DNA of 64,000 nucleotides. Origin: Tetradesmus obliquus. Its lineage: Eukaryota; Chlorophyta; Chlorophyceae; Sphaeropleales; Scenedesmaceae. Within the stretch, counting starts at the first letter, position 1. Every line of letters starts with the position of its first letter. The position numbers and the translations under genes were made by a program. The stretch is from positions 10,190,501 through 10,254,500 of the forward strand of contig CP126191.1 in NCBI GenBank assembly GCA_030272155.1, in the 5' to 3' direction. The notes beneath the pieces were generated by a model. The model was not told the DNA's origin. It saw nothing but the letters and a program-made list of their open reading frames with translations, and did not search any database. Below are positions 1 through 64,000 of this stretch, one piece after another.

Positions 1-2063
1 AACGCAGCGCTCGTTGTTGACGCAGTCTACCGAAGGCTGCGCGACGCTGAGCTCAAACACTTAGCTCAAACCCACCGCAGCGTCGCGCTGCACAGGCACG
101 TCGACGAGGTTGAGGCACGGTATAGGACTGCTGCTGGCGGCGCCAACAAGCGCGCACGGATCACAGCGCCGGCAGCAGCACCAGCAGCAGCACGGCCGCC
201 GGTAGCAGGTGGCGAGCTGGGGATAGAGGAGGTCATTGGACGCTTCCTAGATGGCAGTGAAGGCTTGGGGCTGCTCAACACGCAGGTGCGCCGCTGCTGC
301 TGCTGCTGCTGCTGGCATGGCAGCAGCTGCTTGCAGGAGGGCCTGCTTGTGCGGTGACTGTGCTGCATCCGAAGCTGCACCTGCAGCCAGCATGCATATG
401 TCAGCGCATTGCTTGGTGCGATGCAGCCTCAGGGGCCATCCTCCCTGCATCATGCTGCTGCACTGCTCTGCAGTCTGCTGCAGCATGGCGCTTATAAGTA
501 AGGCTGCAACGCATGCCGTCACTGCATTTGGGCACCGTGCTTACCTGCGCCTCGCTCTGTTGCATCCTGCAATGTGCGCAGGTGCGCTGCCTGTGCGCGG
601 CAGCCACCCGCATTGAGCCGCTGCTGCAGTGCTGCGGCGCCTGCTGCGGCGTGTGGCAGCACGTCGAGTGCGTGAAGCAGCAGCTCACACTCAAGCCCGG
701 CCTGCCGCCGCTGCGCGACGCAGTCACGCACACGCCGCTGGTGCAGCGCGCCGCATTCTTCTGTGAGCGCTGCAGGGTGTCTCGCGCAGACCCTTTCTGG
801 GAGCTGTTTGACCCCACTGTGATGCTGCCGGTGCTCGGGCGGCCCAACGGGCGCAGCATGACTGTCGGTCTGGTGCCTGACGTGCCGTGCAGCGGCACGG
901 GCATGCGCGAGGTGCTGCTGAGCAGGCACCAGGTCACGCTGCTGAAGGCAAAGGAGGCGGAGTACAAGCTGCAGGTGCGGGAGTGATTGATGTCAATGTA
1001 TACAGATGCAGCTCTGTGCCAGGATTAATGGTGTCTGGAAAACACTAGTTGTGCTGTGGTTCATAGCCTGTGGCACTGGTTGGCATCAGAGTGGGGACCA
1101 TGACAGGTATCATTGAACAGTCACATTTGACATGGCGTTGACAGATGTTTGCACTTCGTGGGTCTGGCGTTTGCATGGCCTTGCTGCAGCAGCAGCAGAC
1201 CATGCAACGCGCTGCCAGAGCTACTTGTTGTGATTCCTCGACTGTCTCCGCAGCAGCTGAGGCCTCCTATCAGCATTAGCAGCAGCATAGCCCCTGCTCC
1301 AAATTTTACATCAGCGCACCTACCCCACCTTTGCTGGCTGGTGTCCTGCTGTACATCACTGCTGTGCCCTGCTTTCCGATCTGCGCTGCCCCTCCTCTCA
1401 ATCCTGCAGGCCTTCTGCCTGCAGCTGGACGACCCGGTGCCTTTCCGCTTTCACTGGCCAATGGCAGCCAACCTGATTTGGAGCGGCTCAGGCACGCTGC
1501 TGCAGCAGACTGTGCCGGCCTGCAGGCGCGGCCACCTCAAGCTTGGCACCAACCAGCGCGACGAGCCGTACGACCTGGCGGCTGCAGTGCGCGGCTTCCC
1601 GACATCACATGTGGGTTTTGGTTTGCGCGGGGTGTTTGTTGCGACTGGCTGTCGCTGAGGTGCAAGAGTGTGGTAAGATGTGTTGTGTGAGCAACGCAGA
1701 CGGTAGTGTGGGGCGCTGCTCCAACACAAAGGCCTCGTAAAGGAGTCACTGCATGTACACGTGTTCTTCTGCTAGTACTTGTTGTCGCTGTTTGGCCTGC
1801 CTGCACGTGCTGCCTGCAAGCGTTTGTTGCCAGGTGCTTGACCACCAGCTGTCCTTTGATCTGCTGTGTTCTGACGCCTGCTTCCTGCACGGCTTGCTGC
1901 ACTGCCTGTGTGTGTGTACGCTGCACTGCCTGTTTTTTTTTGCTGCACTGCCAGGGCCCCTGCACGGTGTCCATTGAGCTGAGGTATGCGGAGCCGGAGC
2001 CCCACTACATCTTCATGGTGGCAATCATGCGGCGGCGCACGCGGGAGCAGGTCAAGGTGCGGC

Positions 2064-2096
<33 letters not shown>

Positions 2097-3623
2097 GCAG
2101 CGGCAAGGGGTGTGCAGCATCAGGCTGCGTCTTTGTGGTGCAGCCGGTGCTGTTCAACAGGTTATGTCAGGCAGGTTTGAAGATGCATCTAGGCACCTAA
2201 CCCTGTTTCATCACGACATCATGTGTATCGCCCTTGCTGCTGCCTCGGGGTTCTGGTATTTGCTGCTGCCGCAGGCCCTCATGAAGCAGCCAGAGTTGCT
2301 GGAGGCGGCAGTGGAGCGCGTGCGGCGCCACATGCGCGGCGGCAGCAGCAGCAGCAGCGGCGCAGCCGCGTCCTCCTCAACCGCAGCAGCAGCAGCAGCC
2401 AATGGTCATGCTGGGCCTGGTGGCGTCATCGATGACGATGATGACGTGGTCATGGGTAACACCGTGGTGTCACTCAAGGACCCGTACAGCAATCAGCGCA
2501 TGGCGACTGCTGCTCGTTTTGTTGACACCGCTGGCGCCGCGCCGTCTGCGTTTGACCTGGACAGCTTCCTGGAGGTGGCGCAGGCCACGCGCAAGTGGAT
2601 GGACCCGCACAGCAGCAAGCCTAGCTGCGTGCAGAGCCTGCAGGTGAGCGCAGCTTGCCCAATCTGCAGCAGCAGCAGCAGCAGTAGCAGCGGCAGTGGC
2701 ACTGTCTTACAAGGCGGGTCGATGTTTGAGCCTAAAAGTCTCTTTCAAATTGCTGCCTTGCAAGATGTGAAGAGCACCAGCTGCTGCCCAGCACCTGGCA
2801 TCGTGTGTGCTACTCACCCTTGATCCTCCTGCTTTCCTGCTTTCTGTCCGTGCTGCTGCTGCTGCGGCTGCTGCTGCTGCTGCTGCTGCTGCCAGGTTGA
2901 CGCGTACCTCACGCACATCCTGCGCGTGCTGGCGGGCCTGCCTGAGGTCACCGAGGTGGAGATAACGCCCGAGGCGCACTGGCGGCCCGCAGGCAGCGCA
3001 GCAGCCTTCATGTGCGTGCTCGAGCAGGCGCGTGACATGCACGGTGCTGCTGCTGTTGCCGCCGCTGCCGCCGCGTGCGCTGGTGCTGCTGCTGGTGCTG
3101 CTGCTGGGGACAGTGACGAGGAAGATGACGAGGAGTGAGTGTGGCTTGCCTGGATTAGGTTTCAACTGCAAACACATGCATGGCAGGACTGCTGCACTTT
3201 CATAGAGAGAATGTGCGGCAAGGCAGAATGTGCTGCAAACTGCTGGCTTGCTGCATCCACTTGTATTTTGTGCAAGGAGCATGTACTGTGGTTGGTTTAC
3301 GCTGCACGCTGGCCCTACCTGTGGTATGTCTGCAACAGTGGAACAAGGCAGGCGGTGTCATGTGCATTTCACTCGCTCCTGCACAGAGTAGTACTCTGAC
3401 TGCTGCGCTGTGTTGCCGTGGGTTGCCGCTGCTGCAGGCTGTTCAGGCGCGAGATTGCGCAGATGCAGGACCGCAAGCCGCAGCTGCTGCCTCAGAAAGG
3501 CGGCGCAGTAGAAGTGATCGAGATCCTAGACTCAGACGACGAGCAGCCAGCACAGCAGCAGCAGCAGCAGCAGCCAGCAGCGGCGGCAGCAGCTGGGGTA
3601 GGCACACGTCCGCTAGCGGCAGG

Positions 3624-3656
<33 letters not shown>

Positions 3657-4581
3657 GGCGCAGGGCGGGATGGTGATACGGATTCCTGCGCGCACGCAGC
3701 TGCAGCAGGCAGCAGCAGCAGCAGCAGGCGGCGTGGTCAGTCCTCGGCAGCAGCAGCAAGGCATCACCCTGGGCTCTGCTGCGCGGGCAGCCGCCGCTAC
3801 TGCAGCAGCAGCAGTAGGGCCGCCGGTGCCTGTTGCGACTGGTGGCGGCCAGCAGCAGCTGGCCCAAGGGATTGCAGGAAGTAGACCACACAGCATCACT
3901 CAGACTAGTGGTGCTGCAGGCGCCCTGCAGCAGCAGCAGCAGCAGATACAGCAGCTGGCTCCGCATCACCATCAGCAGCAGCAGCAGGTGCCAGGCGCAG
4001 CAATGCTGCAGCAGCAGCTGCCGGCTGGCATGATGCAGCAGCAGCAGCCTCAGCAGCAGCAGCAGCGGCTGCAAGTGCTGCCTGCAGGTTATGGAGGTGG
4101 GCTGGGTGCCCCTCAGGGCCCAGGGCCCATGCTGATGGTGCAGGGCTCATCTATGGCAATGCAGGGCTCCCTGCCTATGCTGTCATTGGCAATGGGGTCC
4201 ATGGGAATGCCAGGTGTGCAGCAGCAGCTGCAGGGGCAGATGCCTATGCCGCTGCAGCAAGTGCAGTATGCGCCGCAGCCGGGGCTACAGTTTGTGTACC
4301 AGGCAGGCTCGCCTGTGCTGTACAGCTATCCGCAGGGGCTGCCGCCACAGCAGCAGCAGCAGCAGCAGCAGCCAGTTCAGTATGTCAATGTGCAGCAGCA
4401 GCAGCCTCTTGGCGTTCCTGTGTACCAGCAACAGCAGCAACAGAACCCATACCAAGCGTACGTCCCACAGCAGGTGTACCAGCATGAGCAGCAAGTGCCT
4501 GTGTATCAACACCAGCAGCAGCAGCCTCCGCAGCAGCAGCAGTTAGGGGGCTACACAGCCGCTGGAGGGACTTATCAGTGA
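1..4581 (+). CDS. SIZ1/PIAS-type SUMO E3 ligase homologue, 5' truncated, with degenerate SP-RING
   Basis: Seven exons are visible: 1-285, 582-974, 1410-1610, 1955-2056, 2275-2643, 2896-3134 and 3438-4581. All phases agree, giving about 910 codons; the 5' end (any SAP domain) lies outside the window. Exon 2 begins with an intact PHD finger (RCLC, QCCGACC, WQHVEC, FCERC) followed by RADPFWELF, as in plant SIZ1. Exons 2-4 hold the PINIT region (FRFHWPMAANL, GTNQRDEPYDL, RRRTREQV). Exon 5 aligns with the SP-RING (VSLKDPYSNQRM, FDLDSFLEV, RKWMDP), but the zinc-binding Cys/His are replaced. Exon 7 starts with an acidic SUMO-interacting motif, EVIEILDSDDE, then a polyGln tail of about 330 residues. 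The family transfers SUMO to nuclear proteins; whether this one is catalytic is doubtful. Family assignment is strong, activity is inference. Confidence 0.88.
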
Positions 4582-5152
4582 TTGTGATGGTGGTGGTTGC
4601 AGCAGGATTCCATCGTCATCCCTGCAGTTGCCAAGGGGCGAGCAGCACGAGAATTCGGCGCCCCGCAGTGCATTGTCAAGCCTCCCACCAGTCAACTGTG
4701 GCTGTTTCATTGGTGTCAATGTTGTCAAGATTGCACTATCGTGAGCTATCAAATGCAGTTTTGTCAGGGATGCCTGGCTTGCAGGAGGGCACTGCATAGC
4801 CTGGCACTACCAGGCCATGCGCCACAGTGCAGCAGAACCCCAGGTGTTACGGCAACATGCGGGCTGTTCCGGTCGCACTGTTAAGCATGTGGGTTTTCAC
4901 TGTGGCCATCTATGGTTTGATGCCGTGACTGCATAGTCAGTATTTGCTGAACAGTTTTGAATGCAGCTGTGACTTGAGTTCTGCTGTCTGGTTCAGCTGC
5001 ACTGCACTAGAATGAGCATCGAGCTACGTTTATCTTTTAAAGATCATCTATGACACTTGGCTGATTATGATACACCACTACGGCGTGTAGAAAGCGGCCT
5101 GCCTGTCTTGGAGCTTTTCGGCAATTGCTGTCGCTTGGCTTCAGCAGCATCG
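4582..5152. other. Intergenic: 3' flank of SIZ1-like gene and 5' flank of RING gene
   Basis: About 570 bases between two genes on the same strand. I see no open frame with family resemblance, no tandem repeat and no RNA gene. It must hold the polyadenylation region of the upstream gene and the promoter of the downstream gene, but no convincing TATA box or TGTAA signal decides either position. Confidence 0.5.
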
Positions 5153-6000
5153 ATGTACCGCGCGCCATTAGGCGATTCCGACTCTGAGCCAGAGCCAAGT
5201 GAGCGCTGCAGCAGCACTTGCATGGCCCAGCTACAATAGCCCTAGGTTACCGTTTGCTCAACAGTCACAATGCTGAGTAAGCTCGGCACTGTAAGAGGCA
5301 TGCACCCGCATGTGCTGTAGGTGGAGATGACGGAGCTCGCATGCCGCTGCCTCGGCAGCCTGCTGCTGTCCATGCGGTGGGTGTGAACTTCAGCAGCAGC
5401 AGCAGCAGCAGCAGCAGCACCAAGCATGTTGACTAGTGTACACACCCTGCAGATGCGTCAACTGCACGAATGTGCCGCCTGAGCACAAAGATGCTACAAT
5501 AGACTTTGAACAAGCGATTGCAGTGTATGCCACAGCATGATGGCAGCCTGGTTGTGGCAGCGCGCCAAGCAACGTTCCCCAGCTGATCTCACAACTAGCA
5601 GGCATTGCTGCTGCTCTCTGTCCCTCTGCGAGACATTTTGTCTCCACTAATGACACACAAAAATACGGAAACGCTGCTGTAGGTGCCAGCCAGGCAGCAC
5701 TCCCCTTGCAGCCCTTTCCTGCTGCGCTCCCGCTCAAGCTCAGGCGGGGGCGGCACCCCCAGCGGCACCGCAGGCGCCACCAGGCTGGGTTTACGGCTCA
5801 GCAGCGGCAGCAGCCTAAACCCCAACCACAGCAGCTTAAACCACAGCCACAGCAGCAATGGCGCTGGAGCAGCAGCAGCAGGCGGGCTGGGCAAATCTCC
5901 TTCCCAGTCAGCCAAGCGAATGCTGGGACTGCTGCAGCGGCCAGCAGCTGGCAGGCAGCAGCGGAGAGCATCCGGCGGCGGAAGCCCTGCCAGCATCGCT

Positions 6001-6042
<42 letters not shown>

Positions 6043-6320
6043 CAGGCGGCAGACTGGGAGCTTCCGCCTGACCTGGACCCAGCAGCAGCAGCAGCAGCAG
6101 CAGGCAGTGCGGAACGCCAACATCAGCCACAGCCCTCACAAGGACAGACACCACCACCAGCAGCAGCAGCAGCAGCAGGAGGAAGAGTTGGTTTGGCAGC
6201 TTCTGATGCAGCTACGCTACAGCAGCTGCAGCAGTGGGCAACGCTCCTACAGGGACCAGCAGGCCGGGCAGCAGCCTCACCTGCAGCAGCAGCAGCTGGG
6301 TCAAAGCGGCATTGCCCAGA

Positions 6321-6365
<45 letters not shown>

Positions 6366-7071
6366 GCCTGTTGTTGCAGATGAGTTTCCTGCCAAGCTTA
6401 GTGCTGCAGCTGGCGTGGTGCGCTTTGGGCGCGGCTTCATCGGCAGCAGCAGCAGCAGCACACCGGCAGCAGCAGCAGCAGCTGATGCTTCTGCAGCAGG
6501 CATGCCTGGGCCGCAGCATGAGGCAGCAGAGGATGCACCATCAGCACCGCCCCTGTCATGCTTGCTCAATGAGCAGCAGCAGCAGCAAGACCAGGCAGAT
6601 GCACAGCAAGCGGCAGCAGCAGCAGCAGCAGAAGGGCTCAGCCAGGGCAACCTGCAGAACCTGCAACAGCAGCAGGCAGGAGCAAGCAGTAGTTGTGGTA
6701 AGCGGCCGTTGGATCAAGCTGCTGGTATTGATGCTGATGCTGATGCTCAGCAGCAAGAGTGGCGCTGGCCGAGCTCTGCCAAGAAACATGCAGCAGCAGC
6801 AACAGTAGCAGCAGCAGCAGCAGCAGCGGGCCGCACAGCCAGAAGCAGCAGTGCAGGCGACACTGGCTTGCCTGCTGATGACGCGCCTTATGCCGGCGTG
6901 ACAGCAGCACCAGCAGCAGCAGCAGCAGCAGCAGTTCAGTGCCGCAAGAGGGCCTCGGCAGTGCCCGATGGACATCAGGGCGATGAGGCAGCGCCAGCAA
7001 GTGCGGCAAAGAGGCTGCATGGTGCTAGCACTGACAATGGTGATGCCACCACCTATGCTGCTGCAGCAGCA

Positions 7072-7118
<47 letters not shown>

Positions 7119-7380
7119 CCTTGATGAAGAGATGACACAGGCAGCGTTCATATCACACAAGCGGCAGCAGCCTGGCAATGGTGACAGCAGAGGCGACTGT
7201 CCTCAGCAGCAGCAGCAGCAGCAGCAGCAGCGCGGCAGCAAGATAGCAAGGCATAGCAGCGTTGCTTTCACAGATGCTGTTGCTGCTGCTGATGATGATG
7301 AGGCTGGCATGTCGATAGACGCTGACAGCCCAGGCCGACAGCAGCAGCAGCAGCCATACAGCACGCCTACAACGCAACAT

Positions 7381-7421
<41 letters not shown>

Positions 7422-8406
7422 TGGGTGCAGTCCTGCTGAGCCTCCTCGCAGCAGCTGCAGCGGCAGCAGCGCCGTGCTGCTGTCCCTGCAGCAGGTCTAC
7501 CCCCCACTGGCGGCCGTGCTGTGTGCTGTGCGTGGCGGCGGGCTGTCTGCTGTGCTGGCGGGGCCGTATGGTGCTGCTGTGTCAGCACTGATGGGGCGGC
7601 CTGCGGGGCGGCAGCTGCTGATGGCATTCGCTGAGCTGGCAGCAGACGATGCATTACTGGCAGCAGCACTGCAGCAGCAGCAGCAGCAGGGGTTGGGCGC
7701 TGGCTTGACAGGGTTATCGCACTCAGCAGGAGTAGGAGGAGCAGCGGCGAGCAGCGGTGGCCTTTGCCGTGGCGGCGGCTGCAGCAGCAGCCCGTTGCAG
7801 CCGGGTGCAACGCCATGCCAGGGATGTGCAGTGCCGCAGTGTGCTGGTGTGCCTCCTGCTAGTCCCGGGGTGTTGGCTTTTGGTGGTGCTGCTGCGTCTG
7901 TGCAGCAAGCGCTGCAGAACCTGCACTGCAGCATTGCCAGCAGCCAAGTTGCAGCAGCACAGCAGCTGCTGGGCAACTTGAACTTGACATTTGAGCTGCA
8001 TCAGCTGTCAGCGGAAGCTGCAGATGCTGCGCTGCGAGTGCAAGGAGTGCAGCTCGCAGCGGCGCAACAGCTGGCGCAGCAGCTGCAGGTGCAGCTGCAT
8101 CTAGCAGAGCAGCAGGTGCAGCAGGAGCTGCAGCAGCGGCAAGCTCATGAGGCGGCGGCAGCAGCAGCGCAGCAAGCGCTGCGAGAAGCGCAGGAGAAGG
8201 TAGAGCAGGCGACAATGTGTCAGATATGCTTTGAGCAGCCGCGCGATACTGTGCTGATGCCGTGCATGCATTTCCTGTACTGTGCGGGGTGTGTGCGGAA
8301 AGGCGTGGAGCAGGCAGCAGCAGGCAAGGATGGTGGGGCGCTGCGGTGCCCTGTATGTAGGGGCCCTGTCAGTGGGCAGGTGGTGGTGCACCTGTCACCC
8401 GGCTGA
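5153..8406 (+). CDS. RING-type (C3HC4) E3 ubiquitin ligase with very long polyGln/polyAla regions
   Basis: Three exons, 5153-5198, 5321-5376 and 5683-8406, join in phase to give about 941 residues beginning MYRAPLGDSDSEPEP. The start is chosen because the first two exons have good GTGAGC and GTGGGT donors, acceptors ending in TGTAG, and lead exactly into the long open frame. Residues about 35-700 are mainly Gln, Ala and Ser runs with short basic KR motifs. From about residue 770 a Gln/Ala/Leu-rich stretch looks like a coiled coil. The C-terminus is a complete C3HC4 RING starting near residue 880 (CQIC, MPCMHFLYCAGC, RCPVC). RING proteins pass ubiquitin from an E2 to a substrate; the coiled coil probably gives dimerisation or substrate binding. 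The substrate is unknown. A TGTAA, the usual green-algal polyadenylation signal, lies at 8685-8689. Confidence 0.85.
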
Positions 8407-9137
8407 ATGTACGCATGTATGCCATAGTGTGCTTTCCGCTTGACGCGGAATGCTTTGTCGCGTTGGGAGTTGAACCTATTCAGTTGTGAGTTGGGTGCTG
8501 CCTCACCTATGGATAGGACTGCCGGCAGTGGCATCAGCAGAGTAAGGACAACTATGGCGAGCGTGTTACACGTCATACAACGTTGTTGCTGATAACAGCA
8601 ATGCCGGCGGCTTTGACGTCAGGTTTCGGGTTCTCAAGGTCAGCGGACAACCACCTGATCTCAACTTGAGAACTGTTGAACAGTTGTAAACAAGCAAGTG
8701 GTTGTCAGCGACCCAGGCAGCGGTACGGTACGTAAATAGCAACAGCTGTAGCTGCAGTGCCTTGGTCCAGCCTGTGGCCATACCCACCATCATGATGCAT
8801 CACGCATGGAACATGGAACACGATGTTCCCAATCAGGTCATGAGCTTATGAGCTCAAAAGCACACAATCACAGTTACTTGCGAACAATGCGAACTGTCTG
8901 TCAGCAGTTCGGTGGATGCCACCATCATCATGTTACCCATCCCGCCATAGCATCAACGCCATCGGCCCCGCGCCCCAATGGAGCGGCAACAGAAAGGAGC
9001 ACTACACCATCATGTTTGGTGGGTGCCATACCGTCGCCCCTCAGTAGCAGCTGCACACACACTGCCTGAGCAGCTTGCCGGCACACACCTGCAAAGCATC
9101 TGCAACACCTCACACCTCACACGTGACTCACATCGTG

Positions 9138-9203
<66 letters not shown>

Positions 9204-10875
9204 TCTCACTCTCACTCTGCAACACCTCACACGTGACTCACATCGCACTTGAGTTGGACTTGACCACATCACACGGCATATCAAGGCTGATGCGGCGTAG
9301 CCGGCGCTCACCACCCAACCTGCAAACCCGGCTTTTACATGTAGAAGTGTACACTGCAGCTGTAGGTGTGCAGTCGAGGAGCAACGCATGTCTGGGCTCC
9401 CAGGTTGAGCATGTGCCTGTACTACCACAGCAACATGCACCACTGTCCCGCTGCAGGGCGACAGCCCATACTAGTACTCCGCACACAGCAGCTGTATACT
9501 ACCTGAGTCGCGCCCCCTGTGCACAGCGACGTGACGACACAACAACTCCCCATCATCGTCCGATTAGCAAGTGGTGAACCTTGCGGCACGCTGTCAGCTG
9601 CAGGCTGGCCATGGATTGCTCCCAGGGTAGGGGAGCACTGCACATGTCACACCCGCACCGTTCAACATGCACCGTGCATGTTGCCATGACGGCACACCTC
9701 AAGTAACAAGCACATGAGCGAGAACCCACAGTTGCATGCTGCTGACGTTCACTGATTCTTAGATAAAAGGCCCCACATGGCATTGCATCACCACCTGAAT
9801 CCACAGCAGAGAGTTGGTGTTTGTGCTCACCCCATCACTGCTTGCAGCATTGTCAAGGTAACTGAAGTCGACACTGTCTGCAAAATGCCACCAGCATAAG
9901 TGCAGGCTGCCCGACCACCCCCCCCCCATGCCGTTAGAACCCACGATCCTGGATGTAGCAGCGCCACAACAAAGCGCAACACAGTTAGACACACCGAATT
10001 GACATTGGCATCAAGTACTGCAGAACCTGAGCAACCCTGGAACCAGCAGGTTTCATAGTGAACTCTACATGTACAATACTACATCAATCAACAACAACCA
10101 CAAGAATCCTCACCGATCTTCTGCAACAGCAGTTGAGTAGCAACAACACCCTGCAAACTGCGGCTACTGACAGGTTAACCGACATGTAAGAAGTGATATT
10201 CGCCACAGGTGAGACCAGGTACGCAACCCGCACAGCATAACTTGTAGCATTGAAACAAGATTCTGCCTCAGGTACCTGAAAGATGCACGGCGTGCTTGTG
10301 GTTGTGCGCATCCTATGCACATGGTGGAATGAGTGAGGCAGGCTGCACACCCAGCTCATTGATGAGCAGGACATGCATGCCGCAGAAAATGTCAGTAGCA
10401 GTCACACCCAGAGGAAGCACGCAATAAAGAAGCACGTAACACAGCATGTTGTTCGGTGCGGCACAACACCTTCCAGGACACGACTCCTCCACACAACCAG
10501 TCTGCGCCACGGTTGGGTGTTTCCTCGTGCATCCCTTGTGATATCAGCCAGATCTGTCTGTATAGACCGCAGCGATATGCAGCCACCTGAGCAGCATGCG
10601 CTCCATGCACGCTGCCAATGCTGCTGGCAGCTATGCACTGCCTGCTTGCATGCCGCAAGAGTGGCAGATGCATGTTCGCATCCTCCTACTAACCAGCAAG
10701 CTGCCAGGCAGACAGACGTGTCCAGACAGCCTTGCAAGCAGCCTGCTCCTGAAACCGCTCTGTACACCAGTCGCACATCCCAGTAAGCATGTTGCAATGC
10801 AGTGTGGTATGCCAGGTGTTGTTTGCCAGAAACAGAGCCAGGTTCAAGTATGCATCGCATGCATACGCATGCTGT
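8407..10875. other. Convergent intergenic region, no gene recognised
   Basis: This 2.5 kb separates the 3' end of the plus-strand RING gene from the 3' end of the minus-strand secreted-protein gene. Apart from the CTCACT array at 9136-9218 I see only short open frames without family resemblance or consistent splice phases. Untranslated 3' sequence of both genes is the simplest content. Confidence 0.5.
9136..9218. repeat. (CTCACT)n microsatellite flanked by direct repeats
   Basis: About 13 copies of the hexamer CTCACT, with one slipped unit near 9200. The array sits between two near-identical copies of a 29-36 base segment (9099-9135 and 9217-9245) containing GCAACACCTCACAC and GTGACTCACATCG. 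The flanking duplication suggests the array grew inside, or together with, a local tandem duplication. The sequence is homopyrimidine-rich on the plus strand. Confidence 0.9.
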
Positions 10876-12135
10876 TCACACGGGCGCACACTCTGCCTTC
10901 TTCACTCCCTGTACCACATCCAGCCACCAGTAGTACGTGCTGCCCACCACCTGCACCTGCTGCGGCTGCTGCTGCTGCTGCTGCAGCGCCTTTGTCGAGT
11001 TGTGCAGACCGCCCCGGATCAGCCGGTTGCCAAACATGGCTGGGATGTTGCCTTGGCAGTTGCCCAGCACGCTACGCATGTTGAAGGCGGGGCCTTCGGC
11101 TAGGAAGGCAGCCGACAGCTGGCCGCCTGGTGCTGGCTTGATTTCAGCAATGCTGGAGACCTGCACATTGCAGTAGTTGAGTACGCATGCAGGTCAGGTG
11201 AGTGGGAACGGTTGCACGCTGCTGATGCTGGTCCCTTGCAGGTTGTGATCTGGCTGCGGAAGCACTTGGCCGGCACAGCAACTGCTCAGTGACTTGGCTA
11301 CAAGCTGTGCAGCACACAATGCTAGCACCGTGGTGGCAGAGTAAACACTCAAAGCATGGGATCACACGAGATGCGTAAAGTAGAAGTCACACAAAAGACA
11401 TGCCTCCACAAACAAGGTGTGCCTAGCACCGGAAACCGCAGGTCTTGCTGCTTTTATTGCAATGGCTGGCTCACCTGGGCCTCAGGCACGTTTGTGATTT
11501 TCCAAAAACTGAAATTTGAAATAAAAAAACCGCAGTCCATCAGTGTTTGCCCCAGGCTGGCTCACCTGGGCCTCAGGCACGTTGAAGATGTGCTGCGCCA
11601 GCACGTGGCGGATGTCGGCAGCCTGCTCCCTGTCGAGCAGCGCGCTGTCCCTGCACGCAGAAAGCAGGCCCAGGCGGGTGTAAAAACTCTACTCAACTGA
11701 AGTTGTGTTGATGAGCACTGGCAGGTGTGTTGTTGGCCTCGACTCAAAGCTGAACTTCTTTCTGGGCACACACAGTTCTGTCTAGGCAAGGATGAGGGCA
11801 AGCCTTTGGCCTATCAAGTACGCAATCCGTCATTGATTAGTCATCCGCTGTATAGGAGCGGCAAGGGACACGAGCGCTGCGTCAACCAGTGGTGCTGTCA
11901 TGCTGGGATCTGCTGCCAATGAGTCATATGACTCGTTAGTGAGTCGTTATCGTGCCAACAGTCCCGCTCACTTGGTGTAGAAGTGCAGAGTCAGCGTGGC
12001 AGCATCACTGGTATCGCCGCGCACTCGTGCAGGCTGTGGCCTTGCAGATGCAAAGGGGCAGGTGCCAAGCAGCAGCAGCAGTAGCACTGCTGCTGCTGCC
12101 GCCAGCAGCACTGTCTGGGAGGCTCTGGTACTCAT
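10876..12135 (-). CDS. Small secreted protein of unknown function
   Basis: Three exons on the minus strand (12135-11972, 11650-11566, 11160-10876) join in phase to give 177 residues. The start MSTRASQTVLLAAAAAVLLL is followed by a signal-peptide-like hydrophobic core and a plausible cleavage site near FASARP, so it is probably secreted or anchored in the secretory pathway. The mature part contains LTLHFYTKDSALLDREQAA, ADIRHVLAQHIFNVPEAQ and LAEGPAFNMRSVLGNCQGN, a short polyGln run, then STYYWWLDVVQGVKKAE. The alternation of strand-like and helix-like segments recalls a small alpha/beta domain, similar in style to the N-terminal part of the secreted protein at 36-50 kb, but I do not recognise the family. 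Donors are GTGAGC; exon 2's donor region is duplicated in the following intron. Confidence 0.7.
11463..11584. repeat. Duplicated segment containing the exon-2 splice donor
   Basis: A stretch of about 28 bases beginning GGCTGGCTCACCTGGGCC occurs at 11464-11491 and again at 11556-11583, about 92 bases apart. The second copy contains the real minus-strand donor of exon 2 of the secreted-protein gene; the first lies inside the intron and keeps the CAG-GTGAGC junction. Confidence 0.85.
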
Positions 12136-14427
12136 GGGGGTGTACAGGGGGTGATGGCAGTTGTTACAACCTGCAGCACGCGGCCAGAGTAGCAGTTGGC
12201 GAGTGTGTGAGTGCGGCAGCAGCTTGCTGTTCCGAACAGAGTCTGCTGACATGCGGACGCTGCTGATGACCATAATAAAAAATGAGACAGTGCTACTGCA
12301 ATGCATGGCGAAATATGCACGTGTTACTACAACAAATGCTTCATACATCGTTTGACGATTGCCCCTTGGCTGGTGTTGGGCCAGCGGCAGGCAAGATGCT
12401 TTCAAGTCATCAACCAGCCCCGCTGTGGCACACCTGTAAAGCACTTGCCCAAATAATCCCGGCTGCCTGGCCTTCAAGCTCAGCACAAGGCTGAACAAGA
12501 GGAAGGATAAGGCACGTAGAGTTCGGGTAGCGTGCTCTGTTGCTACAAATGGGCGTGCAAGGGGTACAAGCAGCAACACAGGCGGCTTGATGCTGCAGCA
12601 GTGACTCGGTCAGTGGCAGAACAAGCGTTTGCTTCTGACTAAGGGCCAGGGAATTTAGAATATAAACCAATGAGCAGGTTGAAGTCTGCTACCACCGGCA
12701 TACCAGAAGAAGGGTATCTGCCGTGATCCGAGGTTTGTCAGTTTCCGCCGATCACGAATGTGTTAGTCTTGCCGGGCCGGCTGACCATGCAATGGCTGGA
12801 CATGAGAATCAACCACGCCGTCGATTACACCTCCTAATTAATTTATTGTATGAGTGATGGAGATCTGGATCTGCTCCGAACATGAGTCATCTCATGCATG
12901 CATAATGGCGGTAAAGTGATTGTGATCCACCGCACCGACTTAGATGACTCCGCGTCTCATGACAGAACTAAAACCCAATGTTACATCTTGCTACCGACAA
13001 ACGTTGTGCCCATAGCTGCTCCTGACCATGCTGGGCAGGACTGTGTGACCTGCTGTACAAGCCTGCCTGCAAGCTTGTGCCAAGCTCCACTTGAAACTAT
13101 TACCAGCTGTGGGTTGTTGCAGCTGCACTGCACTGCCAACCAGCACAAACGCTGCATATGCATGCAGTGCCATGCCCTCTGATATCAACCAGCCCCGGTG
13201 GTGCGGCGGCAGCGCAGCCTGCTGACGCACACCAAGAAGTGGCAGCTGGCATTCCAACGGCTGATAAAGCACAAAATGCAAGCCGTGCTTTTGAGAGCGA
13301 TGAAACTCAATCAAGGGTAGTGAGTCCAAACTGATCAAAATCAATGGATCAACAGCGCAGCCTTGGCTGACAACAGCTCAGTGCTGCTTGCTGTAAAACC
13401 CGCTCACTGGCAGATCAAACAACCACGCAGACGGGATGCGTGAAAGGGTCCCAAAGAATAATCTGCATGTGTGGCTACACTGCCAACATTATGCAACATG
13501 CACATCAACCGTTGGCAACAGCAATGCAGTGGCCAAAGAGGTGGCCATATGAAACAAGGCGACAGCTGCAAAAGCTTCTGTGAGCTTTGCATGTGGCTGC
13601 AAGTACAACAGACACATCATTTAAGTGATTCTCAGTTAACAAGCTGAGAATGAGAATGCAGGCGCAGCGGCTGCTAATTCCGCCTGATTAGGCAGCAGAC
13701 AAAATCAAGCACACACACTGCATCAAGTGACAATAGGCTGGCAGCTGTAGCTGTTGCGAAGGTACACCCTAAAGAATAACAGCCAGTACCCTGACGATTT
13801 GACTGGTGGCCGATGTTTGGCCGATGTTTGCTGATCATCAAATTGCTGCCCCAAGGTGTGGCTGGCACAGGTAGTGCGTGTCTGAGTGAGAGTGCGTATA
13901 GGCTGCCAGCACCGCTGCTGTGCAATCAATGCACCACCCAGCACGCTTCCAAGTGCAGTGCAGCATGCTGCTTGCCGGCTGAATAGCCACGGCAGTGCTG
14001 CGCTGCCGTGCTGTGCTGCCGTACTGTGCTGCCGTGCTGTGCTGCCGTACTGTGCTGCCGTGCTGCGCTGCCGTGCTGCGCTGCCGTGCTGCGGTGCCGT
14101 GCTGCGCTGCCGTGCTGTGCTGCCGTGCTGTGCTGCCGTGTTGTGCTGCCGTGCTGTGCTGCCGTGTTGTGCTGCCGTGCTGTGCTGCCGTGCTGTGCTG
14201 CCGTGCCAGCTGCCGGGCCAGCTGTAAAAGTGCTCGCACTCTTTCAACAAACAACATCACCACAACAAGGCAACCAACCAACCAGCAGCGCAGTGCTGCA
14301 ACTGCAAGCCAGCTATAACAGCTACAGCTTGTTTGCATGGATGCATGGATGCAAACACTAGTGCAGTGCAGTGAAGTCCAGTACTGCAACCAACAAAGGT
14401 GTGCAGCAGAAGCCAGCGTCCCTTAGT
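12136..14427. other. Intergenic region, no gene recognised
   Basis: About 2.3 kb between two minus-strand genes: the promoter side of the secreted-protein gene and the 3' flank of the SnRK2-like kinase gene. The only clear structure is the 13-bp minisatellite at 13995-14203. Short open frames here have no recognisable domain. Confidence 0.5.
13995..14203. repeat. 13-bp minisatellite, about 16 units
   Basis: Head-to-tail copies of a 13-base unit, consensus GTGCTGTGCTGCC with C/T and A/G variants. Because 13 is not a multiple of three, each strand is open in several frames and yields spurious Cys/Leu/Val-rich or Gln/His-rich open frames. It lies in the 3' flank of the kinase gene. Confidence 0.9.
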
Positions 14428-14918
14428 TTAGTACATTGGGCAGCTGCTCCTGTTGCTCCTGCCTCTGCCCGGCACCTTACCGCTGCCCTGCAGCTGCCGA
14501 ATCAGCGCACCAGCTGCCACCGACAGCTCCGGCGTGAGTTTGAAAGCAGATGCATCAGCCGTGCTGACAAGCGGCAGCCGCCACACCTCATCCGGCTCAT
14601 CCTCATCTGCCTCTTCTGCTGCTGCTGCTGCTGCTGCCGCTGCTGCCTCTGCCGCTGCTGCATCCGCTGCTGCGGCTGTCGCAGCTGTCTCCTTGCTGGA
14701 GAGCGGAGACTTCAAGCGCTTGCCTGAGCGCTGCTTCTTTGCCGCTGCTGTGCTGCCGTCAGCGCTGCTGCCCTTGGATCTACTGCTCAAGCCGCCAACT
14801 TGCTGAGGGTCTGCAACTGCTGCTGCACCAGCAGCAGCTGGCGCAGCGGCATTGGGCTGCACAGCGCTGCTGTTGCTGCTGCTGTTGGTGCTGCCTTGGC
14901 GTGCTACAGCAACGTTGC

Positions 14919-14950
<32 letters not shown>

Positions 14951-17900
14951 GGTGTGTGATGAGCGTCTTCGGTAACAGCAACCATTGGATCAGCACCCAT
15001 TGCAGCTGCTATGCGCGCCGCACGTATCTGCTGCGCCTGCTGCCTGTATGCCTCTACCTTGTCTTCCAGTGACAGACTCCGCAGCCCTTCACCCTCGGTG
15101 AAGGACAGATGCTGCGCATCCTCCTTCATGTCGTCTGCAGCTGCAGGGACACTTGGCTGATCTGCCGCTGCCGCTGCCGCTGCTGCTGCTGCCGGCAATG
15201 CCGGTGATGTTGGGGAAGCAGCGCCGTCCGTGTCCCGCGGCGACATCTGCGGCGATGCAGCAGCAAACGGAGAGCCAGGCGCGCTACCTGGCGGCGATCC
15301 ATACTGCTGCTGCTGCTGCTGGCCGTCCAGGCTGCTGGCCGCAGTTGCTGCTGCTGCTGCTGCTGCTGCGATGCCTGCGTCTGAGCGGTTGCTGGTGCTG
15401 CCGTGCAGGCTGCCTGAGGCGGACGAAACCAGCGTGCCGGGCCCTGGGATGAGGCTGGGGCCTGGCGGCTTGGCTGACACGGCCATCATTGCAAACATGG
15501 CCTCGCGGCGCATCTTAGCCTGCAACAAGACAGCATGACAGCAGGCGGTAGGATGATAATAGCAATCTTCGTGTGAGCCATACTTGACGGCATCGGCACC
15601 GTGCCTCACCCAAGGAGGCGGAACTACGACAATCATTGCCCCTCTGTTAGTGTAGCAGGCGGCAGTATGTGGTGGAATAGGCGTGGGTTTACAACGGTGC
15701 TGTGTTTGCTATGAGCAAGCTGCCAAGCCTGGCGAGCCTATGGCATCTGCTGATATAGTTCAATGCAGCTGCATCTGATGGCGTAGCTCACCGCGCGCGG
15801 GTTGCTTTCTGCCTGCAGCTGCGCATCCAGAGCTCGCTGCTCCTCCTGCAGGCGCTGCCAGGACTCCTGCTGCTCTTGCGTGAGCGGCAGCGACAACCAT
15901 GGGTGGGCTAGCACCTCAGCAGTGGTCACACGCTTGTCCTGCAAGCAGGAAGGGCAGCAGGAAAGTCAAGGTTTGAGGTCGGTGCGTAGGCAAACCTCAT
16001 GCTGCTGCTCACACAACGTAGCCTTGCTAATCACACAATCCGTGCTGCAAGACCGACGAGGTGTCATCGTGCTCCTGCAGTAGACATGTGTAACAACATG
16101 CACGCATGCTGCTACGCTTCTCACCCATGCTGTTGCGAAGAGCCTCGCAGTCCACCCCCAGCCTCGCCCATCCCCAGCAGGCCTCAGGTGCTGTTTTCAA
16201 ACGATCAGAAACAAAATGACAAACCAAAGCGTTTGCAACTGTCACAGCAGCGCTGCACCTCATCCATCTCCAGGTATTTTTTCCAAGCTGTTCAAATACT
16301 CGAAAAACTCGGTCCAAAGTACATCTCTGCAGCTGTTACAGCAGCAGCAGCAGGGCCGCACCTCATCCATCTCCAACAGCCTATCTAGCTGGTCGCAGCA
16401 GTGACACGACAGGTATGCGAAACATCATGTAGATGACATATGTTGCAAATGTTCAGCAGCAGCTGCCACAGCAGCGCCGCACCTCGTCCATCTCCAGCAG
16501 CCGGTCCAGCAGGTCGCAGCAGTCACCCGATAGCACGTGCCGCGCCAGCACATCCGCCGCGCGCGGGTGCCGCCGCCAGCCCTGCTGCTGCTGCTTGAGC
16601 CACACTTCGTTGGCCGCTTCTGCACTGTTTGGATCATGTGCTTCATCATGGTCGAAGGGGAAGGTGCCCAGCAGCATCACAAACAGCAGCACACCAACAG
16701 CCCACATGTCGGCTTTGACTCCGGAGTAGCCGCTCTTGCACTGCTTGGCGGCCAGCATCTGCGGGGCAAGGAAAGGAGGTTTCAGTGAGCACAAATCTTT
16801 CGCCTGTTGACTCAAGTTCATTTGTACGTGCTCAGTCATAGCGTAGCTCCAATACCACTGGGGGCCAGTTGAGTGCTGGTACGCTGACTAGCGGGGCGCG
16901 GTGACAGGCAGATGTGCTAGGTCCGTCCATCTCCCATCCAAGCACACAGAAGTAGTGCTTTCGCCGCAGTCTTGTGCAGCAGAAGCTGCGCATGCATCGT
17001 CTGACCCGTGATAACACAGCTGTGGCGCTTCCATCTCAGTCAAACACCTGATACCCGCTGCTTGTGCAGCTGCGGCTGCCCACCTGCGGTGACATGTACA
17101 CTGGCGTGCCAATGGCGGTGTGCATGTTGTCACCCGCTGCGCCCCAGCGCTTGGCGAAGCCAAAGTCGCAGATCTTGATGCGGGGCAGGCCCACAATGCA
17201 TGCCTCCAGCAGCGTGTTGTCCAGCTTCAGGTCCCTGCGTGTTACGAACCATGTTATAACATGTCATTGCTGCTATGATGAGTGATTTGCAGGTGGGCGA
17301 GTAGGCATCAGCACGAGGACAGGGTGTGATGACGAAGACGCAGATCCAAGAAGAACAGTATGGAGTGCGCTGCCAAGTGAATATCATGCAGTGTGCCCTG
17401 GCGAGCACAGGCGTTGCTCAGCAGCAGAGGAAGAGCGTCACTGCCATCATCGTTGGTGACATTGGACTTGCACAGGCCAGCCGCACCTGTGCACTACCCT
17501 GTGCTTGTGGCAGTACGCGATGGCGTGCACAAACTGGCGCAGGTAGTAGGAGGCCTCCTGCTCCTCCATGAACAGGCCCCCGCGCTGCAGCGCACTCTCC
17601 CACAGGCAGCTGACCTCCTGAGTGAGGCTGCCACCTGGCGCAGCAACAGCAGCAGCAGCAGCAGCAGGTGCAGGAAAAGTCTGGACTCAAGTCTGGACTG
17701 CTGTAGCTACAGCAAGCGCACTATCCTAGAGGCGGCTGCGGTGGCAAGTAAGGCTGCCAGCGGTGGATGTGACAGCATCAACAGCAGATGCGCAAGACAT
17801 GTGGTGGTGCAGCTGCTCTGCAACAGGCACAGCAGCCATTGTTATTGGATATATTAATCTAGTACCTCCCTTGAAATGGTATATATAAGAGATATTTGGT

Positions 17901-19187
17901 ATATAGATGGGTGTGGGTTGTGAGCTGTGAGTTGAGATGTGAGTTGAAGTGTGAGTTGAAATGGGATGGGTGTGGACTGCCACACGGCTGTGCTGCTTGT
18001 GGCTGCCCATGTCAGACAGTCTAGACACCCAGCAGCTGATAGTCGACCCACAAGGAGCATCACATCCGCGCTAACCGGTGCAAAGGTTGGGGGCTGTGTG
18101 AAGCTTGCCCGCACCTGATGCGTACTCCAGCACCAGTGCCAGGTGCGTCTTGGTGAGCACAATCTCGTGCATCTTGATCAAATTGAGGCAGCCCTCGCCC
18201 AGCTCAGCCTAGACATAACACAAAGCAGATTAACCGATTGGATGATGCCGTTGGAACCAGACGCAAGTGGCTGAGGTTGAGCAATGTTTCAACGTTTGCC
18301 AGCAATGGTAGGCGGCAGCGAGCGTGCACGACACGTGCCGATGTGCTGCAAGGCACAACAGCTGCAGGCTGCTGCGAGCTGGGGTGCTGAATGCAGTCCA
18401 GTGGATGGACAGCGCTTGAGTGCACGATGCAGCACGCTGCGCCCCTGCTGTGACATGTTATGTGACTGTCACTGACATGTTATTACCCCGCCCGCACCTG
18501 TATCTCCACCTCTGCCATCATGAAGGGGATGGCAGACTTGGCAAGCGGCCGCGGCACAAACTTGACAGCAACCACCTTGCCACTCGCCATGTCCCTGCGT
18601 GTACAATTAAAATTCATAACATCTCTGTGTATGTTTTTAAAATTTTATCTTAATCAGATATCGCGGTAGCATGCAGGTGTGCCTGTTTTCCTGTTTACAA
18701 GCTGCCTGCTGGGTACAGCTGCAGCGCTGCCATCACGAGGTGCCCCACGCTGCTGCTGGACTGGCAAGGACACGACAGTCACAGGACGTGCCCCTGCTCA
18801 CGTATTCAAATAATTCAAAACTGTTGCAATAACCCACACACACCTGCACAGGAAGGTCCTGCCGCTGCCGCCACTGCCCAGCTCATACAGTATGTCAAAC
18901 ACGCCGTGCACGCCCATGTCAGGCAGCACCTCCCCCGTGATCATGTCCACGTTGACAGCACGCTTCCCTGCACCCTGCTTCTTGCCTGCTGCTGCTGCTG
19001 CTGCCGAGCCTGCTGCGCTGCCGGCCTGCTGCTGCTTGGCGCCAGGGCCAGCTGCTGCTGTGCCGTTTGCTGCTGCTGTGGTGGGGCCATCCACAGACCA
19101 TGCTGAGTCGTGTGTTGCTGGGCCCTTGACCATTGCATGGTGCTTTGACTGGGCAGAGCCCATCTGCGAGCTGCAGCAGGCCCCCAT
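14428..19187 (-). CDS. SnRK2-like serine/threonine protein kinase with N-terminal acylation motif
   Basis: Eight exons in consistent phase: 19187-18844, 18594-18498, 18208-18115, 17634-17487, 17234-17084, 16758-16483, 15938-15792 and 15519-14428, giving 782 residues. The N-terminus MGACCSS fits Gly2 myristoylation plus Cys4/Cys5 palmitoylation, implying membrane attachment. The kinase domain (about 100-405) has a Gly-rich loop GSGGSG, VAVK with Lys126, EYASGG, VVHRDLKLDNTLLEA (Asp229), CDFGFAKR (Asp251), GTPVYMSP, VKADMWAVGVLLFVML and EVLAHPWL. The RDLKL-NTLL and KICDFG wording is closest to plant SnRK2/SNF1-related kinases, which act in osmotic and ABA-type signalling. The APE motif reads SPQ. 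The C-terminal 360 residues are polyAla/polyGln-rich and acidic with no SnRK2 Asp box that I can see. An intron splits the HRD codon for Arg. Confidence 0.87.
16240..16405. repeat. Two decayed copies of the 3' end of kinase exon 6 inside the next intron
   Basis: Downstream of the true exon-6 donor (exon end 16483), the intron contains two further copies of the exon end plus donor: one ending at 16362 (reading CDQLDRLLEMDE on the minus strand, against CDLLDRLLEMDE in the exon) and a shorter one ending at 16259 (LEMDE). Both keep GAG-GTGC donor junctions. Confidence 0.85.
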
Positions 19188-22100
19188 GGACCGGCTGGGC
19201 GCTGATGCCTCAGTTGGGCTTGCTGCAGCTGACTAGCTGTGGCTGCAAAGGCACAGCACCTTGTCCTGCGCTTGCAAGCTGCTGCTGGTGCTGCTGCCGG
19301 AGTTGCGTATTCTGTGTCAGGAGTGTCTGCACTTGTACCTGTATTCAGCAAGCAACACACATGATGCACTTGTTGTCTACCGCTTGGTGAGTGTTCTTTA
19401 ACTTGTAGTTGTGGGAAGTAGTAGTGCGATAAGCCCGAAAAGCTGGCGTGCCAGCGAGTGTTGTTGCTGCTGTGCAGTACATGCTAATCTCTGCAGAGGC
19501 GTACTGCTGGCTTGGATTGCCCTCAATAGAATATCGAGCTCCCTTAACAATCATTGTGGAATCCTGGCGTCCACACAAGCAATTCGGCGTCGTAGCAGCA
19601 TTTGCAAGCTAGCAACAGCATCAGGCACCTCACCCTAGTGGGTGTGACGCAGCAGCACCACACACGCACATGTTGGCTGTATTGTTTCAAATGTACAAGT
19701 ACCGATCCAACACAGGATTCAGGGCTACAGCGACCCACCGGAGTGTTGCCTGTTCCCAAGCAGGCCAGCCCTCCACTAACAAGCTGATGCGCGAGTCTAC
19801 CAGCGAATTCCTGCACTTCAATGCTTCAATTCAACCTCCACGCTAGTGCGCACGCAACCTGTACAATGCCGCGCTGCACGTGCCCACAACGGTGTGGAAA
19901 GGACGTCGAGAAACCGATGCTTGTTTGGCTAGATCAACCGAGGAATAGCCAGCCTAGGCAGCCTAGCTGCGGAGCAGAACTTATCACGTCACTCGCATCA
20001 ACCCCGTCTGATGGCATCCCGCTGCTTGCTCGCCGTTTTAAGCTGCTTCAAGTGCAAATCTTTATGGAACTGCTGGAGTAGTGTTAAGAAGTGCTCCTTG
20101 TTCACCTAGGGTTGTTCGCGCTGTTTAGGGCTTCAGGTACCCCCTGTCACTGCTTTCAAAACGGCTCCTACACCATGGAACCCCTTTACTAGTTGTTTCA
20201 GTGACAGGAATGTTACTCTTTCAAGCTCGCTTATGCATTTGACTGGAGCTCACCATGCGAGAACACAAGCCTTGAAGCCTTCAAGTCGAAGGTCACCCGG
20301 CATACCGGCAACATGAAGGTGAACAAGCAGGCCCTGGGTGACCCTGCAAAGGCAAGACTTTCCAGCAGTAGCATAGCAGCCATAAACGTACACAGCTACA
20401 GTCGTACAGCGGCACATCAGTACAGGACAGGCAACATGCTCATAGCATTTGTGGGAAAACTGATCTTGCAGTTCCGAACAGGAAGTCCCTGACCCCAGGG
20501 CCTTGGTGTTGCTGCAGAGCAGCTGCTCTTGCAAGTGCCAGTGGCACTGCCACTGGGCACGCAACATGTACGCGCTTCTGTTGCTATCACATGCAGCAGT
20601 GCAAGCAGTTGTGGACGATGTCGTTAGCAGGGCCGTCCAATATGCTCGAGTGCTTCAAATCATAAGCAACGATTGGTTACAAAGCATGTGGGTCCACCTG
20701 ACCGTGCACCATCTGCAGACAGACGGCATGAGCCACAACGGATGAACATATGGTCTGAGACCAGACAGTGCAGGGTAAGTCATCATAAACAAAAAAACAG
20801 TACAACAGTGGGAGTGGTAAAGACAGCTTCAAAACGCTGCTCACTGGCAGCACCACATACGCACAGCCAAGCGTCTCACCCATCTGCTGGCAATGCTGCA
20901 GCTGCACAGCACACACATCTCACTCGGCCAACTGCACGTCACACCTTCCCTCTGGTACCTCGAGTCAGCATCATCAGCTGCACACTTGCAGCCGCAAGCC
21001 CTGAGGCCAGGCATACATCCCAAATGCAGTCTGCCAGACCAACCGGAGATTGTCGTCGTGCGCCGTGAGGTCAGTAAAGCATGCAGCAACACGTGTTGCA
21101 TGCAGCTTGCTGCAGCAGCAGTGCATGTGCCAGGATCATGGGCACCTGCCCCGCGAGGTCATGCAGGCAATGCAGCAGAGCGCCATCACTCCCTGCAAGC
21201 CACAGCACAGTCTGCCGGTGTTCCAAGACCGACTGTCACCCACTTTGCAACCCAAAGCACTGTGGATCAGGCGGCCAGGAGGACACCATGTGTCGGTACA
21301 GACACCAGACCATCACATGTGCGTGCACGTGCAACCGCTTGGTGGTTCAAACTCCGTCCGACAACCCAGCTGACAGCACAACAGCAGACAACATACAGAG
21401 GCCCACATACATATATAACGTATGTTGAGACGATCACACTCCACAATCGCCCTCCGCCCTCCACGGATAAGGCACCTGCCAGATACAATTACAGCAGCTG
21501 CAGCACACACATGTGCACCGCAGCTCAGACTACAGCTGCTCGCGCAGGTTCTGGCACTTAAGATAACACACTGCAGCACTCGCTGCACACAACGCTGCAA
21601 TGCAAGCTACACTAACACTGCCACCGTCATGTGCTGGTGTCTGTGGTGTCCTGGTGCCCTGCAAGGGAAGGTGAGGATGCATGCTTGCCGCTACAGCACA
21701 CAGGGCGTGCCGAGGCAGCACAGCAGTCTGCACAACAGCAGCCATCCGTGCTGCCAACGCCCCAGCAAGCGAAACTCAACGTGCAATGCACGAAGCTCTC
21801 CACACACAGTGGCGGGTTGTAACCGCCGGTAGCACTCTTTCACTGTCACGCTGCAGTGATGACAATTGAGTAGCAGGTTTGCCACGCACACCTTCTCCAA
21901 CTGCTGCCAGGTTCATACCTGCAGCAGCACCATGACACCCCTGCTCTACAGTGCTGCCGCCAAAAGCAACAGACGAACAATGCACGCAATGACATCCAGA
22001 CTGCAAGCCAATGCAGTTGCACTGTCACAGCTGGCAACCGCAGTGTGCAGCCAGGCCTGTTGTTGTGCACCCGGGCAGAGTGCTGCCACAGGCCACAGCA

Positions 22101-22746
22101 GCTGCAGGACGCCTGGCAAACCGCACCTACTCAGTGTGTGTTTTAAATGATGCATGCCTTGCCAGCGCCGGGAGCACAGCAGGCCAAAGCAGTGCTGAAC
22201 ACCCCACCCCATGCACACTGCCACACAGCAAAACAGAGAACGTGCACACACAGCCCAGAACTTGAATCTGCCAAGCATGGCATGCGAAGACCACACCACT
22301 AGCTGCAAAGTCCTGCAGACAAAGCTAGCGCAGGGTGCAGTCCATGTGGAGTTGCATCGTGGCAGCGCGTCATCACCCCCACACCAAACATGCTTCTTCT
22401 GCCAGGCGCATCTGGTGCCGTTGCGATGTTGCTGCTGCAGGCATTGCTACACACGCACAGATGCATCTGCAACAGCGCCACGATGAACCCAAAGCGATCC
22501 GCTGCACCACAACGGGTATGTACATAAGCAATCAGCTGCGCTAGCTGGGTCTGGCGATGCTCAGAGCACACTGTGCCACAGTGCAGCTATCAGCACGCAC
22601 ATGCACACGCCAACCAGCCTGCTATGCACGCGGCGCAAGCAAAGGCAGCTGGTTGAACAATGGAGATGACAGCCATGCAGTGCAAGCTCAGCTTGTTGTG
22701 CAAGCTGTCAGCTTGCGCCAATCTACATGCATCAGTCATCACAATG

Positions 22747-22788
<42 letters not shown>

Positions 22789-24722
22789 CTGCTCCCGGTT
22801 GCAAGGCATGTGCCTGATGTACAAGCTGCACGTTGCTGGGGGGCAGCGGATGCTGACAAATCAAACCAAGAAAGGGACACCGCTGATTTAGAGCTGATAA
22901 CTGGCCTCAGTGGGTGACTCAGACACGCTTCTTCACCGTCACCACTGCAGCAGCAGGGAGCTTCCAGCGGGGTGCACAACTGGTGCACTGCTTTACACCC
23001 GTATTGGTGGACCCCCACAAGAAAACACAATGCTGCCAAGCGCAACGACGACGACATAACAACACAATGCAATTCTGGGGCAGCACTGCATGCCCCAGCA
23101 CCTGCTAAACATACACTGCAGAGAGATATGCACCGCTAGCACTGAGCGGGCCATGCTCTGACAACAAGCACACGTGCACAACGGTAATGGTACAACGGCG
23201 TTGAGCTGGCAACACACATAATAGCAATTACACTGCACACTTAGCAGCAGCACGGCCAGCAGAACGGCATTCCGTGCATGATTTCCAAGCACGGTTCTTT
23301 GGCAGGCTGCTTTGGGCACCAGCAGACTCGCTGCCGCCACGCGCGACCGCCGGCAGTGCAGTGCAGCTTGCACCCTGCCAGGACAACGCTGCCATGCACA
23401 TCAGGGTGCAGCGCCGCCAGCAGACTCCTGCACACACCAGATGGCAGCAACAGCACACGCGTGCAAGCTGCAGCCATAGCTTAGCGTGGCAGCAGCAGGA
23501 GCTGCTTGCACTTGCAAAGCATACATTCTACATCTTCAGATGATAAGATAAGATAATCGAACAGCAACCACTGCATCCCACACACACACACAGCCTCACA
23601 TGCAGTGCCCGCAACAGCGGCATAACGGCAACTGCGCTTGACGATACATAACCAGCACCTGCCAGGCTTGCACACATCCCACAGCACATATCTTCACGCA
23701 TGCTTTGCAAGCAAACCATGACTGATCTACAGGGCACAGCAGGCGGCACGCATGCACGCATCTGCTGCATCAGTACACGCATATTGTACACGCCACGCGT
23801 CTGCACGCACACACGCAGTTCTCATGCATGTGCTGCTGGGTGGCCAGCAGCAGGTACAGGTCACACCACATAGAACAAGCCTCTGCCAAACCCACACGCT
23901 ACTGTTATATCCAAACCCACCAGCCAACTATGCACACACCTTCAACAGCAAAGCCGCTTAGCCATTCCCACAAGCGCAACTCCCAGATTGTCGCAACGTG
24001 CAGGGTCACACGCACGCTCTCGCGGCCTGAGGTTATGCATTGCGTGCACCTGTCCGCATTGGGGCTGGGCCTCGTCAGGCTACGGCCTGCACCACCAGAG
24101 TGCAGGCTGTTGGCTCTCTACATGGTAAACAGCCACGGAAGGGTTCCAAAAGAGATGATAGTGCTGCCCAGCAGCAGCAGAGTGCAATGAGGAGAGAAGG
24201 GTGGCGGGCCCACACCAAATGACTGTGCATGTGTGGCACGTCAACAGCAGCCAGGAGAAGAAGAACAGCCACCCGTACAGAGCCCACGCACACACGCGCA
24301 TCGTATGGCCGGCAAGCATCCTACCACTGAGCCCAGCATTTGTCGACTGAAGGCACAGCGATCAACTGCCCGCACACGCAAACCTGCAGCAGGCTCCATG
24401 AGGCCAAGCCGCAGGCAACGCTCCAGCTGGCATATCCCAGTTTCAGCTGCAGACCTGTAATGCTGCAGGCAGCAGCAACGTACAGCCACGAACAGCGCTC
24501 CACTCCTAGCCCACACGCTCGAGCCCACGCACGCCGCTGCCCCGCCAACTCATTGAACGCCCAGCCGCACTCGCACCAATCGCACACGCAACCACCAGAC
24601 ACCTGGAAAAATCAGGCCGCTGCCAAACCACAGCACTACAACAGTCACCAGCTGCAGCGCGCGCACTTGCAGCTCCTGCCGCGCAGCCTGCGCACCGCAC
24701 CGCAGCCAAACACAGCAGCATG
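19188..24722. other. Gap of 5.5 kb with unmodelled exon-like stretches
   Basis: No gene could be assembled with confidence. The best single candidate exon is 20343-20254 (minus), bounded by TTTGCAG and GTGAGC, reading VTQGLLVHLHVAGMPGDLRL and onward. Between 24700 and 22919 on the minus strand a chain of short open stretches with matching phases can be built (for example HYHLFWNPSVAVYHVE, VTLHVATIWELRLWEWL, SMREDMCCGMCASLAG), but the donors are weak (GTGTGT, GTTTGC, GTGGTG) and other frames of the same DNA look equally protein-like. The rest may be 3' untranslated sequence of the TKL kinase gene and promoter of the SnRK2-like gene. A GCA repeat lies at 22748-22786. Confidence 0.3.
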
Positions 24723-26504
24723 CTAGCTGATAACGCAGCCGCAGCCGCAGGACGGCCCTGCCATGCCGCCCGGGCCATAGCCCAGGTCCGCCAGCCCTGC
24801 CAGATAACTGTCCAGGCACTGCAGCAGCTGCCGGTCCTGCCGCCAGGCCTGCAGCTGCGCCAGCACGTCAGACATGCGCGGCCGCTGGTGCGGCTCAGCA
24901 GCCCAGCAGCCGGCGATCAGATCCACGACGGCCGGCGGGAAGTGCTCCGGGAACGGCGGGCGGTAGCCGCCAGCCACCATCTGCGCGTACGCCAGCAGCA
25001 GCTGCTGCTCCGGAAGTGCGCCGGATGAGTCATGGCTGGCAGCAGGGGCAGCAGCAGGGTCAGCAGCTGCAGCAGCAGATGGCGTGGCGGCTGTGCCGTT
25101 GGCGTGTGGGCTGTGGCGGCCGCCGTGGCGGCTGCCGCCGCTGCCGTGGCGGCTGCGACGGCTGCGGTTGTGGCCGACGGCTGCCGCGCAGTGTGAGATG
25201 AGCAGGCTGCGTGACAGCAGCTCGTAGAGCACCACGCCAAAGGCAAACACGTCCACCTTCTCAGTAGGCCTGCGGGGGTGAGGTGGCAGCAGTGGCAGGG
25301 GCAGGCAGGCAGGCACAGTAAGCTGGAGAGGCATTCTTAGCCAGCCGTGGCAATGATTAGGATCAAGGACGAGGTGGTGCAGCATGCACATGCGCATGCT
25401 CAATGCATGTTGTTCAGCGCATGTAAAGATGCAGGGCGCTCATCAGAACAACACATCTTGAAGCTGCCACAAGCCAGGCAACAGCCGCAGGCTCCTGTCG
25501 TAGACCTTTGGTCTACAAAGCCGCAAATGCCACAATTTGCTTGCAACTGCCGTGTAAACAAACAAGCCGCAGCAGTGCCAGGCAGCGCCTCACCTTTGCC
25601 CGCTCAGCAGCTCTGGCGCTGCATACAGCAGCGAGTAGTCTCTGCTGGGTGTGGTGCCGGCAGGCCGCTCCACGGTGAACCGCACCCGCTTCTGCCCCCC
25701 GACTGACACATCAGCGGCAGCAGCAGCGCTGTCGTCGCCAGCTAGCCCTTGCGCTGCACCCTTGCCGCTGATGTGTAAGCAGCTGCGAGGGCTGAGAGGG
25801 CTGGCAGCAGCAGCAGCAGCAGCAGCATCGGCAGCTGCAACTTGATCAGCAAGAGAGCCGCTGCTCTTCAAGCTGCTGCTGCGCTTGCAGCTGCTGTCCA
25901 GACCCTCCAGCTGCTCCTGCTGCTGCTGCTCCTCTGCCACGGCAGCAGCTGCGGCTGCGAACGCATCAGAGATGCTGTCGCCGCTGCCGCTGTTGCTGCC
26001 GATGCTGCGCAGCGGAAGTAGAGCGCCGGCTGACAGCCCAGCCTTCATCCCACCCTGCAGCTGGTCCTTGCTGCTGTATGGCGTATCACCATAGTAGTGC
26101 ACCCCTCCGTGTGCAGTGCTCTCCCTGCTTGCAGGACAGCTGCCCATCACGCTGTCTGTAGCAATACTGCTAGTCTCCTCCCGAATGCAGTCAATGGCGG
26201 TCAACGCTGCAAATGCGCTGTTGCTGCCGTGCTGCTTTGACTCAATGGCAGATGGTGCGCCGCCCCTCAAGCTGCCAGTGCGCTCTAGCCCAGGCTGCCC
26301 TACGCTGCCGCAGACAGCAGCAGGGCAGCTGCTCACACTGCTGAAAGCAAGCTCCCAAGACTGCTGCTGCTGCTGCTGTTGCTGCTGTGCTGCCTTGATG
26401 AGCTGCAGGGCACTGCTGGGCGAGCCAGCTGCCTGCAGCCGATGCTGCACCATGCTGCCTGGTGACAACGTGTATTGGTCCCTTGGGCGCCTGCCGGGTG
26501 GAGA

Positions 26505-26539
<35 letters not shown>

Positions 26540-29500
26540 GTCATGCACAGATGGACAGGCTCAGTCACAGCAGGACAAGACCAAGGCACTGCCAGCTGCC
26601 AGCACATGCTGCAGGCACCAGACGGTACTATCAGCAACTGCAGCAAGGGCAGCAGCACAGCGCCACACACCACACAGCAGGTGCATAGCCGAGCTCGCTG
26701 CTGAAAAGCACAAGGTCTGCAGCAACGCAACAACGCAGCGGGCAGTCCCCTCACCTGCACAGCAGCACCTCCTCTTCTGCCATGTCAGCAAACAGGTCCA
26801 GCATGGTGCTGTGCACTGCGCCGCAGGGGCTGGCAGCCCCACTAGGTGATAGCTCCCAGCCATAGCACACGCTGCTGCCGGCCTGCACTGCAGCCGCCTG
26901 CTGCTGCTGCTGCTGCTTGGCGTGCAACAGCTGCTGGCTGAACATCGCTGGCTGCTGCTTTGCGAGCTGCTGCAGGGACTCGCCCTGTGCTGCTGAGGGC
27001 GCTGACAGCGGCATCATCAGCTTGCCATGGTGCACCTTGCTGTCATTTAGCAGCGCGCCAGCACCGATGTTTGCGGGCGCTGAGTGTGCGGACGTCAGGT
27101 GCATGCCAGGCTGCTGCTGCAGCTGCTCATCCTGGATGTCCGGCATGGCCCCAGGCACTGACTTTGACTTATGGCTTAAAGAAACAGCCCTGAAGCTGCC
27201 ATGCGCGGAGCAATCCCAGATGTCGTCGTGCATCAAGCTGCTGCTGCCGCTGCCCTGGCCCTGCAGCATCTGCTGCTGGTGCTGCCGGTCCTCCTGGGGA
27301 GCCAGTGGGCTGCTGCCGCCGCTGCTGCTGCTGCCCAGCTCATCTGCTGCTGCTGCCTCACGCAACAGCCGCCGCATGCTGGGGCTCAGCTGCTGCTCAT
27401 CCTCATCATCCTCATCCTCTGCTGTTGCAAGGCTGGCCAAGTTTCCTGCAGGCTTCACACGCACACTGCCGCTGCTAGCGCTCGTGGTGCTGCTCGCGCT
27501 GTCGCTCAGGCATACTGCCCTGTTGCGCCGCCTGCCAGCAGCAACCTCGCCGCTGCCAGCTGCTGCCGCTGCATCGCAACTGCTAGCTGCTGCTGCCTCT
27601 GCTGCTGCCTTGGCTGCTGCCGTGCTCTCCAGCTCGCTTGCGCTCAAGCAGGAAGACAGTGGCAAGCTGCGTGAGGTGGCAAACACGCCACCAGCAGCAT
27701 CACAGCCATGCACCTCACCAGCGCTGCCAAGGCTGCTGCTGCGCAAGCCAAGGGCGTCTGCCCTGCTGCAGCTGCTGCTGCGTGGGCTGGCAGCGCAGCA
27801 GGTAGCGTCGGCATCCAGCATGCTGGCAGGCTCCCACACTGCTGGGCAGCTGCCGGCGCTCTGCAACCTGCTGTTGCTATTGGTGCTGTGGGAAGCACCA
27901 ATCGGCATGGGCAGGCTGTGTGCACGCTCCTTGCACAGCACATCCCACGCCTGCTCCTGCTGCGGCTGCTGCGGCAACTGCAGGCTCTTGCACCGCTCAG
28001 GCTGCTGCTGCTGCTGCTGCTGTGGCTGCTGCATGCGGCCCTGCCACAGCGAGTGGTGGTGGTCCCCTGCTTCGCTGACCAGGCTGCTGCAGCTGCTGCC
28101 GCCAGCGGCGCTGCTGGGCCACGCTGCTGCTGAGCCACTGCTGCTGCAGCTGCTGCGCTCCAGGGTGAAGCGTGCCAGGCTGCTCTGGCGCACCTGCTTG
28201 GCTGCCACGTGCGCCTGGTGCTGAGACAGCATGGAGGGCTCCCGGTCATACACATGCCTGCAGCAGCAGGGCAGCACGCATGTGTGGCATAGAATCACGC
28301 TGTCGCAATGCAGCTGCTGCCCAGGGATCAAGCCACCGTCAAGCCACTGAGAAACGGCTACGCAGACATCTGACATGCAGCAAGCTACAGCGAAACCTCT
28401 CTGACTGGTAATAGCTGCAGCTCCTGCAAGCTTCCTGCAAGTTTCCTATTTGACTGGTCATAGCTGCAGCTCCTGTGCAATCCTGAAGTTTCCTGCAAGT
28501 TTCCAAGTGAAGGTTTCCTGCAAGCGCACGTTTCCTGCCAAGTTTCCTAGTGAAGGGTTCCTGCAAGCGCACCTGTGCGGCTTCAGGTCGCCCAGCTTTG
28601 CCACTGCGCGCTCCAGGTTTGCGCCGTCTGTTAGGAAAACATTGTCTGCCTTGACGTCGCCGTGGATGTATGGAGGCTGCTGCTCGTGCAGTGCAGCCAG
28701 CGCAGAGGCCGCCTCTGCAGCCCAGCGCAGCGCTGCCTTCATGCTGTACAGGTTCTTCAGCCGGCAGCGCATCTGCTCCCTGCACGACCAAGATGCACAC
28801 GTTTGGCAGTAGCGTTGGCAGCACGAGCCGCATGCTGCGTCAGTCTACACGAAGGACAAGGATCTGGTGTTACTATTGATGATGCGTAAAGGCAGTGCTG
28901 CCTGCTGCCAGCGCGCCATGCAATGCTGCAGCGCGTGCTGAGTGCTGGGCTGTGAGATTGGACAGGGTTGGCAACAGCCCCTGCAGTGGTTGGAGCTGCG
29001 GATGCCTGCTGCACAGCATACACACAAGTCAGCTGTCTGTGCTGCTGGGGCTTGTCTGCCGACTTTTCATCAATAGTGCTGCTGCTGCTGCTGCTCGTTA
29101 CTGCTGCTTGTTCAAAGACGCACCCGATGAGCTTGCGCAGGTTGCGTGTGCCCACGTACGCCTCCACCATGAACATGCTCTCGCGCACTTCTGCCAAGCT
29201 GCCATGAGAGAAGCAGCCCAAGCCCAGGAAGTGCGTGATGTTCCTGCAAGATCAAAGCGCAAGTAATAGCAGCGCATTTCATGAGTAGATGTCTTTCACA
29301 CTCTGACCAGGTCAACTGCAGTTGACAGCAGCACTGGCAACAGCAGCGCCAGATGTCTGAGCTCTGCGTCCTTCAGGTGTACACTGCTGGCAGAGCACTG
29401 CAATGCTGTCATATCTAACCAACCAGAGCACTGCAATGCTGTCATATCTAACCAACCAGTTCACGTACAAAGGCTGGCTCCGTGCTATGCTGTCAGCTCC

Positions 29501-29854
29501 TAGTGCTTTGCTGCAGAGAGTGCTGCCTGCACCAGCTGAACGGTGCTGCCCTCTGCCTTGCAGGCGCACTCACGCGTGGCGTAGTCGATGCAGCTTGCTG
29601 GCCTCCAGGAGCAACTCTCGGAAGTCCTGGGGCGATCCGACCACGAAAGGTTTGTAGCCCTTGACGACAACCGGCAGCGTGCTGCTGGCGCCCCTCCTCC
29701 AGCGGCCATGCTCTACTACAGCGAGATCACCAACTCCCAACTCGCAAACAAAATCTATTTCCTCCGGGGGGATGAACAGGGAACCGACGTGATGCTGAAA
29801 GGCTATCAAGGGGAGAATACTGCTTGGCTGGGCTTCCATATCTGTATAGCTCAT
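24723..29854 (-). CDS. TKL-type protein kinase with a giant activation-segment insertion and C-terminal CaaX box
   Basis: Six exons in consistent phase: 29854-29574, 29243-29124, 28779-28573, 28257-26755, 26490-25594 and 25269-24723, giving 1184 residues. The kinase begins early: EEIDFVCELGVGDL (loop missing its third Gly), LPVVVK (Lys65), a helix-C region with FRELLLEASKLHRLRH, then YIHGDVKADNVFL, where HRD is HGD with catalytic Asp175 and Asn180 kept. The DFG position reads GDLK (Asp198 kept, Phe to Leu, Gly to Lys). The APE motif, YAAPELL, comes only at about 995-997, followed by TEKVDVFAFGVVLYELLS and GCWAAEPHQRPRMSDVLAQL. In between are about 795 residues rich in Ser, Gln and Ala. The final residues are CVIS, a farnesylation-type motif. 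TKL/Raf-like kinases phosphorylate Ser/Thr in signalling cascades; activity here is uncertain because of the altered HRD/DFG. Confidence 0.82.
28385..28575. repeat. Tandem duplications beside the exon-3 donor of the TKL kinase gene
   Basis: The intron directly after kinase exon 3 (donor at 28572) starts with repeated segments: the block TTCCTGCAAGCGCAC occurs at the donor and again about 36 bases into the intron. A larger block with CATAGCTGCAGCTCCTG/AATAGCTGCAGCTCCTG followed by TTCCTGCAAGTTTCC is also duplicated between 28385 and 28505. Confidence 0.75.
29398..29460. repeat. 31-bp tandem duplication in TKL kinase intron 1
   Basis: Two adjacent copies of a 31-base segment containing GCAATGCTGTCATATCTAAC lie within the first intron of the kinase gene. 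There is no coding content. Confidence 0.85.
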
Positions 29855-31143
29855 GCGCTAGACAACAGAGAAAAGATGCCCAGCACAAGCTGCATATACA
29901 AAGAGTTCAGCAAGCGCAGCGAGCACTAGTGCGCTGCACTTCCAGGCCACGCAGGCCTATTGACACTAATTCAGTATCAACAAAACTTCATTTGATCAGT
30001 GTACACAGCCTTGATGAACAGCAGAATGACTGCAGCGTTGTGCACATGTTGCGCCTGTCAACCTGCATGCCTCGATCTGACGGTCAACAGTGTGAGTAAA
30101 AAGACCACGTCAGCTTACTTGTGTGCAGCAGTCCGGTGGAGGAGCATTGACGAGCGGGCGACACGGGAAAGAACACAACAGGGTGACAACGCTGCAAGGC
30201 TTGACCCTCTCTTTCTCTGTGGATTTTAAAGCTATGCGTCAACTTCTGAAAAATAATATGACATGACGAAAGTTGCCTTGGGGCAGCGCACCAATAAACT
30301 CTGGACGAGCACGCCACTGTCGTTGGGTCACCAGCAGATCAACCACGGGACTGGCATCGATCCACACATGCCTGTTTTCAAAAGCGTGTGTTGGTGAGCA
30401 GTGTCACATTTCAAGTGTGCAGGCTGTACACCAGCAACAACAGCCATATGACCACATGGGCGCCACATGCTGTTCAGCGCATGTGGCACATGCACGCAGC
30501 ACTTTGCCAGCTTATCACAATTGCTGTCGCAGAAGGCCGGTGCCCGTCAACTGTTTTACAAAGCTAAGCATTCTCAAGCCTGCAAGAGGGCGTTAAGCTT
30601 GCGGAGCATGCATCACCAGTGTATTCGGGTGTATTCAGCTGTGCCGCACAAGCCCAGAACACAGCAGATGCTGTTAAGCTGATCATGCGTCCAATAAATG
30701 CAGCTGTATGAGAGCTGCCTGCAGCAGTTAGTAGTTGTTGCACTGTGCCAGCGCATGCTTGCTGAGCAGCTGTTGAACTGCAGCAGCACAGCTGTGAGAA
30801 CTGCAGCTGCTGTGCTGCACACACGTATCTTGACGAAGAGCTCTCACAGGTGCAATCGGGCTGAGGTGGTGCGGGTGGATGGCAAGAACCACTCTCGTTA
30901 ATCCCCGAGCAGTTTGTCTCGGTTTACCACCACAGGCACACGTGTGCACGCTTGCTGGTCGAAGTGCGTCACTAAAGTCACCCATCTGCATCGCCTTTAC
31001 CCAAAGCATTCCACTTTTCCACCTACAACTGCGTGCTTGAAGAATTTCTTATCCAAAGTTTGGCTGCAGACTGCAGCATTCTGCTTGTGGGCAGTAAGCT
31101 GCCTTGCGTTCCTTCACATCTGAAACACTGCCGTGTACTAGCT
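29855..31143. promoter_or_regulatory. Divergent promoter region between TKL kinase and GST-like genes
   Basis: The kinase start at 29854 (minus) and the GST-like start at 31144 (plus) are head-to-head, so these 1.3 kb must hold both promoters and 5' untranslated regions. I see no third gene. Core promoter elements cannot be assigned from sequence alone; no consensus TATA box lies at a convincing distance from either start. Confidence 0.5.
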
Positions 31144-31321
31144 ATGTATGTTCTCATTGGTAGCCAGCACAGTCTGTACACGGGAAAGCTACGGGCCTAC
31201 CTGCGATACAAAGGCATACGTTTCGAAGAGATCGTAGCCAGCCAGGAGGTTTACAAGACAGTCATCCTTCCGAGGACCGGTGTAGCTTTCATCCCGATGC
31301 TCGTTTGCCCAGACGGCACTG

Positions 31322-31365
<44 letters not shown>

Positions 31366-33577
31366 CGCTTAGACCAGGAGCCCCCGCACGAGGACGGCAG
31401 GCACGCAAGCAAGGCAGCAACAGTTGTACTGCAGGACAGTCATGCCATCATTCTGCAATTGGAGCAGGCCTTCACAGCACACCCAGTGGTGCCCACATCA
31501 CAGCAGCAGCGGCTGGCAGCATTGCTGCTGGAGCTGTATGGCGATGAGCACCTGCTGCTGCCAGCAATGCACTTCAGGTGGAGCTACCCTGAGCACGCCA
31601 CTTACATGCACTACCAGTTTGGTGAGCAACAGACCCAGGGATATGGTGCAAGCCAAGCCAGCTGGGACAGGCACGTCACACAGAGCTGGCTGCGTTTAGT
31701 TGGTGCAGAAAAAGGCCAGCAGCTGTGCACCCACACGTCCACGGTTCAGCCACTGCACTCCTGGCATGCAGATTCGTCACACTACAGCAGCAGCACGCTC
31801 CGAAGGCCATCAAAGGCTGGCCGCTGCCGTCACTCCCACCAATGCCTACTGCACTGCCTCTGCCCGTGCTGCCCCTGCTGCCCCGCCGCACTGCGCTCCA
31901 TCTCGCAGGCAAGACCAGCCGGCCAGATCTGCCCTACCCGCAGCAGCTGGCAGTGGGCCGCAAGGTGGCCAGCCACTTCTCTGGCATGCTGCCTGCCCTG
32001 GGCATCTGCGCAAGCTCGCAGGCAGCCATTGAGGGCCGCTTCCGCTGGCAGCTGGCAGTGCTGCAGCAGCACCTGCAGCAGCTGCCATACCTGCTGAGCA
32101 GCAGCAGCCCATGCATTGCCGACTTTGGGCTCATGGGACCACTGTATGCACGTGAGTTGAAGTAGCAAAGATGTGTTGTTGCTTGGGCTGTAGCGCCAGA
32201 TGCAATTGGATGAGCAGCACATGTACCCTGTGCAGGTTGGTGGCAGCACATCGCTTTTGACCTACAGCCCCCCTGCGCGCCGCATGCATGATTCTGCTCT
32301 GCTGCCACACTCTACGCCACGCCCTTGATGCTTGTGCTTGCGCACTGCCCCGAATACCACGACTGCCAACCTAACAGCTTGCAGTCCTGCCGTTAGCATC
32401 AGATCCCCTGCATGAGGCACGCACCTGAGCAAATGCATGCTGCAGACTCGTCAAATCAAAAGTGCCCTGCTGCCGCTTCCTGCTGTGCAGACCTCTACAT
32501 TGACCCCCTGCCAGGCTACCTCATCAAGTGCACTGCGCCCCTTGTAGCAGACTACATCGAGCGCGCCTGCAGCATCACAGCCACCAGCCAGCCAGCTGGC
32601 AGCGACCCCATTGTGGCACTGCAGCCACAGCACCCGCAGCAGCCGGCACAGGGACAGCTACACGTGGTGAGGCAAAGCCAGCAGCAGAATCAGCAGCGGC
32701 AACGGGAGAAAGGAGCAGCATCAAGCAGCGAAGAGATCGGAGCTGCAGGCGGTTCACGCGGCGGCAGCAGCAGCAGCAATGACGGATGCAGCGGCTTTCT
32801 GCCTGGGGACTGCGTGCCGCACACGCTGTTGCCGCTACTGCACCACATGTTCCTTGAGCAGATGCCGATCATCATCAGCACATTCCAGCTGCTGAAGCAG
32901 TGGGCAGGGCAGCAGCAGCAGCAGGCGTCATCTCACAGGCAGCAGCCACAGGCAAACGCGCAGCAGCAACAGCCGCCTGGTGCGAGAAGCCGGCCACGAG
33001 TGCAGCCGCCGCCTGGCTGGTTGCTGCTGCCGCGCAGCCTTGGCATGCACAGCTGTTTGACCCCTGCACAGGTGCTGTGGCCTTCTCAGGCAGCAGGGCA
33101 TCATCATCATATGTTGCCTGGAGGGCTGCTGAGATTGTGTGCTGGTACAAGGGCTTGAATGAAACTGGCAGGGCGGCGGTGCAGCAGCTGCTGAGGGCTG
33201 TTGGTGCAGGCGAACAAGCAGCAGCAGCAGCAGCAGCAGCTGCAGCAGGAAGCGGCAGCTGCTGTGGCGATGAAGCAACCAACAACAAAGCAGCAGCGGC
33301 TGTTGGCAGCAGCATCAGCAGTGCTGCAGGAGGGAAGGCCTGCAAGGCAATGGTAGCAGCCGTGATGCCAGCAACGCAACCCGTAGCAGCAGCTGTGGGC
33401 CAGGTGGATGCGGTTGCTGTGTTCGAGGAGTTGGTGCGTTGTGTGGAGGAGTGTGGGCAGCTGGTACGCATCAGCAACCGGATCATGCTTAGACCAGTTG
33501 CTGCACCTGGCATGAGGGCCCAGGAAGACACTGCAGCGACTGGGCACTGGAGCAGCCCCCAGGCCAGCAAACTGTAA
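31144..33577 (+). CDS. Glutathione S-transferase-like protein, extended, with PTS1 tail; apparent frameshift near 33050
   Basis: Exons 31144-31621, 31909-32151 and 32491-33577 join in phase. The N-terminal domain reads MYVLIGSQHSLYTGKLRAYL, RYKGIRFEEI, PRTGVAFIPMLVCPDGT, a polySer run encoded by (AGC)n, then VVLQDSHAIILQLEQAF: a thioredoxin-fold GST N-terminal domain. The C-terminal helical domain follows (RLAALLLELYGDEHLLLPAMH, VASHFSGMLPALGI, CIADFGLMGPLYA, HLYIDPLPGYLIKCTAPLVA, PHTLLPLLHHMFLEQMPIII). The frame carrying LPRSLGMHS ends soon after, while the next frame resumes with GAVAFSGSRASSSYVAWRAA and runs to the end. One base near 33050 therefore seems missing, either a sequencing error or a real mutation. 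The resumed frame ends in QASKL, a canonical peroxisomal PTS1. GST-like proteins conjugate or reduce glutathione-linked substrates; the substrate is unknown. Confidence 0.78.
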
Positions 33578-34639
33578 TGATGCCTAGGTCTGCTGCTTTG
33601 TTTGAATTCACTTTTGAAAGGACGCATTCCAGGATCCCCAAGGACCGTGGTAAATGCACAGCTGCGCGCCTTGTGTCTGTGCATAATGCACCTGAGGCGC
33701 TGCCACGGGTGTGTTGCATCCGGTGGATTGGGTGTTAGGCCTGCTGGTTGCGTGGTTGGTTGCGGCGCGTTTTACGTCATGCTGCTTCAGCAAAGTGCTT
33801 AGAGCACTTTCTAGGAAAAGCTGTCGCGGCGAGGCTATCCAACAAGAACCTCTGCTTACTTCTGTTGGAAAAGTTTTGGTAACATTTGGATGCGTGCAGT
33901 GTGTACGCTGAGTGGCTGCTCCCAGTGTAACAGCAAGTCTGAGACTGCAGCTCAACATTCATGCATCTTCATGTTGAGCAATGGCTCGCAGCAGTACGGG
34001 CCGTACAAAATTTTGGCCATAGCAGGCCATCAGCACCGCTGTTGTTACAAGGTTTGCACGTGTTCACAACATCTATGCCACTCCCAGCACTTTGTGCAGG
34101 TTGCCATCACGTCAGCTCCTAAACAATCGAACATGCCTCAGGTCACCAAGCAAAGGCGCAGGGCATTGTGACAAGGGTTCTGGCCATAACCAAAACACCA
34201 CAGATTCATGTTCGTGACATTGTGCAACGAAGCATATTGTGAGCTCCCCAACAAAAAGTGCTGCAAACGTTGCAGTCAGCAGCCCAGCAGGCCACCTATA
34301 ACAAACCATCAATGCCAAAGTCCACAGCCAGCAACAGCTTGATTCATGCCAAACGTACTGCAGCCCAAGGCTGCAATCCCAGCAGCTGAGCTGCAGCTCA
34401 CATTCACCTGCCAGGGGCAACATGGCACTGCATGCCAGTACAGCGTAGGTACATGCAATCATTGCAATGGTGGGAGGCAAAACAAAGGTGAAAATGTAAA
34501 GCTCAGGCAACAAGTTCCTGAACTTGTGCAGTGCCCTCATGCGGCGTTCCGTCGAGCAGAAGCAATGACAGCACCATGATGGACGCCTAGCCAGTCTCAC
34601 AGTTCTGTAGCTGCTGAAGCAGCTTTCAAGCAGTCTTTC
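33578..34639. other. Intergenic, 3' flank of GST-like gene
   Basis: About 1.1 kb downstream of the GST-like stop codon with no recognisable gene. A TGTAA at 33926-33930, about 350 bases after the stop, is a candidate polyadenylation signal. Confidence 0.45.
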
Positions 34640-35760
34640 ATAGCAAAAGTGTGAAGAAAGTGCCAGCATGAGGGGCACAACAGCAGTACAGGTGCAGCTA
34701 GTCAAGAGGCAGCGGGCAGGCGCGCTTTGCAGGCGGGGCACTGCTTGAGACCGTGCCAATGCAAGGGGCGCCTGCCAGCTGTGCAGTAACAACTCAAACA
34801 TGATGTATGGTGTGCGGTTTGAGCACAGAGCAATGTGCCAGAGAACGAGAATGTGCCAGCATGAGGGGCACGACAGCAGCAAACGTGCAGTTTTACCAGA
34901 GGCGATGGGCAGGCGCGCTCGCAGGCACGGCACTGCTTGAGACTGTGCAATGCAAGAGACACCTGCCAGCTGCCAGCACAGTGTGCATCCAGTGGTTCAG
35001 GGTGCAGCGTATTGCTGCTAGAAACAACTCAAAAATGAGTGCTTGGTGTCCGATTTTTGCACACAGCAGTGTGCCAGCAAAACAAAAATGTGCCAGCATG
35101 AGGGGCACGACAGCAGCAAACGTGCAGCTATTCAAGAGGCAACAGGCAGGCGCGCTTGCAGACACGGAACTGCTTTAGGCCGTGCCAATGCAAGGGGCGC
35201 TTGCCAGACGAACATCCGGCGGCTCAAAGTGCAGCAGTTTGCTGCGAGAAACAACTCAAACATAACATCCGGTGTGCAATTTGAGCAACACATCAATGTG
35301 CCTGCATGAGGGGCACAACAGCAGTCGAAGTGGGGCTGTTGAAGAGGCAGCATGCAGGCGCGCTTGCAGGCGCGGCACTGCTTTAGGCCGTGCCAATGCA
35401 AGGGGCGCCTGCCAGATGAACATCCAGCAGCTCAAAGTGCAGCATATTGCTGCGAGAAACAACTCAAACATGGTTTTCCGTGTGCAATTGAAGCAAAACA
35501 GCAATGCGTCAGCAACAAAGCAAGGTGCCAGCATGAGGGGCACCGCAGCAATCAAAGTGCAGCAATCACGTGCAGGTGGACAACAGGTTCCAGGTGCAGC
35601 ATACCGCTGTCAGAAGCATCAAACATGATAATCAGTGTGCAATTTGAGCACGCACAGTATGGGGAGCCAATCACACTCTGGACACAGCACAGTGTTGGTT
35701 CGTGATCACGAGCAGAGCACATGTGCAAAGCTGCCACGTGAGCGCCAGCATGAGGGGCAT
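34640..35760. repeat. Degenerate satellite, about six units of 190-240 bp
   Basis: The motif GCCAGCATGAGGGGCAC, with small changes, starts near 34665, 34855, 35094, 35302, 35527 and 35744. Each is followed in order by AACAGCAG, GTGCAGCT, CAGGCGCGCTTGCAG, CCGTGCCAATGCAAGGGGCG and AACAACTCAAACAT. Unit length varies by internal indels. No conserved open frame runs through the units, and no tRNA-like A or B box is evident, so a tRNA-derived SINE origin is not supported. Confidence 0.85.
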
Positions 35761-36471
35761 GCTCAGTGTCAGCGGATGCACCACCTGTTGCAGCTTGTGA
35801 GTGCTACGACGTAGCAGTAAAGGGTACCCACATGTAACCATCCTGAGCCCAGCAAATCGGATCAAACACTGATCACAAACATGTATATTAAGTTGGCAAC
35901 AGACAAGCAGAGCAACCTGCCAAGCCGGTCTATTCCCTCTGCAAGAGCTCGGGCAAATCCACTCATTCAACACCTCAGTCGGGTGCCATGTGAGAGGCCT
36001 GATCAACAGGTTCAAGCAGAGTATGCACGCCAGGAGGTGTAGTATGCACAATGACGTCCTGAAGTCGTGCTATGTCTGCACGCATGTGCATCTGTACATC
36101 AGACAGACTGAACAAGGTCCAGACAACAGGGCCTGCATCAACAGGCGATGCTAGTATAGCAGATCATGTGTCTGTGGTACAGACATATCTTTGTTGCGCA
36201 ACAAAATGTCATAGTAGCAATGGCAGCAGAAGCCACGCAGTTGATTGGGCTGGTGATAAGCGCACGCTGTCACCAAGGAAACAGCAACCAAGTTCACATA
36301 CTATTGATGCCCGTGCTCGCTTCGCTGCAGAGCACGCACGCATAACATGCAGCAACGCTGCCATGCGCAACAGTCAACGTTACTACAAGCTCCTTTCATC
36401 TGCAGCGTCTTTACCGCTGAGAGCTGCATGGCCACAGGTGGGCTGCATCATCAGGTCACCAGCGCAGCCGC
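35761..36471. other. 3' flank of the modular secreted-protein gene, no gene recognised
   Basis: About 700 bases downstream (minus strand) of the stop codon at 36472. Probably 3' untranslated sequence; no repeat or family-like open frame seen. Confidence 0.4.
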
Positions 36472-39400
36472 CTAGGCGCCAAACTGCCAGGTGTAGTCGT
36501 AAGCAACTGGCGCACCAATCCCTGTCTTGATGCGCAGCCAGCCTACAAAGGAAGCCGTGTTGCCATTGCCGCTGCCCTGCTGCAGGTGAATGCTGAGGAT
36601 TACTGCCCGGCTCATAAAGCCTGCAGCTACCGGATTGCCGTTGACCGAAAGGGGCGTCAGAGGAGTAGCATCCCACTTGAGCTGATAGTCACAGGGCGAG
36701 GGGGCATTGCCGCCGCCTGAGAGTGTGCGGGGTGAGGATTGGGTCGCCTGCAGGGAATACAAAGCACGGAGAAGTGAGAAAATAACAAGAATGAGGAGCA
36801 ATGGGTAACAAGATGAGGGTGCGGAATGTACTGCGGATGCAGCCGTGTGACGAGGAAGTGGCATCAGGATTTGAGATGTGCTGGACGAGGTGTTAATATC
36901 TGCTGTTGCTCTACAATGAAAGGGTGACAGTGCACCATCGTGCTTCAGCTGCTGCAGCATCAGGCAGGCCATTGTGCACGGCTGCCATAAATGACATCCC
37001 AGGAGAGGCAGCTGCAGCGACTGACCGGTTGCATCCACCACTCGAGAGAGTAGTGGCCGTTACAAGTGTCCTGAAGCCCTCCCCATAGACCAGCTCGGGC
37101 CCACCCTGCAGGCACCCAGCAGGCGCACAGGCAGCACGTACTGATGAGCGGTGCAGCAATGCTTTTGCAGCACTAGATGTTTCAGATGCAGTGCGCTGAC
37201 TTGCATCTGCATGTATCCTAGCATCGGGTGTACGCCCCAGGCAGTAACTGCACCGAGATGATGTTGTGAACTGCAGCACTTGCTGGCTTAAACGCAATGG
37301 GCTGATAGCAGCAGCAGTTCTGATACTGCTGCCGTGGATAAAGGCATGGCCCAAAACACTAGCATGAACCAATACCATCAACCAGCAAAAAATGTGTTAT
37401 ATCATATGTCTGCAACAGGCATGTTCTGCTCCAGCCGTCTGCAGTACTGCTGCGACAGCAACACTTATGCAATTGAAATTGACTGCTCTGCCTGCAAGTT
37501 TGCAAGCCACTGGTGACTGCAACTGCCATCAATCGACGGGACTGGGCCTTACCATGCAGCACTCTGGGTGTAACTAACAGTGTTGCTGGTCCATGTTTCT
37601 GTTGGGGGTACAGGTGCTGCACAGTGGAAAGAGGAGGAGCGGCACGGGGAGTATCTGAATGAGATGACAACAGCACTGGCAGGGAACTTCAACCAGGTGC
37701 CGGCTGGCTGCGTAGCAACTGCTCCAATGCGTGCATGAGCTTCTCAGCTGTTTGAAAGCTCAGTCGCACTGGCTGACGTACACCAGCAGTGCACAATGAT
37801 AGCATGCAGCACAAGCATTGATCTGCTCTGCACCTCATGGCCAAGCCTGTACACTGCGCATGATGCACTCCAAAGCCAACACTTACTGCCGGTGCAGCCT
37901 CCCTCTCCTTTCGCTATGCCAGGCTTCTGGCAGTACCTGTACATCGTCAGCACACCATGCATTCTGCCGTCATGTGTTTATATTGGTTGACCGCATGCCT
38001 CAATAACAAACACACAATCAATGTCCACAAAACTATACACACTGAATGCTACAGGGCTAAGTTGGTGGGCTGTGTTCAGCGAGCCCCTCACAACTTGGAA
38101 ACAGCTATGGCAGCAAACAAGCACAATCAAATGCAAGCAGCATGCGGCTGGTGCCACGGCAGCAAACCTGCTAGTTATTCTCAATCGCAAGCCACGGCCT
38201 TTAATCGTGTGTTTCTGCAACTGGCATGCGTATGCGCAAAGCAACAACTGGGCTGAGTTCACTCACGGCTCCATGTTGATGTACACGAATGTGTTTGCTG
38301 CTTGGTAGGGAAACACCCACGTCGGGGCAGTTGGATCCGCGACAGTAACTGCAGAAGCAAACGCAGGTGTGAGAGGTTCTAAACTGCATGCAAGATGGCA
38401 GTGGGTTGTGTGGGCATGCCGGAGTTTACGGCAGTAATTGCTGGGAAGTGCAACAGCTGTGCTTGCCACCGCTGCAGTTCTGCATGCTGCATCTGTTCTT
38501 GATTGCAGACTACATAATGCTGCACTGTCTGAAGCAGCCACCCTCTCTTGTGTGAAGGTGCAGCTGCATGTGCAGCGTGTGTACGGCCACAGGCAGCATT
38601 GTGGGATGGGCAAGCAAGATGCTGCAGGTGCTGGCAGACAGAGCCGGCCTAGGCAGCTGTTTGCACAGCAATTGCAGTGCGAGGTTGGTCCGAGGTCTTA
38701 CGTTTGAGATTGGGTGCTGCTGCTCCAGTGGCACCAGTAGCTGGAGTGCCCTTGTACCTGCACGTGCAAGGAACGTGCAAGCACTGAGGTTCTGAGGTTG
38801 AAGTGCCGGAGTTCAGCGCATTTGGTGACAAACTGCTCACGAATGATTACATCAAGACTGCAAGGATGGAGGCAGAATTGGCAGTCCTGCGCGTGCATGG
38901 GCTGCAGTTGAGTATGTGCACTGTACATCTAGGCTGCATAGATAGCAGTGCGGCCGGCTGCATGTCAACTGGTGCGCACACAGGCGTTGGAATCGCACAA
39001 AATTTACATTTGTCCGATTGATAGCATAACACAAGGACACCTGCTGATCAGCATGCAGGGTGCCAGCTCACCACTTCCACTCGATAGTTCCACCTGTTGT
39101 CAGCAGTGGTGTAGCGGGTTGTGGAGAGAAGCAGCAAACCACCCAGCAAGTCAGGAACATTCAGTTTGGCTTGTGTTGTAATTCTGTGAACCTATCAGGT
39201 GTTTCAGACCCGCAAGATGTGCTTAAGATAACACACATCCAAAAAGCCCCGCTTGCATGTTAGAAAAGCACAGTCATAGCTGCCCATCAAACAGTACAAC
39301 TTCCACCAGCAGTTGTGCGGGGCTCAATGCACACCCCGAAACCTCTAGGCACTGCACGGCATGTTGTGATTGTGCAGCTCAGAGGCATCATGCATCAGTG

Positions 39401-42400
39401 CTGTCTTTGAGGCCAATGCAGCTTACCAGTGGTGATGAAGGTGTTCCATGTCATGCCATTGAACAAACCCTTCGCTTCCCCGTTGTTGCCTGGGAAAGCG
39501 ATCATGGCCTCACACTTGTCGGTGTTGTTGAAGGTGACCATCTTGAGTGCCTTTTCAATGGTGCCCGACCCTGTCGCTTTGGGCGTGCCTGGGTTTGTCA
39601 AGGGTGCACCGAAGTTGAATTCCAGATTTCCTGCCACTGGCTGGCCTGCCAGGCTTACAATGCCACACGTAAACTGTGTGGTGCTGGCAACTGTGTCTGG
39701 TGCTATCAACCTGTTGCGCATTGAAAGTGAGGCATCAGGGGATGGTGAGTCAGTGCTGCTGAGGGTTGCGTGCGTAGGTGTATCAGTACGGCGGGCACAC
39801 ACATCGCAGGTTATGCATTTGCTCCTAGGTTCTGTGGACAGACACATCCACACTGCCCAATCTATGCGCTCCGTGTGACAGAGCAGCTGTGACATACACA
39901 CAGAACAGCCCACTCCAATCCAAATATCTGTTGCAAGCAGAGACTCTGAGCAACCTGCAGTGTTGTCAACGGCTGCTGCGCAGCTGCATGTACAACACAC
40001 AGTGGTTATCAGCACCCCCCTACAGCTTGCATGTACCTACCACTGGTTTGTAGGAAGGGTCATAGGGAAAGTAAAAGGTGTGATAGCATTCACCACGTTG
40101 ACGCCAACCTTGGCCTGCAGCCAAACATAACATGTACTTTTATTGATACTATCGTGCTGGAGCCCCTGCATGGCATCTGAAGAAACAGTTATCACATCTG
40201 CCACTATGTGTCAGAATCCACCCTGAAGTTCCACGCAGGTGTTGAGCCCCAGGCACACATGATGCACCCTCAAGGGTTCAGGGTGAGAGGATAAACCTCA
40301 GCAGGGTTAAGGCCTTTACCCTTGCAGTCTTGGCTGCATTCACACAGCTGCCTTGTCTGGTGATGTTTGAGGCTGCTGCACACAGCTGCTTTGTCTGGCG
40401 ATGTTTGCTGGCTGCTTGCCCGAGCATTGTGCAGAGGACAACGCGCAGGTGCTCACAAAGAGGCGACAGCAGCAGACTGCCGAGGAGTTCTGCATGCATG
40501 CAATGTCGGCAATTTGCTGTGGCACTTTGCGGCGCACCTGGCACTTGCTTGCAAGGCAGTCCGATGCACTCGTGCAGGTCTTGGTGCAGCTTCCGCCGCA
40601 GCCATCGGACTGCTGGCCACAGAAGCCGCCTGGCGCAACCTGCAGGTCGTTGGTGCATGTCGGCTGCAGCAGGACACAAAGACAAACAGCGGCCCTTTTG
40701 TCAGAATTCTCCTGCCATCATGATGTTTAATCAGCTGCAAAAAACCAGGTATGGTGAGCGCTGCGCTGTTGCTGTCAGGGATGCTGTGCATTAACAAACA
40801 TTATGAACAGGTCTGAATCTATTCCCCTAGCTGTGCAGGGTATGGGCATGCGTTGGCAAACAGCAGTGTGAATTGGTCGGTCATGGAGTATGCCTTCAAA
40901 CAGGGTGCCATGTCACTAACAAAAACAGAGAGGCCAGTACTGTTCTTGACGCCCGGCCAGGCAGATATCTCAGCTCCTTGTGCACTTTAGCGCGCTGTAA
41001 TGTAAGCGCGCCTGTCTGCAAGTGCTGCCGCATAAGATTTGCAAGCATGCGTCACGTTATCGGCACCATACCCGCCTCCCCTCCGCCTAGAGTCGCGCCA
41101 CCCTACTGCAACTGCCCGAAGGACCTGCAGCAGCTCACCGTGCACTGGCAGATGTTGGCGCTGTTGCAGAAGGTCCCGGAGGCGCACTGGCGAGGGCAGG
41201 TGCCGCCGCAGCTGTCGCTGACGGGGGCTGCAGCACAAAGCCAGGGCAGGAAGGCACAGAGGAACGCACAGAGCTGTCAGGCAACACAAGTAATCCTCAG
41301 GGCTCGGTGGGTGTTTAACTCCGTACTTATACATGATCTAAACACCATCACTGCGGCTGCAGTGTTTTTGAAAATAATTTCACAAAGGATTTAGTGAAAA
41401 GCCAGAGCACGCTGAACCAGCGCAAAGACAACAGCACCATAGTTTATTTGCTGTACGCCATCTACCTGAGGACAGCCTGCACTGTTTTGTCCTAGACGGG
41501 TGCTGGTTATGCCCTTAGATGTGAAACTCACCACATGCTTCGCCCAGGCCGACAGTTGTAGTGCCACTGCACGTTGGGTCACAAACGCATTTACTTGTTG
41601 TGTCACTGCACTTGAGCCCGGCCCCACATCTGTAGGAGCAGAAGCTCGTGCATCCGTTCTGCAGTGCAGCAAGTGCAGCAGCAGCAGCAGCAGCATCCTC
41701 AGCAGCAATATGCCAAAAGCTTTGGCGCGCGCGCTTTTCCCTGCATTTGAAAAGCCCCGCAATCAAACAAGCCGTTGCGTGCAAGCTTGCCCGGGTGGCG
41801 CTGCTGAACGCCTGGTTTGGTTCACACACTGCAAGCCTGCTCGTATTGTGGCTGTAAAGATTACTGGGGTGTGTATATGTAGACACAAGCGGCATTTTCA
41901 GTGGGTTCAGCATGATGCATAGAAATGTGCTGCAACTTACGCCATCAAGTCCACAGAAGGCGTCCAGAGGTTGGTTGGAGGATCCTGCAAACAAAGTCAC
42001 AGGCATTTTGCTCAGCGCACAGTGCTGGTGGACTTGCTGATCATTGCGCAATGCCACTTGAGATGCGACCAGCAACGAAAATGGGAATTACCTGCCCCTG
42101 TAACATACACATGTGTTTTAAGGTACTTTGAATGTATGCAGCACGCGCACAGCTGATACCCGCATGTAGCATGACAAGGCAGCTGCAGGTACACGTCAGG
42201 GCCACCAGCACACGCCAAATGACTTTCTGCACAGCCGCTGCAGCAAGGTGTGCTGCGTGGGTGGTTACCTGTGCACTTTGGGATGCACACACAGGTTCCA
42301 CCTGAACAGGCCAGCTGAGCTCCAACCGGCGACTGGCAGGTGACAGTGCAGGTGCCGCCACACCCTGCACTCATAAAATAGCATGGCAGCACCAAACATT

Positions 42401-45400
42401 GCAGCGGCAGCAGCATCGGGAGCAGGTGTGACGGCAGACATGGATACTGCTGCGACGCTGCTGTCCCGGATAGGCTCTAAGAAGTGATACATGCAGTGAT
42501 GTGGATGCACTGGGAGTGAATTTCACCGTCAGCTGACACTAACAGTACGGCACGTAATTATACCAAGCCAGAGCTGACTCACCGTCTTCTTTCGGCACAC
42601 ACGCCTCCCCAACTCCCACCACTGTGTTGGTGCAGGAAGGCTGCAAAAGCAGGAAGCCAACGGGCAGACATATGCTCTTCAGATTAATGCAGTGTGCTCG
42701 GCAAGTGTGCTTCGGCCTGCTATACACCACATGTGGTGTGCTGCTGGCAACCATGCATGGCTGCACAGGTCAAACTGCTGTATTGACCCTGCCTTTTCAA
42801 CTTGACGTTGCACGCAACTTGCTGAAGCACAACAACTGTGTGTGATAAACATGCAAGCTGAGCTGGTGGCACAAATGCAGCTTACTTTGCAGGGAGCCGG
42901 AGACGGGCTTGGGACAGGGGAGGGGACTGGGGACGGCAGTGGGGAGGGGGCTGGGGAGGGGAGTGGGGAAGGGAGCGGGGAGGAGGCTGGAGATGAGGCT
43001 GGAGATGAGGCTGGAGACGGAAGTGGGGAGGGGAGTGGGGAGGGGACTGGGGAGGGGCTCACAGTCTGCATAGACGCAAGGAAAGGGCGGCACCCGTAAA
43101 CGGTTAAGAGGCACCACTGTGCATGCAGGCTGTCAAAGGAACATGATACACATCAATTAATGGCAGTCAGGGCCTCTGCAACTGCAGTGCGCTTGTGTTG
43201 CCTTGCTGCTTGTGCAACAGCTGCGTAGTGGCATCCTAAATAGAATGTATCTGTTTGCTGTAGCGGCAGCTGCGCATGGATGCTGGAAATCGGCTGCAAT
43301 ACCAGCACTTGCTGCTGCATACTCACCGCTTCACGGCAGCAGATGCTCTGAGCAGCAGTGCTGCCAATCACCAGCCCATTGACCTGCCCAGTCGGGTTGA
43401 GCTGGGTCCCAATCGGGCAGGCAGCAGTCCAAGCAGTGGCGCAGGTGGCATCAGCAGGGTAGATTGCATCGCAGCACACGCCCTGTGCAGCAGCAGCATC
43501 AAGGCCTGCGATGCTGCTGCCAGAAGCAGATGCTTTGGCAACAAAACCTGAGCCGCACACAAAAGCTGGCTGGCCGGCTGCGTCGCCGTTTGTGTCACCG
43601 CACTTTGCGTTAGCAGCGAATGCAGCAGCGCAGCTGCCAGTCGTTGTGACAGCCCAGTCAGCTGTTGTGGTGCCAGCAATGCGGGTGCAGGTGGCAGTGG
43701 TTGCCTGGCCAGCTCCGAAGCAGGTTGCTGTGCAGGTGGAGCCGACAGCAATTGGGCAGTTTGTGGCCCAGTTGGCGTTGGCAACGCCCGCCAGGGGGAC
43801 ACCCAGGCAGCGGACTGCAGGCAGGCAGCACGGCAAGGCATTTAATATGTGCCGTGCCATTCATTGTGCTTGGCTTTGATTGAGCGCCCAGGTTGCCACG
43901 TTCTTTGCTGCTAATGCTATGATTGTGTGTGCTACTCTTTGAATAGAATCAAATGCTGACAACAGCCATTTTAAATGCCACCTCAGCTGTGATACACCGT
44001 TGTGCCATACGCCACACGTTACAGTGTGCATGCGTTTGCAACAGCATCATATCCTCTGCTGAAACTCAGCAAGTCCGTGCATGCTGACAAGCGTTAGCAT
44101 GCTGACAAGCGTTAGCATGCTGACAAGCTGTAGCGTACGACACTCACAGCCTATCAAAGCTGCATCAAGACGGATGCATGCGCTGCGCATCTGCATGAGG
44201 CGGCAGGTCTGGGGACCTTGCCGAGGGCAGCAGCAGCTCACTTGGTGTGCAGACGCCAGAAGGCGCTGACCATCTGCCTGTGGTGGTGTCACACACGGCA
44301 AATGGAGCGCCTGTGGTGTCACCGGAGCACGTGGCAGTGCACTGTGTCTGATTGGTGCAGCCGCCAGACGGCCAAGCTGCATTCTCTGGGGAGGTTGAGG
44401 GCACTCCTGCGCATGGCACCACAGCTGCAGCACAACAAGACATGCGCAGGAGGTGGCACATGTTCAGCTGGTGTATCCCATTCCACACAGGCCACAGCAC
44501 AACGTCAACAGTTGGTGCAGAAACGTGTGTCAGCACAAACTGCCTTCTGAAAAGCAAGTGAGGTGAAGCTGGTTGCAAGCGCTGATGTCTGCAGCAGCAT
44601 GGCAGGCACACAGCACCAGCCAAAGCACTCTGAGGCCCAGCAAAGACAAGCTGGGTGCAAACTGCACAAGTGCTGCTGCGGCAAGCTGCAGCAGCTCACG
44701 TTGTGGAGCAGGCGGGCAGGCTGTGCCAGCGTTCGAGGTCCATGTACCAGCAGTAGTGCAGGTGGCCGCCACTGTGCCGCCGTTGGTGCAGGCCACAGCG
44801 CATTTAAAGCCGGGGATCTGGCCCAAGCACCGCGTCCAGTCAGCGCCTGGGATGGCAGGAGGGTTGGGGCAGGTGATGGCTTGAGCAGCACCTGCATGCA
44901 GAGCAGCAAGCAAGCAGAGAGCAGCAATTGTCTAATGCTCGAGGAAAGCAACACCAGGTGCAGGATGCTGTTGTGTGAACAGAGTACTGTGAGGCGCACA
45001 GCAGATAAGTTGGAGCATAGTGCTTGCACACAACAGATAAGCGCACCACCACACCTGCAATCTCGGTGACGTTGGTCAGGCTGGCGTTGAACACAGTTGC
45101 CAGGTTGCTGTCGACAATGGCCCTCTGCACGTCTGCCAGCAGCGTATCTGCCCCGCCTTCCAGCAAGTTTTTGTTGAGCAGCTGCAGCACCGTGTCCAGG
45201 CTGGCGCCAGCAGGCAGGCTTGCGCTGGGCTGGTTTGTGATGGCAGCATACAGCGCACGCGTAGCAGTTTCAACCTGGGCTGGCGTCTCCACCAGAGGGG
45301 AGATGGTGATGGACAGCGTGACAGTGATGTTGCTGGCAAGCAGGCGCCTGCCGGTGCCTGCAGGCTGCAAGGACACAGACGGCAGTGAAGACACAGCACG

Positions 45401-48400
45401 GGTGGTGTTGGAAAGGGCTGTATATGGAGAAGGGTGTGTCGGTAAACGCTGGCAACAGGCTTGCTGGATTTGCAGGGGGTTTGAAGGTAAGAACCGACAC
45501 ACCGCTGAGCAATGTCTCATGCTTGGCGCGTAAGTGCACGCATACTGTTTGGGACATAGCCAGCTGTGCTGCAGAAGGTTGAGGGTGACTTGGCAGACAG
45601 GCACAAGCAGGCTGTCAAGTTCAACTGCAGCAGCTGCACAGGCCTTGCCATCCTTGAGGGTTCTTGTTAGCGCATGCTGCAGCCAGCTAGCAGCACGCAA
45701 ACCCAACGCCAAAGGCGCAAAAGCTGAGCAGCCTCTCATGTTCGGCGCGCATATGCACGCACTGCTGAGCGCAACTAGCTGTGGTTGAGGGTGACGCGGC
45801 AGACAAGGCGGACTATACTGCAGTAGCTGTGCAGCTGCACAGGCCTCGTCATCCTTGAGGCATCCTGCCAGCAAAAGCTGCAGCTGTAGCCACCTAGCAG
45901 CACGCCACCTAACCGCAAAGGCAGACACGCGCAGGGCAGCCGCCTTGCTCACCTTGCAGTCAATAACCTCGACGTACACAAGCCCTGCCTCAGCAGCAAC
46001 CATGCCAGACGTAACTTGGCCTTTCACTCTGTCCGCCAGCGCCTGCACAGCAGCTGGGTCGCAGGAGGTGGAAGCAACAGGCACGTTGACTACAGGGGCC
46101 TTGATGATGGGCTTGGGCTTGGGCAGGCAGGGGCCAGCATACTCCACCCAGTTGGGTCCAGTTTTGTTCGGGCCGAGAGGGCCAGGGTAGAACATGTTGG
46201 TGCGGGTGCCGTCTGCAGGCACAGAAAGGCAAGCAGTGTAACAGGGCGGGGTGTTGAGGCAGGGTGCAACGCTATGCAGTTGTTCAAGACTGTGACGTGC
46301 ACAAAGGCAGGATGCAAGCGGCAGCTGAGCAGGATGTGCTGCAAAAGCAGCTCCAGCAGCTGCACCTGAAACAGATTGCAGGGGCTTTTGTGTTAGAAAC
46401 CAGCAGCCACAACAGCTGAACAGCAACTTGCTACTTATCAGCAGCCTGAGGCCCGCCCGGGGCGGCCCATGTGGCAGGTCCTGATCGTGCTGGCAGCGTT
46501 GCATTTGGCAAGCTGCTCTACCACAAGCAGCTGACAATGTTGGGCAGCAGTACTTGCTGTTCTATCCCACCTTGAGCTGCAGTTGCACAACCAGCAGCAG
46601 CAGCACCAGCAGCACCTACCTTGCTGCTAGCAGGGCCACTCACTGTTCTGCGACACCTTCAGCTTGTGTTTGGACTAACAGCGCAGCCGCGTTCTTGTAC
46701 AGCGTGGTGTTGTAGCCGCCCGTGCAGGGGCTTGAGGATGCAACAGCCGCCCACATGTCATCACGGACCTGGGTGTCGGTGGTGCTGTTGAAGCGCACAC
46801 CCACCCTGAAGGAGGCGTAGGTCTTGTTGTTGTACTGTGAGGGGTGCGAGTGTGGCGTAGACAGACACATGCACAGACAGGCAGCACAAAGAGGTCACAG
46901 GCGTGGCCTTGCCACAGGCTGTGCAGTGCTCGGAGTGTGTGGTGCTTAAATAATGACCAGCTGGTGACTTGAAAAAATGTTCTGGCGGCAGCCAGCATCA
47001 GACCTTTACCAAGGCTTCCGCAGGTTGCAGAAGCATGAGGAATATGGGGAGTATGGCTGCCAGGTATGTTAGCCTGGCTGCCCAGGTCTGATGTGCTGCT
47101 GCCACTCACCGTGATGTCCTTGCAGGGTTGGCGCACCACCCTGACAGACAGTGCCGCAGCAGGCCAGCCAGCGGCATTCAGCACATCCATAAAATCTCTT
47201 GTGACAGCCAATGCCAGGGTGTTGTTGAAGTTCTTGTCCTTGGCAGTGGTACGTCGCACAGTGTTCCGTCTTTTATATAGGTAAAGAGCGGCATTTTTTT
47301 GGGAAAGGTCATAACTTGGGCGTCCGAAGGCCACTTGGCACACCGAAACTTGAGCCGAAAACCTTGCACCATGTACTATCATTTCAGGCAGCTTAGGGCA
47401 GTACCATAACGTATAAAACGTTTGTTATGGCCCTCCAAAGACGTGGTTGGCGGAGTGAGACCGGGCAATGCACTACGAGCGCGCATTGCATCCATAGCTC
47501 GACGTTTCACTGGCTGAGCTTGATATAGTAAACGTTATCATATCATTTGAAGTGTTTAGTGTACGTTTCAAACATCAAGAGCGCACGGACGAAGTGTTTT
47601 CCCACCTATTTTCACACCCACGTTCAGAGCGTGAATGCACACGTGTGTTGGCATCACCATCACCCAATCACATTGGCATGATTGTTGATCCAAAGCAAAT
47701 GCCGTTGTTCAAATGTGGAAAATGGACTGGGTGTCTCGTAAGAGGGTGCTTTCCCACATGTGCACCGTCGAAGCGCGATTGCAGCCGTGTTTTGCCATCC
47801 CCAGCAAGCCACCACATTCGCACGTGTGTCAATACAGCATAAACAATAACGGGGCAAGGTGGAAAGTGGATCGCGTGACTGTTCTGAAGGTGAATCCTCA
47901 CCTGTGCACCTTCGGAGCGAGATTGCACCCGTGTTTTGCCATCCCCAGCACGCTCTTACATTCGCAAGTGTGTCTCAACATCACAAAGAATAACGTTTGA
48001 AGGTGAATAGTGGATCGCGTGTCTCTTCTGAAGGTAAATCCTCACCTGTGCACCTTCGGAGCGAGATTGCAGCCGTGTTTTGGCATCCCCAGCAAGCTCC
48101 CACATTCGCAAGTATATATAAACATCATCAAAAGTAACGTGTGAAGGTGGAAAGTGGATCGCGTGTCTGTTTTGAAGGTCAATCCTCACCTGTGCACCTT
48201 CGGAGCGAGATTGCAGCCGTGTTTTGGCATCTCCAGCAAGCTCTTACATTCGCAAGTGTGTCTCAACATCACAAAGAATAACGTTTGAAGGTGAATAGTG
48301 GATCGCGTGTCTCTTCTGAAGGTAAATCCTCACCTGTGCACCTTCGGAGCGAGATTGCAGCCGTGTTTTGGCATCCTCAGCAAGCTCCCACATTCGCATA

Positions 48401-49867
48401 TATGTTTGAACGTCATAAAAAAAACATGTGAAGGTGGAAAGAGGATCGCGTGTCTGTTCTGAAGGTGAACTTTCACATGTGCACCTTCCGGGCGAGATTG
48501 CACCCGTGTTTTGGCATCCCCAGTAAGCCACCACATTTGATTGAGTGTTTCAATAGCATGAAGAATAACTTGCTAAGGTGGAAAGCGGATCAAGGGTCTC
48601 TTCTGAGGAGCGAACATTCAAATTTGTAACAACAGACACGCCATCAGCACAGCGACGTTCAGTATTTAGCTCATTCAAGAAACATCTTTCATCGATAAAA
48701 AACATACTTTAGCATGCCTTTGCCTGCTGTAGATGCCTAAGTACTTGTGCAATCGCGCTCGGAAGGGGAACAGGTGAGGATTCACCTTCAAAACAGGTAC
48801 GCGATCCACTTTCCACCTTCAGACGTTACTTTTGATGATGTTAACATATACTTGCGAATGTGGCAGCTTGCTGGGGATGCCAAAACACGGCTGCCATCTC
48901 GCTCCGAAGGTGCACAGGTGAGGATTGACCTTCAAAACAGGCACACGATCCACTTTCCACCTTCAAACGCTATTCTTTGTGATGTTGAGACACACTTGCG
49001 AATGTAAGAGCTTGCTGGGGATGCCAAAACACGGGTGCAATCTCGCTCCGAAGGTGCACAGGTGAGGATTCACCTTCAAAACAGACACGCGATCCACTTT
49101 CCACCTTCACACGTTACTTTTGATGATGTTTACATATACTTGCGAATGTGGGAGCTTGCTGGGGATGCCAAAACACGGCTGCAATCTCGCTCCGAAGGTG
49201 CACAGGTGAGGATTTACCTTCAGAAGAGACACGCGATCCACTATTCACCTTCAAACGTTATTCTTTGTGATGTTGAGACACACTTGCGAATGTAAGAGCT
49301 TGATGGAGATGCCAAAACACGGGTGCAGTCACGCTCCGAAGATGCATGGGCTCAACAGGTGAGCACAACTCGCAGAACGGACACACGGTCCGCTTGTAAC
49401 ATTCAGCAAATGATAGATACGCTGTCTCGATATATTTTTGGGTATCTTTGCTGCTAGTGATGCCGTCCTAAGCCTTCAAACACGCCCACAAGGTACCGCA
49501 CCGGTGCTTTGCAGGCCTTGGAAGCTCACGTCGGCATCTCGTGCAGATAGAATACAACTACAAACAAAACATAGCATATCTAACATTATATAGACATTCT
49601 GAGAACACCACGGCGATTTGCAAAAACTGCCAAAATTCCGACGCAACACTGTGCCACGTACCCAGTGGCATACACGCCTGCACAGGTCACGTCCTGCAGC
49701 GCCCAGGTGGCCTGCACAAACTGCTGCCGCGTCAGGTTGACAGGAGTGGCCGCCTCACCCAGCTTTGCCAGCAGAGCCCTGCTGGTGGAAAACGAGTTAC
49801 GCGAGGCAGCAGCCAGCTGGGCTGCCATCAGGCAGCTCAGCACTGCCAGCAGCAGCAGGGGCTGCAT
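36472..49867 (-). CDS. Large secreted Cys-rich modular protein, paralog 1; first exon interrupted by a transposon
   Basis: The start at 49867 gives a signal peptide (MQPLLLLAVLSCLMAAQLAA). The first coding exon (49867-49663 plus 47243-47110) is split by the element at 47248-49662. Further exons: 46834-46644, 46212-45953, 45364-45055, 44891-44700, 44424-44242, 43814-43327, 43065-42886, 42640-42583, 42364-42269, 41984-41941, 41658-41532, 41227-41139, 40663-40538, 40114-40041, 39710-39427, 38348-38267 and 36747-36472. Modules in order: Asn-rich N-terminal alpha/beta parts; a 103-residue ASNITVTLSITISPL module; three sushi-like Cys modules; a Ser-Pro hinge; then short knot-like units (CGGTCTVTC, NGCTSFCSYRC, CGGTCPRQC, DGCGGSCTKTC). 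The C-terminal domain ends YDYTWQFGA. Phases close from 45364 to 38267, but the junctions 46644/46212 and 38267/36747 do not, so an exon may be missing there. Probably an extracellular or cell-wall protein; function unknown. Confidence 0.72.
37614..37738 (+). other. Candidate terminal exon on the opposite strand, nested in an intron
   Basis: After a GTACAG acceptor, the plus strand is open to a stop with QWKEEERHGEYLNEMTTAL, then AGNFNQVPAGCVATAP. The hydrophilic, helix-like composition without simple repeats looks like coding sequence. It lies in the last intron of the minus-strand modular gene. No upstream exon or family could be recognised, so this is only a candidate. Confidence 0.3.
42886..43065 (-). 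repeat. Ser-Pro-rich hinge exon encoded by a GGGGAGTGG-type minisatellite
   Basis: This 180-base exon encodes about 60 residues made almost entirely of SPLPSP, SPVPSP and SPASSP units. It links the sushi-like modules to the small knot modules. Such (SP)n stretches in green algae are typical sites of hydroxyproline O-glycosylation in cell-wall proteins. In the paralog the matching exon (60559-60503) is only 57 bases, so the hinge length differs threefold. Confidence 0.8.
44080..44134. repeat. 18-bp tandem triplication in an intron
   Basis: Three adjacent copies of ATGCTGACAAGCGTTAGC, the last slightly changed, in an intron of the modular gene. Confidence 0.85.
47740..48580 (-). repeat. Left arm of the element: six 144-bp units
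   Basis: The landmark TGTGCACCTTCGGAGCGAG starts at about 47759, 47903, 48047, 48191, 48335 and 48478, an almost perfect 144-base period. Neighbouring units alternate between two types, so the true period is 288. Translated on the minus strand, the two types read VTFDDVYIYLRMWELAGDAK and NVILCDVETHLRM then stop. Confidence 0.92.
48745..49360 (+). repeat. Right arm of the element: five 144-bp units in inverse orientation
   Basis: The reverse complement of the left-arm landmark (GGTGCACA and relatives) recurs at 48765, 48909, 49053, 49197 and 49341, exactly 144 bases apart, again with a 288-base alternation. The arm is inverted relative to the left arm, so a single strand could fold into a hairpin of more than 600 base pairs. 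Confidence 0.92.
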
Positions 49868-52800
49868 GGTGTCACTTCTGAAAAGCTTGCACCGCTCCTG
49901 CAGAACATGCAAATGCACATGTCGCATTCGCCGGCTTCTTTGCGATCTGTACGAAGATGAGTAAGTGGGCAGTTTTTTCCACACACCAGCCGTTAGTGTA
50001 CGCAGCTGCAGCTGTCGAGACATGTTTTGTGTAGGCTGGCTATTTTAAGCGCCCTCTATGAAGGATCGGGTTCAAGCTGCACTGACAATCCAAATGTATT
50101 CATGTGCTCCCGGCAAGCTGCTAATGCACACACCGAGCACCACAAAGGCCGAGCTGGTGACATAGGCGCTCGGTACCACCCTGCTTGTGTGTGGTGCAGA
50201 GAGAATACTCTCCTGCAGATATTTCTCGTGGATAAGGCTGTTAGCGATGTTGGCGCAAAGCGCGAGGGGCTCTCAGATCATAAGCGACTTACTTGTGGCT
50301 GATCTGGAGCTCTCGAAAACGGCGGCCGCTCGAGCCTGCGATTTGAAGAGAAGTTTGTACGTCGACGCAGCACGTTTAAGACGACGCAGCATAGTTGATC
50401 TTGGGCACCAGATCACGGGTGATGCGGCAGCTGCCAAGCGTTCACACTATTCAATGCTCACCGTGTGCTGTAACGTCACATACAACGTGTCTAACCTGAT
50501 TTGAAAACAGTTATCGGCTGCTGTGCCACATGCCGTGCATTGACACGGCAGCAGGTCATGTTGTTACTTGCTTTAGAGTGTGATAAGGTTGACAGGCGAC
50601 CAGTACAACCCGGCAAACAGCCTTGACCAAGTGAAACAGATAATAGAATGGATTTTAATCAATGGTTCAAGTGGTAAATCAACCCACACAGCCGTGACTC
50701 AAACTCAGGGTCTGTCCTGTAGGTGACGACACCTATAGTCAGCAGCAAAACGTCTGATCCAAAGGTTTAAATAAAATATATGCACGTGGAGCTCACCGTT
50801 TGATAAAGCGCTAGAATCCTACCTCGCAGCTGTGACGCACGCATGTCACTTGGGCGCTTTTTGCGCATGCGCTCAGCACTGTACTGCTCCGCTGTTCACC
50901 AAGTGTAACGCTTGTTTCACTTTCAGGAGGCCACGACCTTTGGTGTTACGCAAACCAGATCAAATGCATTACATCGCCGCTTGCCACGAGTTTCACGGTT
51001 CGTCTGCTGCATAAACCCACGCAATGTGTTGCAGATGTGATTTAAATGCCAGTTTCTAATGCTTAACAGCAACATTGCATTGGCACCTCGGCCGACATGT
51101 AGGCGAATTCGCAAGAACGTAGAGGTGAAGTTCTGAAGAACAGCATCGAGGTTACTATCGTCTGCAAAATGTTTTACATCTCCTTGCGAACGAGCCCTGT
51201 AAAAGACAGGTCAAAGATGACATAGGTGTATTCCTGTCTTCATCGAGCTCTCCTTGGAGAGCAGCTGTGAGAGGTCCAAGAGCTGTGATGCAGCTGCAGC
51301 AAAGCTGTAAAAGGACGAATCTATACAGTATATGCACACTCACGCACTTTCAATCACTGCTGGATCAGGAGACCCACGCCCAAAGTCTCCTGATGCTCTG
51401 AGTGGGCTGTTCAAGAAGGCGCAGTAGTCCGGCAACTGTGCAGCACATTCAATGACCGTCATCACAGTGGCACTGTCGGCCTAGAATAGATGCACTGGCA
51501 TGCCTGGGCCATGTCATCATGTTGTTACACCAGCAGCCACACGTCAACAGCACGCGGTGTTCAAAGGCAGCAGATGGCAGGGTGCAACATGGCACCCATA
51601 GACTCTATGCATCGGATGCATCTGCATCACCTGCTCACGCGTGACTGACTGCTGCAGCAAGAGCCAGCTTACTCACTGTGGCTGCTGCGTAGTCGGCCTT
51701 CTAGATACTGTACTGTAGGCTCAAGGCTGCTCAAGGCAGACAGCCAGCAAAATGACACACTTGTAATCAGCTGCACCAGCTCGTGCTGGTGAGCAGGACT
51801 CGAGTGATTGTAACGTCATCACAGGTGCTTCGGCAACAAAGATGCCAGTCATACAGGCCACTATCAATTGCTGCCTGCGCCAATGGATTGCAAGGCTGGC
51901 TCAACACTGGCAGCAGACCCTTGGTCACTTTCCAGAGGAAAGTTTGAAACAGTGTGCTAATATGTGCGATATCAAAGAGTAGTAGCCAGGCAGGTACCCG
52001 GTGTTCGCCAACCACCTGCACAACAAGGGGAATATACGCTGCTGCTGCCGGTGTCAGCTTTGCAACACCGTACTGCATCAGCAGCAGCTGCATATCTCAG
52101 TGCTGGAAGCTAAGCCTTATCCCTATGCACTGTGCAAGCACTGCAAGCAGTTCAAAGTGTCCAGCAGCCTTTGGCTGCTTTGTAATAGCACATATAACTG
52201 CTGTGCATTGTGAGCACAAAAGCAGCTTCAGCAAGCACCTCATCTTGTGAGCAAGCGCCTGTCCACCTTCCTCCTCTGTAGGGGAACTGAAAATCCGCAG
52301 TCCAAGCTGTATCGCAGCATATGCATGATAAGCGCTCAGCGCGCGGCATGTAATGTAGTGTAATGCGTTGCAATGGTACTTGCCAATCTCGTTGGCATGT
52401 CGTTGGCTGCTGCAGTGCAGCGGAAGCATTCAAGGGTGTGCATCAGTTGCGTGCTATCATTGGGACTAGTACATTATCTCCTGCCGTCAGCTTGTAGCTG
52501 AGCGCTACAGGAACTTAATGGTGTAGGGCCTTGTGCAACAGGGCCACAAAATGCTCTGCTGCAAGCAGGAGGCAGGGATGCCAAGTATTATAAGAGCCTT
52601 CAGGCTCTTGCACAGTGCTGAAAGCCTGTGGCAAGTAACCCAAGCAGCAAAGAGCTGGCCAGCGTGGTAAGCTGCACAGCTGTTGCGTGGGCCACGACAC
52701 GACGCCATCAAGCCAGGCCATATCCATGAATGCATCGAAAAACACAGACACAAAATAGAACATGCAACAGCAAAGCAGGCAAGGCTGGCAAACCGCCACA

Positions 52801-55607
52801 GAAAACATCCCAAAGAAGCAGACCAAAAGCCAAGTTTAGGGTGTGCATTGTAAGTAACCGCAACCAATGGTGAGTAACATGCATGCAAGAGCAGCTACAT
52901 ACGGCTTCCCTGCAAGCTCCTGCACTGCCCGCGGGGAGTCATGGGCGCTGAAAAGTGCAAAGAACGCGCAGCGCGCAGCAGTGCAGTAAGGATCACACGC
53001 AAACACAGAAAGCATTCCAAGTAGCACGCTGTGCAGAAGCCACCATTCAACCAGCTGCGACCGGAGCCACCCGGTACAACAAAGTGCGACCAGCCATAAG
53101 CCACTTTCCTGCAAGTTGACAGCAAAGCAGAAAGTGAAGGCGAAACACGAAGTGCACGCCACCACAACAGGCTGTGTTCCGCTGTGCATGTGTGAACATG
53201 CGTGTTGCCAGATCATACAGTAGGTCATACATAGGTGAGATGCAGGCGACACAGCCGGCGCACGTATGCATTCAGTCCAAATGGAGGTCTCAGATGCAGG
53301 GCAACGGCAGTGTGACACAGCACACATACCCCTAACATCTATTGATGAAACACTGCAAGGCGCAGATACGTACGTGTGAAACATCAAGTAGCTCAGCTCA
53401 AGTGTGAACCATATCTCTATATGGTCTAATGCAGTGCAGACGGTATATTCATCTCATGTTGCACCAAAGACGGCTCAGCACACCTGCCTGCAGCTGTTGC
53501 ACAGGCCAGGTGCTGCAGCTATGCCACCTGCCGCACTTGCAGAGCAGTGCCTGGCCATGCCGTGCATGGCTATCCTTAGCACATAGAAGCACCACAAAAG
53601 CCTCAAACAGCGCAGCCTTTGGTAACAGCCTTTTGTAACAGCAGTGCATGCAAAAGGACAGCGTCAGCATATCATCACGCAGCGCATGCACAGACACCAG
53701 CTGCTGGTGGGTAGCTGCCTTCTCCATTCATGCAGCATGCAGGTTTCAGAGGTGTGCTCAAGAACAGTAGTACAGAACCACCAACACCCGCCACGTTGTG
53801 CGCAAAGGGCACGTAACGAAACATTGTGTCAGTCTGCAGGCAGCGTGGGCTGCTTTTGGCCGAAACTCAAGCCAGTGGTTGCTGCAGTGCTGCTCGACCA
53901 TATGTAGGTCCATGCGTTGGCGCCTTCTGCCTGTCACAGGCTCAGAAGGAACGCTTTGCGGAACTGCTGCCAGACCTAGTGTGTGGCTTTGGAAGCCACG
54001 GTGCCACGTAGTATTGCGCAATGCGAGTTAGCAGCTTCTGACCATCAAACATGCACGAGTGCACAATGCAGGGAGTATGTGTCCAAGGAGGGGTGTGATG
54101 TGTGCACCAACATTCTCAAGAGCGCCGAAAGGCGCGGCAAAAGGGGCAATGTGCAGAAGCACGGCGAACGGTACTGCTGCTTGTGCAGCCGGCAGCACAA
54201 AGAAAGAAAAGGTCCTGCACACATGTTTTAAAGCAACATACACATGCGTGGGCATCATAGATCTGGCTGTTTGTGCTGCATAGCAACAGCGTGAAACAGG
54301 AGCTGGATAAAGACACCAGCACAGTCGTGAGTTGCACTGTGGTCACACAGTGCCTGCGATATATGCACCCCAAAGAGCTAAAAGGCGTACTATTCAAACG
54401 TGCACAGCTGATACGTCATACCGCTGGCGGGCATGGCCGGCCAAACAAACATGTTTATCAATGGTGACCCAACAAGTGGGCGGCATCCCACAGTAGCACA
54501 CCTGTCAGAGCAACCTGATCATGGTGCTGCTGGCAGTAGCTGTGTGCAGTGGGGTTGCTTGGCTGGTGAAAGCAACAAAAGGCCAAATGTTCTGCAAGTG
54601 TGCAGTGAGGAAACATGCACAGCACAAGTTGCCAAGCAAGCAACAAGCAGACACGTCCTGCCAACACAAACCTTCATGATGACCTCCTCAGTTGACTGTC
54701 AGCACAGCCCAACAGGATGCCTGTCGACAAAGCTTGTCAAACTCAAAGCATTGCCTGGTAACATTGACACATCCCACTTCCCATGGCCTATGCAGACAGT
54801 AGCAAGGCCAGGAGTGCATGCTGCTACCATGTGCACTCCATGATTGATTACTTGTGCGTAAAACATGGCTGTAATGATGCTGTAATAGGTGCGTCCTGGA
54901 AGAACCCAGCAAGTGCTCACAACGCGTCCAGGGATATGCCAGACATTTCCCCCATGTGTGAGGACGGTTGTGCACAAACTCCTTTGTCACCAAGCAACAC
55001 CATCTGGCAGCCTGCAGCAAAACCACAAACCATGTAACATGTCACATCATCACTCAATGCAGGCCTGTGCACCTGCAGTGTGCCCAGTGGTTTGTATCCC
55101 TGCACACAGCCAATCTCCTAGCAAAATGACCAGCCACATCAACAACAAACCTGCACGCACACACACACGCACACAAACTGCGTATGCTGCCGATTAACTT
55201 TCTCCACGCTCAACTTTTTCTTTGAAGCGACCCTTGCAACTCACGCATAACCCCGGTCCGTCATCACCCTTGTGCCACAACCCACAAACATGCAGACACA
55301 CCAAATAGCCAAAGTTGTCAACATATGGTTCCATATCAGTTGGTGAGCCTTTGCCCAGCCAAGTTGCGATGGTGCAATGAAACTCTGCCACCATCTAGCC
55401 GCCTCACTGGCTGCATTGTTAAACGCACAACAACACCCACAAAACATTGATTGATGCCCAACTCAGAAAACCTCGCTGCTGACCACCTCGACTGCCAGAA
55501 ACGTAGTGCAGCAGCGCTGCACAGTTTCCCAGCTGTCGTGTGCCAGAGCCAGCAGATTGTGTGCTGCAACAGCATGGGACGCACCCAAGCACCACAGGCT
55601 GCCAAGA
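49868..55607. other. Gap of 5.7 kb with scattered exon-like fragments
   Basis: This separates the start of paralog 1 from the stop of paralog 2 and so contains a promoter and a 3' flank. Fragments that look coding but could not be joined: 50217-50504 (+), LAQSARGSQIISDLLVADLE; 52015-51823 (-), VVGEHRVPAWLLLFDIAHIS between a GTGCAG acceptor and GTGATG; 52003-52160 (+), with RCCCRCQLCNTVL and ALCKHCKQF; 53940-54011 (+), AQKERFAELLPDLVCGFG ending in a stop; 54040-54231 (+), with CDVC, NILKSAERRGKRGN and RYCCLCSRQHKER. Paired Cys motifs recall zinc-binding or transposase-associated domains, but I cannot assign them. Overlapping candidates on both strands show that some must be false. Confidence 0.3.
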
Positions 55608-58600
55608 TCAGAAGGATCGATAGCTGACTGAATCTATCTTCATGGCCGTCTGCCAGTTGGTCTGAATGTTCCAGCCGTACCTGCAAACACCGCCAACCAG
55701 GGTCAGCAATTTGTTGGGGAATTGACGTGTCAGAGAGAGTGTGTAATGCTTTGGTAGCTATGCGAGCAGCTTCCACGAGGTCTGCATGCGCTGAGAGGAA
55801 CAACACTTGCCAACAGGGGACTCTTCCATCTCTCTGTCAACAACACCAGCTGGCAGATGCGGTGCTGCTATGCTGCACAACTGCTGAACCACCAAGGAAT
55901 CAAGCACCTACCTAGCGCCACCCATGGCGGCAATGAGGTCATCATCACTGCCAAGCGACCATGCTGCAGTCTTCAACAGTGATGGGTAGGTGTACACAGC
56001 GCCGCATGCTCCACCCTGGGATGCTGTAAATATCTTCATGTCAGCATACAGGCACTGCTGTGAGCTCAATGTAGGACATGCCCTGGCCACAAAGACGTGC
56101 TGCAGGACGTACCAGCCAGCCTGTTGGATGGGAACGGGGTTCCTGTTGGGCGCAAGTGCAGATGGTGCAGTGTATCATGTACTTTCTCTGGTAGACACCA
56201 ACACTGACAATCAGCAATAAGGATGCCCATATCAACCTTCAAGGCCTGAGCAATTGCGGGCATGGCATGTATGCTCGCGTAGAATGCCCAACAGACATAA
56301 GTCGACACACAACCTCTAAATTCAATGCCCTGATGCGATGCGTTTTGGCGTGCATCAAGGGTCCGGTGGTGTAGTACTGTGCTGAAGCAAAGGCAGGTGA
56401 ACTCATGTTTGTCCCTTAAAGGCATACATCCACATTGTGGTCATCCAGAGTGCGGCTGCCGCCTCATGATACTGAGCCATCCAAGACATGGTGCAGAGCC
56501 ACCCTCTCTTTACATCCGGCACAGTGCTGAATGTACAGCCAGGCTCACCTGGCAGCGTTTTTTGGATCGCCTACTGAGTTGTGGCTGGCACTGACCCAGA
56601 AGACTTTGCCTGTCACACCCATGTCATCTGCGCTGTACCTGCAAGCATTCAGATGTGCATTTCTGTTCAGCTGAGCTTCATAAGACACAAGCGTCTGCAT
56701 TGCTGTTTGAAATGTGTGTTTGCTGCTGTAAGCACTGGACCTTGCCTTGGCCATCACTGTTGACAACTGTTGTATGCTCAAATCAATCCAACACGACCAG
56801 CTCGCACACGTAAGCACAACGCATGCTTGGCTCACTGGGGCAGCAGCCTATGCCATCACAGCAAGCACCCAGCTGCTGAAGGTGCAGATACACAAAACAA
56901 ATAAATCGCCCTACCAGCCCAAATGGAAGATGTAGTCGCGGTTGTGCACAGTCGGTGGTGGGCCTGCCTTGCTGATGGCCACCGTGTACTCAAACACCTG
57001 GCCTTCGGGAGCGGTGAAAGTCGTATCCTCAGGGTTCAGATAGATTGCAACCTGCGTCACCAGCTTCCCTGACGCTGGAAACTGGCTAGGCTGTGAGTCG
57101 GAAGATGCGAGTTGGCCCCACCGAGTGAACCAAGTGTAGCCAGCGGTATCTGGAACTATTGGGATTGAGCCATAGTAGCTGCCTGCACAATTGTTGTATT
57201 TCATCAGGTGCACGCGCACAGGTGAGCAGCAGTAGTGGGGTGCCATGCAGCTGTTCGCACTGTGCAAAATTGCTTTGCAGCCCTGCTGTTAGGGGCGCAC
57301 AGCTGTCAGTGCTGAAGCGCGCCACTTGAAGACAAGGTTGACGAAACATGTTCAGCAGCCCACAATGCAGCAGTTAAAAGTGCAGGAAGTGCCGTGTGTC
57401 TGCCTGTCACATGCAGTCGTCATGCTTTGCAGCGACCTTCATCTTGTGCTTGAAACACACCTTTGAATGCATTAGCAGCATCTGGCCCAATTCTCTGAAT
57501 CGACCCAAACATGTTGTCTTTGTTAGTCTCAAACGTCTGCAAAAAGAGTGTGGTGCCTGGGCCGGTCAAGCCGCTCGCAGAGGCTCCGCAAGTCACCTTT
57601 GCCTGCAAAACGGCAAACAAGAGGGATGCAAACATACAGAGCGCGTCGCATGCTCATTGAGATGCTCTGTTTCAGTCACCAGTTCTCGGTCCTGGCAAGT
57701 TAGGATGACCCGTCAGTCGTCAAAATGCGTTTGTTTGAGCCCAGCTTCTAGGCGGTCCTGCTAGGGGAGCTGCACAGCTCCCACATGTGTGCGCTCAAAC
57801 TCCCTCAACAAGATGCCCTGCAGCTGCATGCATATTGCACAACCTGGCAACTGTAATGCATGCAGCATCAGCAGCATCTATGCTGCGCGCACGGCAGATT
57901 ATGCATCACAACGTGGCAGTCAAGTGCGTTGATCAGGTCCTGAAGACCACTTGAAGCTCAACTTGTGACTTAAGTCTAGCCAAGCATGCACAGAACGGCA
58001 AGTGTCAACATTTCTCAGTACGTGTGTATGCCTGCCGCCGTACCTCACAAGCGCCTGCCACACAGTCGGAAGCACTGGTGCACGTTTTGGTGCAGAAACC
58101 ACCACAGCCGTCAGGGACTTGCCCACAGACACCACCCACAGCCACAGCAAGGTCGTTGCTGCATGTCGGCTGCAGCAGCAGACACAGCAGTGCACCAGCC
58201 GTTCAGGCATTCAGTCAATTTTCAGTACAGCCATGCATCATGCTGCCATAGCGCTGGCATTGCAAGGTGGCACCCTGCTCCACATGCAAGCGAAATAAAC
58301 ACCTAGTTAAAACGGCCTCATGCATTCAAGATTCATGGATAGATGAACGGAGTGTCACAAAACCCAAGAGTCCTCGAAACGGCATGCAGGCCCATGCCTC
58401 CAGTGGCATGTCAAGGCAGAGTTGCAGGATTTGGAAAGGTGCAGCTGCTTCTGCGTGTCAACTGGTGGCCACATTCCTGATGATAAAAGAAGCAGCATGC
58501 AGATACTGGGCCAATTAGCTCACCGAGCACTGGCAGACATTGGCGCTGTTGCAGAAAGTCCCGGCAGCGCACTGGCGAGGGCAGGTGCCGCCGCAACTGT

Positions 58601-59876
58601 TGTCGAGTGGGCCTGTGGAAGCGGTCAATTGAACAACAAGACAGCACAACACATGACCATCCATCACACACATGGTCACCAGCCTATACGGTGCATCTCC
58701 AGTGATATGCATCGTCACAAAGCTGACATGACTGCTGCTGGCAGCACAAGTGCAAGTCCCTCAACCCCAAGGCTTCTTCTCTTGCAGTTCACAGCATCAA
58801 TCAACCTGTGCAGCAGCTGCTTGTGCCAGCAAGCATCAGCAAGCGTTACTGACAGGACAAGCATGAACAGACACAGTGCAGTCCCAGGAAGTACAGTTGT
58901 GGTCTGTCAGCAACTTACTGCATGATTCACCCAGGATCGCAGGAACGGTCCCGTTGCATGTGGGGACGCACTCGCATTTGAATGTGCTGTTGCAGACAGC
59001 ACCTGCGGCGCAGTTGCGCGAACAGAAGCTGCCACAACCGTTCTACAGGAGGGCAGCAGCAGCAATAGCAGCAGCAGCAGGGTGAGACAGGTCATCACGT
59101 ATCCCATTTGCGCTTCTTTGAACTCATGTTACCTGCCATAGCTGCAACTCAAAATACCAAGCGCTGCTGCTGGCTGAGAAATAACTCAAAAGGTTATCAA
59201 CCAGTGCCACTCCCTGCTGTTTCAAGACGCTGCATAGCAAAGCAGATTGTTGAAGGCATGCACATTGTGTCTCACCGAATCCAGCCCGCAGGCAGAGCCC
59301 ACAGGCAGGTTGTTAGCACTTCCTGAACATACGAACGAAAGTTTGCGGAAGCAGCACGGCAGGCAGCGCCCATCAGGCCACATAACGGAGGACACGTGGG
59401 TGCTCAGCTATTTCCGGCCCAGAAGTCTGTCACTGCGAGAATATAACTCAGCTCAGCAATGTAACGCATGGTGAGGCAGGCGTGCCAGACGGAATCATTC
59501 AACTTGTTCAAAAGCAAGAGCTGCGCATGGTTTGAAAGCGGTGCTTGACGCATGCACGTGTGTTTATGATGTGCAACTGCTGGATTCATGTCAGCAGCCG
59601 GCTGACTTGCCGCTGGTAGCGGCATGCAGCAGCACACTCTGCTGCAGTATTACTACAGTTCATCTGCTGCTTACGACAATCAGGGTCATGTAAGCTGGCT
59701 ATGCCTGTAGTGCCCATGCCGATACATCATGCCACCAGAGACACGCTTCCACAACAGATGCAGCAGGCCGCACCTGAGCAAGTGGGGTTGCACGTGCAGA
59801 CACCTCCTGTGCATGTTGCGGATGAGGCACCAAATATCGTGCAGGTGGCAGTGCATGTGCCACCACATCCTGCAGT

Positions 59877-59919
<43 letters not shown>

Positions 59920-62900
59920 GGCAGGGTTGTTGGCTGCAAGCCTTCGTTGTAATACAGGCACAGCATGTTCCTCCTGCTGATGTTGATGGCTAGGTGACCA
60001 CAACGTCCTGTTATTTTTTATCGTCATGATAAGGTCCCGTTCCGCATCCTGTGCTCAACGAACTGCGCAAAGTGCATTGCACGCGTTACAGGGCATGCAG
60101 ATTCCAGCTCACCGTTGCTTGTTGTTCCGCAGGACACGCCCTGTCCAACAGTAGAGTCAGAGCAAGTAGGCTGCACAGGAGGTACGCATGCAGCAGCAAC
60201 ATGAGCAAGACAGTCAGACTTGCTGTAAATCGAAGCATGTGCATGTGGCAGGTGTTTTGGCATGCAGTGCACCATGCTGGCCCAGCAATGCACCTGGGAT
60301 GGCAGATGTGTGCTGCCAAAACAGCACAACCTTCGCTGACGACCTGTCAACCTGCCAACCAAGCAAACAGCGCCTACCAAACCCTTACAGGCTTTATTGC
60401 ACTTGACAGGTGCTGCCATCAGACTACACTCTACAGGTCAAAGTCAACCCATTACTTAAACGTGCTTGGCTGGTGACCTTTCGCAGCTGCCTCACAACTC
60501 ACCACACAGGGTGGTGGGCTAGGTGATGGCGGTGTAGGGCTAGGTGACGCCTCTGCAGCCTGCGCCAGACAGCATGCAGTGTTGTGCAGTTTTAGCATGC
60601 GATTTTAACAAATCATTGATTCCTCAGACAAACACTTGGCAGCAGACATGGTCTACATTGCTTCACACCAGCTGTGGCCGTTGCTGATCAGCAAAGTCCC
60701 CTGGCTGTGACAGTCTCAAGCATACCGACAACAAGCCCAACTGGCAGGCAGCATTCTAGTATTAACCAGTACATGGGCATGCGGTGCACGCTGCCTGGGT
60801 GCTTGCAGCAGTCTCTCATGCAGCTGCCCGCTGCTATCTGTGCTACCCAGCTGCTCATCAGCACGCTTGCATCGCTTGTAACACGCTGCAACGGCAAGCT
60901 GTAGCCTTGCACACACACCAAGATGGCTAGGACATGCGTGCTGCCACCATGTTGCTGCCTCATACAGCTGCGCACTCACCCCTCTGCAGCAGATGCTCTG
61001 TGCGGCAGTGCTGCCCACCACCAGCCCATTGATCAAGCCGGCAGGGTTCGGCGTGCTGCCGGTCGGGCAGCCAGCCGTCCATGAGGTGGCACAGGTTGCA
61101 TCAGCAGGGTAGATTGCATCACAGCAGATGGCCTTGGCCGCAGCAGCATCCAAGGTTGCAATGCTGCTGCCTGCAGCAGAGGCCTTTGGAGCAAAGCCGA
61201 GGCCACACACAAATGCTTGCTGTCCAGAAGCAGCTCCGTTTGTGTTGCTGCATGTTGCGCTTGTGGGGAACGCAGAAGCACAGTTGCCAGGAGCTGTTAC
61301 GGCCCAGTTGGCTGTCGTGGTGCCGAAGACGCGTGTGCAGGTGGCAATGGTTGCCTGGCCAGCTCCAAAGCAGGTTGCTGTGCAGGTAGCGCCGACAGTG
61401 GTGGCGCAGTTGGTGGCCCAGTTGGCGTAGGCTATGCCAACCAGCGGACTGTCAAGGCAGCGGACTGCAGGGCAACAGCAGGCAGCATTGTTTAAAGGAT
61501 CACCCTCGCCCTCGACCACGCCCGCGCAAATGGCCCCACGTGCGTACGCGCACACAAACGCGCACGCGCGCACAAACATCCACACAACTACGTGCATGCG
61601 CACACACGAAGACAAGCACGCGCGCACGCACCTGCGTGTGCATGCCAACTCCCACGCCCATGTGAAAAGGCACGTACGCACATGTGCACAAAACAAGAAG
61701 GCACGCACGCGCGAGAGGGCGTGCACACACGAATTATGTGCATGTGCATGTGCATGTGCACGCACACGCACACGCACACGCACACGCACCCTGCAACTCG
61801 GGTATGTGAAGCCGGAATCATTTGTAATCGTGGATTAGCCTGCCACGGTGAAATTTAGAAGTTTCTCTAGAGTACACACCGCCCGACACGCACACGCACA
61901 CGCACACGGACACGCACACGCACACGCGCACACTTACACGCCACGGGCATATACACACAAAAAAGGCACGCACGTACGCACAAACATGTGAAGGCACAGG
62001 AACACACATGCACACGCGCACGCTCAAGTGAAGAGGCTTGCATGCATAAAGGAGCACACACTAGCAGGCGCACATGCATGTGCACCCAAACGCACACGCG
62101 CCCAAACAGGCCCCCGCCCTCGCGCCTTGAGCCGCCCCACCACCCACCTTGAAGGCGCACATGCACATGCACATGCACACATTGCGTCACCACAGAGAAG
62201 GATTGGCTATACGCAGCAGGCCAACAGTAAGAACAGTTCCGTAGTAGATGCCGCAGTAAATGCCCATGTTGCCTAGTGCCAGACCTCTTCTCCGTTGCGG
62301 ACAGCAACTCACTTGGTGTGCAGCTGCCGGAGATTGCTGACCACGCTCCGGTGACGGTGTCACAAACAGCAAAGGGGGATCCTGTGGCGTCACCCGAGCA
62401 CGTGGCGTCGCACCGGGCCAGGTTTGCGCAGCCGCCAGTGGGCCAGGCGCTACCTTCCGGTGTTGTTGAGGGCACGCCTGTGCATTCCTTTTTAGCTGCA
62501 GAGCAGCAGCAGGCATGCAGCACGGTACGCAGAAGGTGAGCAGCTGCAGGACATCCGATGCTAGCTTCCGATGCAGTTCTTCCTGCTTGTAACAGCTGAG
62601 CAGCAGTGTACATGTGGACATGTGCGAGCAGCACAAATCAACCGCAGTGAGTAATTCTCACATGCGGGACCTGTGGCACAGTGCCGGCATGCCATGGTTG
62701 CAACCGCCCTTTTGTGCAATGCGCGCTGGAGCTTCTGGGCTACGTAGCGCCCGCTTCTACGCTGAGTTCTTTCTGCTTGCTGCTGGTGCTTGAGTTAGGT
62801 GCGTCACACTGTGACATTGTGCATGATGCCACGTCCAAGCCACCCACAACAGCATGTTTCACTGCCAGCGCATTGTGCACAAATGTTCAGCGCTCCGGGA

Positions 62901-64000
62901 CTCACGCTGTTCTGTGGCAGGGCAGCTGGCGGTGGCGGGTATGGTCCACGTGCCAGCATCAGTGCAGGAGGCAGTCACTGTGCCGCCGTTGACGCAGGAG
63001 CCGATGCAGTCAAAGCCAGGGATCTGGCCCAGGCACTGCGTGCTGAAGAACGCTCCAGCAAACTCTGGCATGTTGGGGCAGGTGATGGCTTGCTGTGTGC
63101 CTGTAAACGGCAAAGCATGGGGTGAGTTGGACAGGCGGAATAAAGCCCAGCAAGCTAGGTCAGCCAACACACCACGTAGAGTGTCTGCTGCAATCCAGCT
63201 TCAAAGCGGCTTTTGAAACAGCATTGCATTGCCTGTCCAGCACCGTACACGCACAGCCCTTGAGCAAGTCACATCACACACCTGCGACCTGAGTGGCGTT
63301 GGTCAGCGTAGCATCAAACACAGCTGTCAGGTTGGCAGCCACGATGGCCGTCTGCACTTTCACAAGCAGATCCGCTGCACCTCCGTCCTTCAAGTCCGTG
63401 TTGAGCATCTGCAGCACCGTGTCCAGGCTGGCACCAGCAGGCAGGCTTGAGCTGGGCTTGCCGGTGATGGCAGCATACAGCGCACGGGAGGCAGCATCCA
63501 CTTGGGCTGCCGTGGTGAGCAGTGGGGAGGTGGTGATGGACAGCGTGACAGTGACGTTGCTGGCGAGCAGGCGCCTGCCGGTGGCAGCGGGCTGCAGAAA
63601 TGCAGCAAGGACAGCAGCGGCGGCGATGGCAGGATGGCAGCAGATGCAGGGGCAGCGGTAAGCGCCGCGTCAGCAGTTTGTAAGGCAGCAACGGCGTGGT
63701 TGCCAACCCATCACTGCTCCACCAAGGCCAGCTGCTGGAGCTGTGGGAGTTGCGTGCTGATGTACATTGAGGCTGGTTGGGCTGCTGCCTTGTGCTGCTT
63801 GCAAATAGCATGCCAAATGAGCAGCAGATGGCCGCATCATCAAACCAGGCGTGAAATGTTCAAAACCAGTGGGACTGCAGAATACGCATGCTCTTCTGGG
63901 GCAGTTTTTGAGGCTCACCTTGCAGTCGATCACTTCAACAAACACAAGGGCGGATTCAGCAGTGGGCAGGCCGCTGGTGATTGTAGCTCTCACGCCGTTT
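55608..64000 (-). CDS. Large secreted Cys-rich modular protein, paralog 2, 5' end outside the window
   Basis: Seventeen exons with fully consistent phases: (64000)-63919, 63591-63282, 63100-62906, 62495-62313, 61464-60980, 60559-60503, 60170-60113, 59869-59774, 59322-59276, 59042-58919, 58612-58524, 58169-58044, 57602-57461, 57182-56915, 56638-56549, 56142-55912 and 55680-55608 (stop). Module order matches paralog 1 up to DGCGGFCTKTC: ASNVTVTLSIT module, sushi-like modules (QAITCPN, KKECTGVPS, AVRCLDSPL), a short Ser-Pro hinge, knot modules (CGGTCTATC, NGCGSFCSRNC, CGGTCPRQC). The C-terminal domain is different: TTLFLQTFETN, TRWGQLASSDSQ, HNRDYIFHLGW, DDMGVTGKVFWVSAS, AGWYVLQHVFV, YADMKIF and YGWNIQTNWQTAMKIDSVSY. 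The DRDYIFH / GWYVLQHVF pattern resembles beta-sandwich modules I know from bacterial secreted proteins. Likely extracellular; ligand unknown. Confidence 0.8.
61735..61935. repeat. Alternating purine-pyrimidine repeats in an intron
   Basis: The intron between exons 62495-62313 and 61464-60980 of paralog 2 contains runs of GTGCAT (61738-61760), (CGCACA)n near 61760-61790 and 61880-61935, and further CACACG/CATGCACA tracts to about 62185. Such strictly alternating tracts favour left-handed DNA. There is no coding content. Confidence 0.8.

Follow-up and report, generated by a model that had tools for sequence, protein, structure and literature searches.

Introners, foldback elements and the element described here

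In the parts of the survey by Gozashti et al. (2022, PMC9860276) used here, introner families range in size from 5 to over 2,000 copies, and their median lengths are 30-654 nt. In the same parts of the survey, some introners carry terminal inverted repeats (TIRs) and 4-bp target-site duplications (TSDs), and some add codons when they are spliced. The element examined here interrupts a coding exon in a stretch of 64,000 nucleotides of the Tetradesmus obliquus genome (the whole stretch is referred to as the window). With the introners of that account (PMC9860276) it shares TIRs, 4-bp TSDs (a feature of some introner families), a GC content below that of the host and a site in a coding exon. It differs from them in that its splicing is hypothetical, in its length of 2.4 kb, in having an acceptor no better than most AGs, and in being present at seven loci, only two of which are shown to lie in exons.

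A second comparison is with Tetris, an FB-like element of Drosophila virilis, as far as the cited parts of its description go (PMC4079207). Both elements are apparently non-autonomous and contain internal tandem repeats in inverted orientation; the repeat unit is about 220 bp in Tetris versus 144 bp here, and the two are likened by build, not by sequence. The present element has a strict TIR of 23 bp, and its arrays lie in the interior, set off from the ends by DNA that has no repeat within the element. No description of this element family was found at the level of titles and abstracts in the literature on introners and foldback elements, and one may exist. The parts of the element are as follows.

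47248..49662: whole element, 2,415 bp, a non-autonomous foldback-like transposon
47244..47247: left copy of the CAGT target-site duplication; in three paralogues the empty site has one ACTG (coding strand)
49663..49666: right copy of the CAGT duplication, a direct repeat of the left copy
47248..47270, plus strand: left TIR, 23 bp, 91% complementary to the right end; the same ends at other copies
49640..49662, minus strand: right TIR, 23 bp, pairing with the left end
47698..48606, plus strand: first array of 144-bp tandem repeats, seen as six overlapping matches of 190 nt that are spaced 143-144 nt apart
48702..49346, minus strand: second array of the 144-bp repeat, opposed in orientation to the first, with which it can pair into a long hairpin

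The 23-base inverted ends and the CAGT duplication of the original prediction were both confirmed. The TIRs (GGTACGTSGCACAGTGTTSCGTC) are complementary at 21 of 23 positions (91%), while none of 600,000 sampled pairs of 23-mers lying 2.3-2.5 kb apart in the window reached 21/23 in inverted orientation, the best reaching 20. About 450 bp between the left end and the first array are not repeated within the element, and the two opposed arrays are separated by a spacer of 95 bp. In the interior, inverted arms measure 517 nt (94% complementarity) and 647 nt (83%), and a single-strand DNA fold of 871 nt of this region gave a z of -25 relative to 20 shuffles. With its long inverted tandem-repeat arrays able to fold back, the element is foldback-like. 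Its GC content is 47.7%, that of the window 56.3%. The element yielded no transposase, and 10 of its open frames gave no Pfam family at the cut-off.

A small family of cut-and-paste elements

The 17 contigs of the genome (104.7 Mb) were searched for copies with the same ends, as the original prediction had suggested, and seven loci with these TIRs were found, six of them with both ends. The 23-nt end pattern gave 13 matches with zero mismatches, spread over the seven loci. At three mismatches there were two further single ends versus three in a reversed-pattern control, and degenerate single ends on contigs C2 and C7 were no more frequent than in that control. The seven loci and their flanks are listed below.

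47248..49662 (window): CAGT/CAGT, perfect 4-bp duplication
C5:6022692-6025108: CTAG/CTAG, perfect 4-bp duplication
C8:2029095-2034302: CCCA/CCCA, perfect 4-bp duplication
C6:3542137-3544700: ATCC/ATTC, three of four positions alike
C14:3365451-3371189: AAAA/AAAA, perfect 4-bp duplication
C16:83741-85722: TCTA/TCTA, perfect 4-bp duplication
C5:5970852 (to 5984368), the split C5 copy: AGCA/ACTG, no duplication; right end split by another insertion

Duplications of 4 bp, expected at other copies if the original prediction was right, are thus perfect at five of the seven loci and differ at all five; the chance of at least five perfect duplications in seven is approximately 2 × 10−11. The window copy shares 99.1% identity with C5:6022692-6025108, 99.3% with the C8 copy (over 2,095 bp) and 98.5% with the split C5 copy (over 2,100 bp). 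Identity falls to about 90% in the longest blocks shared with the C16 copy and to 74-87%, in blocks, for the C6 and C14 copies. Searching the genome with either terminal stretch gave no copies beyond the seven loci, in a search that scores the best candidates only and may miss more distant copies. All 77 genomic matches of the 144-bp unit, found by a search of the same kind, lie within these loci. The shared TIRs, the duplications of fixed length and differing sequence, and an empty site identify the element as a cut-and-paste TIR DNA transposon, the empty site being that of three paralogues of the window gene and so of one locus in seven.

Genome-wide searches with end patterns of 23 and 18 nt and with each terminal stretch gave no autonomous partner and led back to the same loci. 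A Pfam scan of 30 frames, 10 each from the window, C14 and C8 copies, gave no family at the cut-off, the best E-values for the C8 and C14 frames being 0.007. Three longer loci were at first considered as possible autonomous elements. The C8 copy (5.2 kb) contains a 2.7-kb nested insertion with CACTATG ends. The C14 copy (5.7 kb) had no Pfam family at the cut-off in its 10 frames, and its extra DNA showed no CACTATG ends by the pattern that had marked the C8 insertion. The apparent 13.5-kb element at C5:5970852-5984368 proved to be a copy with a 10.5-kb insertion, again with CACTATG ends, that splits its right end.

Among DNA transposons, the superfamilies Ginger and Chapaev make target duplications of 4 bp and have short TIRs. 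Sola2, in the part of its description cited here, likewise combines a 4-bp TSD with short TIRs (PMC3627910). The target duplications of Sola2 are AT-rich (AWWT) in that account (PMC3627910), whereas the perfect duplications of the present family (CAGT, CTAG, CCCA, AAAA and TCTA) are mostly not. The 4-bp duplications would be compatible with several superfamilies.

The interrupted gene and its paralogues

The host gene, on the minus strand, shows at least seven exons in this region.

49663..49867, minus strand: exon 1, first part; ATG at 49867, with a hydrophobic N-terminus that looks signal-like by eye
47110..47247, minus strand: exon 1, second part; ends in ACG before GTGAGT and includes the left TSD copy
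46644..46834, minus strand: exon 2; 191 nt versus 199 in the paralogue (net -9 +1), with a frameshift at about 46661-46678
43327..46212, minus strand: exons 3-7; lengths differ from those in the paralogue by multiples of three, with the GT-AG borders retained

When the element and one CAGT are removed, exon 1 measures 339 nt (0 mod 3) with an open frame, and the paralogue at C1:10255.6 kb has a colinear, uninterrupted exon of 345 nt. The related exon occurs at eight other sites in the genome, three of them on the same contig (C1:10255.6, 10305.5 and 10361.3 kb). These three same-contig paralogues (L032, L040 and L041) carry the empty site, which reads TATGCCACTGCC and contains ACTG once. Because they carry it, the insertion is demonstrated without any assumption about splicing. 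The prediction that a transposon had entered one continuous 339-base exon in phase 0 is thereby upheld, and the shared ends and the 4-bp duplications at other copies add to it. None of the three paralogues examined has an intron at this site, so that a 2.4-kb intron in relatives, which would have spoken against the original prediction, was not seen. Pfam gave no match for the protein of the intact paralogue. As a separate observation, the RuBisCO small-subunit exons in the genome match chloroplast RuBisCO small subunits of solved structures, several of the best matches (1gk8, 1ir2 and 7jfo) being from Chlamydomonas, and the host is taken to be a green alga.

The gene had been thought to be otherwise maintained, and this premise fails: exon 2 carries a +1 frameshift, which among the four paralogues compared is found in the window copy alone. 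The reading VAALFAK...KVSQN is kept by the other three and lost in this copy only, and with the exons as joined the frame terminates in exon 3. We regard the frameshift as a strong but not final sign that the gene is not fully maintained, and it could also be an assembly error. A weak alternative donor in exon 2 (AAG|GTGTCG), 13 nt upstream of the normal one, scores 1.07 versus 13.13, and by hand count its use would restore the frame. In exons 1 and 3-7, all length differences from the nearest paralogue are multiples of three. Since exons 3-7 are open in the paralogue's frame and have GT-AG borders, the copy, if a pseudogene at all, is one of very recent origin.

A comparison of the host gene with its nearest paralogue over exons 1-7, in which exon 2 was truncated ahead of the frameshift, gave a dN of 0.18 and a dS of 0.47 (ratio 0.38), a ratio that mostly reflects the period before the insertion. 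The dS of exon 1 is 0.10 versus 0.36-0.87 for the other exons, and because it is so far below them, gene conversion across exon 1 is suggested. The insertion itself is young, because the element is 99.1-99.3% identical to its C5 and C8 copies while dS between the host gene and its nearest paralogue is 0.47. Therefore, the open frame around the element says little about splicing.

Taken together, we favor an ordinary recent insertion, with a probability of roughly 0.8: a young foldback-like transposon lies in exon 1 of a redundant gene copy, which is probably null or truncated as a result. In this reading a non-autonomous cut-and-paste element, probably moved by a transposase encoded elsewhere, recently entered exon 1 of one gene of a clustered, secreted-type gene family. 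Read through without splicing, the transcript has its first in-frame stop 74 nt inside the element, which would leave a null or truncated allele, tolerated because the paralogues remain. Three points stand against a broken copy, namely the open exons 3-7, the alternative exon 2 donor and a second copy of the element, in an exon on C5, with a near-normal donor.

Possible splicing of the element

It had been proposed that the element may act as a new intron in the manner of introners. The spliceosome would then remove the stretch from G|GTACGT at the right end to AAAAG|A inside the left end, so that 27 nt would be left and nine residues gained. The GT at 49661 and the AG at 47271-47270 are present as predicted, while the added residues are the nine of GRNTVRRTT (27 nt) and not the eight of RNTVRRTT. 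The retained stretch consists of 23 nt of the element and the 4-nt duplication, a multiple of three that would remain in frame for any insertion phase. Introners with 4-bp TSDs and TIRs, and introners that add codons, are on record in the cited parts of the survey (PMC9860276), and the length of 2.4 kb compares poorly with the family medians of 30-654 nt given there.

The sites were scored with matrices built on splice sites of this gene family (26 donors and 22 acceptors), whose positions come from protein homology rather than cDNA; the training set is small, and its members are related and come from a single gene family. An enlarged set with two more donors and acceptors from the C5 gene (28 donors, 24 acceptors) was also used. 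In leave-one-out scoring the training donors ranged from 3.7 to 13.2 and the acceptors from 0.7 to 14.7. The proposed donor TGG|GTACGTG scored -0.73, below all 26 training donors (0.81 with the enlarged set), and the proposed acceptor TATAAAAG|A scored -5.19, below all 22 training acceptors (-5.65 with the enlarged set). CAG ends 24 of the 24 acceptors in the enlarged set, whereas the proposed one ends in AAG, with A and not C at -3. On both strands of the window, 69% of the AGs (n = 9,361) score at least as high as the proposed acceptor and 21% of the GTs (n = 7,460) at least as high as the proposed donor. The two sites rank 23rd as a pair among 72 in-frame GT-AG pairs. As a null, the element was replaced in 2,000 trials by a random genomic segment, drawn from the window with the element included and from seven retrieved loci; 39% of these segments offered an equal or better pair lying no more than 30 and 45 nt from the ends.

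The C5:6022692-6025108 copy counts in favor of splicing. It lies inside a serine-proline-rich coding exon of another secreted-type gene, for which a three-exon model gives 448 open codons once the element is left out. The 3' part of this gene has a Pfam match to Big_1 below the cut-off (E-value of 1 × 10−4) and in the genome matches itself and one weak relative (31% identity). The copy has the same orientation relative to its gene as the window copy, and the same splice would again retain 27 nt and leave the frame open. Its donor scores 3.16, or 5.03 with the enlarged set, just below or within the range of the training donors; its acceptor, at about -6.75 (to -6.77), is outside the training range.

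Whether other copies sit at intron borders, as the prediction had asked, could be answered in part. A coding-exon location is shown for two of the six complete copies, that in the window and that at C5:6022692-6025108. At the other four, the longest open frame across the joined site did not exceed chance (null fractions of 0.59 to 0.82 among 600 random window positions), by a weak test that would have missed the window exon itself (0.22; C5 site, 0.035). In the flanks of these four, 10 of 25 frames were scanned and no Pfam family was found at the cut-off, the nearest match being Phage_integrase beside the C14 copy (E-value of 9 × 10−6, 26.0 bits versus a cut-off of 27.1).

By these scores, the element would appear to carry or create no usable acceptor in either exon copy and no usable donor in the window. 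Intron function is possible, and the sequence gives it no support. With the frameshift downstream in the same gene also against it, we consider removal as an introner-like intron unlikely.

An equally doubtful alternative is that the element is removed inefficiently through cryptic sites, such as a donor that precedes it by 28 nt and an acceptor that lies 144 nt inward of its far end, which would give a minor altered transcript and no evolved intron. The 72 in-frame GT-AG pairs include such combinations, the best with a total score of 1.59. However, some in-frame pair arose in every one of the 2,000 random-segment trials, and in 82% of them the best pair was at least as good as that of the element. 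Because so many random segments do as well, the element does not look adapted for cryptic splicing. Slightly less likely still is an incipient introner, whose ends would leave 27 nt in any phase, whose internal hairpin would draw the splice sites close to each other and which would be tolerated in two genes for secreted-type proteins.

If unspliced, as in the recent-insertion reading that we prefer, the element represents ordinary transposon damage to a redundant gene copy. The pair of young exon insertions, one of them with empty-site paralogues in the same genome, offers a case in which the claim that elements of this kind turn into introns may be tested.

A second exon insertion on contig C5

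Another gene is split by a copy of the foldback-like element:
C5:6021247-6026003 (fetched stretch L034), minus strand: three-exon, secreted-type gene
The copy lies in a serine-proline-rich exon and is 99.1% identical to the window copy; apart from the element, the gene comprises 448 open codons. No close second copy of its 3' domain was found in the genome.

Insertions within and beside other copies

Three further copies contain additional DNA, and an open frame lies upstream of one of them:
L035, element positions 2292-5030: nested insertion in the C8 copy, 2.7 kb, CACTATGGTCACC ends
C5:5973832-5984350 (L036, L044, L042): nested insertion in a C5 copy, 10.5 kb, CACTATGGTCACC ends
C14:3367646-3370826 (L038): extra DNA within the C14 copy, ~3.2 kb
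C14:3363951-3365063 (L038 951-2063): open frame of 371 residues upstream of the C14 copy

The CACTATGGTCACC ends, which we take to be CACTA-like from their appearance, are flanked by 3-bp duplications, CAC and AAC, at the two nested insertions. The extra DNA of the C14 copy lacks CACTATG ends, and a Pfam scan of ten of its frames gave no family at cut-off. The upstream frame matched Phage_integrase (E 9e-6) at 26.0 bits, slightly under the 27.1-bit cut-off; it is a tyrosine-recombinase-like gene, perhaps part of another mobile element.

Divergence of exon 1 between the paralogues

Exon 1 of the interrupted gene (window 47110-47247 plus 49663-49867) was compared with that of an empty-site paralogue (L032 5563-5908). 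Its dS of 0.10 is far below the 0.36-0.87 of exons 2-7, which suggests recent gene conversion over exon 1.
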